A stretch of DNA of 64,000 nucleotides from Opitutia bacterium (GCA_029248665.1 JAQWIW010000016.1:62001-126000); one strand, 5' to 3'. Shown: positions 1-64,000, numbered from the stretch's first letter. The notes: a model not told the origin generated them from the letters alone. A program made the numbers and translations.

Positions 1-745
1 CTAAATGATAATTCAATAAATGAGGATAAGAATGAAACACAGATGTGGATAAAAGTGATTCAGGAAAATCTTTATCCACTTTAACTAATTCGACTCCATG
101 AGATGTCCAAAAATCCCTCCCCTTGAAATCCTGTAAATCCTCACTCGCACACACAGGTGCTAATTTTTTAACACAAGTCAACAAAGCACACTTCGCCTTA
201 AAATATTCCTCCATGCTTACATAACGATCTAAATGATCTTCTGCGAAATTTGTCCAAATGAGCCCGTCTAAACTCAACCCACTTGTAATCTCTGCCTGAA
301 AAGAACTGATTTCACATATTGCAATTGCATCTTGATGGTTAGCTTCCGAATTCACCAATTCGCTCAAAGTGACTCCAATATTTCCAGCCACATAAGCTTC
401 TAGCCCCGACGCCCTAAGCACTGCCTGTAACAATCGTGTCACCGTAGTTTTTCCATTCGTTCCAGTCACCCCAAAAATCTTCCCCTTCCAGCGCTCAGCC
501 GCATAGCCAAGCTCTCCATAAACAAATTCCTTACCCAAAAGAAGCTCCCTCCATTCGTGCTTTTTAGAGAACCCCGGACTGAAAATAAAGTGATCAAAGC
601 TACTCACATCTGATTCTGAAAAATGACTCTTAAAGCCAGCCTTTTCCTCATCGAACACCGTTACGGAATACCCCTCAGAAATCACTAAATCTGCAGCAGA
701 TTGTCCGCTCAATCCCGCACCAAATACAGCCACACGTTTTTTCAT
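1..745 (-). CDS. murD: UDP-N-acetylmuramoylalanine--D-glutamate ligase (MurD), N-terminal part
   Basis: MurD adds D-glutamate to UDP-MurNAc-L-Ala in the cytoplasm, the second amino-acid addition of peptidoglycan precursor synthesis. About 248 residues are in the window and the C-terminal part is cut by the left edge. The N-terminus shows a Rossmann-like nucleotide fold (VFGAGLSGQSA). Near residues 92-104 lies the Mur-ligase ATP loop GVTGTNGKTT, followed by the family's SSFQ stretch. The ATG at 743-745 follows the mraY stop codon (747-749) with one base between, so it is the last gene seen in the dcw operon and is probably translationally coupled to mraY. The gene order and the N-terminal dinucleotide-like fold separate it from MurC, MurE and MurF. 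Confidence 0.96.
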   Translation of the reverse strand, partial: MKKRVAVFGAGLSGQSAADLVISEGYSVTVFDEEKAGFKSHFSESDVSSFDHFIFSPGFSKKHEWRELLLGKEFVYGELGYAAERWKGKIFGVTGTNGKTTVTRLLQAVLRASGLEAYVAGNIGVTLSELVNSEANHQDAIAICEISSFQAEITSGLSLDGLIWTNFAEDHLDRYVSMEEYFKAKCALLTCVKKLAPVCASEDLQDFKGRDFWTSHGVELVKVDKDFPESLLSTSVFHSYPHLLNYHL

Positions 746-746
746 C

Positions 747-1847
747 CTAACGAAGCTTCAAGGTCGCAATACCTGCAATGGCAAATAACAAAGACAAAAT
801 CCAAAAACGAATCACCACTTTATTCTCAAGCCATCCACCCAATTGAAAATGATGATGAATCGGAGACATTCTAAAAATTCTTCGACCAAATACTTTGAAA
901 GAAAATACCTGAAGAATCACAGACAAAGCTTCCGCCACAAAAATACCCCCAACGATAATTAAAGTAAACGGTTGATGGATCATAAAAGCAATCACGCCAA
1001 TAATACCACCCAAGCCCAATGAGCCAGTATCCCCCATAAAAACTTCGGCCGGATAACAATTAAACCAAAGAAAGGCTAAGCTTGCTCCCAGTAAAGCACT
1101 ACAGACAACCGCAAGCTCTCCACCATTTGGGATATAGCTGATAAATAAATAATCTGAAATAATTGCATTCCCTGAAGCATACGCAAAAATTAAATAAGCC
1201 AGGGTGACCGTCACCGTACATCCGATAGCCAAACCATCAATCCCATCCGTTAAATTAATCGCATTACTCGAACCAGATAAAACAATAAAAAAGAAAGGAA
1301 AAAATAAAACCAAAGGTAACTGCTCAATCGCTACATACTTATAAAACGGAACCCATAATTCTCGGATTTGTTCACTCGACTCTGGAACAGATAGCAAAAT
1401 TAAAGAAGCAATTCCCGCAACCACTCCCTGACCTAATAATTTTTTCGCACTCGATAAGCCCTTACTGTTTTGTTTAAAAACTTTCAAATAATCATCGACA
1501 AATCCGATCAAAGTCAGCCCTAAATAAACCAATAAACTAGTATAGACATAAACATTTGGCTTAGCCCATAAAATTACACTTAGAGTCACCGCAATACAGA
1601 TAATAAAGCCTCCCATTGTTGGAGTTTCCGACTTATCTTTTGTCAAATCAGCAAGTATACCCACTTCATCATGCGTACGAAGCATCTGTTTCATCCTAAA
1701 TTGCTTCAACATAGTGATTATCCAAGGGCCGACAATAAAGCCAATCGCCATTGAAGTCAGTCCACAGAATGCAATACGCAATGAAAGATAACGAAACAGT
1801 CGTAAAGGGCCAAAGTAAGATTCAAAATCTGCAAGATAACTAAGCAT
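747..1847 (-). CDS. mraY: Phospho-N-acetylmuramoyl-pentapeptide-transferase (MraY)
   Basis: Integral membrane enzyme that transfers phospho-MurNAc-pentapeptide from UDP to undecaprenyl phosphate, making lipid I. The protein is 366 aa, normal for the family, with about ten hydrophobic segments. Family landmarks are visible: the aspartate pair in GFVDDYLK, the NLTDGIDGLA loop, MGDTGSLGLGG, and a histidine-rich C-terminal loop (SPIHHHFQ) before the last helices. The start overlaps the end of murF by 8 bp and the stop is one base before murD, so it sits inside one tight operon. No Shine-Dalgarno sequence precedes the ATG. Confidence 0.98.
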   Translation of the reverse strand: MLSYLADFESYFGPLRLFRYLSLRIAFCGLTSMAIGFIVGPWIITMLKQFRMKQMLRTHDEVGILADLTKDKSETPTMGGFIICIAVTLSVILWAKPNVYVYTSLLVYLGLTLIGFVDDYLKVFKQNSKGLSSAKKLLGQGVVAGIASLILLSVPESSEQIRELWVPFYKYVAIEQLPLVLFFPFFFIVLSGSSNAINLTDGIDGLAIGCTVTVTLAYLIFAYASGNAIISDYLFISYIPNGGELAVVCSALLGASLAFLWFNCYPAEVFMGDTGSLGLGGIIGVIAFMIHQPFTLIIVGGIFVAEALSVILQVFSFKVFGRRIFRMSPIHHHFQLGGWLENKVVIRFWILSLLFAIAGIATLKLR

Positions 1848-3237
1848 TATAGGAATGAGTAAAAAAGGGAATTAAAGCTTCCAATTTACAAGAGCGACTA
1901 CCCTTTAAAAAGATCGCACCGATAAATTGACTGAAATCTACATTACATAATTCAATAGTCAAAAAAGACTCAAGCACTGAATCATCCCAGCCCGCAGATT
2001 TTGCCCCTTTTTTGTAGGCATCTGTTAATTCACTTGCTCCAATAAAAATAAGCCTATCACCCTTCCTAGGTTTCAATGCCTGAGTCACCGACTCATGAAA
2101 GGCACATGAATTTTCTCCCAACTCATTCATGATTCCCAAAACATATAAACGCTGTACACAATCCTCAGAAACACGCTCAAAAGTGTTCAATGAATCATGC
2201 ATAGAGCTAGGATTCGCATTATAACTATCCTGAAAAATAAAACTCTTACCTTCTTCATCCAAAGGAATAATCGCACCTCTTCCACCCACAGGGTTCCATG
2301 ATTCAATACCCTCCAAGATTGTGTCCGTCGCCACACCCATTTCCATCGCTGTAACCACTGATAATACAGAATTTTGTATCATGCCCTCGCTCAAACTCTG
2401 AAGCCGATACTCATATTTCTGATCACCACACACAAGTGACACTTTCGCTGAATGCTTTTCTGATTCAATCCATTGATAGCCATAAATATTCTTATAAGAT
2501 GCCATAGCATGCACCACACCTTTAACAATAGCTACGGCATCTGAGCGATAACCTTCAAATGCAGATCGCTCTAAAACGGCTTTTGGTGCAACCACCATAG
2601 CACCCTCCTTTGCATACTCAAGCAACTTAGACTTTTCTTCAGCGATTAAATCCACTGTTCCAAATCCTTCTAAATGAGCCTCACCAATATTTGTAAACAC
2701 ACAAACATTCGGTTGAATGATTGAACTTAAAAGCGACATTTCACCTTGGTCACTCACGCCCGCCTCAATCACAGAAAATGCATAATCTTTCTCAGGCAAT
2801 TTAGCTAAAGTCATAGAAACTCCCAAGCAATTATTCCAATTTCCTTTAGTAGCATAGGTTTTGTTACTACCCAAAACACTTTGAAGCATTGCCTTTGTGC
2901 TCGTTTTTCCACAACTCCCAGTAATCCCAATTACAGGATTCATAAAATCACCTCTCACCCTTCGAGCAATATTCGCCAAAGCTTCGAGACTATTTTCCAC
3001 AATTAATTGAGGAATTTCTAAAGCTATGGCTCTCTCAACAATACAGCAAGAAGCTCCTCGCTTCATAGCCTCCTCAATAAAATCATGCCCATCCCGTACG
3101 CCATAACTCAAAGCTACAAACAGTGATTTCGGCTCGATCATTCGTGTGTCAAAAAATAGCCCCTCAATCATTAAAGGAGAATCACCATGCCAATACCCCC
3201 CAGTCCATTCTGCTAAATCTCTCCCTTTAAATGCCAT
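1840..3237 (-). CDS. murF: UDP-N-acetylmuramoyl-tripeptide--D-alanyl-D-alanine ligase (MurF)
   Basis: MurF adds the D-Ala-D-Ala dipeptide to the UDP-MurNAc tripeptide in the cytoplasm. The protein is 465 aa, typical length. It has the N-terminal substrate domain with FDTRMIEPKSLFVAL, the ATP loop GITGSCGKTSTK around residue 105, an acidic IEAGVSDQGEM segment, and the C-terminal ligase-domain sequence DSYNANPSSM. It lies between murE and mraY, 16 bp after murE, and overlaps mraY. This is one of the few genes here with a purine-rich GAGGA sequence upstream of its ATG. Confidence 0.97.
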   Translation of the reverse strand: MAFKGRDLAEWTGGYWHGDSPLMIEGLFFDTRMIEPKSLFVALSYGVRDGHDFIEEAMKRGASCCIVERAIALEIPQLIVENSLEALANIARRVRGDFMNPVIGITGSCGKTSTKAMLQSVLGSNKTYATKGNWNNCLGVSMTLAKLPEKDYAFSVIEAGVSDQGEMSLLSSIIQPNVCVFTNIGEAHLEGFGTVDLIAEEKSKLLEYAKEGAMVVAPKAVLERSAFEGYRSDAVAIVKGVVHAMASYKNIYGYQWIESEKHSAKVSLVCGDQKYEYRLQSLSEGMIQNSVLSVVTAMEMGVATDTILEGIESWNPVGGRGAIIPLDEEGKSFIFQDSYNANPSSMHDSLNTFERVSEDCVQRLYVLGIMNELGENSCAFHESVTQALKPRKGDRLIFIGASELTDAYKKGAKSAGWDDSVLESFLTIELCNVDFSQFIGAIFLKGSRSCKLEALIPFFTHSYNA

Positions 3238-3253
3238 AAATTTTACATCCTCA

Positions 3254-4744
3254 TCATTGATTCACACGAAATCGCTTTTCAATTAATTCTTTAGCTACCT
3301 TCCGATCATCAAAAGGAATCATTGTCCCCTCTAATTCTTGATACATTTCATGGCCCTTACCCGCAATTAAAATACAATCATTGGCTTTCGCCAATTCAAA
3401 TGCATAAGCAATTGCATTGCGACGATCCTTAATAAAAACCACATGTTCCGACTCAGCTTTGCTTTTTATACCCGCTTTCATATCCTCAAAAATCGCCTCG
3501 ATAGATTCCGAACGAGGATTATCTGAAGTTACTATCACTAAATCCGATGCCTCTATAGCTGCCCGCATCATCAAAGGTCGCTTACCTTTATCTCGATTAC
3601 CGCCACATCCAAAAACAATAATCTTCTGCCCATTCGTAAATTCATGAATTACCTCACCACTATGCTTAATTGCATCACCCGTATGGGCATAATCCACCAA
3701 AACATTAAACTCCTGTCCTGCAATCACACGCTCCATTCGACCTGGAACACCTGGAAATGATTTTAATTGCTTTAATAAATGATCCATAGAACGCCCCTGA
3801 GAATAGCCAATAGTCAAAGCAGCCAAGACATTTGAAACATTGTGCCTGCCTAACAAATTGTAAGAAACCTCTATGCTTCCATCTGGATAAGATAGTTCGA
3901 AAGATGTACCCTTCTCACTTAAGCAAATTGATTTTGCTGAAAAATCAGCAGATGAATCTCCATCAGCGCTAAATGTCAGACACTCTGCATTTTCTCCCAC
4001 AGCCTCCAATATCATTTGACCGTAATCACAATCAAAATTCACAATCGCTTTTTTTGCTTTCGTACCCAACACCCCTGTAAACAAGCGTTTCTTTACCTCA
4101 AAATAAGAATCAATTGATTCATGGTAATCAATATGATCTCTAGATAAATTCAAAAACACCACCGTATCCATTTGGATAAAGTGCACACGTTTTTGATCAA
4201 TTCCATGAGAACTCACTTCAAGTAAAGCATCTGAACAATTCGATACTTTCATTTCAGAAAATAATTCAAAACAATCCGCTGACTCAGGTGTTGTTCTATG
4301 AGAGGGTAAGGTTCGGTTTCCGATATCATAACGAATTGTCCCGATTAATCCGACTAATTGACTCCCACCCAATAAATGCTGACCTAACATAGTCACGGTT
4401 GTTTTTCCATTAGTACCCGTAACACCAATAATATTTAAATCTTCATCAGGAGACGCATAGAATAATTTGGAAATTTTAGCTAAAGCCAAACGTACATTCT
4501 TAACTTGAATAAAATTAATAGGAAAATGTTTTCCTGAAGGCTCTTCTGAAATAACCGCAACCACACCTCTCGCTATCGCCTCCTCGATATAGACATTACC
4601 ATCTTCCCGAGCTCCACTTATTGCAAAAAATAATCCTCCAGGAACCGCTCTGCGACTATCCGTGATTATCGCAGTGAAATTAACTGCTTCGCTCAATTGC
4701 TGATCCACCAACTCAATTTCATTCAATAAATCATTCAATATCAT
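3254..4744 (-). CDS. murE: UDP-N-acetylmuramoyl-tripeptide synthetase (MurE), meso-DAP type
   Basis: MurE adds the third amino acid to UDP-MurNAc-L-Ala-D-Glu. The protein is 496 aa. Visible motifs are the N-terminal DSRRAVPGGLFFA segment, the ATP loop GVTGTNGKTTV near residue 110, TTPES, VSSHGIDQKR, and SDNPRSE near residue 408. In this family DNPR at that place marks enzymes that use meso-diaminopimelate rather than lysine, so the cell wall is predicted to be DAP-type. It lies 37 bp downstream of ftsI. No Shine-Dalgarno sequence is seen before the ATG. Confidence 0.97.
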   Translation of the reverse strand: MILNDLLNEIELVDQQLSEAVNFTAIITDSRRAVPGGLFFAISGAREDGNVYIEEAIARGVVAVISEEPSGKHFPINFIQVKNVRLALAKISKLFYASPDEDLNIIGVTGTNGKTTVTMLGQHLLGGSQLVGLIGTIRYDIGNRTLPSHRTTPESADCFELFSEMKVSNCSDALLEVSSHGIDQKRVHFIQMDTVVFLNLSRDHIDYHESIDSYFEVKKRLFTGVLGTKAKKAIVNFDCDYGQMILEAVGENAECLTFSADGDSSADFSAKSICLSEKGTSFELSYPDGSIEVSYNLLGRHNVSNVLAALTIGYSQGRSMDHLLKQLKSFPGVPGRMERVIAGQEFNVLVDYAHTGDAIKHSGEVIHEFTNGQKIIVFGCGGNRDKGKRPLMMRAAIEASDLVIVTSDNPRSESIEAIFEDMKAGIKSKAESEHVVFIKDRRNAIAYAFELAKANDCILIAGKGHEMYQELEGTMIPFDDRKVAKELIEKRFRVNQ

Positions 4745-4781
4745 AGCTATAAAAAAATTCCCATTTCACAATTCATTACCT

Positions 4782-6551
4782 CTACTTACGAGTCGCAATC
4801 CATTCCTTTGAATACTCCGAAGAACGAATTTCTAAATATCGGATACAATCCTCGGCGATATTCTTGAATACAGGAGCCGCCACAACCCCACCATAACCAA
4901 TTTTCCCCTTAAGCTTCGGTGCATCCACCACAACCGTAATAATCACTTGAGGATCATCAACGGGTAGAAATCCAGAAAATGATGCCACGTGCGACTTACT
5001 TGAATAGCTATTATTAATTATTTTCTGCGTGGTTCCCGTTTTACCACCTACCGAATAACCTTTAATTGCAGCACGCTTCGCCGTTCCAGTCACACCAACG
5101 ACTTGTCTCAACAAATCCGCCATTTGCTCCGAAACATATTCATTAATTACTCTACGTTTTGTTATCGCAGGATATTCTAAAAGTAAAGCACCCTCAGAAT
5201 TGGTAATTCGATCAATAATCCTAGGCTTCATCAATACACCCTTATTCGCAATCACACTCATTGCGTAATGAATTTGCAAAGGCGTACCATCAATCGCATG
5301 TCCCATTGGCATTCTCGATATAGTTAATCCATCCCAGCGATTAATCGGATGCAATGTCCCAGAAATTTCTCCCCGCAAGCCCAAATCAGTACTCTCTCCA
5401 AAACCAAAAGACTCCGCATATGAATGTAAACGTTCTTCACCTAAAATCATTCCCAAGTGTGCCGCACCTCGATTACTCGATTTGATCACAATATCCGCCA
5501 TACTTAAACGATCATATAAATGATGGTCACTCGGCAGACGCACTTTACGGTTCTGATAAGTCACAACTGCCTTACCCGTTTCAAATACATCCTTTAGCTC
5601 AACCTCTGATTCATTTAAAACACCTGAAGCAGGTACGATTTTGAAGGTTGATCCAGGTTCAAAAACATCTGTTATTGCACGATTTCTTTGATGGGCTATC
5701 GGGTATAATTGTGTGTTAAAAAATTCATTGAGATCAAAAGTCGGATAATTCGCTAAAGCTAAAATAGAGCCATCATTTGGACGACTCACAATCACACTAA
5801 TCCCCTCAGGATTATAACGCTCAACCACCAAATCAATCGCTTCCTCAACCGAACTCTGTATACGTTGATCCAAGGTCAAATAAACATCATTTCCATTCAT
5901 CTCTGAAATCTCACGCGATCGCTTATGTGCTAATTCTCTACGCCTACCATCTCTTTCTGTTTCCACCCAGCCATCTTGTCCCCGCAAGTAATAATCACAC
6001 ATTTCTTCCACTCCCGATACCGCAACAGATTCATGATTAACAAATCCAATAACATGAGAGGCCAATTCATTTCCTGGATAAAATCTTTGATTTTTCCGAT
6101 TTCCGTAAACTCCAGTGATGCCCAAATTCATCACCGCCTCATAAGTCTTAAGATTCACATTTTTAGCTAAAGATGCCCATCGAATCAAGCGACCACTCTT
6201 AGACCTAACTTTCTTCTCCATCACACCCACCATTTCAGTATAAGGTATCTCTAAAATAAAGGCCAAGTGTCCCCATTTATCACGCTCCTCATCTTTTAAA
6301 AAATTAGGATCCACGCCCACCGTATAAGAACTATGAGTCGCGGCCAAAATATTCCCATTAACGTCAAAAATGTCACCACGTTGAGATGCCAAAACACGGA
6401 CTGATTTACGTACATTTTCCGCAAAACCCTTTAATCGCTCACTATCTATTACTTGTAGATAAAATAATCGCCCACAAATCACCAAAAAGGCGAAAAGAAT
6501 AAAAAAAACAATTAACCTTAACCGATTCAAAGATACAAACGCCTGACTCAT
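4782..6551 (-). CDS. ftsI: Septal peptidoglycan transpeptidase FtsI (PBP3-type)
   Basis: Class B penicillin-binding protein that cross-links septal peptidoglycan, working with FtsW. The 589-aa protein has a short cytoplasmic start, one membrane segment (about residues 9-32), a PBP dimerisation-type region beginning near LASQRGDIFDVNG, and a transpeptidase domain. The catalytic motifs are present: STFK (about residue 300), SSN (about 357) and KTG in GGKTGTTQK (about 502). There are no PASTA repeats after the transpeptidase domain, unlike the Spo-type homologues of Gram-positives. It sits between ftsL-like and murE, the canonical place for the divisome PBP. Confidence 0.97.
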   Translation of the reverse strand: MSQAFVSLNRLRLIVFFILFAFLVICGRLFYLQVIDSERLKGFAENVRKSVRVLASQRGDIFDVNGNILAATHSSYTVGVDPNFLKDEERDKWGHLAFILEIPYTEMVGVMEKKVRSKSGRLIRWASLAKNVNLKTYEAVMNLGITGVYGNRKNQRFYPGNELASHVIGFVNHESVAVSGVEEMCDYYLRGQDGWVETERDGRRRELAHKRSREISEMNGNDVYLTLDQRIQSSVEEAIDLVVERYNPEGISVIVSRPNDGSILALANYPTFDLNEFFNTQLYPIAHQRNRAITDVFEPGSTFKIVPASGVLNESEVELKDVFETGKAVVTYQNRKVRLPSDHHLYDRLSMADIVIKSSNRGAAHLGMILGEERLHSYAESFGFGESTDLGLRGEISGTLHPINRWDGLTISRMPMGHAIDGTPLQIHYAMSVIANKGVLMKPRIIDRITNSEGALLLEYPAITKRRVINEYVSEQMADLLRQVVGVTGTAKRAAIKGYSVGGKTGTTQKIINNSYSSKSHVASFSGFLPVDDPQVIITVVVDAPKLKGKIGYGGVVAAPVFKNIAEDCIRYLEIRSSEYSKEWIATRK

Positions 6552-6554
6552 AAT

Positions 6555-6758
6555 TTAATGAAACAATTTATGTATTTTGTATACTTGGCGATTTTTCAGT
6601 TTTAAAAGACCCATTAAAGTAGCCCTTGAAGGCTGAACTAAAGATTCACTCTTTAAGTGACATCGGATACTATTTATTTTTCCTCGGATGCAGATTTCCT
6701 TCCAAAATGAATTCAATATTTTTAAACAAAGTTTGATTACTTTCTTAATTGTATTCAT
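6555..6758 (-). CDS. Small, very basic unknown protein inside the dcw operon
   Basis: Reads as 67 residues with about 15 Lys/Arg, two Glu and no Asp, starting MNTIKKVIKLCLK. The first 20 residues could form a cationic amphipathic helix. I recognise no family. Its case as a real gene rests on fit: the ATG overlaps the stop of the ftsL-like gene as TGATG, and its stop is three bases before the ftsI start, so it fills the gap exactly. It could be a small divisome or membrane-associated factor, a translational relay to ftsI, or chance. Conservation in relatives would settle it. Confidence 0.45.
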   Translation of the reverse strand: MNTIKKVIKLCLKILNSFWKEICIRGKINSIRCHLKSESLVQPSRATLMGLLKLKNRQVYKIHKLFH

Positions 6759-7120
6759 CAGAATTGATTTTTGTAAATAGTGCTCTGATTATTTTGAGCA
6801 TTCACATAGACATTACCCGTTTTTGAAGTCGTTGTTTCAACCCAGACAATTTGCTTATCCACAATAGGGACTAAACGATTTGAAACCTTACTTTGTAAAA
6901 TGATTGGTTGATGTGCATTCGCAATAACCTCGTCTAAGTGATTCAACTTTCTCAATATATCCTGATGACGTTTTTCCAACAACACAGTTTGTTTAGCCAC
7001 ACAAGAAACTTCATGCTGAATCCATAGCAGGGAAAAAGAACCAGCTGCAACAATGGATAAAACACACACCACCATCACGCTAACACTGAAAATAATAGCC
7101 CCTTTGTTAGATTTATTCAT
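6758..7120 (-). CDS. ftsL: FtsL-like cell division protein
   Basis: The 120-aa protein has a short basic cytoplasmic start, one strongly hydrophobic segment (about residues 9-34), then a likely coiled-coil stretch with charged heptads (LLEKRHQDILRKLNHLDEV) and a polar tail. That is the layout of FtsL, a bitopic protein that forms a complex with FtsB and FtsQ and helps activate FtsWI. FtsL sequences diverge too much for motif proof, so the call rests on topology, size and the position between rsmH and ftsI. The start overlaps rsmH by four bases (ATGA), and the stop overlaps the next small gene. Confidence 0.72.
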   Translation of the reverse strand: MNKSNKGAIIFSVSVMVVCVLSIVAAGSFSLLWIQHEVSCVAKQTVLLEKRHQDILRKLNHLDEVIANAHQPIILQSKVSNRLVPIVDKQIVWVETTTSKTGNVYVNAQNNQSTIYKNQF

Positions 7121-8091
7121 GATGCTACCCCTTCGATTAATTTTTTAATCCCACGCATCCGAGCACTACGACTTCGGGTATTCTCTCGAATCTCATCCTC
7201 CTTAGCCTTCACCGCTTTTGTCTCAATCATAGATCCCAAAATTTCACGCTCTTCCTGAAAACGATCATCTTTTCTATGCTCAGGACGACCCGATAATTTT
7301 CGAAAAAAGCGTTTCACGATACGGTCTTCCAATGAATGAAAACTAATCGCCACCATCACACCATTGACTTTCAAACGGCGAAACCCTTCTTCCAATCCCG
7401 CTTCAATTGACTCCAATTCATTATTAATAGCAATCCGTACCCCTTGAAAGGTTCGTGTAGCAGGATGAATACGTTCTTTAAAGCCAGCCCTTCTTGGTAT
7501 AACCGATTCAATCAAATCAGCAAATGATTTTGTTCGCCCCAAAATACCTTTTCCTCGAGCTCCTAAAATCGCTGCAATCACCTTTCTCCAAGATCGCTCT
7601 TCACCATAATTTCGAATTGCACGAATTAAATCTGCCTCACTTGCCGATTCTAAAAACTCACTCGCAGTGATACCCTCACGATTATTCATACGCATATCTA
7701 AAGGTGCATCAAAACGAAAACTAAATCCTCGCTCACCCTCGTCCAATTGAAATGAAGACAAACCAAAATCGAATAATATACCATCAAAACTTTGTTCTTC
7801 CAAATCACCCATATCCGCAAAATTCGTCGAATGAAACGAAAAGCGATCCCCGTATAGTTTCTTCAAAGCCAAAGCTCTCTCTTCCGCCTCCGGATCTTGA
7901 TCAATTGCCACTACACAAACCTCAGGAGAACTTTCCAACATCGCTCGTGTATGTCCACCGCCACCAAAAGTACCATCAAGAAAAAGACCTCCATTCTCAG
8001 GATGCAAATACGCCATCGTCGCCTCAAGCAATACCGGCACATGTTTACTTGAACCTTGTGCGCTTAAAGTATCATCCATTGAGAGTAGCAT
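7117..8091 (-). CDS. rsmH: 16S rRNA (cytosine1402-N4)-methyltransferase RsmH
   Basis: Class I SAM-dependent methyltransferase that modifies C1402 in the ribosomal P site. The protein is 324 aa. The SAM-binding sequence GTFGGGGHTRAML is near residue 40, the acidic VVAIDQDPEA follows, and FDGILFDFGLSSFQLD and ATRTFQGVRIAINNELE are family signatures, as is the SFHSLEDRIVKRFF region near the C-terminus. The ATG at 8091 is used here; a second in-frame ATG lies four codons later. It overlaps the ftsL-like gene by four bases. Upstream is the small gene at 8137-8328. Confidence 0.98.
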   Translation of the reverse strand: MLLSMDDTLSAQGSSKHVPVLLEATMAYLHPENGGLFLDGTFGGGGHTRAMLESSPEVCVVAIDQDPEAEERALALKKLYGDRFSFHSTNFADMGDLEEQSFDGILFDFGLSSFQLDEGERGFSFRFDAPLDMRMNNREGITASEFLESASEADLIRAIRNYGEERSWRKVIAAILGARGKGILGRTKSFADLIESVIPRRAGFKERIHPATRTFQGVRIAINNELESIEAGLEEGFRRLKVNGVMVAISFHSLEDRIVKRFFRKLSGRPEHRKDDRFQEEREILGSMIETKAVKAKEDEIRENTRSRSARMRGIKKLIEGVAS

Positions 8092-8136
8092 CGTAGATTG
8101 TTTGATTTTAGGGTGTAATATTTGGCTTAACTTAAA

Positions 8137-8328
8137 TTATAAATAGATATTTTCTCCAGAATAGCTCTGTCTCTTCCTTAAAGCATTACCGATCGCATCC
8201 GATAATTCCAAAGGACTTTGTGATGGAGAAATAATCCTCCAAGGGACACGCTGACTCCGTTCTGAAAAAACGATATAACCCGATTTTATAAAATTTTCTC
8301 GTGCAATATGTTTTAAGACCGATTTCAT
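8137..8328 (-). CDS. Small unknown protein between mraZ and rsmH
   Basis: Reads as 63 residues starting MKSVLKHIARENF, with a Trp-containing middle (QRVPWRIISPSQSP) and a basic C-terminal part. No transmembrane segment and no known family. The ATG lies 8 bp after the mraZ stop on the same strand, and rsmH starts 45 bp after its end, so it fits the operon. In most bacteria mraZ and rsmH are adjacent, so an extra small gene here is unusual. It may be a lineage-specific regulator or simply an open frame in a spacer. Confidence 0.5.
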   Translation of the reverse strand: MKSVLKHIARENFIKSGYIVFSERSQRVPWRIISPSQSPLELSDAIGNALRKRQSYSGENIYL

Positions 8329-8336
8329 TTTTTTAA

Positions 8337-8798
8337 CTATAAGCCAAAACGTTGAAAAACAGCAGCCTTCGTACCCCCATCCACGGTGTACGAAGACTGA
8401 AATTTTTCGTATCCTTCATCACTAAATAAACTAAACGTTGAAAGTTTCCCGATCAGCACCACATCCTTTTGGATTTTTGCATGCCCCACTAAGCGGTCAT
8501 TTAAATTAATTCGCCCCTGCTTATCACAAGTAAAACTATGTGCCATTGACATCAGTTCTGTAATCGCCTTCTGCCCTTCAATATCCCCAATGCTCACTTG
8601 AGAAATCCTCGCTTCCAATTGAGCCACCATCTTAGGCGGATAGACTGAAATATTTCCATCCGGAGTCGGTAAGGCCAAATAACTAATATCCATCCCCCCA
8701 GTCTTAGGCCTCCAATTAGCAGGAATCGTCAAGCGACCCTTTTCATCGATTGTACGATGAAATTCTCCAACAAATAATGTAGATTCCTGCATTTCCAT
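8337..8798 (-). CDS. mraZ: Transcriptional regulator MraZ
   Basis: DNA-binding regulator of the dcw cluster, made of two SpoVT/AbrB-like half repeats. The first half contains FHRTIDEKGRLTIPANWRP and the second SFTCDKQGRINLNDRLVGHA, both with the expected D-x-x-GR core. I chose the ATG at 8796-8798, giving 153 aa, the usual length. An in-frame TTG at 8811-8813 would add five residues but lies inside the operator. Another ATG follows at 8790-8792. It is the first gene of the operon and lies just downstream of four MraZ-type boxes, so autoregulation is expected. Confidence 0.96.
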   Translation of the reverse strand: MEMQESTLFVGEFHRTIDEKGRLTIPANWRPKTGGMDISYLALPTPDGNISVYPPKMVAQLEARISQVSIGDIEGQKAITELMSMAHSFTCDKQGRINLNDRLVGHAKIQKDVVLIGKLSTFSLFSDEGYEKFQSSYTVDGGTKAAVFQRFGL

Positions 8799-8807
8799 AG
8801 CGATATA

Positions 8808-8851
8808 ACCCAATACTCACCATTTCTCCCCACAATACCCCACCTTGTCAA
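8808..8851 (-). promoter_or_regulatory. MraZ operator (four TGGG boxes) with -35 element
   Basis: Reading the minus strand, four five-base boxes TGGGG (8838-8842), TGGGG (8828-8832), TGGTG (8818-8822) and TGGGT (8808-8812) are spaced exactly 10 bp, one helical turn. Tandem TGGGN boxes with 5-bp spacers are the known MraZ binding pattern. A perfect -35 hexamer TTGACA lies at 8846-8851, so the boxes occupy the core promoter and early leader. The -10 element is not obvious. Box 3 is the weakest, with a T in place of the third G. Confidence 0.85.
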
Positions 8852-8980
8852 GCCATTTCACCCCTTTTTACGCAATTTCTCCATAATAAATCAGGCACCC
8901 AAGGTACCCCCAATTCGCCCTAGCCCTTCAATTCGGAAGAAAGACACAAGGAAGAGATCAAGCAAAACAAATAAGGCTTT

Positions 8981-9012
8981 ACATATCAATATATCTGTAT
9001 TCATTGATATGT
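8981..9012 (+). promoter_or_regulatory. Inverted repeat upstream of metF, candidate operator
   Basis: Perfect 10-bp arms ACATATCAAT (8981-8990) and ATTGATATGT (9003-9012) are separated by 12 bases and end one base before the metF ATG at 9014. There is no room for a Shine-Dalgarno sequence. The AT-rich dyad resembles operators of small winged-helix dimers such as ArsR-family methionine-cycle regulators, but the family is not established here. As RNA the same bases could form a hairpin covering the ribosome-binding region. Confidence 0.6.
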
Positions 9013-9013
9013 C

Positions 9014-9910
9014 ATGGCATCTCAAACCATCATACAAACCATTGCTTCAGGCAAAAAGACCTTATCCCTTGAATTCTTTCCGCCCAAATCAGAAAAAGCC
9101 ATTCAACAACTGAAAAAAAGCTCCGAAGAGTTAACCAAGCTCAATCCAGATTTTGTCTCAATTACCTATGGAGCAGGAGGAAGCACTCGAAAAAGTACCT
9201 TCGATTACGCCGAACAACTGAAAAAAAATCATGATTATAAAGTCATGCCTCATTTAACCTGTGTCGGGCACTCCCAAAACGAGCTATCTGAGATCATTGA
9301 ACAGTACCAAAGTGCCGGCTTCAGAACACTCATGGCACTCCGAGGAGACCCTCAGGGCGAAAATCAAAGCTTCACTCCTCATCCCGATGGCTTTGAGTAT
9401 GCCAATGAACTCGTAGCCTTTATTAAATCAAAATTTCCCAACTTTGAAATTGGTGTAGGCGGCTACCCCGAAAAACACCCAGAAGCCCCTTCACAAGAAA
9501 GTGATATTCATAACTTAAAGAAAAAGATTGATGCAGGAGCAGACTTTATAACCACACAACTCTTCTACAATAACCATCACTACTACCGTTTTGTTGAACA
9601 GTGCCGATCCGCTCAAATCCATTGCCCAATCATACCAGGTCTCATGATCCCCACCAATCTCGAACGCGTTGAACGCTTCTGCAACTTCTGCCAAGCCGAA
9701 TTACCCAATTCGCTCAAATCCGCCCTATCCACAGCCAATGACCACCCTCAAGCACTCCAAGAAATCGCGGTAGATTGGACCTTTCAACAAATCAAAGACC
9801 TTCTCCAAAGCGGAGCCCCAGGCGTACACCTTTATATCATGAATCAATCTAAATTCATGCTACACCTCTATCAAAAGCTCAAAGAGGCCAATATTTCCTT
9901 TCAGAATTAA
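9014..9910 (+). CDS. metF: 5,10-methylenetetrahydrofolate reductase
   Basis: FAD-dependent enzyme that reduces methylene-THF to methyl-THF, supplying the methyl group for methionine synthesis. The 298-aa protein is a single TIM-barrel of normal bacterial length. Family motifs are the N-terminal SLEFFPPKSE with the catalytic Glu, FVSITYGAGGSTR, the LMALRGDP loop, DFITTQLFYNN and IIPGLMIP. It is divergent from mraZ and stands alone. A palindrome ending just before its ATG suggests dedicated regulation. The start is fixed by the N-terminal alignment to the family. Confidence 0.97.
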   Translation: MASQTIIQTIASGKKTLSLEFFPPKSEKAIQQLKKSSEELTKLNPDFVSITYGAGGSTRKSTFDYAEQLKKNHDYKVMPHLTCVGHSQNELSEIIEQYQSAGFRTLMALRGDPQGENQSFTPHPDGFEYANELVAFIKSKFPNFEIGVGGYPEKHPEAPSQESDIHNLKKKIDAGADFITTQLFYNNHHYYRFVEQCRSAQIHCPIIPGLMIPTNLERVERFCNFCQAELPNSLKSALSTANDHPQALQEIAVDWTFQQIKDLLQSGAPGVHLYIMNQSKFMLHLYQKLKEANISFQN

Positions 9911-10052
9911 AATTTTAAAGCGCCTAATCGATTTAAAAACCATATCGATCCTATCGCAGTCAAATTTCCACATATAAATCTGAAAAGATTTAAAAAATGA
10001 TTGGAAAATACAAATAATTCATTTTTCTAGAAATAATAGGCATACTATAAGC

Positions 10053-10058
10053 TATAAT
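10053..10058 (+). promoter_or_regulatory. Candidate -10 element giving a nearly leaderless transcript
   Basis: A perfect TATAAT ends eight bases before the ATG at 10067. If used, transcription would start only a base or two before the start codon. No good -35 hexamer is seen at 16-18 bp spacing, so the call is weak. Confidence 0.35.
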
Positions 10059-10066
10059 TATTATTT

Positions 10067-10363
10067 ATGAAAGATAACATAACTCGTTTAATGAAACTTG
10101 TATCCATTGTTGAGCAAATTGCTGATTCGGAACATTTTTCCCAAGAACAATTTTCTACACAACGAGATATGCAAAATATTGCTGCCGAAGGCTTACTAGC
10201 TATCGAAGAATGTAGCACACATTTACGCCGAGTCGAGTACGAGCGAAACTTGTATTATAAACTACTCAATAATGTTGCACCCCTAGAGCTAGAAAAGCTC
10301 TACAATCAAGTCATGACTATTGATGGCCAGCAATTATCCACAGACTGTAATGCCGATTCATAA
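10067..10363 (+). CDS. Unknown small soluble protein
   Basis: Reads as 98 residues starting MKDNITRLMKLVSIVEQIADSE. Mostly helical and acidic, with no signal peptide or membrane segment and no motif I recognise. The middle (AAEGLLAIEECSTHLRRVEYERNLYYKLL) could form an amphipathic helix or coiled coil. It is a single gene: metF ends 156 bp upstream and the next gene is on the other strand. A TATAAT just before the ATG suggests a leaderless transcript. No function can be assigned. Confidence 0.6.
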   Translation: MKDNITRLMKLVSIVEQIADSEHFSQEQFSTQRDMQNIAAEGLLAIEECSTHLRRVEYERNLYYKLLNNVAPLELEKLYNQVMTIDGQQLSTDCNADS

Positions 10364-10370
10364 TTTTTTT

Positions 10371-10460
10371 TGAGTCATTCACTGATTCGCCCTCAGAAAT
10401 TACTCTGGGCGATCGAAGCCCATCCCTCTTATTTTTTGCGCTAACTTCGTTAGTGACTCA
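10371..10460. repeat. Nested inverted repeats in a non-coding stretch
   Basis: Seven-base outer arms TGAGTCA (10371-10377) and TGACTCA (10454-10460) enclose two smaller hairpins: TCGCCC (10387-10392) with GGGCGA (10407-10412), and CTAAC (10441-10445) with GTTAG (10449-10453). The layout could fold as a three-way junction RNA or act as a terminator for the upstream gene, with a T-rich run near 10431. The surrounding 10364-10617 holds no other recognisable feature. Confidence 0.4.
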
Positions 10461-10617
10461 ATTATAATGGAGGCATTGTTTTCTGTAATATTGCTACAGT
10501 CCCTTCACTCTTTCATCGAATCAAGCAAAGCACGGATAAAAAAGTCACCAAAAGGACTCTCCTTCAAACCTTAAATACACACCCCAAACTGACTAAGCGA
10601 TTAGCATAGCACAGGCT

Positions 10618-11400
10618 TTAAGGACTTTTGTCATAAATTTTAGTGATTTCATAGTATGCAATTTTTTTATTTTTAGTATAGACTTGAATATCTACATAAT
10701 ATGAATCTTTCGGCCAGTCGCACCCTTGTTTATTTAATAATTTCTCTTTAACGGAAGTAGATTTAAAAATTATTTTATGACGATCATCAGCGATCATAGC
10801 TACAGTTCCATAATCATGTTTCGTATCATCAAAATCAGTCGCACTCCAATTGAAAATTACTTTTTCATAAAAGTTTTCTCCCTGTTTATTTTGAAGAATT
10901 TCTTTTTGCTTCTTTGAATTATTACGAATTATTTTTGCCTTTGGTTGATCTATTACTATCTCATTTTTGGAATCTTTTTCGTCATTTTTATTATAATAAT
11001 TTATATTAATAACCCCATTGTTCTCAATGCATGAATTACTTAAATCTATGAAATTTTGACAATTCGTTTGTTGCATTGGTAAATCTAAATTTGGTTTAAA
11101 ACTTTCATCTGATAATATAGTTATTGAATTTATAAAATGTTTAATGAATATATCTAAGCTAGAAAAAGCAACTGAAGGAAACACCATTTGAGACAATGTT
11201 ACTAGTTCTCCAATAAAAGAGCCGTTTTTTAAGTTTAAAACTCTTAGCGCTTTTTCTTCACTACTATTAAATTCGTTGCTTTTAACAATAGCGGTTTTGT
11301 ACTCATTTTGAATTGCAGAAAGTATTCCAACTAAAGATTTTAATTGAACGAGTTCATTGTTCTTAGGTGTAAATTTAATTTGTATTTTTTCCGATCTCAT
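10618..11400 (-). CDS. AT-rich orphan protein, unknown function
   Basis: Reads as 260 residues, MRSEKIQIKFTPKNNE at the start and rich in Lys, Asn and Ile. There is no signal peptide. The first 110 residues look helical with a hydrophobic patch (VFPSVAFSSLDIFIKHF), then comes a low-complexity Asn/Lys linker and a C-terminal part of beta character (FNWSATDFDDTKHDYGTVAMI). Codon use is visibly more AT-biased than in neighbouring genes. It stands alone next to tRNA-Ser, with structured non-coding DNA on both sides, which suggests acquisition by transfer. I do not recognise a family and see no catalytic motif. Confidence 0.7.
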   Translation of the reverse strand: MRSEKIQIKFTPKNNELVQLKSLVGILSAIQNEYKTAIVKSNEFNSSEEKALRVLNLKNGSFIGELVTLSQMVFPSVAFSSLDIFIKHFINSITILSDESFKPNLDLPMQQTNCQNFIDLSNSCIENNGVININYYNKNDEKDSKNEIVIDQPKAKIIRNNSKKQKEILQNKQGENFYEKVIFNWSATDFDDTKHDYGTVAMIADDRHKIIFKSTSVKEKLLNKQGCDWPKDSYYVDIQVYTKNKKIAYYEITKIYDKSP

Positions 11401-11480
11401 TAGTTGAGCTAACTAATATAATACGAGTTTTGAAAAAAAGATTTATTCCATATTTCTATGCTTAGCAGACATTGCAATCT

Positions 11481-11522
11481 AAAGGATTTTGTCGTCGCTG
11501 TGCGACTAGTAACTCATCCTTT
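11481..11522. repeat. Nested inverted repeat downstream of tRNA-Ser
   Basis: Outer arms AAAGGAT (11481-11487) and ATCCTTT (11516-11522) enclose a perfect GTCGC-TGT-GCGAC hairpin (11494-11506). It lies 28 bases past the tRNA-Ser 3' end in the tRNA's direction and upstream of the AT-rich orphan gene. It may be a processing or terminator hairpin or a remnant of an integrated element. No T-tract follows on either strand. Confidence 0.4.
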
Positions 11523-11535
11523 CTAACTCTTTTAG

Positions 11536-11552
11536 CACTTGCTTCACAAGTG
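11536..11552 (-). terminator. Hairpin touching the tRNA-Ser 3' end
   Basis: Perfect six-base arms CACTTG (11536-11541) and CAAGTG (11547-11552) with a five-base loop start inside the encoded CCA of tRNA-Ser. On the tRNA strand it could form right after the mature 3' end and help termination or processing, but it is followed by an A-rich sequence rather than a U-run. Confidence 0.3.
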
Positions 11553-11641
11553 GCGGAGACGGAGGGATTCGAACCCTCGGAACCCTTTTGAGGTTCGCTT
11601 CTTTAGCAAAGAAGTACTTTCGGCCACTCAGTCACGTCTCC
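11551..11641 (-). tRNA. tRNA-Ser (GCT anticodon)
   Basis: The 91-base class II tRNA has acceptor arms GGAGACG and CGTCTCC, discriminator G and an encoded CCA. The anticodon arm carries GCT in CTTCTTTGCTAAAGAAG, reading AGC and AGU codons. The long variable arm (CGAACCTCAAAAGGGTTCCG) and the T-loop GGTTCGAATCC are as expected for serine. Confidence 0.96.
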
Positions 11642-11744
11642 AAAACTTAAACTGGATACAAAACGAGCTTGCTTTAAAGATCAATCGAAAATTGCTCAGG
11701 GGGGTCACTTTTCACTTTTTTCACTTTTTCAGCGAATCAACTGC

Positions 11745-12188
11745 TTATTGATGATGGTATTTACTGCCGTTCAATATGGAGATTCCTCGGTAGATTTGCT
11801 CACAAAGTAACATTTGTGCGAGTTCATGGGTGAAGGTCATGGGCGACAAGGCAAGTAAGGTATCGGCTTTTGCTTTGACCTGTGGGTCGAGCCCAAAAGC
11901 ACCGCCGATGACAAAAATGGCGTGCCGTCCTTGTAGGGCTTGGAGTTCCTTGGAAAAGCTTTCTGAACTTAGGGTCTGCCCTTCTTCGGCTAAGATAAAG
12001 ATTTTGGACTGTGGATGCTTGTTTAAATAATCAAGTAGGCGTTGCCCTTCACTTTCTACGGTTCCGTCTGCAAATTCTACGGTCTCAAAACGTCCATGCC
12101 GTTTGAGTCGTTTTTGATAATCCTCGGCCAGTGATTTGATGGAAGCATTTTTTAATTTTCCAATGGTGAGTAGTGTGAGGTGAAACAT
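11745..12188 (-). CDS. rlmH: 23S rRNA (pseudouridine1915-N3)-methyltransferase RlmH
   Basis: SPOUT-class methyltransferase that methylates pseudouridine 1915 in helix 69 of 23S rRNA. The 147-aa protein has the usual compact length. The C-terminal knot shows IFVIGGAFGLDP, LSPMTFTHELAQMLLCEQIYR and the terminal GSKYHH, which are strongly conserved. The start MFHLTLLTIGK fits the family. It lies downstream of the unknown gene at 12278-13051, separated by a microsatellite. No Shine-Dalgarno is seen. Confidence 0.96.
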   Translation of the reverse strand: MFHLTLLTIGKLKNASIKSLAEDYQKRLKRHGRFETVEFADGTVESEGQRLLDYLNKHPQSKIFILAEEGQTLSSESFSKELQALQGRHAIFVIGGAFGLDPQVKAKADTLLALSPMTFTHELAQMLLCEQIYRGISILNGSKYHHQ

Positions 12189-12221
12189 ACTGAACTTTGA
12201 TCGTTAATCTTTAATTTTAAA

Positions 12222-12283
12222 CCTTAGCTTTAGTCTTAGCCTCTGCTTTAGTCTCTGCTTTAGTCTCAGTCTCAACCTTAGCC
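12222..12283 (-). repeat. Microsatellite encoding K-A-E-T repeats out of frame
   Basis: On the minus strand the sequence is built of degenerate six-base units, with the 12-mer ACTAAAGCAGAG present twice in tandem. In the frame of the upstream gene it is full of stops (TAA, TGA, TGA, TAA), while the +1 frame reads an uninterrupted tail of Lys, Ala, Glu and Thr ending at a stop at 12217-12219. One fewer A in the five-A run at 12288-12292 would join this tail to the upstream gene. Confidence 0.75.
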
Positions 12284-13051
12284 TTGCTTTTTAAAGCTCT
12301 GAGCATAATTGGCAACAGACTTAAATAAGGCATCTGCGAATGATGCGATGGTGACTAAGGTTCTTTGTATTTCTAGATCACTGAAAACAATGGCTTCTCC
12401 GTCTCGAAATGTTTTTCGATCGTTGACGATTCGGCCGATTGCCTTGCCTGCTTCATTTTGCTTTTTCTCTATCTCGAGTCGCTTGAGGTCTACTTCGAGT
12501 ACGGGATTGATCCCTTCAGGAAACATTTCTGATTTTAATATACCCTTGTTTTCGATGAGTGCTTTTAGGGCGATGATTAAATTGAGGATGGTTGTTTGGT
12601 AGTCTGAGCGAACACCATAATTTTGATTCAATAAATCAAATTTCACATCTATGGGTGCGCTTAAAAAATACTGGTGACGCTCTTCAGCGATTTTTTGTAA
12701 GCCTGCATTAAATTTATTTGTGCCTTTGGATTCTTTGAGCAGAGAGAAAAAGAAATGACTGTTGTTTAATGCGGTGACGGCGAGCCCTAAACAGTCGTTG
12801 ATGACTTGACGAACTAATAAGTCACGTGCGTAGGCCTGCATTTGTTCAAAGTTTTGATGACGCTTGCCTGAGGGCATGATTTGAGGTGCGGCCGAACGCT
12901 TTTTATAGGTCTCTTCTTGTATCGATTCCCTTGAAGCTAAGTTGAATGCGAGCATGTCGGCATGGCGTTGCAATCCATCCATAAAGTCTTGCGCCATTGC
13001 TCTTAAGTTAAGTTCTTTTGGGTTACCTTTTTTGCCGAATCCTTTATTCAT
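12278..13051 (-). CDS. Unknown helical protein with possible frameshifted C-terminus
   Basis: Reads as 257 residues, basic at the N-terminus (MNKGFGKKGNPKELN), predicted soluble and largely helical. No recognised domain, signal peptide or membrane helix. The central part (RDLLVRQVINDCLGLAVTALNNSHFFFSLLKES) is hydrophobic-helical, which may mean a self-associating or nucleoid-type protein, but that is a guess. The stop lies at the start of a microsatellite whose +1 frame encodes a K/A/E/T tail, so the true or ancestral protein may be longer. It is followed by rlmH on the same strand. Confidence 0.75.
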   Translation of the reverse strand: MNKGFGKKGNPKELNLRAMAQDFMDGLQRHADMLAFNLASRESIQEETYKKRSAAPQIMPSGKRHQNFEQMQAYARDLLVRQVINDCLGLAVTALNNSHFFFSLLKESKGTNKFNAGLQKIAEERHQYFLSAPIDVKFDLLNQNYGVRSDYQTTILNLIIALKALIENKGILKSEMFPEGINPVLEVDLKRLEIEKKQNEAGKAIGRIVNDRKTFRDGEAIVFSDLEIQRTLVTIASFADALFKSVANYAQSFKKQG

Positions 13052-13219
13052 CTCTTTTCTTATTTTTTTGCCCTACTTGCTTTCTTATTAAAGATACGTT
13101 CAGAGATTAAAACAAGTAATGCTGGATTGATCAAGTGGCAACTTTTCAAATCGAATCATTTACGGTGTTGATAAGGGAATGCTTTAAAATAATTTTGAAA
13201 GAAAATAAGGGAAAATCTC

Positions 13220-13248
13220 TTGCAGGTTATCCTAAGAATTTGTATCAC
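13220..13248 (+). promoter_or_regulatory. Candidate sigma70-type promoter for the oppABC-like operon
   Basis: TTGCAG (13220-13225) and TATCAC (13243-13248) are separated by 17 bp and lie 20 bp before the ATG at 13269. Both hexamers match the consensus at four of six positions. The rest of the 13052-13268 gap shows nothing else I can name. Confidence 0.4.
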
Positions 13249-13268
13249 ATCAGCTTGCACATAAAATC

Positions 13269-14888
13269 ATGAATTTCCTCTATTGTCTCATCATCCCATT
13301 GCTTCTGAATCTTTTGATCAGCTTGGGTTGTACACCAGCCCAAACGAATGTGGAGCGTGGAATTTCTGAGCAGGTGCTTTATATCGGGATTGGCTCTGAG
13401 CCTGAGGGACTGGACCCTCATTTGGTTTCTGGAGTGACTGAGCATTATGTCCTCCTTTCCCTTTTTGAAGGCTTGACCACAGTCGATCCTAAAACGTTGG
13501 ATATCTTACCGGGCGTAGCTGAGTCTTGGACGATCTCAGACGATGGTCTATCCTACACCTTTCACCTAGATTCAGAGGCCATGTGGTCGAATGGTGATTC
13601 TGTCTCCGCTCATGATTTTGTCTTTTCGTATGAGCGTATTCTTTCGCCAAAACTGGGTGCTCCTTACGCCTATATGCTTTACTCGATCAAGGGTGCGGAG
13701 GCCTTTCATAAGGGACAGACTGATTCTTTTTCTACCGTTGGAGTTGAGGCCTTGGATGCCCGTACTTTAAAAATCCAATTACATTCGGTGACTCCTTATT
13801 TTCTTTCTTTACCCACGCATTTTACATGGTGGCCGGTACATCCGCCTACGATTCTTAAGCATGGTGCAATGACCGATCGTATCTCGAAATGGACACAGCC
13901 AAAACATTTTGTCGGCAATGGGCCTTTTGCCTTAAAATCATGGCGTTTAAATAATGGAATTAGCGTGGTACAAAATTCTTTTTATCGAGCAGCGGATAGG
14001 CTTAAGCTGAATGGAATTGAATTCCTGCCTATCAATTTGGAGACGGAAGAACGTGCCTTTCGAGCGGGACAAATCCACATCACTTCGGGGGTGCCGACTG
14101 CACGGATTGACTGGTATCGAAGTAATCGTCCGGAAAGCATTCGCTTCGACCCATACCTCGGTGTTTATTATTATTTAGTGAATACAGAAAAAGCTCCGCT
14201 TTCGGATAAGCGAGTGCGTCAAGCTTTGGCCTATGCAATTAACCGAGAGAGTTTAACCGAATATGTTTTAAAGGGTGGGCAAAAACCTGCGTATCATTTC
14301 ACCCCTCCGAATACGGGTGGCTTTACTGCAGATAAGAACTTCACTTATGATCCAGAGAGAGCCCGTGCTTTGTTGGCGGAAGCTGGGTTTCCAAAGGGTG
14401 ATAATTTTCCTGAAATTGAATTACTCTACAATACATCTGAATCACATAAGATTGTTGCTGAGGCGATTCAGCAAATGTGGAAACAGGAACTGGGAATCAC
14501 CATACGCTTACACAATCAAGAATGGAAGGTGTATTTGGATTCACGACAGAAAGGTGATTTCGATATCGCACGTGCGGCTTGGATTGGTGATTATTTAGAC
14601 CCTTATACCTTTCTTGGATTGGGCATTTCAGACTCTGGGAATAATCATAGTGGATGGAAAGATGCTCCTTTTGATCAGTTACTCACTCAAGCCACTCAAA
14701 CTTTGGATAACGATGAACGCTTTGAACTTTTTCAAAAAGCAGAAGATCGCTTAATTGAGGCGATGCCGTTTATACCGATTTACTTCTATGTACGAAGCTT
14801 ACTCATTGATAGCTCGGTTCAAGGATGGCACTCAAACATTCTCGACTATCATCCCTATCAATTCATTTCCTTGAAAGCTGAGGATTAA
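13269..14888 (+). CDS. oppA: Peptide ABC transporter substrate-binding lipoprotein
   Basis: Periplasmic solute-binding protein of the SBP_bac_5 family that captures peptides or related solutes and delivers them to the permease pair encoded next. The 539-aa protein begins with a hydrophobic signal and a cysteine at residue 21 (LISLGC), consistent with lipoprotein processing. Family signatures include SEPEGLDPHLVSG, LFEGLTTVDPKTLDILPGVAESWTIS, LTYTFHL-like YTFHLDSEAMWSNGD, and VRQALAYAINRESL. It starts an operon with two permeases and no ATPase on the same strand. The symbol is by family resemblance; the substrate is unknown. Confidence 0.92.
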   Translation: MNFLYCLIIPLLLNLLISLGCTPAQTNVERGISEQVLYIGIGSEPEGLDPHLVSGVTEHYVLLSLFEGLTTVDPKTLDILPGVAESWTISDDGLSYTFHLDSEAMWSNGDSVSAHDFVFSYERILSPKLGAPYAYMLYSIKGAEAFHKGQTDSFSTVGVEALDARTLKIQLHSVTPYFLSLPTHFTWWPVHPPTILKHGAMTDRISKWTQPKHFVGNGPFALKSWRLNNGISVVQNSFYRAADRLKLNGIEFLPINLETEERAFRAGQIHITSGVPTARIDWYRSNRPESIRFDPYLGVYYYLVNTEKAPLSDKRVRQALAYAINRESLTEYVLKGGQKPAYHFTPPNTGGFTADKNFTYDPERARALLAEAGFPKGDNFPEIELLYNTSESHKIVAEAIQQMWKQELGITIRLHNQEWKVYLDSRQKGDFDIARAAWIGDYLDPYTFLGLGISDSGNNHSGWKDAPFDQLLTQATQTLDNDERFELFQKAEDRLIEAMPFIPIYFYVRSLLIDSSVQGWHSNILDYHPYQFISLKAED

Positions 14889-14909
14889 AGCTAAGGATTA
14901 ATTTTTTAT

Positions 14910-15827
14910 ATGTTTCAATTAAGCATCAAGCGTCTGATACAAGCAATTCCAACACTTTGGATTATTGCCACTCTGACGTTTATTTTGATGCAGTTAACCC
15001 CTGGTGGGCCTTTCGACCAAGAGAAGCCGGTCACACCTGAAATCAAAAAATTAATCGAGGCCCATTACGGAATGGATAAACCGATTCATGAGCAATATAT
15101 TCAATTTATTGTGAAACGCCTTCAAGGCGACTTTGGCCCGTCCTATAAATATGCGGGTTGGGATGTGGATGAAATTATCGCACAAGCTTTTCCGGTTTCT
15201 TTAGAGCTTGGTTTGTATGCCTTAATTATCGCCATTTTTATTGGCGTGCCTCTAGGAATCCTCACCGCTCTTTTTCATAAAAAGCCGATGGAAATTGTCT
15301 TTATGAGTATCGCCCTAATTGGGATTTGCTTACCTGCATTTGTCTTAGGGCCTCTTTTGTTATTGGTCTTTTCGACTGAGCTTGGTTGGTTCAATCCTTT
15401 TGGATGGAATTCATTCAGTGACCGTATCTTGCCTGCTTTTACCTTAGGCCTATTCTATGCCGCCTTTATCGCTCGACTGACTCGTAGCGGAACTTTGGAT
15501 GTCTTAAAACATCCCTATATCCAAACTGCGAAAGCCAAAGGACTTTCCTCTATACGAATTCTTTTTGTGCATACTTTGCGTTCTGCACTCAGCTCTGTAG
15601 TTTCTTATTTAGGCCCTGCGGTTGCGGGAATGATCTCTGGCTCCTTCGTTGTTGAAACATTATTTTTCATTCCTGGCTTAGGAAGCTTCTTTGTTAATTC
15701 AGCCTTCAATAGAGATGACACCATGGTCATGGGTACGGTGCTTTTTTATGCCGCACTGATTATTCTGTTTAACCTCATCGTAGACTTAATCCAAATTTGG
15801 ATGAACCCCAAACTGAACCGTGATTAA
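14910..15827 (+). CDS. oppB: Peptide ABC transporter permease, OppB/DppB type
   Basis: Inner-membrane permease subunit, 305 aa with about six hydrophobic segments. It begins with the typical LIQAIPTLWIIATLTFILMQLTPG, which is the first helix of DppB-type permeases, and contains the EAA-type cytoplasmic loop (YIQTAKAKGLSSIRILFVHTLR) that docks on the ATPase. The partner permease follows with an 8-bp overlap. Together with the binding protein upstream it forms the translocation pore for peptides. Confidence 0.95.
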   Translation: MFQLSIKRLIQAIPTLWIIATLTFILMQLTPGGPFDQEKPVTPEIKKLIEAHYGMDKPIHEQYIQFIVKRLQGDFGPSYKYAGWDVDEIIAQAFPVSLELGLYALIIAIFIGVPLGILTALFHKKPMEIVFMSIALIGICLPAFVLGPLLLLVFSTELGWFNPFGWNSFSDRILPAFTLGLFYAAFIARLTRSGTLDVLKHPYIQTAKAKGLSSIRILFVHTLRSALSSVVSYLGPAVAGMISGSFVVETLFFIPGLGSFFVNSAFNRDDTMVMGTVLFYAALIILFNLIVDLIQIWMNPKLNRD

Positions 15828-16698
15828 TTCAAAAACAGAAAAAGTTCATCTTTCAACGAGAGCGAGTGGCGAACAAACAAAATTGTGGGATACACTTTAC
15901 CGATCCATTAATGCACGAATTGGATTTGTGGTCTTTTTCATCATTGCTCTACTCTGCTTCCTTGGTCCACTTTTCGTACCTCACTCTTATGAGACGACTC
16001 AACTCTCACTTGGAGCGAGCCCCCCATCCTCCTTGCATTTATTTGGCACTGATGTACTCGGACGTGATCTACTCATACGTACTTTAATTGGAGGACAGAT
16101 ATCCATCTTCGTTGGTTTTTTAGCGACTGCTGTTGCTTTGATCATAGGGACTCTCTACGGAATGATTGCGGGTTATGTTGGCAAAAAGACCGATGCCTTA
16201 ATGATGCGATTTGTTGATACGCTTTATGCCCTCCCTTTCACTATTATGGTGATCCTTTTGACGGTATTATTTGGCCGAAGTCTGGTTTTGATTTTTTTGG
16301 CAATCGGTGCGGTGGAATGGCTGACCTTAGCGAGAATAGTTCGAGGCGAGACTCGTAACATCAAAACACAAGCCTATGTACAGGCAGCACAACTCTATGG
16401 CTTGCCTCACCATCAAATTATTTCAAAGCACATTCTGCGAAATCTAATCAGTCCTGTAATTGTCTTTGCCACCTTAACCATCCCTTCGGTGATTCTTTTA
16501 GAATCAGTAATCAGTTTCTTAGGCTTAGGTGTTCAAGCGCCACTTGCTTCATGGGGGAGTTTGATCAATGAGGGTGCACAGAAATTTGACGTTTATCCGT
16601 GGCTTCTAATCTTCCCGTCTATTTTCTTCTCTCTGACTATTTTATCACTCAATTTTATTGGTGATGCTTTTAGAGATGCCTTTGACCCTAATTTATAA
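15820..16698 (+). CDS. oppC: Peptide ABC transporter permease, OppC/DppC type
   Basis: Second pore subunit, 292 aa. It has the family sequence HLFGTDVLGRDLLIRTLIGGQIS after the first helix, and the EAA-type loop (YVQAAQLYGLPHHQIISKHIL). The apparent start is GTG at 15820, overlapping the oppB stop by 8 bp, which implies translational coupling. No ATPase gene follows; the next gene is on the opposite strand and belongs to a second transporter operon, so this system must borrow an ATPase from there or elsewhere. Confidence 0.94.
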   Translation: MINSKTEKVHLSTRASGEQTKLWDTLYRSINARIGFVVFFIIALLCFLGPLFVPHSYETTQLSLGASPPSSLHLFGTDVLGRDLLIRTLIGGQISIFVGFLATAVALIIGTLYGMIAGYVGKKTDALMMRFVDTLYALPFTIMVILLTVLFGRSLVLIFLAIGAVEWLTLARIVRGETRNIKTQAYVQAAQLYGLPHHQIISKHILRNLISPVIVFATLTIPSVILLESVISFLGLGVQAPLASWGSLINEGAQKFDVYPWLLIFPSIFFSLTILSLNFIGDAFRDAFDPNL

Positions 16699-16747
16699 AA
16701 TCAACGCTCTTAGAACTTTTAGAATCTACTCAACGATAACGATTCAC

Positions 16748-17584
16748 TTAAGCATCTAATTGATCGGCAATTGTTGTTAAACGTTTCCTAGTGTCGCCTA
16801 ATTTAGGAATACAAGCAATTAAGGCTTTTGTGTAAGGGTGTTGAGGATTCGACAAAGTGGATTCAACGCTTCCTGATTCGACAATATTGCCTTGGTACAT
16901 AACCAAAACACGATCGGCAAACCCTTTAACAATACCGAAATTATGAGTGATCAATAAAATACTCATCCCTAATCGATTACGAAGCTCTCTGAGCAAATCT
17001 AAAATCTGAGCCTGTATCGTCACGTCGAGAGCGGTTGTAGGTTCATCGGCAACCAGTAATTTCGGCTCACAAGCTAAAGCCATAGCAATCACGACTCGCT
17101 GTTGCATCCCACCACTTAATTCATGTGGATAAGAGCGATAACGATGTTTTGCTTCTCGAATACCAACGAGTTCTAAAAGCTCTATCACTCGTCCTTCGAC
17201 ATCACTGATATCGGGACGGTGTAAACGAACTGCTTCAGCAATTTGAAAACCTATTGTGAAAACAGGGTTCAAAGAGGCTGATGGTTCTTGAAAGATATAG
17301 GCGATGCCGCCACCTCGAATTTTTCTCAAAGCAGAATCTTCTAATTTCAAAACATCTTGCCCATCAAAAACAATCGAACCCGAAACAGAGCAGTTCGCAT
17401 CAGTAGGAAGTAATCGAGTCAAAGCTAGGCAACTGACACTTTTACCGCTCCCGCTTTCTCCAAGAATCGCTACCGTTTCTCCACCTGACTCAATGTCAAA
17501 ATCAATCCCATGAACGACTTCATTGATCTGGTCTCCAGAACCAAATCCTATTTTCAATTGCTCGACTGTTAATAATTTCGACAT
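16748..17584 (-). CDS. oppD: Peptide ABC transporter ATP-binding protein, short OppD/DppD type
   Basis: Cytoplasmic ATPase that powers peptide import. The 278-aa protein has Walker A GESGSGKS (about residues 41-48), signature LSGGMQQR, and Walker B LLVADEPTTALD with the switch histidine in LLITHNFGI. DppD/OppD proteins usually have about 320-330 residues. Here the chain ends soon after HPYTKALIACIPKLG, so the C-terminal oligopeptide-type extension with its cysteine cluster is missing, and the downstream bases do not encode it in another frame. No OppF-type partner is present, suggesting a homodimer or a partner elsewhere. It is the last gene of its operon. Confidence 0.93.
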   Translation of the reverse strand: MSKLLTVEQLKIGFGSGDQINEVVHGIDFDIESGGETVAILGESGSGKSVSCLALTRLLPTDANCSVSGSIVFDGQDVLKLEDSALRKIRGGGIAYIFQEPSASLNPVFTIGFQIAEAVRLHRPDISDVEGRVIELLELVGIREAKHRYRSYPHELSGGMQQRVVIAMALACEPKLLVADEPTTALDVTIQAQILDLLRELRNRLGMSILLITHNFGIVKGFADRVLVMYQGNIVESGSVESTLSNPQHPYTKALIACIPKLGDTRKRLTTIADQLDA

Positions 17585-17615
17585 AAATAAAAGAATACAA
17601 TTTTAGTTTAAGTAA

Positions 17616-19919
17616 TCAAAGCTTCATCTTAGGATCAACAATATCTCGAAGCACATCCCCTAAAACATTGTAAGCCACTACGGTAACAAATATCGCCACC
17701 CCGGGTAAAAGCATCCACCAAAAGTTCATAAAAAATACAATCATATTGCCTTGTGATTGTTTCAGCATCAATCCCCAAGAGGCTGATGGCTCAGAGATGC
17801 CTAATCCGAGAAACGATAGAGCTGCCTCGGCTAAAATATATCCTGGGATTGAAAGCGTAGCTGCCACTAATAAATAACTGGCTATGTTGGGCAAAATATG
17901 ACGCAACAAAATCAGCCATACTGGAACACCAAAACTTTCTGCGGCTTGTACAAAAGGGCGTTTTCTCAGGGATAAGGTCATACCACGAATGATACGAGCG
18001 GTCCCCGCCCAGCCAATCACTGAAAGGATCACCACAATAATCGTATACACTTGAACTGGCGAAAGCTCGGGTCGCATGAAAGCAGATCGTAAAGCTAACA
18101 ATAAATAAAGCCCGGGAATCGACATCAATAATTCGACAAGTCGCATCGCAGAAAAATCCACCCAACCTCCATAATAACCGGCAATTGAACCTACAATAAA
18201 TCCAAGGACTAGTGTAATTGAAATGCCAATTAATCCAATCGATAAAGAAATTTGTGAGCCGTATAAAAGCCGACTAAAAATATCACGCCCTGTTGAATCA
18301 GACCCTAATAGATAAAACTGATGATTTCTATTTTCTGAATCTAATTGAACAAATTTATGAGACATGGGAATAAATCCGAACAAATCATACGGTTCCGATT
18401 TTGAGAAAAATTCAAGCTGTGCAGTTTCACCTGTCACATGATATTCGGCCACGCCCACTTGCACCCTTTCCATCAGCATGACTTCTAATTGCCCTCCTAC
18501 AAATTGAATTTGCGAAGGTGGATGATAAGGAAAGCTAAGATTTTGCTCAGAGACAGAATACGGAGCAAAAAAGGAAGCAAAGCCTGAGAAAAAATACAAG
18601 GCCCCTAAAATTGAAAAGGCAATGGCGCCTGAAGTTCGTTTAAAAATAGGAATGAGTAAACGCTTCGCCATTATGAATAAAAGATAGCCCACCATGGCAA
18701 TACAAGCTAGGGCAATCAAAGCAACCGTGATTAAACCAAGCCATTTCAAACAGTGTGCGATCACCATTAAACCTGTAGGAAAAAAGGACTCTAATAAAAT
18801 TTCACCACCAATAAGAGCAAAGAGCACTAAAAATAACCAAGTACTGTAATTAGCATTTTTCTTTTTAGATGCAGACTGTTCTGATTCGACTCGGATTCGA
18901 GGGTCGGTCCAACCGAGTAATAAGTCAGCTAGGAGATTTCCGAAAACTAGTAAGGTCACTCCTACCAATACCCCTGCCATAACTACATACTGATCTTCTC
19001 GAATCAATGCATCATAAATCAACTGCCCTAAGCCTGGGTAGTTCATCACATTCTCCACTAACAAGGCACCTGAAAGCAAACTAGCAAAAGCGTAGCCGAA
19101 AGAAGTAATCAAAGGATTGATCGCATTTCGTAAAACGTGAACGAACATAATAACACTTTCTCGCAAGCCTTTGGCCCGAACGGTTGTCACATATTCCGCT
19201 CGCATACTATCGATAAAATTAGCCCGCATAATACGCATCGTGCCTGCGATTCCTCCAATCCCTAAAACAATGGTTGGTAAAATCAAATGATGGAGATAAT
19301 CGATAAATTGTAATCCGACTGGCAAAAATTCACTTTCAATAGAAGATCGCCCACCTTCGGGAAAGAACCCAGTAACAGCAGCAAAATAAACGGCTAGAAT
19401 TGCCAAGAAAAACTCAGGGATCGATAATGCTGCATAAGCAAGAAAGGCAGACACTCGATCAAAAATTGAATCTTTATACATGGCCGCTAAAATGCCTAAA
19501 GGTATCGCTATCGTCCAAGCGAAGAGAATTGAACATAGGGAAAGAATAAATGTAGCGGGCACCCTTTGCTTTAATAAATCGAATACTTCGATTTTATAAG
19601 TCCATGATTCTCCAAAATAAGGGCTTCCAAAAAAGAGCCCTCTATCGGGTTCGCCAACCCAAGGTCCATACTTAACCGGTGAAACATTTGCCAACCAATG
19701 CCCGTACTGAACGAACCAAGGCGTGGGGTTGCCCGCTGCATCGACTAAGCCTAATTGACGCTCAGTCTGTTCGATAAAGCTAGGATCAATGTCCTTTGCT
19801 GCTCGGGCCTGCGTTAAAAAATCACCCGGAGATAAGTACATTAAAAGTGAAACAAGCAAACTGACTCCAAATAATAATGGAATTAAAGTAAACAAGCGCT
19901 TGAAAATAAATCGCCACAT
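17616..19919 (-). CDS. Fused peptide ABC transporter permease (DppB-DppC fusion)
   Basis: A single 767-aa protein joins the two pore subunits that are normally separate. The N-terminal half (about residues 1-345) is DppB-like, starting with FKRLFTLIPLLFGVSLLVS and carrying the EAA-type loop YVTTVRAKGLRESVIMFVHV. A Lys/Ser-rich joint follows, then hydrophobic segments. The C-terminal half (from about residue 430) is DppC-like with an extended periplasmic region (YHPPSQIQFVG to LLGSDSTGRDIFSRLLYG) and the second EAA-type loop FVQAAESFGVPVWLILLRHI. Both halves look complete. The extended loop is known from a DppC subfamily in anaerobes and other phyla. It lies between its binding protein and the ATPase. 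Confidence 0.9.
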   Translation of the reverse strand: MWRFIFKRLFTLIPLLFGVSLLVSLLMYLSPGDFLTQARAAKDIDPSFIEQTERQLGLVDAAGNPTPWFVQYGHWLANVSPVKYGPWVGEPDRGLFFGSPYFGESWTYKIEVFDLLKQRVPATFILSLCSILFAWTIAIPLGILAAMYKDSIFDRVSAFLAYAALSIPEFFLAILAVYFAAVTGFFPEGGRSSIESEFLPVGLQFIDYLHHLILPTIVLGIGGIAGTMRIMRANFIDSMRAEYVTTVRAKGLRESVIMFVHVLRNAINPLITSFGYAFASLLSGALLVENVMNYPGLGQLIYDALIREDQYVVMAGVLVGVTLLVFGNLLADLLLGWTDPRIRVESEQSASKKKNANYSTWLFLVLFALIGGEILLESFFPTGLMVIAHCLKWLGLITVALIALACIAMVGYLLFIMAKRLLIPIFKRTSGAIAFSILGALYFFSGFASFFAPYSVSEQNLSFPYHPPSQIQFVGGQLEVMLMERVQVGVAEYHVTGETAQLEFFSKSEPYDLFGFIPMSHKFVQLDSENRNHQFYLLGSDSTGRDIFSRLLYGSQISLSIGLIGISITLVLGFIVGSIAGYYGGWVDFSAMRLVELLMSIPGLYLLLALRSAFMRPELSPVQVYTIIVVILSVIGWAGTARIIRGMTLSLRKRPFVQAAESFGVPVWLILLRHILPNIASYLLVAATLSIPGYILAEAALSFLGLGISEPSASWGLMLKQSQGNMIVFFMNFWWMLLPGVAIFVTVVAYNVLGDVLRDIVDPKMKL

Positions 19920-19951
19920 AATTTAATAATTTAATCGATAAACAACCGTGC

Positions 19952-21781
19952 TTAAGGCTGCTCTACCCCTTCCCATATTTCATCGATATTCCATAGAATA
20001 GAACCTGCTCTCGGTATATAAACGTTCTTCCATTTGTTTTTTATCCCTACATAACTGTAAGGCGTATAGCCAAATAGTAAGGGCAGTTCATCTGAGAGTA
20101 TCGCCTGCACCTCATGCATATAAGCTATGCGTTGTTTACGATCCAAAGTTTGTTCCTGAAGCTGAATTAAGGCGTCAATTCTCGCTTCCCATTCAGTTGC
20201 TGGTGATTTTTGATTTGGATACCACAGGTGATATTTGCCACTACTTAAATAAAGCGCCTTACTTCCAGAAGGATCGTACGCGGCACTGGAAGAACCCCAA
20301 CCCAAAATGGTCATATCATAATTAAAGGTGTCATCCGTACGTTTGAGAAGAGTGGCAAAGTCAGCACGCTCTAAGCGAACCTCAATCCCTAAATCTTTCA
20401 TGTTTTCAATAAAAGTGACGCCAATCTGATCATAACTTGCACTTTCTACTAAGAGTAAATTAAAAGTAACTTTATTTCCAAAACCATCGAATAATTGTCC
20501 TTTCTCATTCCATTTAAAACCAATCGATTTAAAGGATTCACGAGCCTTCTCTGTAGAATACTCATATTTGCTTACATTGGGATTGTACCATTCACCTTGT
20601 GCAGGTGCTATGATTGAGTGTAAGGGTTCTCCTTTTCCAAACAAAATGGCATCGATGATTCCTTCACGGTTGAAGCCATGCAAGATACCCTTACGGAAAC
20701 GTTTATCGCTAAACCAAGCGAATTTATACGGTTCTACATAAGGCACCCCATCCTCTGAAGACTCTGGATTTTGATTAAACCAAAAAAAGTTAACACTTGA
20801 AGAGGGACCACGATTGCTAATGGAAAAATCATATATGTCTGCCGCCTTATTCACCCACTCATAATCTTCAGCACCAACTCCAGAGGCATCACTCTTTCCT
20901 GTAGCAAAATGAGCAATCGCTGTATTAGCCTCAGAGACAAATTTTATGACAAGATAATCTAAATAAGGTAAGCGTTGCCCTGCACTATCGGCACGCCAGT
21001 AATGTGGATTAGGCTCAAGAACCAAACGCTCCCCTGGCTTATAGGAAAAAATCTTAAAGGGACCGAGCCCGACAATCTTTTCAGGGGACTCAATGGCCGT
21101 TTGCGTCGTCCATTCCTTCATAAAAGAACCTGAGTCAAAAGCATCGCCTAAAATATGTTTTGGTAAAATCGCTACTCCGATATCATATAAAAAAGGTGCG
21201 TAGGTTTTGGGTAGATCAAAACGCACTGTGTGGGCATCGATTAAAGTGTATTGAATCGGCATTTCATTGATATGAAATTGTTGATAATAACGGGACGGAT
21301 AACGTGGCCGTTTTTTCCCTGTCGTTTCATCTACAATTTCGGATAAAATACAATCAAAGGTAAAAATGATATCCTCTGCGGTGAAAGGTTGACCATCACT
21401 CCAAAGCAGACCCTTACGTAAATGAAATGTATAGGATAGCCCATCTTCACTAACTGTCCATGATTTCGCTAATGCGGGTACAAATAGCTCTGTCTTCGGG
21501 TCGAAATTAACCAAGCCACTTAAGAGACGCGATAAAACCATACCCGTGCTAAGATTGTTGGGAACTTGAGGATTAAACGTTGTTGGCTGAGTCGTCTCGT
21601 TTAAAATAAAAATGCCTCCGTAATGCCCAACCTGGCAATCGGATATATCAGCACCTTGGGGTAAAGGGTGATCGTTTCTCTCGTAGCTTATCGACCGCTC
21701 ACAGCCTAAATTCAATAAACTCAATAGCACGAGTGCAGAAAGCAAACTATAACGAATAAATTGAGAGAAAAACAAAGACAT
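19952..21781 (-). CDS. Peptide ABC transporter substrate-binding lipoprotein, long type
   Basis: Large SBP_bac_5-family binding protein, about 609 aa from the ATG at 21779-21781. That start is preferred because it opens directly onto a signal peptide with lipobox (LLNLGC). An in-frame start at 21862 would add 27 residues and run into the lexA promoter. Family sequences include TTQPTTFNPQVPNNLSTG, LLSGLVNFDPKTELFVPALAKSW, SYTFHLRKGLLWSDGQPFTAEDI and FRKGILHGFNREGII. Size recalls YejA-type or other long peptide-binding proteins. It is the first gene of the operon with the fused permease and the ATPase. Confidence 0.9.
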   Translation of the reverse strand: MSLFFSQFIRYSLLSALVLLSLLNLGCERSISYERNDHPLPQGADISDCQVGHYGGIFILNETTQPTTFNPQVPNNLSTGMVLSRLLSGLVNFDPKTELFVPALAKSWTVSEDGLSYTFHLRKGLLWSDGQPFTAEDIIFTFDCILSEIVDETTGKKRPRYPSRYYQQFHINEMPIQYTLIDAHTVRFDLPKTYAPFLYDIGVAILPKHILGDAFDSGSFMKEWTTQTAIESPEKIVGLGPFKIFSYKPGERLVLEPNPHYWRADSAGQRLPYLDYLVIKFVSEANTAIAHFATGKSDASGVGAEDYEWVNKAADIYDFSISNRGPSSSVNFFWFNQNPESSEDGVPYVEPYKFAWFSDKRFRKGILHGFNREGIIDAILFGKGEPLHSIIAPAQGEWYNPNVSKYEYSTEKARESFKSIGFKWNEKGQLFDGFGNKVTFNLLLVESASYDQIGVTFIENMKDLGIEVRLERADFATLLKRTDDTFNYDMTILGWGSSSAAYDPSGSKALYLSSGKYHLWYPNQKSPATEWEARIDALIQLQEQTLDRKQRIAYMHEVQAILSDELPLLFGYTPYSYVGIKNKWKNVYIPRAGSILWNIDEIWEGVEQP

Positions 21782-21839
21782 AATCAAACCAACAAACACT
21801 CTTATTCTAAGCACTGATTTGACAACTTTAAATTGAATA

Positions 21840-21877
21840 TTGACAAATGCACAACTGTTCACCTATTCATATGTACA
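21840..21877 (+). promoter_or_regulatory. Candidate lexA promoter and operator
   Basis: A perfect TTGACA (21840-21845) is followed after 18 bp by TATTCA (21864-21869), a modest -10. Overlapping it is an imperfect dyad, TGTTCA (21856-21861) and TGTACA (21872-21877), in the place where an autorepressor would bind. A second TTGACAA lies 21 bp upstream (21819). The dyad does not match TGTTC-N4-GAACA, so its identity as a LexA box is inferred from position only. Confidence 0.35.
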
Positions 21878-21879
21878 CT

Positions 21880-22536
21880 ATGAAAGAATTGACGGCTCGA
21901 CAAATAGAAATATTAGATTTTATCACCAATTACGAATGGAGGCATGGCTTTTGGCCAAGTATTCGCAATATTCAAATGGAATTTGACTATAAAAGCACCA
22001 ATGCGGTGATGGGTCATCTTCGAGCCCTCGAAAGAAAAAGAGCGATTGAACGAATCCCTGGACAAGCTCGTACCTTTAGAATCAACCGCCCAGACCAACC
22101 ACAAGCCTCTTTTGATTCCGAACTCCCTGAGAATGCGAGTGAAGTAGTTGAAATTCCCGTGTACGGAGCAATTGCGGCTGGCTATCCTGATAGAGTGGAA
22201 TCGTCAGGTGCAGTAGGCAAACTACAAGTAGATATTCAAAATGCGGGCTTTACCAACGCGAGCCGAAAACAGTCTTTCGCCCTAGAAGTTCGAGGTGATA
22301 GTATGGTCGATGCTGAAATTTATGATGGTGATCGTGTGATCATTGAGCCTAAAGAAGCTAGAGACGGAGATATCGTTGCGGCTTTAATTGATGGTGAGGT
22401 GACTTTGAAGCGATTAATTCAAAAAGCGGGCGAACCACCCTATTTAAAAGCAGAAAACAAAAACTATCCTGAATTACACCCTTCCGATCAATTAGAAATT
22501 CAAGGTGTAGCGAAGGCAATAGTTAGAGCACTTTAA
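21880..22536 (+). CDS. lexA: SOS response repressor LexA
   Basis: Repressor of DNA-damage genes that cleaves itself when bound to RecA filaments. The start MKELTARQIEILDFI at 21880 matches the LexA family and gives 218 aa; earlier in-frame ATGs at 21847 and 21871 lie on or upstream of the predicted promoter. The N-terminal winged helix is followed by a peptidase domain with the Ala-Gly cleavage site in GAIAAGYP, the catalytic Ser in RGDSMVDA and the catalytic Lys in GEVTLKRL. It is divergent from the peptide transporter gene. No other SOS gene is adjacent. Confidence 0.96.
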   Translation: MKELTARQIEILDFITNYEWRHGFWPSIRNIQMEFDYKSTNAVMGHLRALERKRAIERIPGQARTFRINRPDQPQASFDSELPENASEVVEIPVYGAIAAGYPDRVESSGAVGKLQVDIQNAGFTNASRKQSFALEVRGDSMVDAEIYDGDRVIIEPKEARDGDIVAALIDGEVTLKRLIQKAGEPPYLKAENKNYPELHPSDQLEIQGVAKAIVRAL

Positions 22537-22573
22537 ACCTTGTACTTATTTCCAATCCTGTAGGATTACTCTC

Positions 22574-22960
22574 ATGAAGATTACTTTTGACCATACACGT
22601 ATTCGTGTCTCCAATTTAGAAACTTCCATTGACTGGTATTGCAAAACTTGTGGTTTTGAGGTTTTGAGACGTACCGATAAATCTCCCTCAGGAAATGAAT
22701 TAGCTCATTTAAAAATACCTGATTCAGATCACAAACTAGAGCTCACTTATTCGCCCGATTTCAAAGTAGAATTTCCTGAGGATTTGGTACATACGTGCAT
22801 ACGAGTCGATGATATTATCGCATACTGTGAACATTTAGAATCTCTGAATTTGACCATTGATTTATGGCCCTCTAATTGGCGAGAAAAATTTGTGGATGGC
22901 AAGAAAATGGCTTTCATCACAGATCCTGATGGCTATGAGGTGGAAGTACTAGAACATTAA
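22574..22960 (+). CDS. Glyoxalase-fold protein, lactoylglutathione lyase-like
   Basis: Vicinal-oxygen-chelate protein of 128 aa with two beta-alpha-beta-beta-beta modules. Candidate metal ligands are His7 (FDHTRIRVSN), a Glu in KLELTYS, His in LVHTCIRVDD and Glu in GYEVEVLEH, the spacing seen in glyoxalase I, which detoxifies methylglyoxal adducts. Other members of this fold have quite different substrates, so the exact reaction is not certain. It follows lexA by 37 bp on the same strand. It is one of the few genes with an AGGA sequence at sensible distance from the ATG. Confidence 0.82.
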   Translation: MKITFDHTRIRVSNLETSIDWYCKTCGFEVLRRTDKSPSGNELAHLKIPDSDHKLELTYSPDFKVEFPEDLVHTCIRVDDIIAYCEHLESLNLTIDLWPSNWREKFVDGKKMAFITDPDGYEVEVLEH

Positions 22961-22968
22961 TCCACACA

Positions 22969-23004
22969 CTTTGCATTCTTCCCTATCAAGGAGTAGAAGC
23001 AAAG
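22969..23004. terminator. Possible terminator hairpin between converging genes
   Basis: CTTTGC plus TTCT (22969-22979, one base bulged) pairs with AGAAGCAAAG (22995-23004), with an inner TCC/GGA pair. It lies between the converging glyoxalase and ispF genes. There is no clear T-run on either side, so termination is only a suggestion. Confidence 0.35.
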
Positions 23005-23011
23005 ATTTCAA

Positions 23012-23497
23012 CTACTTAGAGACAACCGTAACAATAACGGTGCAATGGATGCCGAGTCCGCGACCGACATCAGTCAATGCTTCCCCACTTGTTGCGGTAA
23101 TACCAACATCAGAAAAAGTAATTCCCAAAAGCTCCGCAATTGAATTTCGCATAGGCTCAACCATGGGATCGATCTTCGGCTGCTGACATTCCAAAGCAAT
23201 TGCAATATGCGAAATCGTGTGTTCCTCTAAATCGGCTAAGGCTAATTTAAGATACTCACGACTATCTGTTATCCCTTGCTGGCAAAGTTCATCCGCTTTG
23301 CCTCCAATAATGGTATTACCCGTAATGCTACTAATAGCATCCGCAATGGCATGTAGCACAACATCTGCATCGCTGTTTCCCTCAAGAGAGAGTGCACTGT
23401 CAAAATTCACGCCCCCTAACAGCAATGGCTTGTCTACTGATTGATCTTCATGAAAGCGATGGCTATCGAGACCTAGACCTGTTTTAATTTTGACCAA
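23012..23497 (-). CDS. ispF: 2-C-methyl-D-erythritol 2,4-cyclodiphosphate synthase (IspF)
   Basis: Zinc enzyme of the non-mevalonate isoprenoid pathway. The 161-aa protein shows the N-terminal GLGLDSHRF with the Asp and His metal ligands, LLGGVNFDSALSLEGNSDADVVLHAIADAI in two parts of the usual motif, and the C-terminal ATSGEALTDVGRGLGI with the conserved Thr. It lies 27 bp after ndk. The apparent start is TTG at 23497, since no ATG or GTG is available in frame close by. Confidence 0.96.
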   Translation of the reverse strand: MVKIKTGLGLDSHRFHEDQSVDKPLLLGGVNFDSALSLEGNSDADVVLHAIADAISSITGNTIIGGKADELCQQGITDSREYLKLALADLEEHTISHIAIALECQQPKIDPMVEPMRNSIAELLGITFSDVGITATSGEALTDVGRGLGIHCTVIVTVVSK

Positions 23498-23524
23498 AAC
23501 TAATAAAGAGACACAAAGAAAAAA

Positions 23525-23932
23525 TTATAACTCAGGGAAAAAGCGTTTCTGTTCAATAAGAGCATTTTCAGGGCTGTCAGAAGCATGAACCACATTCTGC
23601 ATTCTGTCTGTTCCTAGGTCACCACGAATAGTTCCCTTAGGAGCGGTGGTTGAGTCAGTAGGCCCCAGAAGATCTCTTACTCTCGAAATCACATCATCTC
23701 CTGCTAAAATAAAAATCAAAACTGGCTCGCTGCTCATAAAAGCTTCGATCTCTGGGAAAAATGGCAAATCGGCAACATGTGCATAGTGCTCTCTAAGTAA
23801 TTTACTTTCTAATTTCTTAACCTTTGAAGCAACTATTTGAAATCCTTCTTTTTCAAAACGGCTAATGACCTGACCGCATAAGCCTAACTTCATGCAATCA
23901 GGCTTTAAAATAATAAGTGTTTTTTGAGACAT
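23525..23932 (-). CDS. ndk: Nucleoside diphosphate kinase
   Basis: Phosphotransferase that equalises NTP pools through a phospho-histidine intermediate. I use the ATG at 23930-23932, giving 135 aa (MSQKTLIILKPDCMKLG), because this matches the family N-terminus; an upstream in-frame start would add 19 unrelated residues. The active-site His lies near residue 117 in NVVHASDSPENA. Other family sequences are GPTDSTTAPKGTIRGDLG and the terminal FFPEL. It leads a two-gene operon with ispF. Confidence 0.97.
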   Translation of the reverse strand: MSQKTLIILKPDCMKLGLCGQVISRFEKEGFQIVASKVKKLESKLLREHYAHVADLPFFPEIEAFMSSEPVLIFILAGDDVISRVRDLLGPTDSTTAPKGTIRGDLGTDRMQNVVHASDSPENALIEQKRFFPEL

Positions 23933-24059
23933 AATTAAAATATACAATTTAGTTCCCATTGTATGTAAATCATTAATAAATCTAGTCAATATAGTATCTT
24001 ATCTAAAAAAACCTTGTCTCTTAATGATTAGAGTACTTACATGAAGATTCCTTATTAAT

Positions 24060-24136
<77 letters not shown>

Positions 24137-24170
24137 CTTATATTACTCATATAACAACTAAATTTTGACT

Positions 24171-25478
24171 ATGACAGAACCAACGAAAAAACCAGGTCTT
24201 GAAACACTATCGTTACATGCAGGGCACGATATTGACGAAACAAATTCTCGTGCAGTTCCTATCTACCAAACTACAAGTTATGTCTTTAGAGATACCGATC
24301 ATGCCGCAAAATTATTTGGACTCGAAGAATTAGGAAATATCTACACTCGCATTATGAATCCAACTACTGATGTGTTGGAAAAAAGAATTTCTGCCCTAGA
24401 AGGAGGCGTCGCTAGTCTTGGACATGCAAGTGGTCAAGCGGCCATCACAAGTGCAATTTTAAATCTAGCGCAAGCAGGCGATAACATCGTTACTTCGTCA
24501 CAGTTATATGGCGGTACTTATAGTTTATTCAAACACACCCTGCCAAAACTTGGCATAGAAGTCCGTTTTGCTGATGCCGAAAATCCTGAAACTTTCGCCT
24601 CACTGGTTGATGATAAAACAAGGGCAATCTACGGAGACACGGTAGGAAACCCTAAGCTTAACATCTTCCCATTCGAGGAAATTTCTGCTCTGTGCAAAAA
24701 AGAAAAGCTACCACTTGTCATTGATAACACAGTAGCATCACCTGCAATCTGCCGACCGATTGAACACGGTGCCAATGTTGTGATTAATAGCTTAACTAAA
24801 TTCATAGGTGGACATGGCACAAGTATTGGTGGAATGGTCACAGATGCTGGTAATTTTGATTGGGGAAGCGGTCGCTTCAGTATGTTCACAGAACCCGATG
24901 AAAGCTATCATGGATTAGTCCATTGGGATGTCTTCAAAGCATTCCCTCCTGCGGGCGGTGCCAATATTGCTTACATCATGAAAATGCGCCTGCAACTCTT
25001 ACGTGATATGGGTAATTGTGCGGCTCCATTCAATTCATTTTTGCACTTACAAGGGGTGGAAACACTTCCTTTGAGAATGGAAAGACATTGTGAAAATGCA
25101 ATGAAAGTCGCTGAGTTTCTAAACGAGCATCCTAAAGTCAGTTGGGTCAATTATCCAGGCTTAAACAATAGCCCACACCATGAAGCGGCTAATAAATATT
25201 TTGAAAAAGGTCATTATGGAGCACTTGTTGGCTTTGGCCTCAAAGATGGGATTGAAGCAGGGAAATCATTTATTAATAGCCTAAAGCTTTTCAGTCACTT
25301 AGCCAATATTGGTGATGCGAAATCATTAGCCATCCATCCAGCGACAACTACCCATCAGCAACTCGATGAAGAACAACAAATTTCAACAGGTGTTACTCCA
25401 GATTTTGTTCGTTTATCTGTGGGCATTGAATCTATTGAAGATTTGCTAGAAGATTTAGACCAAGCGTTAAATTCATAA
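24171..25478 (+). CDS. metY: O-acetylhomoserine sulfhydrylase (Cys/Met metabolism PLP enzyme)
   Basis: PLP enzyme that makes homocysteine from O-acetylhomoserine and sulfide. I use the ATG at 24171 (435 aa); a TTG two codons earlier is less likely. Family sequences include [23 protein letters not shown], the [18 protein letters not shown] segment, [14 protein letters not shown], and the Lys-containing [16 protein letters not shown]. The insertion between core and C-terminus and overall length of about 430 fit MetY rather than the shorter MetB/MetC. With metF in the same window it belongs to methionine synthesis. Confidence 0.93.
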
Positions 25479-25507
25479 ACAAAACAATTGTATACCCCAT
25501 AATCCAA

Positions 25508-26524
25508 TTGGCGAAAATTGCACATACAATTTTAAAGTTAGCTTTTTGTATATCTATTTTTTCCATATCCTTATGGGGAAATGATTTCACGTTCACTGTT
25601 GAAAGTTCAAATGATTTAAATGAGTGGGAAACCATTCATACATCAACAGTCACATCTGAAGCGGAAAATACCTTCTACCGAGCATTAATTGAGCCTATAA
25701 ATGCTTCTACATCCGTCCTAGGAAACACAACCTTGACGGTGACACAAACATGGTCACAAGAGACTAATTATTCCCGTACTGCTCATGTTCAAGTGCCAGA
25801 TTCGAATGCTGAAAGCTACCCAGTAATCATATTTCTACATGGTGCGGGCGGAAGCGGAAACAATATGATCAACCAATACAATGATCATTTTAATAGCTTT
25901 ATAAAAGTGGGGATGGATGGTTACCAGAACAAATGGAATATAAAAACTGAACCAACAAAAGCAGACGATATCAGTTTTTTAAAAGCTATAATTGAACAAC
26001 TAAATTCTTATTCAAATGTTGATACTCAACGAATCAGCTTATTAGGTTCGTCTAATGGTGCAGGTTTAGTTTTGAAGGCATTAATTGAATTACCGGAAGA
26101 TACATTTAGTCATGGCATTCATATGGCAACACAGCTAACTGACGATCATTTCAGAGAAAACAAATTTTGGTACAATGAATATCCAAGTGAGGCATACTCC
26201 AATGAAACAGCTCTTCCTTCTAGAAATAAAATAATCAGCTTCCATGGTACTAACGATTCAGTTATTCCCTATGATGGAGGACCCGTTGCTTGGCTAAATA
26301 GAACATTCTATGATGCCCATGATAGCGTTTTTTACTTCGCACAAGCTCTTGGATACCAAGGTAGCATTTTATCTGGCAATGGGCAGGATACGATTAATCC
26401 AGACATCAAAAAATATTCTTATTTAAACCAAAGTGCCATTCACTATAAAGTAATTAATGGCGACCATGGGCTGAGCGGATATAAGAATGATATCGTATCT
26501 ATTATTCTTAGCCATATTGAATAA
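25508..26524 (+). CDS. Secreted alpha/beta-hydrolase, esterase or depolymerase-like
   Basis: The 338-aa protein begins with a signal peptide (start TTG at 25508; no ATG available). Next comes a short module with SSNDLNEWETI and NTFYRALIE, the same pattern as the SxDLxxW...FYR modules in other verrucomicrobial secreted proteins. The hydrolase domain has the oxyanion loop IIFLHGAGGSGNN, the nucleophile elbow GSSNG with Ser182, DSVIPYDGG for the acid region and NGDHGLSG for the catalytic His. This resembles PHB depolymerase- or feruloyl-esterase-like enzymes. The substrate is unknown, and it may act on polysaccharide esters or polyesters. Confidence 0.8.
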   Translation: MAKIAHTILKLAFCISIFSISLWGNDFTFTVESSNDLNEWETIHTSTVTSEAENTFYRALIEPINASTSVLGNTTLTVTQTWSQETNYSRTAHVQVPDSNAESYPVIIFLHGAGGSGNNMINQYNDHFNSFIKVGMDGYQNKWNIKTEPTKADDISFLKAIIEQLNSYSNVDTQRISLLGSSNGAGLVLKALIELPEDTFSHGIHMATQLTDDHFRENKFWYNEYPSEAYSNETALPSRNKIISFHGTNDSVIPYDGGPVAWLNRTFYDAHDSVFYFAQALGYQGSILSGNGQDTINPDIKKYSYLNQSAIHYKVINGDHGLSGYKNDIVSIILSHIE

Positions 26525-26599
26525 TAGCAGCATATTATTCAAAATATTTAATATTTATATATATTTGATTTAAGATACAACGGCATGTAACATACAAAA

Positions 26600-27409
26600 A
26601 TGAAGATCTTTTATTTTATTTTTTTATTCATGCTATGCCATTTATTGTTTTCGGCTAATCTGGATGAACAATTGACACATGATAGTCCTATTGAAATTTC
26701 TTTAACAGATACGAGTGGACTCGACCTAAAATTAAAGCAATTTTTAGATAGCTATTACCAGAAAAACTATCCAGACGATGCAGCAATTAAAGCGATGAAA
26801 AGTATGCAGTATGTTGGCACCTTTGAGATAAATGAAAAAATAAGCCAACTTAAAGTGATCAAAAAGAGACCTAATAAATATAAGTCTTCTGTGAAGGATC
26901 TAGATAATTCCGAACTCATCACGATATTTGACGGTGAAAATCTTAAATTAGGAAAAAAAACTGGCACAGATCCTACAATTAATTGGCAAACTTTAGACAC
27001 GAATGCTCCAGAAAACATTTGGGTTCATTATGATCAAATATTTGACTCCATAATGTTGAATCCTAAAGATCCCAATAAAAAGATTTCGTTAGGAAAAGCT
27101 TACAAGGAAGAAAACCGAGTGATTCAACCCATCATAATCGAGTTAAAAGATAAAATAAAAATCACCAACTTTATCTCAGTACGCGACAATTTAATCAAAA
27201 AATGTCTCTTAGAATTCAATGGCCCAAAAGATCCCAAACTCAATAGCTATTACATCTATTACGAAAATTATGAATTGATTAACGGCATAATGATTCCCAA
27301 AAAAGTCATCACAAAATTTAATGATGGTTCCGTTATAATTAATGAATTTACACAGGTACAATTTAACCTAGGAATCAGTGACTTTTTCTTTAAAGCAATA
27401 TCTTTATAG
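26600..27409 (+). CDS. Exported protein of unknown function
   Basis: The 269-aa protein starts with a strong signal peptide (MKIFYFIFLFMLCHLLFSAN) and then a Lys-rich, beta-type sequence. The pattern of alternating strands (KMQYVGTFEI-like MQYVGTFEINEK, ITIFDGENLKLGKK, YELINGIMIPKKVITKF) recalls the half-barrel fold of LolA or outer-membrane-lipoprotein sorting proteins, where a scaffold binds lipid. This is a fold guess only. It follows the esterase gene by 75 bp on the same strand and converges with menF 10 bp downstream. AT-rich. Confidence 0.7.
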   Translation: MKIFYFIFLFMLCHLLFSANLDEQLTHDSPIEISLTDTSGLDLKLKQFLDSYYQKNYPDDAAIKAMKSMQYVGTFEINEKISQLKVIKKRPNKYKSSVKDLDNSELITIFDGENLKLGKKTGTDPTINWQTLDTNAPENIWVHYDQIFDSIMLNPKDPNKKISLGKAYKEENRVIQPIIIELKDKIKITNFISVRDNLIKKCLLEFNGPKDPKLNSYYIYYENYELINGIMIPKKVITKFNDGSVIINEFTQVQFNLGISDFFFKAISL

Positions 27410-27419
27410 GCTGTATAAA

Positions 27420-28901
27420 TCAGTCTAATAGACTTAACATAGCCGCTTGCTTTAAAAGTATCTCTTCTTTCTCAATCTCAACTTGAGAACCGGATACAAT
27501 ACCTGCACCTGCATATATTTTAATCGCCTTAGCGTCAAATTCAGCTGAGCGAATTCCAACAATCATTTTTCCTTCATTTTGACCGTTAAACCAACCGATC
27601 AATCCTGCATAAAGTCCTCGCTCAAAGCTTTCTAATTTATTAATTCTAGGAACTGCTTGTTCTCTTGGTTGCCCCCCTACTGCTGGCGTCGGGTGTAATT
27701 CAGAAACCACATCGAGAAAATGTACTGCTTGAGCCATCGGAGCAGAAATTTTCGTCTGTAAATGCTGAACATTAGCCAAAGCTAAAAGTCTTGGATTTTC
27801 GTCTGCCTCACCATCAATACCCAATATATTCAGTCTTCTCAAAATCGATTCTTTTACTAAGTTATGCTCACGAAGATTTTTATCACTCGTAAGTAAATTA
27901 GAACCAAGACGTGCATCTTCGATCGCTTTTTTTCCTCTTGAAGAAGAGCCAGCAATTGCTTCTGTCATCAAAATACCATTCTTCACTTGCAGTAAAATTT
28001 CTGGGGAAGCCCCGATGAATGAACGATTGTTTCCATCACTAAAAGAAAAAATATAGCACGCACTGAATCGCTCCCTCAAACGATCTAGAAACTGAATACC
28101 TTGTAATCCAGACTCATTTTTTAAAACTAACTTTTGCGCTAAAACTATTTTTTGATAATGCTGATTTTTAATTTCTGACAAAGCTCCTATCACAGCCTCT
28201 TCAAAAGGCGATACACTGATAACATCTCTCGTGACCTCAACCTCTTTTTGCTCATTAAAGTCAGCAATATTTTGCCTCCCTTCTTCATAATTAAAAAACA
28301 AAAAGTTGATATACTCTTTTTCAATCGCATCGAATAAAGCATCTGTATTTGAATTTTCACTGACTTCAACATTCAAAACTAATCCATACTTTCCTGAATT
28401 GCTGAATACATGCCATCTTGGCAAAAAGATCGTGGCCGGGTGAAAATTCTCCTCTTCATTTAAATCATCTTCAAATGTAAAGGCATTAAAAAAGTGAGGT
28501 CCATAAAAGCCATCCGCTGAATCATTGGGAAAATGACTAATTCGTTTCAGACACGAATCCGAAAAATCTTTCACTGCCTGAAAACGTCCTTTCCCAGAAA
28601 AAGTCGATGAAGCAATGCAGCCATAGGCAAGAACTGAAGAATCATCCGCTGGACGCTCCAGGTAAAAATGCAATTGTTCTTTTAAATCGATTGAATGGAG
28701 CACCCCCAAAGGTGCTAAATAAGTCAAAGGCAGGGATATATTAGCGATTTGAGGACACATAGAGCTCCTAGCCTCTCCAATACATTTAGATAAAAAAGCT
28801 TTTAGGGCTACCTCATCAATAAAATGAGCAATATTTACAGATTGATCTTGCACTAAAATAAAACAAATCGACTCTCTAATTATCGCAAGTGACTTTTTCA
28901 A
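27420..28901 (-). CDS. menF: Isochorismate synthase (menaquinone pathway)
   Basis: Chorismate-binding enzyme that converts chorismate to isochorismate, first step to menaquinone. The 493-aa protein has a divergent N-terminus and a complete C-terminal chorismate-binding domain: KIVLAQKLVLK, SFIGASPEILL, MTEAIAGSSSRG, ELHPTPAVGG, ESFERGLYAGLIGW and IRSAEF. PAVGG with the downstream ERGLYAG distinguishes isochorismate synthases from anthranilate synthase component I. The start seems to be TTG at 28901. It is divergent from the helicase gene with 42 bp between. No other men genes are in the window. Confidence 0.9.
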   Translation of the reverse strand: MKKSLAIIRESICFILVQDQSVNIAHFIDEVALKAFLSKCIGEARSSMCPQIANISLPLTYLAPLGVLHSIDLKEQLHFYLERPADDSSVLAYGCIASSTFSGKGRFQAVKDFSDSCLKRISHFPNDSADGFYGPHFFNAFTFEDDLNEEENFHPATIFLPRWHVFSNSGKYGLVLNVEVSENSNTDALFDAIEKEYINFLFFNYEEGRQNIADFNEQKEVEVTRDVISVSPFEEAVIGALSEIKNQHYQKIVLAQKLVLKNESGLQGIQFLDRLRERFSACYIFSFSDGNNRSFIGASPEILLQVKNGILMTEAIAGSSSRGKKAIEDARLGSNLLTSDKNLREHNLVKESILRRLNILGIDGEADENPRLLALANVQHLQTKISAPMAQAVHFLDVVSELHPTPAVGGQPREQAVPRINKLESFERGLYAGLIGWFNGQNEGKMIVGIRSAEFDAKAIKIYAGAGIVSGSQVEIEKEEILLKQAAMLSLLD

Positions 28902-28943
28902 AGATATTTGTAAAGGATAAGATTAAATAGACTGAAAATTACA

Positions 28944-30920
28944 ATGGATCCTAACTTTTTTCCAATTGATTTTAAAGAAGCTTTAAACGAAGAACAATAT
29001 AAGGCAGTGACCGCAGAGGCTGGTCCATCGTTGGTTTTGGCTGGTGCAGGCTCAGGCAAAACACGTACTTTAACCTATCGAGTGGCTTATTTATTGCATT
29101 CAGGCGTTCAACCCAACGAAATATTACTGCTTACTTTCACCAATAAAGCTGCCAAAGAGATGCTTCAGCGTGTCGAAGATCTCACTAATATACCAAAACA
29201 CAAGCTCTGGGGAGGCACTTTTCATAGTATAGGGCAAAGAATTTTGCGCTTACACGGTGAAGCCATAGGGCTAAAAAGGCATTATAACATTATAGATGAA
29301 AGTGAAGCTGAAGATTTATTAAAAAACTCCATCCAAGCTGTTGATCCAAAATTCATAAAAACTAAGGACAATCCTAAAGCTAAAGTCATCTCCAATATAA
29401 TCAGCTATGCAAGAAACACACAAACGGAGATTTCTTCAGTTGCTGAAGATCGCTTTCCTCTCATAACGGATATTGGCTCAAAAATTGCACACTTTTACCA
29501 AGATTACAAAGAATCTAAATTGAAACAACAAGTCACTGATTATGACGATTTGCTCGAACTTTTATTAAAGCTTTTTCGGGAAAACCCAGATGTCGCTTCT
29601 ATATATCAAAATCGTTTCAAGCATATACTTGTTGATGAATTCCAAGATACGAATCGCCTACAATCCGATATAGTCGATGCCATTGCTATCCATCACCAAG
29701 TCATGGCCGTTGGCGATGACGCACAATGTATTTATACTTGGCGTGGTGCAAATCACGAAAATATCATGGGCTTTTCTGAAAGGCATCCAAATACGGCTAT
29801 TCATAAAATTGAGACCAATTATAGAAGCACCCCACAAATTCTTGATTTTGCCAATGCGGTATTAAATGCCCAGCCCAGAGGCATGCATTTTTCTAAAGAG
29901 TTAAAAGCAATTAAACCTTCAGGGCAATTACCCTACTTTGTTCCTTTAATGGATGGCCCCAACCAAGCACAATTTATACTCAAAAGAATCCGTGGCTTGC
30001 TCGAAGAAGGCTACCACTACTCTGATATGGCGATACTCTATCGAGCACACTACCAATCCATGGATATTCAAATGGAACTCAGTCGCCAAAACATAGATTA
30101 CCAAATCACCAGCGGTGTTCGTTTTTTTGAGCAAGCACACATAAAAGACTTAGTTTCTCAGATACGATTTGCCTCGAATCCTGCAGATGTATCAGCCTTT
30201 AAAAGATTCACTTGTTTATTACCGAAAGTTGGCCCTAAAACTGCGGAAAAGTTACATGCACTTACCCATGTTTATGCTGAGAAAAATAAGCTGAATTTCT
30301 GCAATGCTTTAAAATCTGAAACTATTTTCAAAAAAGTCCCTAAATTTGCTCAAGAAGAATGGGAATCCTTAACCGCTACCCTAGTCGAACTCACTCAAGC
30401 CCTTGAAGATAAATCACCCGAAGGCATTGTTGAATTAGCTGTAGAAGGATGGTATAGTAGCTTTATACGGGAAATTTACCCTAATTGGCACGAGCGTGAA
30501 GAAGATCTCGTTAGCTTAATTGGCTTTGCTTCACGCTTTGATACCCTAGAAGAATTACTCGCCCAATTAGTCTTATTGTCCTCAGAGCTTTCCAACCGAT
30601 CTGAAAACGATAATAAACACTGCTTACGCCTCACCACCGTACACCAAGCCAAGGGACTTGAATTTCCCATTGTCTTTATCATCGGTCTTGCTGACGGCCT
30701 CTTCCCTTTGAAACGAACCATTGACGAAGGAGATTTAGAAGAAGCGCGACGTTTATTCTATGTAGCAGCCACACGAGCGAAAGAAGAGCTTTATCTTTGT
30801 TATCCCATGCTCAACAATCTAGGCAACAACGTCATGCGAATGAACCCAAGTCGCTTTGTTCAGGAAATTGACCCTTCTCTTTTTCAAACATTGAAAATTG
30901 CACCCAACCGTCGCTGGTGA
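28944..30920 (+). CDS. UvrD/PcrA-type ATP-dependent DNA helicase
   Basis: Superfamily 1A 3'-5' helicase, 658 aa, a little shorter than PcrA or UvrD. Motifs run in order: Q motif NEEQYKAV, Walker A AGAGSGKT (about residues 34-41), Ia [69 protein letters not shown] and [17 protein letters not shown]. The likely role is in repair or replication restart. The short C-terminus lacks the long UvrD tail. It is not adjacent to any recombination partner. Confidence 0.92.
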
Positions 30921-30992
30921 TTTGTTAATAAAATCTTCAATGATTTATAAAAAAAGATTTCCTTAAAAAAAAAATTCTCTTAAACATACAAC

Positions 30993-33900
30993 ATGCATCC
31001 AGTCTTAATCCAAGGAACATCCGCTCTCTCTAATTTTAGGCTCAATCAACTGACAGAATCTTTTTCTAAAGCACGAAGCAACCTTGAGACTATTCGCATT
31101 AAAGCAGAGTTTATTTACATCCTGCAAACCAATCAGGCATTGGATGAAGCAAGCTTAAATCAGAGCTACAAACTGTTGTCTGCCGAAAATTTATTTGAGC
31201 AATCGGGCGGATTTTTTGTGACACCGAGGAAAGCCACCTGCTCACCTTGGTCTTCTAAAGCCACTGATATATTTAAAAACTGCGGGATACATTCCATTCA
31301 GCGTGTTGAAAAAGGCATCTACTATACTATCACGCGTGCCGATAATTCGATTCTCCCAGTGAGTGAACTCGGTGATGAAGCAAAGCTTCTCCACGACCCT
31401 ATGACAGAAGGCATCTACACTGATCTCAATGATTTCTTTGATGCACCAGAGCCGACTAGCTACAAAACAATTAACCTTTTAGAAAACGGCATACAAGCAC
31501 TTGAAAAAGCCAATATTGAATGGGGCTTAGCCATGAGCCAAGCTGAGATTCAATACCTTGCCGATGCCTATACCTCCATCCAACGAAATCCTACTGACGT
31601 GGAACTCGTTATGTTCTCTCAAGTGAATTCTGAACATTGTAGGCACAAAATTTTCAATGCTGATTGGATTGTCGATGGCCAACCAAGCCAACAATCGCTC
31701 TTTCAAATGATTCGCAACACCTATAAACTTAATCCAGAAGGTGTATGCGTAGCTTATTCCGATAACTCAGGCGTCTTGCTCGGGAAATCAGGACAATGGT
31801 GGGAAGTCACTCAAGATGATTCAAAACATTACAGAAACACCGATACCCGTTTAGATTTATTATGTAAGGTTGAAACACACAACCATCCGACTGCAATCTC
31901 CCCATTTCCTGGAGCGGCCACTGGCGTTGGCGGAGAAATTCGCGATGAAGGAGCCACAGGAATTGGTGGTCGGTCCAAAGCAGGACTATCTGCCTTCATG
32001 GTATCTCATCTTAAAATCGATTCACTCAAACAAGGATGGGAAACCCAAAATGAAACTCACCCAAAACGCTTAGCGACTCCATTACAAATAATGCTTGAAG
32101 CCCCTATCGGTGGTGCCGCTTTTGGTAATGAATTTGGTCGCCCACAACTCACTGGTCTTTTTCGTACTCTAGAAATTGAACATTCAGGAGAATACAGAGG
32201 TTACCACAAGCCCATCATGGCAGCAGGTGGCATGGGAAATCTCAAAGAAGAGCACGTCCACAAAAAGCCCATTCCTCCAAAAGCCAAAATTATTCAAATC
32301 GGTGGTCCTGCGATGAAAATTGGACTCGGTGGCGGTGCAGCATCATCAATCGGTGCTGGTTCACAATCCGAAGATTTAGATTTTGATTCCGTTCAAAGAG
32401 ATAATCCAGAAATGGAACGCCGCTGCCAACAAGTCATCGATCACTGCATCGCCCTAGGTGCAAACAATCCAATTTTATCCATTCATGATATTGGAGCCGG
32501 TGGACTATCCAATGGTTTGCCCGAACTTGTAGAAGCAACTGGCGGACGTTTTAATTTAAGAAAAATCCACAACCAAGATTTTTCGATGAGCCCAATGGAA
32601 ATTTGGTGTAATGAGGCACAAGAGCGATATGTACTCGCTATCTCAGCAGAGGATGAAGGAATTTTTTCTCAAATTTGCGAAAGAGAACGTTGCCCGTTTG
32701 CCATAGTTGGAGAAGCCACAGACGACCACAAATTAACCTTGGTCGACTCACACTTTGAAAACAAGCCGATCGATATTGATATGGATATTTTGCTTGGTAA
32801 GACCCCAAAAATGCTCCGTGATTGCACACGTAAAACACCTGAGACTTCAGAGATCGATTATTCAAAAATTAACTTATCTGAATCCATCAATCGCCTGCTC
32901 CGATTTCCGGCAATAGCCAACAAATCCTTTCTTGTCACCATAGCTGACCGCACCATTACTGGGACAGTAAGCCGTGATCAAATGGTCGGTCCTTGGCAGA
33001 CTCCTCTCGCTGATGTTGCAGTAACCGCAACAACAATGGCATCTTATACCGGCGAAGCCATGGCCATGGGTGAACGAACTCCCATTGCCTTATTAAACGC
33101 ACCTGCTTCTGGACGAATGGCCATCGGCGAATGTTTAACCAATATGGCCGCAAGCTATATTGGCTCCATAGAGTCAATTAAACTATCGGCTAATTGGATG
33201 GTCGCTGCCGGTGAAGATGGCGAAGATGCCAATCTTTACGATACCGTTACCGCTGTAGGAATGGAGCTTTGTCCCGCTTTAGGAATTTGTATCCCGGTTG
33301 GCAAAGACTCTATGTCTATGCGTACGACTTGGAACAACCCAAAGAATGAAACCATCAAACAAGTTTCCCCTTTAAGCTTACTCGTCACTGGTTTCTCAAC
33401 CGTTGAAGATGTCCGCAAAACTTTAACCCCAGATTTCAAACAAGATAATAGCACACTTATATTATTAGATATTGGCGAAGGTAAAAACCGCATGGGTGCG
33501 AGTTGCTTAGCACAATGCTTTGATCAAGTAGGTAGTACAGCACCTGATTTAGATAACCCTGAATTGTTTAAGCAGTTTTTTGCCTGCATCCAATCACTTA
33601 TCGCTAAGGATTTAATTCTATCCTACCATGATCGATCAGATGGTGGCTTATATGTAACAGTCACAGAAATGGCCATTGCAGGTCGTAAAGGCTACGACTT
33701 AACACTAGACACTTTACTCAAAGAAAATGCCTCCGATTCATCTATCTATGAAGCCCTTTTCAATGAAGAACTCGGAGCCGTACTTGAAATTGATACAGAG
33801 CGATTGGCTGAATTTGAAGCGGTCATAGAGTCCTACAAACTGGGTGCCATCTGCCACACTGTTGGAAAAACTAAACTCGAAACCAATGGATCTATCAGCA

Positions 33901-34880
33901 AGCAATCAGAAATAATTTATGAAAATTCAATCACAGAATTGAATCGAGCATGGAGTGAATTGAGCTACACCATGCAAAGCCTAAGAGATAATTCAGATTG
34001 TGCCAAAGAAGCCTACGATTTGCTCCTCGATGAATCTGATAAAGGTATCATTATTAATCCAAGCTTTGATCCTAACCAAGTGCCCAATATCTCAAAAGGC
34101 ACTCAACCGAAAATTGCGATTTTCCGTGAGCAAGGAATCAACGGACAAAATGAAATGGCCTACGCCTTTCATAGAGCAGGCTTTAATTCGGTCGATGTAC
34201 ATATGACTGATTTACTTGAAGGACGTTTTCAACTCAATGACTTCGAAGCACTTGTTGCTTGTGGAGGATTTTCTTATGGAGATGTACTCGGCGCAGGAAG
34301 TGGCTGGGCCAAATGCATTCTTTACAACCCATCTATCAAAGAACAATTCCAGAGCTTCTTTGCTGATTCCGATACCTTAGCTCTCGGAGTCTGTAATGGT
34401 TGCCAAATGCTTTCTCAATTAAAATCCATCATACCAGGTGCCGACCCTTGGCCTTACTTTGTTCGCAATAAATCAGAACAATTTGAAGCACGCTTATCTA
34501 ATATTTCTGTACTCAAATCGCCCAGTATCTTTTTACAAGGCATGGAAAACAGCTTATTGCCGATACCTGTAGCTCATGGCGAAGGCCGGACAGATTTCTC
34601 AAAAACAGGAAATTTAGAACAATGCTCTAAAAATAACCTAGTCGGGATGCGTTATATAGATTCACAGGCTCAGCCTAGTGAAGTTTATCCGATTAATCCA
34701 AATGGCTCCGAACAAGGCAATACTTGCTTCACTACGCCAGATGGACGAGTCACCATTATGATGCCTCACCCAGAACGATGCTTCCGTTCAGTTCAATTGA
34801 GCTACGGCACCCAATACTTCACTGGTGAAAACGGACCTTGGATGCGTCTCTTTGAGAATGCTCGTTCGGTATTTCAGTAA
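30993..34880 (+). CDS. purL: Phosphoribosylformylglycinamidine synthase (large, fused PurL)
   Basis: ATP-dependent enzyme of purine synthesis that converts FGAR to FGAM using glutamine. The 1295-aa single-chain form equals the length of the E. coli enzyme, in contrast to the three-subunit PurSLQ system. The central synthase domain shows [20 protein letters not shown]-type family sequence and [14 protein letters not shown]. The C-terminal glutaminase has Cys1134 in [10 protein letters not shown] and the His in MMPHPERCF. The last 62 bp overlap the 3' end of a gene on the opposite strand. It stands alone with no other pur genes nearby. Confidence 0.97.
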
Positions 34881-36072
34881 TTCTAGAAAATTGCTTAATC
34901 AATAAGCCATAAATTCCCTGGATAAAAGCATTGCGATTTGGACTGCGGGCTGGTTTTGGAAGTAAATGATTCAAGTAGCTCGCACTTGAATGTGGTTTAT
35001 CCCCTACCCACCAATTTAACCAAAGTGCTTCTGTATCAATTAATTTTTCTGCCTCTATTAAAGGTAATATCGCATCGATCATAATTGTGTGAAAACGCGT
35101 CTCTCCCACAAAATTATGAAAAATGTCTGATTGAAATATCTTCTTGATCCTTTGAATCTTTTGACTTCGTCTGTGCCCACAAATCAAATCCTTTGAATCA
35201 AAATCTTCGAACAATTTGATCTGTTTGATGATTTCTTTTGGCCAATTGGGTTCTTTCTTCAATAAGCTGGTATATTGCCCCAATCGATGCCTTGGCTGAT
35301 TCGCTGGACGAATACCTGCAAGCTTCCAATCTTCTTTTTGGCTTTGGTACAATACTTCAACAGATGGATGCCAATTGGCCAATGAATACTGTAAGCCAAT
35401 ATTCGACATGGCTAAACGATTACGACTATATCCTAAAACCTCCAAAAGCATTACATGACAAACTTCATTCCAGGAACTGTGCTCCAGTCGCTTCTTCGCA
35501 AACTTTACTTTTCGATGAAATCGTACTTTAGCCTCCGAGTATAATAATTCAATTCTTTCCGATTCGCTTAAGTTTTCTGTTAAATATTTGAAATCAAAAA
35601 CATTCTTTTTCTCAAAAGTGAGTAATGCTTGTTCAATTGCGTAACTTTCTAAATCCATATTCAAATAAGGTAACAAAGTAAGGGTTTCTAAACCTTGTGT
35701 TGAATTTAGGAAATACGGTCTATGCATGGCTTCATCTTCTCTGTTCTTTTGAATCAATACTACATGCAAAATGACGGAATCAAAAAAAGGATTTTCATGG
35801 TGCTTATGATGAAACCACTCCATTGGCTCAAAATGAATCTCTACAGACCCTACTAAAATTGTTTCATCAATTTTCAATACGGCTTCCAAAAAATCAGGAC
35901 CCTCATTGTAGTTCCATCGACCCGGATTCAAGACGAACACCGTTTTACCTGATTGGGTACGCAAGCAACTATGATTAAAATCTCCATTAAACCAAATATA
36001 TTGGAGCACTGATTCGGGAACTGAATAGCTACCATAGAGTCCTTGCATCTCAAATAGATGACAATTATTCAC
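34819..36072 (-). CDS. DUF2851 family protein
   Basis: A 417-aa member of the DUF2851 family, common in Bacteroidota and Verrucomicrobiota. The family core is seen: [43 protein letters not shown] and [17 protein letters not shown], with acidic and His residues arranged in a way that hints at a nuclease-like fold, although function is undetermined. The start is GTG at 36072, or ATG at 36048. Its last 62 bp overlap the purL 3' end in antisense. Upstream, 20 bp away, is the NYN nuclease gene, so the two may form an operon. Confidence 0.85.
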
Positions 36073-36092
36073 GCTATATAGAATAGCAAATA

Positions 36093-36584
36093 CTAAGAAT
36101 CTAGGTCAATATTTATTCGGTTTTCTAAAGTTTTGTCTTTAGGGCTCGAATTAATATTTCGCATCTCGTTCAATCGTTTATTCGATGATCGTATCCAATC
36201 AAAGAGATCCTTGGGCCTTAGGGCAGCGGCTCCATTTGAGCGTGTTGCCTCCCGTACTAAATTGTCATTACTGACCACACTAACCTGCTCCTTATTTTTT
36301 ATCCTTACTAAAATTCGTTCAATCACCCCATCGGCTGTAAGTGATTTTGGGGCAAAAACAAATTCAAATGTTTTATCACGAAAAGGATACTCAACTTCTA
36401 CCGCATTATTACTACTATCAAAGATGATGATAATGTGAACATCTTCAACTGAATGGATTGCTTGTACCATTTCAGCCAAGGATTCTCGGGCTCTTAATTT
36501 ATTATTGGGCATGAGATGCTTTAAAGCATCGGAAGCATAAATAATATTATAACCATCGAGTAAAATATATCGCTTAACTGACAC
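36093..36584 (-). CDS. NYN (YacP-like) domain protein, predicted RNase
   Basis: PIN-like NYN-domain protein of about 163 aa, related to YacP/Rae1 that cleaves mRNA on ribosomes in Firmicutes. Acidic residues that would hold Mg are visible: ILLDGYNIIYA at the start, IIIFDSSNNA, SADGVIERIL-like TADGVIERILVRI and VVSNDNLVREA. I use a GTG start at 36584 because it opens directly onto the domain; a TTG at 36620 would add 12 residues. It lies just upstream of the DUF2851 gene. Confidence 0.8.
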   Translation of the reverse strand: MSVKRYILLDGYNIIYASDALKHLMPNNKLRARESLAEMVQAIHSVEDVHIIIIFDSSNNAVEVEYPFRDKTFEFVFAPKSLTADGVIERILVRIKNKEQVSVVSNDNLVREATRSNGAAALRPKDLFDWIRSSNKRLNEMRNINSSPKDKTLENRINIDLDS

Positions 36585-36660
36585 GCTATTTAAATAAGTA
36601 CTAGAGCCTGTTTGAGGCAACGTATTTTACAGAAAAAATTCCCTGTAGATTATAATACGC

Positions 36661-37395
36661 TTATTTCATTAAGGCATTAAAACTTTTAGGAAGTGCTGAT
36701 TTTGCCTTAAATTCGTGTTGTCTGCCATTATATTTATATGAGACGCTTGTGCTTTCTGAATGCAAAAACAAACGGTCGATTTCTAAGCTTTGTTTAATCT
36801 GTCGATTGAACTTAAAATCACCGTAGGTCTGGTCGCCAATTATCGGTAGTCGATTATCGCTACAATGGATTCTCAATTGATGAGTTCTGCCAGTTACTGG
36901 CTCCAATTTCAAACAACTCAATTGAGGATTTTTAGAAGATTTGCTTTCTACTTTATAAAGCGTTTTGGCTAACTTTGTCGGTGCTTTATGTTTTGATGCA
37001 TAGCTTGATGACTTAAGTTTTTGATTCCATTGTCCCGACGTATTTCGAGGACAGCCCTTCACGATAGCGTAATAGATTTTTTTGATCGTATGCTTTTCAA
37101 ATGCTACACGAATCGCATCTCTAATTGTTTCATTTAATGCGAGAAGAATGACTCCTGAAGTTGGTGAATCCAATCGATTCAGTAGCCAGGCTTTCACATC
37201 CTTACCGTGTTCATCCTTCCAAGAATAAGACTCTTCGTTAAAATCATACTTTGCATCTAACAACGCCGGCTTCTTGTCTTTCTCACGATTCGGGTGTGAT
37301 AACACACCCACTCCTTTTTCTAATGCGACTAGCCCGTGTTTATTATGATTTAAAATCGAGACTGATTGATTGAGCGGTAGCTTTAAAATATTCAT
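36661..37395 (-). CDS. RluA-family pseudouridine synthase
   Basis: RNA pseudouridine synthase, 244 aa, catalytic domain only with no S4 domain. The catalytic Asp is in LLNRLDSPTSGVILLAL, followed by the family segments YYAIVKGCP and LEPVTGRTHQLRIHCSDNRLPIIGDQTYG. The N-terminal proline-type motif before NKHGLVALEKGVGVLSHP is as in RluA/RluC relatives. The target uridine cannot be told from sequence. It follows the TonB-like gene, separated by only two bases. Confidence 0.9.
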   Translation of the reverse strand: MNILKLPLNQSVSILNHNKHGLVALEKGVGVLSHPNREKDKKPALLDAKYDFNEESYSWKDEHGKDVKAWLLNRLDSPTSGVILLALNETIRDAIRVAFEKHTIKKIYYAIVKGCPRNTSGQWNQKLKSSSYASKHKAPTKLAKTLYKVESKSSKNPQLSCLKLEPVTGRTHQLRIHCSDNRLPIIGDQTYGDFKFNRQIKQSLEIDRLFLHSESTSVSYKYNGRQHEFKAKSALPKSFNALMK

Positions 37396-37397
37396 AA

Positions 37398-38516
37398 TTA
37401 TCGATAATAAAAACGCACCCTTAATTCTTTTTGCTCACCAAAAACTTGAATCATGTCTTGGGTCCATGGACGAAAAGGGGATCGCTTAACAATGGCACTC
37501 TCGCAAATCGTAGTCGCGATCAAACCTGCCGTACTCGATAAAATTTTAATCGAATCAATCGAACCATCTGATTTCAAAATAAAAGACACATTGACTTGTG
37601 TTCCTGAATCCATCGGTTTGTAAAAAGCCACTTCATTATACCAACCTACTTGCAGAGCTGAATAGAACTGCTGCTCGTATTCACCAAACTCACTGAAGCT
37701 TGCATCCAAGGCAATCACACCAATTTTATTAGCACTCGCAGAAGATTGCATAAGTGGCCCACTCGTGATTTCTGAGGACAACTTAGGTCTAGCCATCGGC
37801 GCAGGGCGATTTTTCTCGCCCTCTGTGACATCTTGAGGGATCAGACTTAGAGCATCTTTGGTCATGGGAATTATCTTCCTTTGCTCTTTTTCATTAAGAA
37901 TTAATGCTTCTTTATTTTTAAAAGCAATGACATCAACACCTTCTGCATTTTGACTCTTTTCAAAAGGATTGATTTGCGATGTTGAAGCGATCTCAGCTTG
38001 GCTAGTAGAAATCGTGACCGCTTCAGTCACAGATTCAGCTTGGCCCGCTTTCGATGAGGCTGATGCATTCTGAGCCGGTGATGTATTCTGATTCGGCGAC
38101 AATTGATAAACACCAGGAAGCAATTCACTCTCTTGCATAACGACTTCATCTGAAACAATCTTCAAGGAAGATACCTCACTTCCATCAAGCAGTGGAACGG
38201 AACTGTTGTTTTCGTTCAAAGATTTATCAGCTGCTTGTTGATCTTTAAAAGAATAAAATTGGCTTTTATCTGGCTGATTTTCTGCTGCCTCTGGATTCAC
38301 TTCTGCATAGTGAGTAGGAATAATTTCAAGCTTCATCGGCAATCGTTCATTGGCAGTACTAAACTTTAGCATTTCAGAGTTTATATAATGACGAAAAAGT
38401 AAAAGTACTAAAATGTGCAAAAGCGCGACCCAAAAAAATGACCACACATTACGTTTTATTTTAAACTCAATGTGCTCACTTAATGGGTGAATTTTCGACT
38501 GTATGTTACTAACCAC
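37398..38516 (-). CDS. TonB-like energy transducer, periplasmic
   Basis: The 372-aa protein has a cytoplasmic N-terminus, one membrane segment (about residues 28-43), a long low-complexity periplasmic linker rich in Ser, Ala, Glu and Gln, and a C-terminal beta-domain (ALQVGWYNEVAFYKP, VNVSFILKSDGSIDSIKIL, ESAIVKRSPFRPW). That is the architecture of TonB, which transmits ion-motive force to outer-membrane receptors. No ExbB/ExbD genes are near. The start is apparently GTG at 38516. It may serve the giant receptor in this window, but that is inference. Confidence 0.75.
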   Translation of the reverse strand: MVSNIQSKIHPLSEHIEFKIKRNVWSFFWVALLHILVLLLFRHYINSEMLKFSTANERLPMKLEIIPTHYAEVNPEAAENQPDKSQFYSFKDQQAADKSLNENNSSVPLLDGSEVSSLKIVSDEVVMQESELLPGVYQLSPNQNTSPAQNASASSKAGQAESVTEAVTISTSQAEIASTSQINPFEKSQNAEGVDVIAFKNKEALILNEKEQRKIIPMTKDALSLIPQDVTEGEKNRPAPMARPKLSSEITSGPLMQSSASANKIGVIALDASFSEFGEYEQQFYSALQVGWYNEVAFYKPMDSGTQVNVSFILKSDGSIDSIKILSSTAGLIATTICESAIVKRSPFRPWTQDMIQVFGEQKELRVRFYYR

Positions 38517-38546
38517 AATACTTTGTATTCTTTAGATTAATTTAGT

Positions 38547-39149
38547 TTAATCAGTAAAAAAGTTAAAGCCATGCTTCTTTAAGCGATTGGCTAATAATTC
38601 TGTGGGTAATCCCATAATGTTCTCAAAAGACCCTTTGATAGACTCGATAATTAAATCGGAAGATTCTTGAATGCCATAAGCCCCTGCTTTGTCTAAGGGA
38701 TTCACAAGTCTATGATACTCTCGTATTATTGGTGGTGTTAACGTCCTAAACTTCACTTGACTGACTTCATAAAAAGTATCTTTAAAACTTCCATTAGTCC
38801 ACCGAAGTGCGATTCCTGAATACACCTTATGCCATTGACCTGATAATGCTTCCAGCATCTGCATCGCCTCTTCATGGTCTCGCGGTTTAGAAAATATCTT
38901 ACCCTTAAGTGAAACTGTGGTATCCGATCCAATTACTAAAGCATCTGGCTCTTCATTCGCGACTACTTCAGCTTTTAAAATGGCATTATTAAGAACTAAA
39001 CGGTCTGGTTTCAAATGCGGACGATCATCTTCTTCAACATCTGAGACTTGAACAATAAAAGCTAAGCCCATTTCACTCAATAGGGTTCTTCTTCTCGGAG
39101 AAGCTGATGCTAAAATAAGTTGATTTGGTCGCATTAAAAATTTACACAT
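38547..39149 (-). CDS. maf: Maf-family nucleotide pyrophosphatase
   Basis: House-cleaning pyrophosphatase acting on dTTP, UTP or modified pyrimidine nucleotides, linked in some bacteria to division arrest. The 200-aa protein shows LILASASPRRRTLLSEMG near its start, the acidic ALVIGSDTTVSL, and KAGAYGIQESSDLIIESIKGSFENIMGLP in shorter pieces. The ATG at 39149 is used; the ATG five codons later (MRPNQLILASAS) fits the family equally well. It is divergent from nadE. Confidence 0.92.
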   Translation of the reverse strand: MCKFLMRPNQLILASASPRRRTLLSEMGLAFIVQVSDVEEDDRPHLKPDRLVLNNAILKAEVVANEEPDALVIGSDTTVSLKGKIFSKPRDHEEAMQMLEALSGQWHKVYSGIALRWTNGSFKDTFYEVSQVKFRTLTPPIIREYHRLVNPLDKAGAYGIQESSDLIIESIKGSFENIMGLPTELLANRLKKHGFNFFTD

Positions 39150-39165
39150 TCTTTAAATGAATGAA

Positions 39166-39184
39166 AGGCTTGATTTGCAAGCCT
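39166..39184. promoter_or_regulatory. Inverted repeat between maf and nadE
   Basis: Perfect seven-base arms AGGCTTG (39166-39172) and CAAGCCT (39178-39184) surround a five-base spacer in the divergent 61-bp region between maf and nadE. It could be an operator shared by both genes. A hairpin is also possible, but there is no T-run. The regulator is unknown. Confidence 0.45.
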
Positions 39185-39210
39185 AGGATATTGTGTAATA
39201 CTACAAGCAA

Positions 39211-40857
39211 ATGAAATTAGGACTGGCTCAAATAAATACAACTGTTGGAGATCTATCTAGTAATGAGGCAATCATACTGGATGCCTATCATCGCTTGGTT
39301 AAACAAGGCGCTGAATTGGTTATTTTTCCTGAGCTTGCAGTGTGTGGCTACCCTCCAAGAGATTTATTATTAAAATCAAGATTTGCTACGGATACTCAAG
39401 AATGCCTTGAACGCATTGCCAAACAAATTCATGAAGTACCTGCCCTAATCGGTTGTTTGGAAATTGCTTCTTCCAAAGAAAAAGGTCGCCCGCTTTATAA
39501 CGCAGTTGCCTGGTGTGAAGCGGGAAGCATTCAGTCTTATGGACGCAAATGTTTATTGCCTAATTATGATGTCTTTGATGAAGAGCGATATTTTGAACCA
39601 GCCAAAGAACCTTTAGTCTATGAATGGAACAAGCGACGTATTGGAATCACCATATGCGAAGATATCTGGACCGATGAAAGCATCCAAACCAGCAAACGCT
39701 ACTGTAATGATCCGATAGAAAATTTAGCCGAGGAAAATCTAGACCTTCTCGTTAATCTCTCAGCTAGTCCTTGGTATATCAACAAAGAGCAATCACGACA
39801 AAATCTCATCCAACAAGTCAGTCGTCGTCTCAATTGCCCTGTCGCTTATTGTAATTCAGTCGGTGGAAATGACGAGCTCATCTTTGACGGAGATAGCTTT
39901 ATAACTCACCCCAGCAAAGGTATCATCGCCCAAATGCCTAAATTTGAACAAGCCTTAAGTACCTTTGACATTGAAGCATCTGCACAAGTTTCTTCAAAAA
40001 TAGAATGCTCAGATAGCACACTGAAAAATATGCACGAGGCCTTAATCTTGGGATTAAGAGACTACGCTAAAAAAAGCAATTTCACTAAAGGCATTATTGG
40101 ACTCAGTGGCGGAATCGATTCAGCTGTTGTTGCGGCTATTGCCGCAGAAGCCTTGGGAGCAGAAAATATTATTGGTGTGGCCATGCCATCGGCAATATCC
40201 AGCAGCCATAGTGTTTCTGATGCCGAAGCCTTAGCCAAAAATCTAGACATCGAATTTCACAGCATTCCAATTAAAGATTCAGTTGAAAGTATAGAAACAA
40301 ATTTAGCCCCTAATTTTCAAGGCTTAGCAAGAGATGTCACTGAAGAAAATATTCAGGCACGGCTTAGAGGTGTTTTGTTAATGGCTCTCTCTAATAAGCT
40401 TAATGGTCTGCTTTTGACTACAGGAAATAAAAGTGAAATAGCCGTTGGCTACTGCACGCTTTACGGTGATATGTGCGGAGGACTCGCCGTAATTTCAGAT
40501 CTACCTAAAATGCAAGTGTACGCTTTGGCTAAATATATCAATCGCAATGGAATCATCATTCCTCAAAATACTATTGATAAAGCACCTTCTGCGGAACTCA
40601 GCCCCGACCAAAAAGATGAAGATTCGCTTCCGCCCTATCCTGTCCTCGATGCCATTCTTTATCATTATGTTGAAGAAGGTCTTTCTAGAGCTGAAATCAT
40701 AGAACTCGGATTTGAATCAGACATCGTAAACTTCATTGTAAAGAAAGTAGATCAAAATGAGTATAAGCGAAAACAAGCTGCTCCTGGATTAAAAATTTCC
40801 TCTCTTGCTTTTGGGATCGGACGAAGAATGCCCATTGTACAAAAATATATAAATTAA
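39211..40857 (+). CDS. nadE: Glutamine-dependent NAD+ synthetase
   Basis: Final enzyme of NAD synthesis: amidates nicotinate adenine dinucleotide. The 548-aa chain has an N-terminal nitrilase-type glutaminase with Glu41 in [13 protein letters not shown] and the nucleophile Cys in ITICEDIW, and a C-terminal ATP-pyrophosphatase domain with [10 protein letters not shown] (about residues 297-306). Also seen are [11 protein letters not shown] and [13 protein letters not shown]. The separate glutaminase domain allows use of glutamine rather than ammonia. hemL follows 17 bp later on the same strand. Confidence 0.96.
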
Positions 40858-40874
40858 ATTTTCCAAAACTGACT

Positions 40875-42152
40875 ATGCACAAATCCAACGACTTATTTGA
40901 AACAGCCAAAAAATTCATACCTGGCGGGGTCAATTCACCAGTTAGAGCTTTTCGTTCTGTCGGTGGTACACCTTTTTTTACAAAACGAGCCGAAGGCCCT
41001 TTTTTATATACTGCAGATGATGAACGCTTGACTGATTTTGTCTGCACTTGGGGGCCTGCACTTCATGGACACAATCACCCTGAAATAAAAGAAGCAATAC
41101 AAGTAGCACTCGATCAAGGTACCAGCTTTGGCACTCCAAATCCTTATGAAGTAGAGATGGCTCAACTTATTCAAAAGGTTGTTCCTTCTGTCGAAAAAGT
41201 ACGCATGTGTAATAGCGGAACAGAAGCTACAATGACCGCGATACGCTTGGCTCGAGGCTTCACTAAAAGAAATAAAATCATCAAATTCTCTGGCTGTTAT
41301 CATGGTCATGTTGATTCATTACTCGTACAAGCTGGGTCAGGAGCACTTACCCTAGGCAACCCAAATAGCGCAGGAATCCCCGAATCTTTTGCCAACGAAA
41401 CCATTGTTATCGCCTACAATGATGTCGATGCCCTAACTCAAGCCTTCGACCATTATAAGGACGAGATTGCCTGTGTGATTGTTGAGCCTTATCCTGCAAA
41501 TTGTGGCTTAATATTACCTCAAGCTAATTTTCTTTCTGCCTTGAGACAAATCACCACACAGCACCAGGCCATTCTTATCTTTGATGAAGTGATGACTGGA
41601 TTTCGCATTGCTCTCGGTGGTGTCCAAGAAAAAGAAGGGATTACTCCTGACCTCACCGCCATGGGCAAAATAATTGGCGGAGGACTTCCTGTAGGAGCGA
41701 TCGGTGGCAAAGCTGAAATCATGGATCATCTCGCTCCAGACGGCCCCGTCTATCAAGCTGGTACCCTTAGTGGAAATCCACTCGCCTTAGCGGCAGGTAT
41801 CGCTTCGCTTAAAAAATGTATACGAGATAATCCCTATCCTTTACTAGAAAAATTGGGAAGCATGGTTAAAAATGCACTGGATGAAACCGCTAAGCATAAA
41901 GGTATTCCACTCCAAGTTCCCCAAGTCGGCTCAATGTTTGCCTTATTTTTCTCTGAAGAACCAGTAACAAATTTCACTCAGGCAACTCAATCCAATACCG
42001 ACTTGTTCACTTCTTTCTTTAATCATGCATTAAGCAATAAGATCTACTTACCGCCTTCCGCATACGAAACCTGTTTTATATCCACGGCACATAATTCTAA
42101 TATTATGGAATCAGCAATTGAGGGCTTATGTGATGCCCTGAAGAAAATTTAA
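40875..42152 (+). CDS. hemL: Glutamate-1-semialdehyde 2,1-aminomutase
   Basis: PLP enzyme that isomerises glutamate-1-semialdehyde to 5-aminolevulinate in the C5 heme pathway. The 425-aa protein has [48 protein letters not shown], the acidic DEVMTGFR, and the PLP Lys265 in [10 protein letters not shown]. Its stop overlaps the end of the convergent ymdB gene by four bases. It follows nadE closely, so the two may share a transcript although the pathways differ. Confidence 0.97.
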
Positions 42153-42949
42153 TCTGATGCTAAAGTTTTCTTTAACTCAAAACGCTGAAAACTTTCAGCA
42201 ATGCCTCTTTTTTCATCAATACCAATAAGGCAACCACTTAAGCGTACATCATCTTTCGCTACAGGGAAACGTCGCTTCATCCCATCTAAGAAAGAGTCAA
42301 TAACAGGTTCGACCTCACGCCCTAGAACCGAGTGATACGGCCCTGACATGCCAACATCACTAATGTAAGCCGTGCCTTTAGGTAAAATTCGACCATCTGC
42401 AGTTGGCACATGGGTATGTGTTCCAATAACAGCAGCAGCTCTTCCATCTAGATGCCAACCTAAGGCCACTTTCTCCGAAGTGGCTTCCATATGAGCTTCG
42501 ACAATACACGCATCACATTCCTCTTTTAATTCTTCCAAAAGCTCATCGGCAAAACGAAACGGACAACCCTCTGCCTTCATCCCAATATAATTGCGACCCA
42601 AGACTGTAAAAATTCCTATCTTAAAACCATTGGCAGGAATGACTAAATGGGTGCGCCCTGGATTATTTACTGGCAAGTTAGCTGGACGACATACCTTATC
42701 TAGATTTCCGATTTCCCCAGCAAAGCCTTTTTGGTCCCAAACATGATCTCCTAAAGTAATCGCATCCACACCTGAAGAAAGCAAATCTCTTGCAATAGAT
42801 TCAGTTAAGCCTGAACCACCTGCAGCATTTTCTGCATTCACTACAACTGCATGTAAGGATAACTCCGAACGTAGTTCTGGAATCTTTTCGATTAAAAATT
42901 CACGTCCTGGCCTTCCAACTACGTCTCCTAAAAATAAAACCTTAATCAT
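42149..42949 (-). CDS. ymdB: YmdB-family metallophosphoesterase
   Basis: Calcineurin-like phosphoesterase of the YmdB/TIGR00282 family; the Bacillus member hydrolyses cyclic nucleotides and influences biofilm. I use the ATG at 42947-42949 (266 aa, [17 protein letters not shown]), which matches the family start; an earlier in-frame start would add ten unrelated residues. Metal-site sequences are [34 protein letters not shown] and [15 protein letters not shown]. The physiological substrate here is unknown. Confidence 0.92.
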
Positions 42950-43132
42950 AAGAGTTTGAATTGAATAAAGACCCAGCACTAAGGCAACCCAAATGGAAAA
43001 CTATTCTAGGCATAAATACTTAATTAATTCCTATTATTTAAGACTTGAGTTCACTTCGTTAATGATTTCTAACATATATCCTTTTTTTAATAGTAAAAGA
43101 ACCATAAAGCATTAATACATACAAAGATCATT

Positions 43133-44926
43133 ATGAAACACAAAACAAACAATCACATCTCTAAGAATGACACAAAAGGTCAGACAATGAAGGGTGCCGA
43201 TGTTTTAGTCGCCGCTCTTGAGAAAGAAGGTGTCGATGTGGTCTTTGCTTACCCAGGTGGCGCTTCTATGGAACTTCACCAAGCACTCACAAAGAGTCAA
43301 AAGATTCGCACCATCCTTCCTCGCTTTGAGCAAGGCGGTGGATTCATGGCTCATGGCTATGCCCGTGCGACTGGAAAGCCAAGTGTTTGCATGGCTACTA
43401 GTGGCCCCGGTGCAACGAATTTAGTTACCTGTATTGCTGACGCATTTATGGACAGTATTCCCTTGGTCGCAATCACTGGTCAAGTATATCAACAATTTAT
43501 CGGGAAAGCAGCATTTCAAGAAACTGATTTCTTTGGCATGACTCTTCCCATTGTTAAACATAGTTTTCTGGTTTTAGATAAAGAAGAACTACCAAAGATC
43601 GTCAAAGAAGCTTTTCATATTGCAAGCACAGGACGACCTGGACCTGTGGTTATTGATATCCCTAAAGATGTTCAACAAGCACTCTTTGAACCTGAGTTCC
43701 CTGATACGATTGATATTCCAGGCTACAAAACCGATGTCACACTTCCAGAAGCTACTGACGAAGAATTACTCGAAGTCATTAAGCTGATCCAAGACTCGAA
43801 AAAACCAGTACTTTATACAGGTGGTGGGATTATCTCAGCAGAAGCTCATCTAGAGCTCCGTGAATTTGCGAAATTAACTGGCATTCCTGTTGCATCAACT
43901 TTGATGGGACTTGGAGCATTTGATTCTGAAGATCCTCAATCACTCTACTGGTTCGGTATGCATGGAACAGTTGCTGGAAATTGGGCGGTATGTGATTGCG
44001 ACCTCCTCCTCTGCTTAGGGGCCCGTTTCGATGACCGTATCACTGGCAAAATTGAAAAATTTGCGACCGAGGCAAAAATTGCCCATATCGACATTGATAT
44101 ATCAGAGCATAACAAAAACAAGATTGTTGATTTGCCGATCCATTCAGACATCAAGTATGCCATCCGTCGACTTATTGAATTATGGAAGAAGAATAAATTC
44201 AGCCAACCTGACATTTCTGAGTGGAGTGAATTAATTCAAAAATGGAAAGCCGAGCACCCCTTTTCTTACGAAGCTTCTGAGCATATCACTCAACAAGAGG
44301 CCATCGAGACTCTATACCAAGAAACTAAAGGTGATGCGATTATATCAACCGGTGTAGGACAACACCAAATGTGGGCCGCACAATATTTTAAATTCAGGGA
44401 GCCTAGAACCTATATCAGTTCATTAGGACTTGGAACCATGGGCTTTGGTTTACCCGCTGCAATCGGAGCTAAAGTTGCCTACCCAGAAAAACTCGTTGTC
44501 AACATTGACGGTGATGGCTGCTTCTTGATGAATGTTCAAGAATTGGCGACTGCAAAGATCGAAAAGATTAATGCGAAAACCATCATTATGAACAACCAAC
44601 ACTTAGGGATGGTAGTTCAATGGGAAGATTTGCTTTATGAAAGTGTTCGTGGGCAAACCATTTTATGCGACAAAGAAAATATCGGAGGCCCCGATAACCT
44701 TGATGCCATCTACCCAGACTTTGTTAAGATCAGTGAAGGTTTTGGCGTAAAAGCCAGACGTGTTTCAAAAAGAGAAGAATTAAGAGACGCTATACAAGAG
44801 ATGATTGCTCATGATGGCCCTTATGTTCTTGAAGTGATTGTGCCTTACACAGAGCACGTTTTACCGATGATCAAGCAAGGGCTTTCTGCAAAAGAAATCC
44901 TCTTGAAGTCGCCTAACTCAAAGTAG
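43133..44926 (+). CDS. ilvB: Acetolactate synthase, large (catalytic) subunit
   Basis: Thiamine-diphosphate enzyme that condenses pyruvate to acetolactate (valine, leucine, isoleucine synthesis). The 597-aa chain shows the catalytic Glu66 in [14 protein letters not shown], the GPGATN loop, FAD-type middle domain, and the ThDP motif [15 protein letters not shown] with [11 protein letters not shown]. The start at 43133 gives an 18-residue preface; the ATG at 43187 ([11 protein letters not shown]) is also possible. No regulatory subunit gene (ilvN/ilvH) or ilvC follows; the next gene converges and overlaps by nine bases. Confidence 0.95.
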
Positions 44927-46540
44927 GCTCTTAACCATTTCCAAAGTATCTGCATCACTTGCAGACTTGTCTTCTCTCCATCGTTTAATACGAGGAAATC
45001 GTACCGCTATGCCTGACTTATGACGTTTGGATAGCTGAATGCCCTCGAAAGCAATTTCAAATACGAGCTCAGCTTCCACCACACGAACTGGCCCGTGCTT
45101 CGCTGTGGTATTTGAGCGAATCCATTTATCCACTCGTTTCATTTCTGCATCACTCAATCCCGAATAAGCTTTGCAAAATGGGACTAATCCTCCGTCTTTC
45201 CAAATTGAAAAAGTATAATCTGAAAAAATCCCTGCACGTCTACCGTGCCCTTGCTGTGCGTAAACCATAACCGCATCCACTGTGTAAGGATCAACCTTCC
45301 ATTTCCACCAAAGCCCTTTCTTTCGTCCAACATCATAAATCGCTTTGCTACTTTTTATCATCAATCCTTCAATGCCCTTTTCTCGTGAGTGTGAACGCAC
45401 TTCAGTCATCGCCTCCCAACCTTTTGAAGCATTAAAAATTGGAGACAAGCGTATCGCAGAACTTTCAATTGATGGGAGTAATTCCTCTAAAGCCTTTCTT
45501 CGATCAGTAGTACTTTTTGACCGTAAATCAACGCCCCCTATTTCAAGTACATCATAAGCCATGAAAATCACGGGTACATCCTTTAGCATTATTTGGCTTA
45601 CTTTTTTTCGCCCCAAACGTTTTTGTAAATCGGCAAAACTTCGTACCCTATTATTTTCAAAATCCCAGGCCAATAATTCTCCATCTAAAACAAAGGTTTT
45701 TTCCTGAGGTAAAGCCTTCAAAGCATCTTCAATTTCAGGCACCTGTTCATTGAGTAATTGTTCTCCTCTAGACCAAATAACACACACATCTTCTCGCACG
45801 ATGACTTGGGCACGAATGCCGTCCCACTTAGGTTCAATTTGCCACTCATCAGAAGCCCCTAAGATCATCGAAAGAGATTCTCCTTCGTTGATCTCTAACG
45901 GATAGGCTAAACAAAAAGGATAAGGCCGCAAAGCCTGAGCTTCGTTCGATTCATCGGTAAACAAAGCTTTGAAATTTGCTTCTGTCGGCTCCCAAATCCC
46001 CATTAATTTATGGGCCATCACCGCAGGCTCTAAGGATGCGTTATTTGCCAAGGACTTAATGACCAAACTTTTGCTCACCCCTACTCGAAACCCGCCTGTC
46101 ATTAACTTATTTAAAACAAAGGCCATCGAATAATCCATCTTAGACCATAATCTCGAAATCACTTTAGCTTGCGCTTCAGGCTCCATTTCTTTCAAAGGCA
46201 AAAGGTGATTTTCGATTAATTCACTCAAAGATAGTTCAAGACTGGCTTCTCGAAATCTATCTTTCGAAAAAATCAACAAGGCCAAGGTTTCCGCCAAATC
46301 GCCCACATGATCATAGCATTCGATAAAAAGCCAATCAGGCAAATCACTAATCTTCGAAGCCCATGACTTCAGGTCGGCACTCTTAACCAATCGTTTCAAT
46401 CGCTCACCCATCAAAAAATAAATTGCCCAAGCAGCATCCGCAGGATTCGCTTCTCGAAAATAGTCACTCAAAAGTTTCGACTTAGCGGCCGTCTTATTGG
46501 TTTGGTCTAATGCGATAAAAAGCTGTGTGAATAAATCCAT
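44918..46540 (-). CDS. ATP-dependent DNA ligase, LigB-like repair type
   Basis: The 540-aa protein seals nicks using ATP. The adenylated Lys is in [11 protein letters not shown] (about residue 238), followed by motifs [19 protein letters not shown] and [14 protein letters not shown]. An N-terminal helical DNA-binding domain and a C-terminal OB-fold complete the chain. This type (TIGR04120) is often found in a module with an MBL exonuclease, a DEXH helicase and a metallophosphoesterase; only the exonuclease is next door here. Last nine bases overlap ilvB in antisense. Confidence 0.93.
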
Positions 46541-46562
46541 AATTCAGAAATTAATGCTCCAT

Positions 46563-47549
46563 TTAAATCGTATAAGCATCTAAGCCCTTATCTTCATTTA
46601 ACCAACGTACTAAGGCCTCCGAATAACCGTGAGTTGCCCCGATGTGCTCTGCACCAGTCGCATCAATTGTTTGTAAAATACCCTTCCAATCCACATGATC
46701 GGAAAGCACAAATCCTCGATCCAAGGCCCGTCTACGACGTGCCCCTCGCACCGCCATCCAACCCGAAGCAAAGGCTAAAGAATAAGGTGCAAACTGATTA
46801 AGCCATGACGAATTTTGGGTAGATCCTGGGGCAATGATGATCCCTTGACCTTTAAAATTTTCCTTAGTGTCACGACTCGCCCGTATCGTTTCTGGTATAG
46901 GATAGCCTTCTCTTAAATAATGCCGATTAAAAATATCCACAGAGCCATGTACGCCGATCGGACCAATTGAAGGGTCAATCCCGCAAAGCACTCTTTGTGC
47001 CTTACCCAAAGCGTAAGCAAATAAAACACTCGTGATGCCCTTTGCTTGATTCTCTCTCCACCATGCGTTAATTCCAGAGAAAACACTCTCTGGAGATTGC
47101 CAAACATAAACGGGTAAAGCGAAGGTTGATTCAGTGATAAATTGATGACAAGGCACAACCTCAAATGCTTCACAAGAAGCATCGAATTCAATTTTGTAAT
47201 CTCCAGCAACACAACTAACGAATCCCTTATGCTCAATGCGGATCTGGCTCGATCCTAAGAGATGTCCTGCCGGATGGAAAGATACCGTTACATCATTAAT
47301 TTTAAGCGATTTTCCATATTCAATTCCTTCAACCTTTGCGTCTTTGCCAACCCGCTCTTGAACAATCAGCCGCCCCGTCTCCGAAGTTAAATAAGATTTC
47401 ATATAGGGACGGGCATGGTCGCTGTGCCCATGAGTGATCAAGGCACGATCCACAGACTTCCTTGGATCAATATAGAAATCTCCTATCGGGCAATAAAGGC
47501 CTTCATCTTTTAGGCAAAGCAAGGAGTTCGCTGAATCATCAAGTGGCAT
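46563..47549 (-). CDS. Ligase-associated MBL-fold exonuclease
   Basis: Metallo-beta-lactamase-fold protein of 328 aa related to mRNA 3'-processing exonucleases, of the ligase-associated damage-response type (TIGR04122). The metal motif reads THGHSDHARPY and FHPAGHLLGSSQIRIE, with CVAGDYKIE further on. The C-terminal part has GFVLSDHVDW and ATHGYSEALV. It starts 22 bp upstream of the ligase, and the two form an operon. The presumed role is DNA end trimming before ligation. The upstream neighbour is the second RluA-type gene. Confidence 0.92.
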   Translation of the reverse strand: MPLDDSANSLLCLKDEGLYCPIGDFYIDPRKSVDRALITHGHSDHARPYMKSYLTSETGRLIVQERVGKDAKVEGIEYGKSLKINDVTVSFHPAGHLLGSSQIRIEHKGFVSCVAGDYKIEFDASCEAFEVVPCHQFITESTFALPVYVWQSPESVFSGINAWWRENQAKGITSVLFAYALGKAQRVLCGIDPSIGPIGVHGSVDIFNRHYLREGYPIPETIRASRDTKENFKGQGIIIAPGSTQNSSWLNQFAPYSLAFASGWMAVRGARRRRALDRGFVLSDHVDWKGILQTIDATGAEHIGATHGYSEALVRWLNEDKGLDAYTI

Positions 47550-47579
47550 TGAGATAGCTTATAAGACTAAAGCAAAAAC

Positions 47580-48362
47580 TCAAATAGAGAGGGTATAATC
47601 CTCGCTAAAATTCTCCCGACAAAATAAGTCCATATCCACTGCTAAAGGTGCCTCAAAAGAAACCGCCCCATCAGGGAAATTAAAATGGTATTTATGGCAA
47701 TGTAAGGCTTGCCGCTTCATCGCTAAATGCTCGTTCAATCGTTCTGTCCAACCTTGTTCAATAAACTCGATATAAAGACTTTCATCCTTACCATATATCT
47801 TATCTCCAACAACTGAATGCCCCAGCCATTCGGCATGCACACGAATCTGATGCTTACGACCAGTTTCTGGAAGCACTCGTGCTAATGTGTAGTCATCATT
47901 TTTCAATAAGGGTTCAAATACCGTCACCGCTGATTTAGCCGTACGATCATCACTTACATGATTTTTAATTTTCACCAATCCATTCGGTCGATGAGCAATG
48001 CTTTGCTTCACCTCAATTTCCTTTTCTAAAGCCCCATCCATAATGGCTAAATATTCTTTATCCACCTTACGCTCTTGAATCGCCATCTGAAACTTCCTCG
48101 CAACAGAGGGACGTTTGGCAATAATGACTAAACCACTAGTTTCCCTATCCAAACGAGCGACAAGGTGTAATTTTTCTAAATTGGTATAGGTACGAACCGC
48201 TCCAACTAAACTCGAAAGCGGCCCATCTTTTGAAGGATGGCAGACTAACCAGCCAGGCTTATTCAGGATTAACAAGGCATCATCTTCAAATACAATCCAA
48301 GATGGAAATTCCGCCATATCTACTAAGGGGGCCTCGGAGCCAAATGGATCTCTTTGTGTCAT
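47580..48362 (-). CDS. RluA-family pseudouridine synthase (second)
   Basis: RNA pseudouridine synthase of 260 aa, again without an S4 domain. The N-terminal proline-motif LLILNKPGWLVCHPSKDGP is followed by the catalytic Asp in HLVARLDRETSGLVIIAKRP, KEYLAIMDG, and RVLPETGRKHQIRVHAEWLGHSVVGDKIYG in shorter stretches. It resembles RluA rather than RluD. Downstream, 30 bp away, comes the exonuclease and ligase pair. No Shine-Dalgarno is visible. Confidence 0.91.
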   Translation of the reverse strand: MTQRDPFGSEAPLVDMAEFPSWIVFEDDALLILNKPGWLVCHPSKDGPLSSLVGAVRTYTNLEKLHLVARLDRETSGLVIIAKRPSVARKFQMAIQERKVDKEYLAIMDGALEKEIEVKQSIAHRPNGLVKIKNHVSDDRTAKSAVTVFEPLLKNDDYTLARVLPETGRKHQIRVHAEWLGHSVVGDKIYGKDESLYIEFIEQGWTERLNEHLAMKRQALHCHKYHFNFPDGAVSFEAPLAVDMDLFCRENFSEDYTLSI

Positions 48363-48659
48363 ATAAATATGTATTTTTTAGAAGAAGAGTGTTGCCAAAG
48401 TTATGATATTCAATTAATCTATGCTCAGGTTGAAAACATTAAGCTTTGTGGATGTTAGGAAGGTACTCACTGTACTAATCAATGAGTCAAACATCTACTT
48501 GTGGAGTAAGGTATGCCCTTTTGCACAAACTCGTGATTCTTCACATTTAAATGATTTCAATGCCCTTAATATAGGCGTTATTTTGTTTCCCATCCTTAAG
48601 CTGCAATCGCTACAACCTATTACCCTAACTAATTAATCACTCATTAAACAAAAAGTATT

Positions 48660-49028
48660 ATGAAAAATCAGGAAAAACTCATCATGGCAGGCAATAATCT
48701 AGAACTCACAAACTCTATTAAAACAGTGATAAAGGAAAAGACTGAAAAGCTATTTGAACATAATGAACACATAATACGAATGCGAGTTGAAGCTGAATAT
48801 GACCCGCATCAATCGTCTCACCAAAAAGAATATGTTGCTAAAGGCCATTTAGAAGTCAGGGGCAATGACCACAACGTATCCGCCGCATCCAATGATCTCT
48901 ACAAATCTATCGATCAAATGGTTTCTAAACTAGACCGCATGATGCGAAGACGAGCCCGGCTTCAACGCACTAAACGCAAAAGCCCTCACCCTATTGATAT
49001 TCCATCTTACATTCCTAAGGCGAGTTAA
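48660..49028 (+). CDS. hpf: Ribosome hibernation promoting factor (HPF/RaiA family)
   Basis: Small ribosome-associated protein that protects idle ribosomes in stationary phase. The 122-aa protein has the beta-alpha-beta-beta-beta-alpha fold: NNLELTNSIKTVIKEKTEKLF, then VRMRVEAEY-like RMRVEAEYDP, AKGHLEVRG, and YKSIDQMVSKLDRMMRRR. It has a basic tail of about 25 residues but lacks the long C-terminal dimerisation domain. The 297-bp region upstream (48363-48659) holds no gene I can support. A strong hairpin follows. Confidence 0.93.
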   Translation: MKNQEKLIMAGNNLELTNSIKTVIKEKTEKLFEHNEHIIRMRVEAEYDPHQSSHQKEYVAKGHLEVRGNDHNVSAASNDLYKSIDQMVSKLDRMMRRRARLQRTKRKSPHPIDIPSYIPKAS

Positions 49029-49061
49029 GACCCGCACAGTTTAAAAACACAGATACCCCAT

Positions 49062-49118
49062 GGGGACAATCAAGTCGTCGCTCTTGTGACACTTAAAACT
49101 TGATTGTCCCCTATTTTT
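49062..49118 (+). terminator. Strong hairpin terminator after hpf
   Basis: Perfect 14-base arms GGGGACAATCAAGT (49062-49075) and ACTTGATTGTCCCC (49098-49111), 22-base loop, then TATTTTTT (49112-49119). The loop is longer than usual. The bases CCCC at 49056-49059 could also pair with the GGGG of the first arm, which might give an alternative structure. Confidence 0.8.
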
Positions 49119-49133
49119 TATGATGATCAGAGC

Positions 49134-49493
49134 ATGCCAGCAAATTTTTACAGTCTACTACATATTACAGGAATACTCATGGTATTCATTGGATACGGTT
49201 CTCTAATCGGACTTGCCCTCTCAAAAACGGAAAACCCGGGAGTTAAAAAACTCGGAGCGATCACGAGCGGGATTGGATTAACTCTACTACTCGTAGCAGG
49301 CTTTGGACTGATTGCTAAAATGGGTTATAGCTACACTTCCACTTGGATTATTGTGAAAATGATTATTTGGGTGCTACTAGGTAGCTTAGTCGCTTTCATC
49401 AATCGCAAGCCAGAGTGGGCGAAAATTTTATGGTGGATCACTCTCCTACTTGGCTTCGTTGCCATATTAATGGTTTATTTTTTCAAATCTTAA
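49134..49493 (+). CDS. Small four-helix membrane protein
   Basis: The 119-aa protein starts at the ATG at 49134 (MPANFYSLLHITGILM), chosen because the earlier in-frame TTG lies in the terminator. Four hydrophobic helices fill most of its length (about residues 8-30, 41-62, 69-88, 95-117), with short polar turns including a basic NRKPEWAK loop. It resembles SirB-like or other small membrane families, but no functional residues are recognised. It stands alone between a terminator and tRNA-Arg. Confidence 0.75.
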   Translation: MPANFYSLLHITGILMVFIGYGSLIGLALSKTENPGVKKLGAITSGIGLTLLLVAGFGLIAKMGYSYTSTWIIVKMIIWVLLGSLVAFINRKPEWAKILWWITLLLGFVAILMVYFFKS

Positions 49494-49544
49494 AAGTTCT
49501 GCTTGAATTCTTTAAAAGGTCTGTCTTTATATCAATTTTTACAG

Positions 49545-49622
<78 letters not shown>

Positions 49623-49623
49623 T

Positions 49624-49649
49624 TTAATTTATAAATGTTTATAAATTAA
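49624..49649. repeat. Perfect 26-base AT-only inverted repeat after tRNA-Arg
   Basis: Arms TTAATTTATAAA (49624-49635) and TTTATAAATTAA (49638-49649) are perfectly complementary with a two-base centre. It starts two bases after the encoded CCA. Because it lacks G-C pairs and a U-tract it is a poor intrinsic terminator. It may be a tRNA-processing signal or a DNA binding site. Confidence 0.6.
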
Positions 49650-49787
49650 CATTAGACAATATGCTAAGATTCATGTTGTAGGTTTTAAAAGAATATTCTG
49701 GCTTAACCTAATCCAAGATTTTTCTCTCTTAGCCGCACTAGTCCCATGATTTCACTAGAAATAATGGCTTTCATTCAGTTTCATTAA

Positions 49788-49851
49788 AAAGGATCAAATC
49801 TTCATTACTGTTTGTTGAACATGAAGCTAAATTAAACTACTCTGATCCTTT
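49788..49851 (+). promoter_or_regulatory. Nested inverted repeats and candidate promoter before xylA
   Basis: Outer arms AAAGGATCA (49788-49796) and TGATCCTTT (49843-49851) enclose inner arms CTTCAT (49800-49805) and ATGAAG (49821-49826). A candidate promoter, TTGAAC (49815-49820) with 17-bp spacing to TACTCT (49838-49843), overlaps this region and would start the transcript about 15 bases before the ATG. The repeats could therefore be operator half-sites for XylR rather than RNA structure. Confidence 0.45.
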
Positions 49852-49866
49852 AAAAACTTAACATAT

Positions 49867-51171
49867 ATGGAATATTTTAATTGCCCTAAAATTCAGTACG
49901 AAGGTGCTGGTTCTAAAAACCCTTTTGCCTTTAAACATTATGATGCTGATGCAGTCATTGATGGTAAAACCATGAAGGAACATTTACGCTTTGCTGCTCC
50001 TTATTGGCACGTAATGAGAAATGCTCTTGCAGATCCTTTTGGTGAAGGAACGGCTGTGATGCCTTGGGATGATGGGACTAACTCTACTGAAAATGCGGTG
50101 AATCGAGTCGATGTCTTTTTTGAGTTTTTAGATAAAATGGGCATTGAATATTATTGCTGGCACGACCGTGATATCGCTCCTGAACTGAATAATCTTTCCG
50201 AGTCGAACAAAGCACTCGATGCAGTCGTGGCTAAACTTAAAGAAAAGCAAAAAGAAACTGGAGTGAAATTACTCTGGGGAACTGCCTGCTTATTTGCACA
50301 CCCAAGATACTCTCAAGGCGGGGCAACAACGCCCGATGCCAATGTATATGCCTATGCAGCCGCACAGGTTAAAAAAGCACTCGAATGCACCAAAGAGCTC
50401 GATGGCTTGGGATACACTTTCTGGGGTGGTCGTGAAGGCTATTCAACACTCTTGAATACCAACATGAAAAGAGAGCTCGATCACTTAGCCAACTTCTTAC
50501 ATATGGCAGTCGATCACGCAAAGAAAATTGGATTTGACGGACCTTTTTATATTGAGCCAAAACCAAGAGAGCCATCCACGCATCAATATGATTCTGATTC
50601 AGCAGCCTGCTTGAACTTTCTAAGAGAATACAATTTACTCGATCACTTTTATTTAAACATCGAAACGAATCACGCAACACTAGCGGGTCACACAATGGAG
50701 CACGAACTCACGGTGGCACTCAATGCAGATCGTCTTGGAAGTATTGATGCTAACCAAGGTGATGAACTGATTGGCTGGGATACCGATCAATTCCCTACTG
50801 ATATTTATCTCACTACTCAAGTGATGCTTAAAGTCCTAGAAATGGGAGGCTTCAAAACAGGTGGATTAAATTTTGACGCGAAGAGACGCAGAGAGTCACA
50901 CGACCCAATCGATCTGATTCATGCTCATGTTGGCGGAATGGATGCCTTTGCTCGTGGATTAAAAATTGCTCATGCCATTCGTGAAGATGGTCGCCTAACT
51001 AATTTCGTGAAAGAGCGCTATGCTTCTTTTGACACTGGAATTGGAGCGGAGATTGATGCAGGCAAAGTTGATTTTGAAACTTTGGAAAAATATGCACTCA
51101 ATCAAAACGAACCAAAGATTGCCAGTGGCCAGCAAGAGATGCTCGAAAACTTAATAAACGAATTTATCTAA
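49867..51171 (+). CDS. xylA: Xylose isomerase
   Basis: Converts D-xylose to D-xylulose, the first step of bacterial xylose use. The 434-aa protein is of the longer class II type. Metal and catalytic sequences are visible: [12 protein letters not shown] near residue 100 with the catalytic His, FWGGREGY near 184, [16 protein letters not shown], the [17 protein letters not shown] region, and [21 protein letters not shown] in pieces. The xylulokinase gene follows six bases later. Control by the XylR-type gene at 61091 is likely. Confidence 0.97.
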
Positions 51172-51177
51172 GTTCTG

Positions 51178-52731
51178 ATGGCGTATTCCTTAGGCATTGA
51201 TGGATCGACTCAAAGTATGTCGGCGATCGTTATCGATTTAGATAAGGGCGATGTCGTTTGCGAATGTGCAATCAATTTCGGAGAACGGCTTCCACAGTAT
51301 AATTCCCCTAATGGATTTTTCAACGGAGAGTCTTCAAACGAGGTATATTCTGACCCGCTTATGTGGTTGGATGCGATTGATTTACTCTTTGAGGAGCTAA
51401 AGGAATTATGTGACCTCAGTAAAGTCGAAGCTATCTCTGGTGCAGGCCAACAACATGGTTCAGTATATCTCAATGCTCAGTGGCTCAAGGCAATAAGCCA
51501 TTTAGATTCTGAGAAAACCTTATCTAAGCAAATAAAGCCGTGTTTAAGTCGTCCGCATTCGCCGATTTGGATGGATACTTCCACCACGCTCGAATGCCAA
51601 GAAATTACCCAAGCTCTAGGCGGCAACGATATCATTTGCCAAAAATCAGGTTCAGTCGCCATTGAGCGTTTCACGGGCCCGCAAATACGTCGTTTCTACA
51701 AGACTTCCCTCGAAGCCTATCCTAATACGGCAAGAATTCATCTAGTCAGTTCTTTCCTTTGTTCGATCTTTTCTGGGCAAGACGCCCCTATCGATACAGG
51801 CGATGGTGCTGGTATGAATTTGATGAATCTAAAATCGAATACTTGGGACGATGATTTAGTTCATGCAACGGCTCCAAATCTTTTAGATAAACTACCCGAT
51901 ATTGTTCAAGGGGAGACAATTGTAGGAAAGATTTCAGATTACTTTGTCAAAAAATATGGTTTTTCTGAGAAAGTTTCCGTAGTGGTATTCACTGGAGATA
52001 ACCCAAGTAGCCTTGTTGGAACTGCAGCAAGTACCCCTAGTAAAACAGTTATTTCTTTAGGCACTTCAGATACTTTTTTTGCGGCTATGCCAAGTACAGT
52101 ATCAGACCCTAACGGATTCGGTCATGTTTTTGGGAACCCCAGTGGAGGATCGATGTCTCTCCAATGCTTTTTAAATGGCTCACTCGCTCGTGAATACGTA
52201 AAAGATAAATATGAATACTCATGGGATCAGTTTACAGATGCCCTTTCGGAAACACCTCCCGGATGCAATGGCAATTATATGCTACCTTTCTTTAGCCCCG
52301 AGATCAGCCCACTGTATAATGGCAATGGCCCCGTACTCAAAGGCACTAGTATTTTCGAAAATTGGCGTAGTCCTAAGCTTGCAATTCGTGCCTGTATTGA
52401 AGGCCAATTTATGAATATGAAAGTGCATACTGATTGGATGCAAATGGTGCCAGAAATCATTTATGTCACAGGAGGTGCTTCAAAAAACACCACCATTATT
52501 CAAATCCTTTCGGACATCTTTCAAGCAGATGTACAAAGACTTGAAGTCAGTGGTTCGGTTGCACTTGGTGGTGCGATCCGAGCAGCCCAGCATTGTTTAA
52601 ATCACTCTTTAGAGTCATTAGAAGCAAGTTTCTGCAGTAATAGTTCAGAAGTGATTAAGCCAAATGAATCACATAAAGAGCTATACACAAAGGCCATCGA
52701 AGAAATTGAATCGATGCTTTTAGTACTTTAA
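51178..52731 (+). CDS. xylB: Xylulokinase
   Basis: FGGY-family sugar kinase that makes xylulose 5-phosphate for the pentose phosphate pathway. The 517-aa protein has the N-terminal SLGIDGSTQSMSAIVIDL, the substrate-contacting SGAGQQHGSVYL, the catalytic Asp region in DTGDGAGMNLMNL, and nucleotide-binding VISLGTSDTFFAA and YVTGGASKNTTI. It follows xylA by six bases, so they form an operon. Two structured non-coding elements follow it. Confidence 0.95.
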   Translation: MAYSLGIDGSTQSMSAIVIDLDKGDVVCECAINFGERLPQYNSPNGFFNGESSNEVYSDPLMWLDAIDLLFEELKELCDLSKVEAISGAGQQHGSVYLNAQWLKAISHLDSEKTLSKQIKPCLSRPHSPIWMDTSTTLECQEITQALGGNDIICQKSGSVAIERFTGPQIRRFYKTSLEAYPNTARIHLVSSFLCSIFSGQDAPIDTGDGAGMNLMNLKSNTWDDDLVHATAPNLLDKLPDIVQGETIVGKISDYFVKKYGFSEKVSVVVFTGDNPSSLVGTAASTPSKTVISLGTSDTFFAAMPSTVSDPNGFGHVFGNPSGGSMSLQCFLNGSLAREYVKDKYEYSWDQFTDALSETPPGCNGNYMLPFFSPEISPLYNGNGPVLKGTSIFENWRSPKLAIRACIEGQFMNMKVHTDWMQMVPEIIYVTGGASKNTTIIQILSDIFQADVQRLEVSGSVALGGAIRAAQHCLNHSLESLEASFCSNSSEVIKPNESHKELYTKAIEEIESMLLVL

Positions 52732-52744
52732 TTAAAGGTCACTA

Positions 52745-52776
52745 AGCTCAGTGAATCGATCAATTGATCGAGAGCT
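52745..52776. repeat. Palindrome downstream of xylB
   Basis: The 16-base perfect palindrome TCGATCAATTGATCGA (52756-52771) is flanked by shorter inverted arms AGCTC (52745-52749) and GAGCT (52772-52776). It lies 25 bases after the xylB stop. It may be a transcription factor site or an mRNA 3'-end hairpin; there is no T-run. Confidence 0.5.
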
Positions 52777-52867
52777 ATGACTAATCATTCTGAATCGAGA
52801 TATTTCCGACCGAGCTATTCTTAATGTCACCAATGTGAGACCTGCAAGACTGGGCCTTGAGCTACCC

Positions 52868-52904
52868 AAAAAAGAAGCACCCTCTTTAAGAGGATGCTTC
52901 TTTT
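52868..52904 (-). terminator. Terminator between xylB and the TonB receptor gene, probably bidirectional
   Basis: Arms AAAAGAAGCA (52870-52879) and TGCTTCTTTT (52895-52904) with inner CCTCTT/AAGAGG pairs form a long GC-containing stem. On the minus strand it is followed by a run of six T, making a strong terminator for the receptor gene. On the plus strand four T follow, so it may also stop xylAB transcripts. Confidence 0.85.
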
Positions 52905-52934
52905 GATAAATTCACGCGATTATGCTTAGTAGAA

Positions 52935-55900
52935 TTAGAAATAGAATCCTGCTGAAAGGACAATATTTCTACCTTCCGTGTAACGAGCATTATTTAGACC
53001 TGTACTGATTAAGTCTCTGCTATTGAAAATATTATTCACATTTAATTGTAGAACGGTCCAAGGATGATGCTTTTTAAGCTTTCCAGACCATTTAACAAAA
53101 ATATCTGTCTTTAATTGGTCTTCCAGCCAGAGAGTATTGAATGTAGGTTCAAGAATTATTTGCTCACTGCCTGAAGATTGAGGATCATCGACGGCTACGG
53201 GGATATAATCTGCTTGGCTATCTCCATCTTGGTCTGTGAAATAATGGCTTAACAATGCTGCCGAACGATATTTCTGATTCATGCCAATAGAGGTACCTTT
53301 GAGTCGACCTTGCTTGAAATTATATTTCAACGTAAAGTTGATATTATGATCCGATGTTCCAGCCGTGGGCAATCCCTCTAAAGCATCTAATGCTGATTTT
53401 AAAACCGTTGTTTCTAAGTAAGCATAGCCTAAAAATAAAGATAAATTTGGTGTCGGGTTATAGTAAAGGTCTAACTCTAAGCCTTCACTGCGAACCTCTT
53501 CATCGGCTACACGAAAGCCCTTTGGATTAAAGACCGCTCTAATTAATTCAACATCTTCTCCATCGACTTTTGCTGTTTGAGGATTTCCAAATCGATCCAC
53601 ATAATAATAAAAATCATAGATTTCGCTAGGAAGATATCCATTGTCGTAAGCTTCGGTCCGGATAGATCCATTTGCATTCTTCGCTGGATACAATGATGTT
53701 AACATCGGCCAACTAATGTTCTGCCTTTGCTCATTTTTCTTATCAATACTGAAGACGGTTAATTGCCCATTGAGCACATTATCTGGAGTGCTCATTTTAA
53801 AGCCAATTTCTTTACCTTTTCCAGTTTCAGGGGGTGTGATATCGCCAAATACATCAAATTGGAATCCATTGGGCGAAATTACTGACTCAGAATAATTACC
53901 GAAAATCGCTAGATTTTGTGTGAACCAATATAAGCCACCAATCGAAGGTGAATAAATCGTCTCATCGTATTTTTGGCTTTTGATTTCTAAATTAGCACCC
54001 AAATCTTCTTTGGTATTGTCGACCGCTCTGAGAGTGAATCTTGAATATTCACTCTGCGTTTCAATTGAATCACGGCGAACGCCAATCAATGTACGAAGCT
54101 TACCATTTAAATACGATCCAGATGCAGCAAACCATAGTCCTTGGGAATCAACGGTTGCATCTGCCTGATATACTTTCTGCCATTCAGCGACATTGGATAC
54201 GCCGAGTGGGATTTTCGTGTTGGTGATTAGGTTGGGTGCTCCACTTAATTCCTGCCCCTCAATGATTGCATTGAAATAGGCACTATCACCTTCTGTCCCG
54301 TTCATGACATTATATAAGAGTACATAATCTGAAAGAATATCATCTCTTAAGTAAAGATTTTCAGCATCACCCCAAGCACGAGCAAATAAACTCACTTGTT
54401 GTTCTTCAGAGCGACTGGCTTCTCGATGATCCAAATCAATCCCGAACAAGAATTGCTGTTTCCCAGGAATGAAGTCCATCTCTTCATTATAATTGAAAGT
54501 GATTCTAGCGGATTGATTCGTATCCTTATTACTCGACTTCTTCCATTGTCTCTTAATAAAAGGTTCTAACATTTCAACTGCGGAAGAAGAGATTGATGGC
54601 ATAGCGGCATCGCGTACCCCATCATCATCAATATCAACAAATTCACTCTCCTCATCTAAATAATCTTCATCTTCAAGTACTGCGTCTAACTTCAAAATCA
54701 GTCCTGGTTGAATATAATCTTTCCACATCCATGAATAGTCTAGTGATTCATGTAATTCGTATTTAAAGAAATCGGCAATCTTACTAGTGGCATCCCAAAA
54801 TTCATTATCACTATCGGGATCACCGACTTCGTTTACCAGTATATCATAAACTTTTTTTGCAATGGCTCGTTTCTGTAGCTCAACTTCATCTGGATCATTT
54901 CCATCTACCTTATTATCAAATACATTAGTAGCCAATCCACTGATCTCCACACCAGGCAGAGTATTCATATCACGGATTTGACCATTTAATCCAGCAATCA
55001 ACCAAGTAGGAATCGAATCGTAAATTAATTTTTCGCCGTCTTCAGTTAAAGCAAAGTCTTCTGATGTAATGTCAAAAAATATACCATTTTCTGGATCAAT
55101 GGGGATAGGGTTATCGATAAAATTATTATAAAAAGAATTTTCAAAATCTAAAGTTTCGTAAAGCTCCCCGGTGCGTGCTTCTTTTTCTGCGAAATCTTCT
55201 GGAGTGGCGTAGTCTTGAAGCTGTGTTCGATATGTTGAGACATCTACAAAGCGATCCAAATTGAACAATTCACTGATTGCCTTACCTGCAGGTGCGGATT
55301 GCTCACCGTCCGTTAAGACATTATAAAAAATATCACCTAATGCCTGACCACCACCTGATGGAACATTACCCCAAGCGTATCCATAATCACTTCCATAATT
55401 AGGGTGGCTTTGTTTTAAGAAATCTTGGACTCGTCCACCAAATTTTCCTAATTCATAAAATTTTTCTAATTGCGTTTCTGCATCAGAGATATCGAGGAAG
55501 TTATCGACAAAATAATCAATCATTTCATCGTTAGTGATAGCATTATCGTTATTACTATCTGCATTGACGTCGCCAAATGCCTGAAGGTTAACATTTCCTG
55601 TCCAATTAGCTGCTACTGCTGTTTTTAAATCCGCGCGAATAGTTTCAATACCCTTAGTTTCAATTGTATCTAAGATAAGATGGGCGTAATTTGCATTAGT
55701 TAAATCAACCAACACACTTTCGTAGGGAGATTGGATACCCTCATTAATAGGATTCGCATTATATTCATTAAGTGACCGAAGTGTAGGAAAGCGAACGGTA
55801 GTACCATAACCTGATGAAAAATTAAGTTGGTTAGCTGACCATCCAGAAGACAGTTGATTGTCCACAAGGTCTTCAAAAGCAAGTGCGACTTTCACGCTAA

Positions 55901-57344
55901 AATTATCGGAAAAAGAATGCTCTAGATCAGCTAAGACATAATCAAAACTTTTTCTAGAGTACGAATCTGGACCGAATCCAGTTCCTGAGTTTGAGTAATC
56001 AATCCCCCTAAAGAGATTTCGAATATCTTCCCGACTATCAATATAATCAGGAACTAAAGGACCACCGGAAGGTGTGATTCCCCAAATATTAGGATTATTG
56101 GATCGTGTCATCAACCCACCGTAAGCGTAATCAGAATCATTGTAGATGCCGTCTTGATTGATGTCAGCATCCACTCCTAGTGAATTTTCAATTGGCTCAC
56201 TACCTCTATCGATAATGCCATCTCCTGGAGCTAACACATAATTGGTTTCCCCTGGATCCCATATACCATTTCCATTCGTAGCCGCTGAACTACCATCGGC
56301 TTGAGCATCAATCACCCAAACATCGCTGGTATCATAGCGACCATTACCATTCCAATCTGTATAATTGCGCTCTACTCTATTATCATTATTTACGTCTATA
56401 AAGCCATATATCCCATTCAGTTCCCCTTCTGGGTCTGCATATATTGAATCGTAATTTTGCCCATCAAATTGATTCACATTTGAATAATTAATAATTTCTT
56501 GTAAAAACTCATCACTGATTAAGTCAGCTAATTTGGGATCAGCGACTATTCCATTAGGAAGCCCTGTAGGGCTTGACCCTACTTTGAAGGTACCACCAAT
56601 CAAAGAACGTTCAGAAACTCCGGTTTCCAAATGTAATCTAAGCCGAGTTTTCGGGCTGATGTTATGCATCAACTCAAGGGTACCACCGGTGAATGATTGA
56701 TATTTATAATTGGCATCAAACTCTCTGTGCTTATCCACAAACATAAAACGAGCTGCCGTATTATCTCCTAACACGCTATTTACGTCGTAGCTAAATTTAT
56801 GCCAATCCTTGTCACCGATTTCAATAGCCACACTTGCTTTGTCTTTATTGAGATTAGCCGTTTTAGAAATTACGTTCACCTTACCTCCGGGATCTGCTTG
56901 CCCATAGATCAAACTATTCGCACCGCGAATAATATCAGAACGTCCTACGTTGTACCAATCTAAGGGCGAATATCTAGGCATGAATTCATACAACTGATTC
57001 TTAGTTAATAATCCTCTGAAACGAATTTCTTGATTATTATAAACATTCCCTTCTGCTTCGATACTAGGCACGAAATTACCCAAGTCTTCCAAGGTTTTCA
57101 TTTTAAAATCCTCAATCATTTCCGCATTCACAGTGGAAATGGTCATGGGGATATTTTTCGTCAATTCATTAGTACGAGTACCCGCTAATGTATTCGCAGA
57201 ATAGTAACCTTTGTCATCGTCATCCGTGACCACAAAATCGGGTAAAATATAAAATTCTTCTTCGCCATTTTCATTTCCTTGGAGAAGGAGAGAACTGACA
57301 AAACATAATGATAAAACAATATAGGGGTAGGCTTTAAGATGCAT
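52935..57344 (-). CDS. Very large TonB-dependent outer-membrane receptor with Ca-type insertions
   Basis: At 1469 aa this is nearly twice the length of common TonB receptors. After a signal peptide comes an acidic stretch (DDDDKGYYSANTLAGTRTNE), typical of Opitutia receptors, then the plug (about residues 60-170, with EIRFRGLLTKN and ADPGGKVNVISK), then the barrel ending LSAGFYF. Extracellular insertions include Asp/Asn-rich loops resembling calcium-binding or dockerin-like repeats: DVNNDNRVERNY (about 316), NGNGRYDTSDVW (about 335), NGNGIWDPGE (about 360), DINQDGIYNDSDY (about 395), and shorter ones near 595, 905 and 1372. Its place beside xylAB suggests xylo-oligosaccharide uptake, but the substrate is inferred only from context. 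Confidence 0.92.
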   Translation of the reverse strand: MHLKAYPYIVLSLCFVSSLLLQGNENGEEEFYILPDFVVTDDDDKGYYSANTLAGTRTNELTKNIPMTISTVNAEMIEDFKMKTLEDLGNFVPSIEAEGNVYNNQEIRFRGLLTKNQLYEFMPRYSPLDWYNVGRSDIIRGANSLIYGQADPGGKVNVISKTANLNKDKASVAIEIGDKDWHKFSYDVNSVLGDNTAARFMFVDKHREFDANYKYQSFTGGTLELMHNISPKTRLRLHLETGVSERSLIGGTFKVGSSPTGLPNGIVADPKLADLISDEFLQEIINYSNVNQFDGQNYDSIYADPEGELNGIYGFIDVNNDNRVERNYTDWNGNGRYDTSDVWVIDAQADGSSAATNGNGIWDPGETNYVLAPGDGIIDRGSEPIENSLGVDADINQDGIYNDSDYAYGGLMTRSNNPNIWGITPSGGPLVPDYIDSREDIRNLFRGIDYSNSGTGFGPDSYSRKSFDYVLADLEHSFSDNFSVKVALAFEDLVDNQLSSGWSANQLNFSSGYGTTVRFPTLRSLNEYNANPINEGIQSPYESVLVDLTNANYAHLILDTIETKGIETIRADLKTAVAANWTGNVNLQAFGDVNADSNNDNAITNDEMIDYFVDNFLDISDAETQLEKFYELGKFGGRVQDFLKQSHPNYGSDYGYAWGNVPSGGGQALGDIFYNVLTDGEQSAPAGKAISELFNLDRFVDVSTYRTQLQDYATPEDFAEKEARTGELYETLDFENSFYNNFIDNPIPIDPENGIFFDITSEDFALTEDGEKLIYDSIPTWLIAGLNGQIRDMNTLPGVEISGLATNVFDNKVDGNDPDEVELQKRAIAKKVYDILVNEVGDPDSDNEFWDATSKIADFFKYELHESLDYSWMWKDYIQPGLILKLDAVLEDEDYLDEESEFVDIDDDGVRDAAMPSISSSAVEMLEPFIKRQWKKSSNKDTNQSARITFNYNEEMDFIPGKQQFLFGIDLDHREASRSEEQQVSLFARAWGDAENLYLRDDILSDYVLLYNVMNGTEGDSAYFNAIIEGQELSGAPNLITNTKIPLGVSNVAEWQKVYQADATVDSQGLWFAASGSYLNGKLRTLIGVRRDSIETQSEYSRFTLRAVDNTKEDLGANLEIKSQKYDETIYSPSIGGLYWFTQNLAIFGNYSESVISPNGFQFDVFGDITPPETGKGKEIGFKMSTPDNVLNGQLTVFSIDKKNEQRQNISWPMLTSLYPAKNANGSIRTEAYDNGYLPSEIYDFYYYVDRFGNPQTAKVDGEDVELIRAVFNPKGFRVADEEVRSEGLELDLYYNPTPNLSLFLGYAYLETTVLKSALDALEGLPTAGTSDHNINFTLKYNFKQGRLKGTSIGMNQKYRSAALLSHYFTDQDGDSQADYIPVAVDDPQSSGSEQIILEPTFNTLWLEDQLKTDIFVKWSGKLKKHHPWTVLQLNVNNIFNSRDLISTGLNNARYTEGRNIVLSAGFYF

Positions 57345-57379
57345 AGGATAGTTGAGTAGTAAAAAAATCAGAATAACCC

Positions 57380-57408
57380 ATTATACGAAGTATGAATTCG
57401 TTAATCAA
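57380..57408 (-). promoter_or_regulatory. Sigma70-type promoter of the TonB receptor gene
   Basis: On the minus strand TTGATT (57403-57408) and a perfect TATAAT (57380-57385) are exactly 17 bp apart. The start site would lie near 57373, giving a leader of about 29 bases. The spacer contains a short dyad ACGAA...TTCGT that may bind a regulator. Confidence 0.65.
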
Positions 57409-57468
57409 CAGTTCAAAATGACTCTTTAATTACATTTTATGAAACTAGATCACTAATATGCAAGCGTC

Positions 57469-57504
57469 GAAAAAAAAGCCCAATAAGCACTAATGGCTTA
57501 TTGG
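57469..57504 (-). terminator. Intrinsic terminator after the EF-hand gene
   Basis: On the minus strand CCAATAAGC (57496-57504) pairs with GCTTATTGG (57480-57488) around a seven-base loop, followed by a GC and a run of T (57471-57477 region). It stops transcription of the EF-hand gene before the receptor promoter. Confidence 0.8.
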
Positions 57505-57539
57505 ACTGAAAATTAAAAAAATAAGATTTTAGGAATAAT

Positions 57540-57794
57540 TTATTTAGAAGCTAAAAATTCTTCTAAAGTAATTCCTCCATCTTTATTTTTATCGTGGTAT
57601 TTGAAGAATTTTTGACTTTCATCTTCTGATTTACCCCACTTAGCCCTTACTGCTACGTACTCATCAAGAGAAATGACACCGTCAGAGTTTTGATCAAATG
57701 ATTTTTTGAACCGTTTGATTTTAGCATCATTTGCAAAGAGTCCCATGGGGGCTAAAAAAGAAATAATGAGAATGGATAATAATATATTTTTCAT
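57540..57794 (-). CDS. Small secreted EF-hand calcium-binding protein
   Basis: The 84-aa protein has a signal peptide (MKNILLSILIISFLAPMGLFA) and two clear EF-hand loops, D34-E45 (DQNSDGVISLDE) and D68-E79 (DKNKDGGITLEE). It is probably a periplasmic or extracellular calcium-binding factor. In the second loop, DKNKDGGITLEE keeps all the expected ligand positions. It has its own terminator, and its position beside a receptor with Ca-type loops suggests cooperation, but no partner is proven. Confidence 0.88.
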   Translation of the reverse strand: MKNILLSILIISFLAPMGLFANDAKIKRFKKSFDQNSDGVISLDEYVAVRAKWGKSEDESQKFFKYHDKNKDGGITLEEFLASK

Positions 57795-57878
57795 GATTAA
57801 TAATTGAATAGGTTGGGCTAAAATTGTATTTAATGCTGTTAGGCTTATGATTAATTACAATAAAATTTAAGATGAATA

Positions 57879-59879
57879 TCAAAGATAATGAAACGATAAT
57901 GCACAGTGCATTTTGAACCGTGGAATCGTCACAACATACATTGAATCATTTTGTAGAATATCAAGCTCTTGCTTATCGGGAATTAGAGATACTGACTTAA
58001 TTTCTTTAGGAAATTGGAAAGCAATGGTAATGTTTTCTAAGGATACGCTATCTTCAATAACTGAAGTTATGCCTCTACGAATAGGTGTACTGTAAAGCAC
58101 ATGAAGCACGTAGCGTTTTTCATTGGCTTGATGAAGTAAATTAATTCGAGCTGCACTCGGTAAATCGACCTCAATTATTGGATTTTTGTAGATTAAATCT
58201 AAACAATTCTTGAACAGATCTCGATGGATTCGCGCACCATGTTTATGATACATTGCATCCAATTCATGAGCAATGAAGATACACTTATCTTTTTTTACGA
58301 TGGCGGGATGTTGTGCCTTAGTGTCCTTAAAGGGTGTTTTTTGATGGGAACAATAATGCTCCGAGGTACGGTTAAAATACGGTTCGAAAATATCAGCTAG
58401 CACTTCTACTTCTGATATGGGTTTTACCTGAATGGCCGCATCATAATTCAAAAATGGCGTTTTAACAAAAATCGGATACAAGGTATCTTTAATCAAAGTG
58501 TAATCACAATCAAAACTAGAATCGCTTAAATATGCGACACCGAACTCTTCGGAAACTTTATCTTCAGTGAAATTCAAAAGACTTTTAGCTAGAGTGATCA
58601 CTGACCCACCCGACTTTATGAAACTCTTAACCTTATGTATTTCCTCAGAAGATAGTAGCGTTTTGCTGGGGAAAATAAGTACCGAATATTCGCTAAAGTC
58701 TTTGCTAAAATTAGCCACATCAAAATCGATTTGATTTTCTAAAAGTATTTTAGATAAACCTTCATCAGACTCTTGGTCAAAAGATCGCCAAAGTGCCAGC
58801 TTAGATATTGGCTTTCCTCCGATTCCATACGCTTCAACTTGCTCAGCATAATTATAAGCATAAGCAATATTTTCATAGGTACTGCTATCAATTATCCCAT
58901 TGGGGTGGAGTTGGTCACCAAAATTACAATTGGCTCCTGAGGCAATCATTGCTGCTGCTTCATATTTTAAAGCATCGGGATGCTTAAATCCTCCAAACTC
59001 ACCCCAGTCTGTATGAAATTTTCCACTCATGGCCGTTATGGGAAAACCTGCATTAAGAAAAAATTTAGCCTGCATGGGAAGCTTGTCATACCCGCCCCAA
59101 GTCGTCGGCAAATCTTCAAGGTCTTGAATAGTGTTATTTTCGTACATTCGGTGACGAAAATTCGCCCCACTATCGATTGCAGTTGTACCATTAAAAAATA
59201 CTTCTGCCTTGGGTATCTTTTCATGAATCAAAGTACTTAAGGTGCTACAATGTCGTTTCATCTGTGAGGCATTGAAGGCTTCCACAGTAGCTAGATCCCC
59301 CATATCTAGACCTAAAGATATCATGGATTTTTTACATTTCTCGCAATAGCAAAGCCGGTGCACTTGGTAGATATCAAACCAAAATCCATCTACTGAATAG
59401 GTATCACATAATTCTTTAATTTGGGAATGGATTAAATCATGATACGCAGTATTCAAACACATGAATTTCCAATAAAAATGAGGTAATTTTTGAGTCTTTT
59501 GCTTTTGCTTTTGCTCTTCCTCTGATAAAGCACCGTGAACAATGAAAGAACCATCTTTATTTTTCACACACCATTCAGGATGATCTTCGGCATCATTTGA
59601 AGACCAACCTACAGTAAAATAAATAAATGTTTTGATGCCTATTTCTTTACAGGCTGCAATCTGAGCACCTAGTAAATCAAACTTTAAATTCGGATGGATT
59701 CTACCAATCTTGGTGGGATAATAACTCCAACTATGATGACACTTCGCAAAAAGATTAATCGAAGTCACTTTGGCCTCTATCAAATACTTTTGAAATACTT
59801 TCTTATCAAAACTTTCGCCTATATTTTCAATATACTCCGAACAGTGAAAATCTAGATGGATTTGCCGTTTCAAAGTCAT
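57879..59879 (-). CDS. GHL6-type glycoside hydrolase-like protein with trimerisation-type domain
   Basis: The 666-aa protein starts RQIHLDFHCSEYIENIGESFD and SINLFAKCHHSWSYYPTKIG, which are typical of the hypothetical glycosyl hydrolase family 6 (GHL6) seen in Bacteroidota, Verrucomicrobiota and others. The TIM-barrel-type domain covers about the first 340 residues (IYQVHRLCYCEKC, TWGGYDKLPMQAKFFLNAG). A domain like the beta-galactosidase trimerisation fold follows (LALWRSFDQESDEG, YSVLIFPSKTLLSSEEIHK, SGGSVITLA), then a beta-rich tail. There is no signal peptide, so cytoplasmic action on imported oligosaccharides is likely. Substrate unknown. Confidence 0.82.
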   Translation of the reverse strand: MTLKRQIHLDFHCSEYIENIGESFDKKVFQKYLIEAKVTSINLFAKCHHSWSYYPTKIGRIHPNLKFDLLGAQIAACKEIGIKTFIYFTVGWSSNDAEDHPEWCVKNKDGSFIVHGALSEEEQKQKQKTQKLPHFYWKFMCLNTAYHDLIHSQIKELCDTYSVDGFWFDIYQVHRLCYCEKCKKSMISLGLDMGDLATVEAFNASQMKRHCSTLSTLIHEKIPKAEVFFNGTTAIDSGANFRHRMYENNTIQDLEDLPTTWGGYDKLPMQAKFFLNAGFPITAMSGKFHTDWGEFGGFKHPDALKYEAAAMIASGANCNFGDQLHPNGIIDSSTYENIAYAYNYAEQVEAYGIGGKPISKLALWRSFDQESDEGLSKILLENQIDFDVANFSKDFSEYSVLIFPSKTLLSSEEIHKVKSFIKSGGSVITLAKSLLNFTEDKVSEEFGVAYLSDSSFDCDYTLIKDTLYPIFVKTPFLNYDAAIQVKPISEVEVLADIFEPYFNRTSEHYCSHQKTPFKDTKAQHPAIVKKDKCIFIAHELDAMYHKHGARIHRDLFKNCLDLIYKNPIIEVDLPSAARINLLHQANEKRYVLHVLYSTPIRRGITSVIEDSVSLENITIAFQFPKEIKSVSLIPDKQELDILQNDSMYVVTIPRFKMHCALSFHYL

Positions 59880-59909
59880 TTAATATTTAGATGCATTAAT
59901 TTAAAAAAT

Positions 59910-59943
59910 AAAAAAAGTGGAGAAGGCAACCCTTCTCCACTTT
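59910..59943 (-). terminator. Intrinsic terminator after the PEP-CTERM gene
   Basis: Arms of 13 bases, AAAGTGGAGAAGG (59914-59926) and CCTTCTCCACTTT (59931-59943), with a four-base loop CAAC. On the minus strand it is followed by T runs (59910-59920 and beyond). Any transcript of the GHL6 gene from upstream must read through it. Confidence 0.9.
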
Positions 59944-59965
59944 AGAAAATTTATATAACTTACTG

Positions 59966-60856
59966 TTACTTTCTTTTACGAATTGCTACGAAGAGAAAAG
60001 AAGCAAATCCGATTAGAAGAGCGTAGGTAGATGGCTCAGGTACTGTTGATAAAGCTATATTATCCACTGCTATCCAGTTTCCAGTTGCACCACTAGATGC
60101 GTCTGTTCCCCAAACTCCTCCGCCATTCATAGTTTTCATTTGGAAGCCTGTAATTGATGTTAGACCAGTACCTGAAGATAATTCTGTCCATGTTAGAGAA
60201 TCTGTACTGTCACCATCATTGTTAACACCTAGGGAAGATCTCGCTGACCATGCACCTGTGGACAAATCACCATTTATTTGAAGTGTTAAATCCTTATTAT
60301 CATTTGAACCATTAAAGTTGTAAGAATTATTAAGTCCAATACCTGAAGTAGTTCCTCCAAATGCACCGACTGCGGTGCCTCCTTTTTGACTGTATGCTTG
60401 TGCAAAATTTCCAGATCCTGCTTTAAGAGCGATAGCCGCAAAATTACCTTCACCGTTTTCTAAACCAAATAGTATACCCATATTAGCAGTCTTTGGGTCA
60501 TTTAATTGCCATGTATCCAAAACTACTGTGAAGGCAAATGTATCTCCAGTGATAGCATTATCTAATGTGAATCGCCTAGTGACATCTCCAGTATCAATTT
60601 GAGGTTCACCGGCACCATTATTAAAAAGGCCTTTATAATTGGATGTATATCCGATATTCAAACTTCCTGAGGTATTAGAGCCCGCTGTTTGAGTAGACGC
60701 ACCGCCGAAATTCCATGCACCAGTCGCATCACCAAGGGCACTTGTAGCATTTAAATTAGTTCCATTCGCATCATTAAAGCCAATTTCTAAATTTACGGCA
60801 AAGATGTTTCCAACAAGAAATAAAGAAACAATCGTAAGATTTAATAAGTTTTTCAT
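59966..60856 (-). CDS. PEP-CTERM surface protein, possibly carbohydrate- or adhesin-related
   Basis: Secreted 296-aa protein with signal peptide (MKNLLNLTIVSLFLVGNIFA) and a C-terminal PEP-CTERM sorting tail: VPEPSTYALLIGFASFLFVAIRKRK in shorter pieces, that is a PEP motif, one membrane helix and a basic end. The exosortase (EpsH/XrtA type) that would process it is outside the window. The body is rich in Gly, Asn, Ser and Thr and predicted beta-structured, like a lectin or jelly-roll domain (FAFTVVLDTWQLND, MGILFGLENGEGNF). Its exact function is unknown. It is the first gene of a minus-strand group. Confidence 0.9.
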   Translation of the reverse strand: MKNLLNLTIVSLFLVGNIFAVNLEIGFNDANGTNLNATSALGDATGAWNFGGASTQTAGSNTSGSLNIGYTSNYKGLFNNGAGEPQIDTGDVTRRFTLDNAITGDTFAFTVVLDTWQLNDPKTANMGILFGLENGEGNFAAIALKAGSGNFAQAYSQKGGTAVGAFGGTTSGIGLNNSYNFNGSNDNKDLTLQINGDLSTGAWSARSSLGVNNDGDSTDSLTWTELSSGTGLTSITGFQMKTMNGGGVWGTDASSGATGNWIAVDNIALSTVPEPSTYALLIGFASFLFVAIRKRK

Positions 60857-60865
60857 AGGGTATAG

Positions 60866-60923
60866 GTTATAGGGTAAAGATAATTAACTTTCAAATCTTA
60901 CCAAATTGTTAAAGCATCAACAA
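60866..60923 (-). promoter_or_regulatory. Two tandem candidate promoters of the PEP-CTERM gene
   Basis: Proximal: TTGAAA (60889-60894) and TATAAC (60866-60871), 17 bp apart, the -10 ending nine bases before the ATG, so the transcript would be almost leaderless. Distal: TTGTTG (60918-60923) and TAAGAT (60895-60900), also 17 bp apart, giving a leader of about 35 bases. Either could be the real one. Confidence 0.45.
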
Positions 60924-61090
60924 TTAATACTAATGAATCAAAATATACCCAAAATGAAACTTCTTTTGCTATTTTGCTTGCTTAATAAGTTCAATTTATT
61001 AAATTAAAAATTATTAATTATTATTAATGAAACTTTTAGGCTTATATAATTAAGTAACCGATTTTCATAAAATAAGTATAAAATTATTAG

Positions 61091-62251
61091 ATGCTAAAAC
61101 CCAAACATATATTACTCTTACTGGAATGGTATGATTACCGAATTCATAAAGGCGTGGCACAAATGGCTCGCAAATATGGGTGGCAATTAAATTGCCCAAA
61201 GAATCAAAACAACATATCTTCTAAGTCAGGAATTTTGAAAGATTGGGATGGAGACGGCTGTATCGCCATGATTGAGTGTGATGAAACCTTTGAATACCTT
61301 AGAGGTAAACAAATTCCTTTAATTGATATGGGGCTTAGGGATCACCAAATACCGATTCCTCGTATGATTACGGATAATGAAAAGATTGGAAAACTTGCGG
61401 CCGAACACCTTCGTGAATTTGGACACAAGGAAATTTTCGTAATCGATCACGGTAAAAACATGATGTTTAAAGAGCGATTGAAATCACTCCAGAAACATTC
61501 TCGGATTAATAACTGCAAGGTAACTATTTTAAAATCTGCATCCGAGATTCAGAATGAGATTCTTCACGAATTAGAAGCAATTTTAGAAGAAAGAGGGCAA
61601 AAACTTAGAGAATCTTCATTAAGTTTTTTTGCTTATAACGATGCCATTGCGGCTGATTTGATTTCTCTTTGCTTAAGAAATGATATTCGCATTCCCGAAA
61701 ACATAGCGATCCTTGGGGTGGATAATGATGATTTAATCATAAGTAGTCTCATCCTAGGACTGAGCAGTGTGGATAGTGATCAAGAAGGATTAGGCCGGTC
61801 TTCTGCTAAATTGATGCATAATTTATTAAGTACTGGTGAAGTACAAACAAATGAAGAAATTTTTAGGCATCCTCCAAAAGGAGTGGTCACACGCAGAAGC
61901 ACTGATTGTTATGCGGTGAGAAATCCCCTAGTTTCAAACGCATTGCATTGGATTCAAAATAATTTTTATAAAGGGATACAAGCGACCGATGTTGCTTCAG
62001 CGATGAATGTCACTCAACAGGGTTTGCAAAAAGCATTTGCCGTAAATTATATCCGAAGTCCAGGCAATGAAATCAGACATCAGCGATTGGAAGCGGTTGC
62101 CTTCTTATTGAAAACGACAAATGCAAATTTAGATACCATCGCAAAAAACTGCGGCTTCTATTCAGTCAATTCTTTGATTAATAGCTTTCGCAAAAAATAC
62201 GATACGACTCCAGGGAAATTCAGAGAGTTACACAAAAAAGAAAACAACTGA
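61091..62251 (+). CDS. xylR: XylR-type transcriptional regulator (LacI-like sensor, AraC output)
   Basis: The 386-aa protein combines an N-terminal periplasmic-binding-type sensor (KHILLLLEWYDYRIHKGVAQMA, VDSDQEGLG-type segment, HPPKGVVTRRSTD) and a C-terminal AraC pair of helix-turn-helix motifs (IQATDVASAMNVTQQGLQKA; LDTIAKNCGFYSVNSLINSFRKK with the closing PGKFREL). This is the layout of XylR, which activates xylose genes on binding D-xylose. It lies beside the xylan locus and likely controls it. The stop is one base from that of the convergent xylanase gene. A TATAAA ends eight bases before the ATG. Confidence 0.9.
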   Translation: MLKPKHILLLLEWYDYRIHKGVAQMARKYGWQLNCPKNQNNISSKSGILKDWDGDGCIAMIECDETFEYLRGKQIPLIDMGLRDHQIPIPRMITDNEKIGKLAAEHLREFGHKEIFVIDHGKNMMFKERLKSLQKHSRINNCKVTILKSASEIQNEILHELEAILEERGQKLRESSLSFFAYNDAIAADLISLCLRNDIRIPENIAILGVDNDDLIISSLILGLSSVDSDQEGLGRSSAKLMHNLLSTGEVQTNEEIFRHPPKGVVTRRSTDCYAVRNPLVSNALHWIQNNFYKGIQATDVASAMNVTQQGLQKAFAVNYIRSPGNEIRHQRLEAVAFLLKTTNANLDTIAKNCGFYSVNSLINSFRKKYDTTPGKFRELHKKENN

Positions 62252-62252
62252 T

Positions 62253-64000
62253 TTAATCGTCAATTTCGACTTTGTAGAATTTCGATAGAGAATCTAAGTG
62301 ATTTTCGGACCATGTATTCAATGTCGTATTATCTCCTTGGATAGCTTCTTCCAGGACATCCCATTGATTCAAGCTGAGGTCACTCGTGGCTAATATTCGA
62401 TACAGTTTTTCTGCACTACCCAACCACTGTATTTGATTATCTGCTTGTTGATGATTGAAACCATAATGCCTAAATAGAGAATATGGATTATTTGGATTTG
62501 TCCCACTTCTGAATTCAATTAAATTGCTGAGACCATCATTATCAGCATCTGCATTTGGCAAACTATCTAAGTTGCTGAAATTACTTTGCTCCCATGCGTC
62601 CAGCATGCCATCGGAATCGGTATCTTCTGGATTCACTAAATCGGAAAGTTTAGAAAGTGAAATATCATCGACGTAAAAATTCACTCCCGCATCCACTCCA
62701 GCGATATAGATAAAGTCCATGTAATCTTGGTAAACAAACTGGCCTGATAAATCGACCCAAGTTTGCCCCTCAACACCATCCTGGTATTCAGTAATTGAAT
62801 TATAAACAACAGGATCCGTAGATTCTTTTATGGTGAGAGCTAGATTGGCACTTGATGCATCTAAATAAACCTTTGATGAAAATTGATACGTCGACCCTAC
62901 TTGCAAGGTATCCGTCGCACCAGAACCCGATAATATAAACCTTAATCCATGCCAAGATAAGGGAGTCCCTGCAGAATCTCGCTGAACTCTAAGTGAATTA
63001 TTTCCTGCATACGCTTGGCTATTTGAACTAGCCAAATTCACCGCACCAAATGGAATTAGACCACTATCAATGCTTCCTGATTCAAAGCCTGAATTATCAA
63101 TGAGACTTGGGCCTAATTGAATACTGCCGACTGAAATCTGTATAGAGTCTTGGATTATATTATTCCCTTGTGCGATAATGGACAAAATATGGACTCCCTC
63201 TGATGCGTCATACCAATTTGTTTGGAATGGTGGCACTGAATCTATTTTGTATAAATTTCCGTTTATATAAAATTCAACATTATTAATTCCGCTAATCGAT
63301 CCACTGGGATAAGCTGCATTTATTTCAATAGCTTCATTCAGGAAAAAAGTTTCATTGTCATATGGTTTTATAATTTTGAATTCACCATCCCCTTCGGTTA
63401 AATCACCCTCTGAATAAGATAAATAATACGGTTCTTGATCTGAATTAACTGTGATTGTTTTAGCGTAAGTAGTACCATCAATAATCACATCATAGTCTCC
63501 CGCAAATACGGCTAATTCAACATTACCACTTTCGTCGGTTTCAACAAGTGAGTCTGTCCACCATTCGTCATAAACTAGCTCACGATAACGTGTCACTTGA
63601 TCTGTCTCTATCCAATTGGTAGGATCATCATCTGCAGTGGCGGCTTTGTCATTCTTATCATAGCCTTCGTATTGCCAAGGTGCTCGATAATCTCTCCAGT
63701 GACAACCTGACCAAAAACCCCACATAAGAACCCCTTCAACCGCAGGATGCTCAAAAGCAGCCCTGTATACATTTTCAAGTTGATTTGCTTTTGCAGATTC
63801 AGAACTACTTATTGAACCGATATCTAGCTCAGTGATTTTAATAGGGACACCTAAATCATCTAAGATATTGAAACAATCTGTTAAGTGCTGTTTTGAGCGA
63901 GCGGTATTTCCAAAGTGACCTTGAACACCGATACCGTCGACAGGCACTCCATGATTATCCCTTAAATCAATCAATAAATTCTTAAAACTAGTCGCATTCC
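62253..64000 (-). CDS. Multidomain GH10 endo-1,4-beta-xylanase, C-terminal part
   Basis: About 582 residues are in the window and the gene continues past the right edge. The first part is the end of a GH10 barrel: VDGIGVQGHFG and PIKITELDIGSISS with the nucleophile Glu, and EGVLMWGFWSGCHWR; the acid/base Glu would lie outside. Next come a small beta-domain (AGDYDVIIDGTTYAKTITV), an Ig-like Big_7-type segment (NNVEFYINGNLYKIDSVPP), and a CBM4/9-like carbohydrate-binding domain (LIDNSGFESGSIDSG, FYVDDISLSKL). Then follows a thrombospondin-type Ca motif (DTDSDGMLDAWEQ, DADNDGLSNLIEF), and a final module with ATSDLSLNQWDV and FYKVEID. It is an extracellular xylan-degrading enzyme, regulated probably by the neighbouring XylR. 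Confidence 0.93.
   Translation of the reverse strand, partial: NATSFKNLLIDLRDNHGVPVDGIGVQGHFGNTARSKQHLTDCFNILDDLGVPIKITELDIGSISSSESAKANQLENVYRAAFEHPAVEGVLMWGFWSGCHWRDYRAPWQYEGYDKNDKAATADDDPTNWIETDQVTRYRELVYDEWWTDSLVETDESGNVELAVFAGDYDVIIDGTTYAKTITVNSDQEPYYLSYSEGDLTEGDGEFKIIKPYDNETFFLNEAIEINAAYPSGSISGINNVEFYINGNLYKIDSVPPFQTNWYDASEGVHILSIIAQGNNIIQDSIQISVGSIQLGPSLIDNSGFESGSIDSGLIPFGAVNLASSNSQAYAGNNSLRVQRDSAGTPLSWHGLRFILSGSGATDTLQVGSTYQFSSKVYLDASSANLALTIKESTDPVVYNSITEYQDGVEGQTWVDLSGQFVYQDYMDFIYIAGVDAGVNFYVDDISLSKLSDLVNPEDTDSDGMLDAWEQSNFSNLDSLPNADADNDGLSNLIEFRSGTNPNNPYSLFRHYGFNHQQADNQIQWLGSAEKLYRILATSDLSLNQWDVLEEAIQGDNTTLNTWSENHLDSLSKFYKVEIDD

Follow-up and report, generated by a model that had tools for sequence, protein, structure and literature searches.

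The DNA analysed here raises a simple question: do a giant receptor, a small EF-hand protein, a PEP-CTERM protein, a hydrolase, a XylR-like regulator and a multidomain GH10 xylanase, encoded side by side, form one system, and what would that system act on? A sequence-only reading had proposed a SusCD-less, calcium-themed xylan utilisation system built from these six genes, and all six are found by domain or family matches at the coordinates given below. The window, meaning the whole stretch of 64,000 nucleotides, corresponds to 62001-126000 on a contig of 147,615 bases, from a genome of 1.42 Mb that is 97.8% complete. Named records of the same genus, classed as Puniceicoccaceae or Verrucomicrobia, derive from metagenomes of the ocean and the Caspian; the host is best read as a pelagic, Puniceicoccaceae-like marine bacterium with a small genome. 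Throughout, statements on whole genomes refer to targeted family searches, and the genus labels (g1, g2, g3, g4, g6, g222) are the search tool's own, g1 being the genus of the present genome and g2 its sister genus.

The locus begins earlier and ends later than the six genes. Ahead of the receptor gene stand, at 49867-52731 on the plus strand, xylA, a xylose isomerase gene (49867-51171, plus strand; TIGR02630 at 675.8 bits against a cut-off of 533, with the same neighbour in three same-genus genomes), and a xylB-like xylulokinase gene of the FGGY kinase type (51178-52731, plus strand; FGGY_N and FGGY_C domains, with XylB as the best NCBIfam model, below its cut-off). After the receptor, EF-hand, hydrolase and PEP-CTERM genes comes the XylR-like regulator, which joins a sugar-binding domain to an AraC-type helix-turn-helix (61091-62251, plus strand; Peripla_BP_3, HTH_18) and has orthologues within the enzyme loci of other genera. 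The window edge falls inside the next gene, GH10a (62253-64000, minus strand, continuing to 65102), so that about half of the locus lies outside the window. In extended window coordinates the complete GH10a protein has 949 residues and ends at 65102; as the sequence-only reading had it, this is a multidomain xylanase, with Big_7, CBM4_9 and a TSP3-type tail. Beyond the rest of GH10a, ten further genes run in the same reading direction up to the contig end: a GPH symporter, GH52, a gene for a 1639-residue protein, SULF1, SULF2, SULF3, GH10b, SULF4, GH10c and SULF5. From xylA through SULF5 this gives 18 clustered genes, all of which recur in identical order, followed by an aldose epimerase gene, in the same-genus genome G243; G235 and G216 hold partial runs of the same order. 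Short DNA repeats in the locus were at chance level and were dropped.

What the locus acts on is suggested by its enzymes, since three GH10 proteins, a GH52 beta-xylosidase, five sulfatases, a GPH-family (pentoside-type) symporter, XylAB and XylR stand in one run. The three GH10 enzymes, together with GH52 and XylAB, speak for xylose in beta-1,4 linkage, and the five sulfatases for a sulfated substrate. The formylglycine cysteine motif is kept in four of the five. GH10a and SULF2 end in a common C-terminal tail (Ig, CBM4_9, TSP3-type and end domain; about 375 residues, 63% identical between the two), which suggests that a xylanase and a sulfatase are aimed at one polymer. GH10 enzymes, sulfatases and a xylosidase thus occur together in one locus, as expected of a sulfated-xylan locus, with the activity as a prediction from sequence; in marine Bacteroidetes, loci that combine GH10 with sulfatases have been attributed to sulfated xylans (PMC6794258, PMC6298971). 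The earlier proposal of a xylan thus gives way to one of a sulfated xylan, because GH52, the transporter, more GH10 genes and all five sulfatases lie past the window. We consider it likely that the 18-gene cluster is a utilisation locus for a sulfated algal xylan that works in the manner of a proteobacterial CUT locus, with one receptor and no SusD. One point against this reading is that SULF5 (L006:3056-4615, at the contig end outside the window) lacks the active-site cysteine; it reads FGSSR where the orthologues examined have CGASR or CGATR, and may be either an inactivated sulfatase or a contig-end error.

A second sugar may be involved. The hydrolase gene (57879-59879, minus strand) does carry the GHL6 domain where it had been placed; its product matches the GH151 alpha-L-fucosidase ALfuk2 (PDB 6TVK) over its full length at E 5e-112 and keeps the GH151 nucleophile, acid/base and complementing histidine (D169, E255, H512), so that a hydrolase of unknown kind is ruled out in favour of a GH151-type alpha-L-fucosidase. 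The protein has no leader and is therefore probably cytoplasmic. Because five genera (g1, g2, g3, g4 and g222) have GH151 alongside GH52, the symporter and GH10c, we take it as part of the same pathway. The side-chain sugar that it would remove may be fucose or another, and the genes nearby and elsewhere point both ways: a fucose-isomerase-type gene lies on another contig of the present genome (C13), AraA has no match in this genome by targeted family search, and an FGGY kinase gene adjoins GH151 in g6. An L-ribulokinase-type gene directly follows GH151 in g3 and g4 (L103:7482-9137 and L104:16496-18160), which hints at an arabinose-type side sugar. On C13 (L125:3656-10196) GH3, fucose-isomerase-type, FGGY pentulose kinase and acetylxylan-esterase-like genes are grouped, perhaps as a side-chain branch of the pathway; the same type of pentulose kinase also occurs in a g3 xylan locus (L114).

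The GH151 gene also opens the question of whether the target is not a xylan but a sulfated polysaccharide of mixed composition, perhaps with fucose in it, where xylose would be one sugar among others and GH10 and GH52 would handle the xylose part. Fucose-containing sulfated polysaccharides do hold xylose, and Puniceicoccaceae are reported users of fucan (PMC8857213). Against this, three GH10 enzymes and GH52 stand opposite a single fucosidase-type gene, no fucanase-type domain occurs among the genes scanned, and regulator and sugar pathway alike are of the xylose type. We regard a mixed target as unlikely and continue with sulfated xylan as the preferred substrate.

Does the receptor belong with these enzymes at all? 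The gene (52935-57344, minus strand) encodes a TonB-dependent receptor of 1469 residues, the giant receptor of the sequence-only reading, with a Plug domain and orthologues. Its TonB-siderophore family match is below cut-off, its solved relatives are CntO and FoxA (metallophore and siderophore receptors), and the NCBIfam scan at E 0.01 gave no SusC/RagA model and listed TonB-siderophor instead. Moreover, five genera of the family share the enzyme core, which in genera other than g1 has no adjoining receptor, and the g2 receptor stands beside gltX, away from the enzymes. These observations count against the xylan-locus reading and are what one would expect if the enzymes were a sulfated-xylan locus and the receptor and EF-hand gene a separate neighbouring unit, such as a siderophore, metal or cofactor receptor. 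The distribution of the genes argues the other way. Within g1 the receptor, the EF-hand gene and GH151 and/or GH52 are found together in G000, G243, G235 and G216 (for G235 and G216, to the extent that their fragmented contigs allow) and are jointly absent from G162 and G263, while G587 is without the EF-hand gene and GH151. In g2, G010 and G133 carry both the giant receptor and the enzymes, encoded on separate contigs, and G079 has neither; because the g2 receptor is present only with the enzymes, it appears tied to the pathway even where unlinked. The numbers in this comparison are small and the genomes related. In addition, xylB directly adjoins the receptor in all four linked cases.

The promoters provide the remaining evidence on this point. 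The motif AGTTTCA[TA], picked after inspection, is present in 13 of 13 upstream regions (those of xylA, PEP-CTERM/xylR, the receptor, the gene for the 1639-residue protein and SULF5, in four genomes whose orthologous copies are not independent), compared with a mean of 0.35 hits and a maximum of 3 in dinucleotide shuffles and 1 hit over 18 control intergenic regions. Each of the four same-genus genomes has it ahead of the receptor gene. In the window, AGTTTCAT stands ahead of xylA (49777-49784, plus strand), ahead of the receptor gene (57439-57446, minus strand) and, as two copies 73 bases apart, in the stretch from the PEP-CTERM gene to xylR (60954-61034, minus strand); G243 has a pair 72 bases apart. 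As a bare 8-mer the motif is not strongly enriched over the whole window (8 against 4.2 expected), and AGTTTCAT in reverse, ATGAAACT, also begins many leader-peptide genes. Its presence ahead of every operon tested, the receptor's included, suggests one regulon, and from the position of its gene we infer that XylR binds the AGTTTCAT sites. Since receptor and enzyme operons share the motif in four genomes and the receptor co-varies with the enzymes even when unlinked, we think it quite unlikely that the receptor is a separate unit. Taken with the gene order shared with G243, the co-variation within the genus and the common motif uphold one coherent xylan locus without SusD. The expectation that the six genes co-occur holds within the genus and fails across the class, where the enzyme core is found elsewhere without the receptor and EF-hand gene; the EF-hand gene and the linked receptor are both limited to a single genus.

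Accepting the receptor as part of a sulfated-xylan locus, we can ask what its unusual size consists of. Orthologues measure about 950 residues across most of the family, 1397-2030 in g1 and about 1300 in g2, and an orthologue alignment confines the added length to two places, which strand parity would place at external loops 3 and 4. Insert 1 (residues about 290-430; 56055-56477, minus strand; predicted loop 3), delimited by alignment and composition, is rich in Asp and Asn and holds two of the three DxDxDG motifs of the protein. Insert 2 (residues about 500-935; 54540-55847, minus strand; predicted loop 4) is an orphan domain: in a sample of 384 genomes of the class its roughly 400 residues are shared by the present genome and G010 alone, with matching segments in further g1 and g2 members that limit it to two genera, and its presence tracks that of the enzyme locus. 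It has no meaningful Pfam match and no sequence relative in the PDB. An AF2 model of receptor residues 225-1010 from five sequences reached a mean pLDDT of 44, with helices in insert 2 at a local confidence of mostly 55-90; Foldseek and VIA-align found nothing above noise for this low-confidence model, a result that weighs neither for nor against a likeness to SusD, and because the model as a whole is poor we assign no fold to insert 2. A viral search gave no receptor relatives. The large, fast-changing external loops look new from these comparisons, and CUT-locus receptors are not known to carry inserts like them. Two further receptors deserve mention: the giant receptor of G133 (L065:9872-13701) is split over two overlapping frames and is thus broken or mis-assembled, and contig C18 of the present genome (L061:10116-13493) encodes a second large receptor of 1125 residues among sulfatases and PEP-CTERM-like proteins, possibly a second locus of like style.

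The absence of SusD, in turn, holds for the whole genome, which has no PF07980 match by targeted family search. As a distinguishing trait it fails: SusD is found in 4 of 246 genomes of the order, and the 242 others without it rule out SusD absence as a special feature of this locus.

The proposed calcium theme appears to be partly real, in that candidate motifs occur in the EF-hands, in a DxDxD loop and in the outer loops of the receptor. The EF-hand gene (57540-57794, minus strand; PF13499 and PF00036 above cut-off) encodes a protein of 84 residues with a leader and two canonical 12-residue loops, which are conserved in relatives. In g1, each of the four genomes with the receptor has the EF-hand gene beside the receptor gene (the G216 copy is cut by a contig end). 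Close relatives occur neither in g2 nor in the three g1 genomes that lack the locus, and a plasmid search found no relatives. In the receptor, DxDxDG occurs 3 times against 0.28 expected from shuffles (P 0.004), and 11 and 18 times in the same-genus orthologues G216 and G243, counts reached by 0 of 1000 shuffles. A late receptor loop, D1371-x-D-x-D-xxx-D1379 (53208-53234, minus strand), keeps Asp at positions 1, 3, 5 and 9 in five orthologues. The thrombospondin-type repeats attributed to GH10a fare less well: two DxDxDG loops are visible in its tail, and the TSP3-type repeat is one stretch of 22 residues at 23.0 bits, below the PF18884 cut-off of 25. The G243 receptor also has about 26 fifteen-residue units of the type DxNGNGxWDxGE; this array (L066:11927-12706) lies inside an external loop and is absent or short in close relatives, the repeat has no Pfam model or PDB sequence, and weak relatives occur on Candidatus Manganitrophus plasmids.

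Such motifs might simply be a by-product of the growth of acidic, low-complexity loops, with no shared function and with an EF-hand protein unrelated to the receptor. The receptors of G235 and G010 fit this explanation, as their large inserts are without the strict motif (1 DxDxDG in each whole receptor, not significant), as do the occurrence of such repeats in unrelated proteins and the lack of the EF-hand gene in a sister genus that has the giant receptor. What it does not readily account for is that motif counts are far above shuffles in three of four same-genus receptors, that the Asp spacing of the late loop is invariant, and that the EF-hand gene adjoins every linked receptor in the genus. 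We place this explanation a little short of an even chance. Calcium-dependent surface assembly, as first proposed, would be a prediction from motifs. Going further, insert 2, with calcium-stiffened repeat arms whose size varies between relatives, could act as a built-in SusD substitute, a lid that captures glycan within a single protein, arose on a receptor of the siderophore type and is served by a dedicated EF-hand protein; we offer this as speculation and think it improbable.

The last component is the PEP-CTERM protein (59966-60856, minus strand), called a surface protein in the sequence-only reading and assigned to the PEP-CTERM type by a C-terminal signal with PF07589 and TIGR02595 above cut-off; the two exosortase genes of the genome complete what is expected of an exosortase substrate. 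Its structural model, of low confidence (mean pLDDT 55), resembles the beta-sandwiches of legume lectins, ERGIC-53 and GH43 tails (best Foldseek E 2e-5; best VIA Z 11.3 across 160 residues at 3.1 A), so that binding of glycan at the surface is plausible. Relatives are present in the g1 and g2 loci, and the 1639-residue protein of the locus contains repeats of the PEP-CTERM protein's domain.

In the mechanism that we infer from these parts, secreted GH10 enzymes and sulfatases, working at the cell surface or beyond it, would break down a sulfated beta-1,4-xylan that probably bears side chains and strip off its sulfate, and lectin-like PEP-CTERM proteins would keep the substrate at the surface. 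The enlarged outer loops of the receptor may capture oligosaccharides, which the receptor would import and the GPH symporter move into the cytoplasm; there GH151 would take off the side-chain sugar, GH52 would free xylose, and XylA and XylB would pass it to central metabolism. XylR would switch all operons through the AGTTTCAT sites, and calcium would most likely stiffen the linkers of the enzymes and the acidic outer loops. Planktonic Verrucomicrobiota have been credited with the breakdown of sulfated algal glycans (PMC8857213), and the locus offers one candidate importer for their SusD-less glycan uptake. If the loop domain does capture glycan, it would amount to a separately evolved solution to the task that SusD performs in Bacteroidetes. 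The GH10-GH52-GH151-sulfatase core may itself serve as a marker for sulfated-xylan use outside Bacteroidetes.

How does the locus compare with known systems? The sulfated-xylan PULs of marine Flavobacteriia (Formosa, Polaribacter, Aurantivirga; PMC6794258, PMC6298971) likewise combine GH10, several sulfatases and xylosidase-type enzymes in a marine algal setting, but they pair SusC/SusD with GH3, GH30 or GH43, whereas here a single giant receptor, without SusD, goes with GH52, GH151 and a GPH symporter. A receptor, an inner-membrane transporter, degradative enzymes and a regulator standing together define a CUT locus, and all four are found here. CUT loci of Xanthomonas and Caulobacter, including those for xylan and xylose (PMC1790865), share this set, with one receptor and no SusD, as well as a common promoter motif ahead of receptor and enzyme genes; they differ in that no sulfatases, EF-hand or PEP-CTERM proteins are named for them and in a regulator of a different type. 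Because a SusD-less receptor is known from these xylan and xylose loci, the kind of system is a known one. A further comparison is with the GH29-sulfatase loci of Verrucomicrobiota in diatom blooms (PMC8857213), which come from the same bacterial family, are rich in sulfatases and include a fucosidase and, in some contexts, xylanases; they centre on GH29 and methyl pentoses and the present locus on GH10, GH52 and GH151. Compared with ALfuk2 (PDB 6TVK), the GH151 protein is alike over its full length and in its catalytic residues and differs in being set in a xylan locus. What is new is the combination of genes in Verrucomicrobiota, together with the loop inserts of the receptor.
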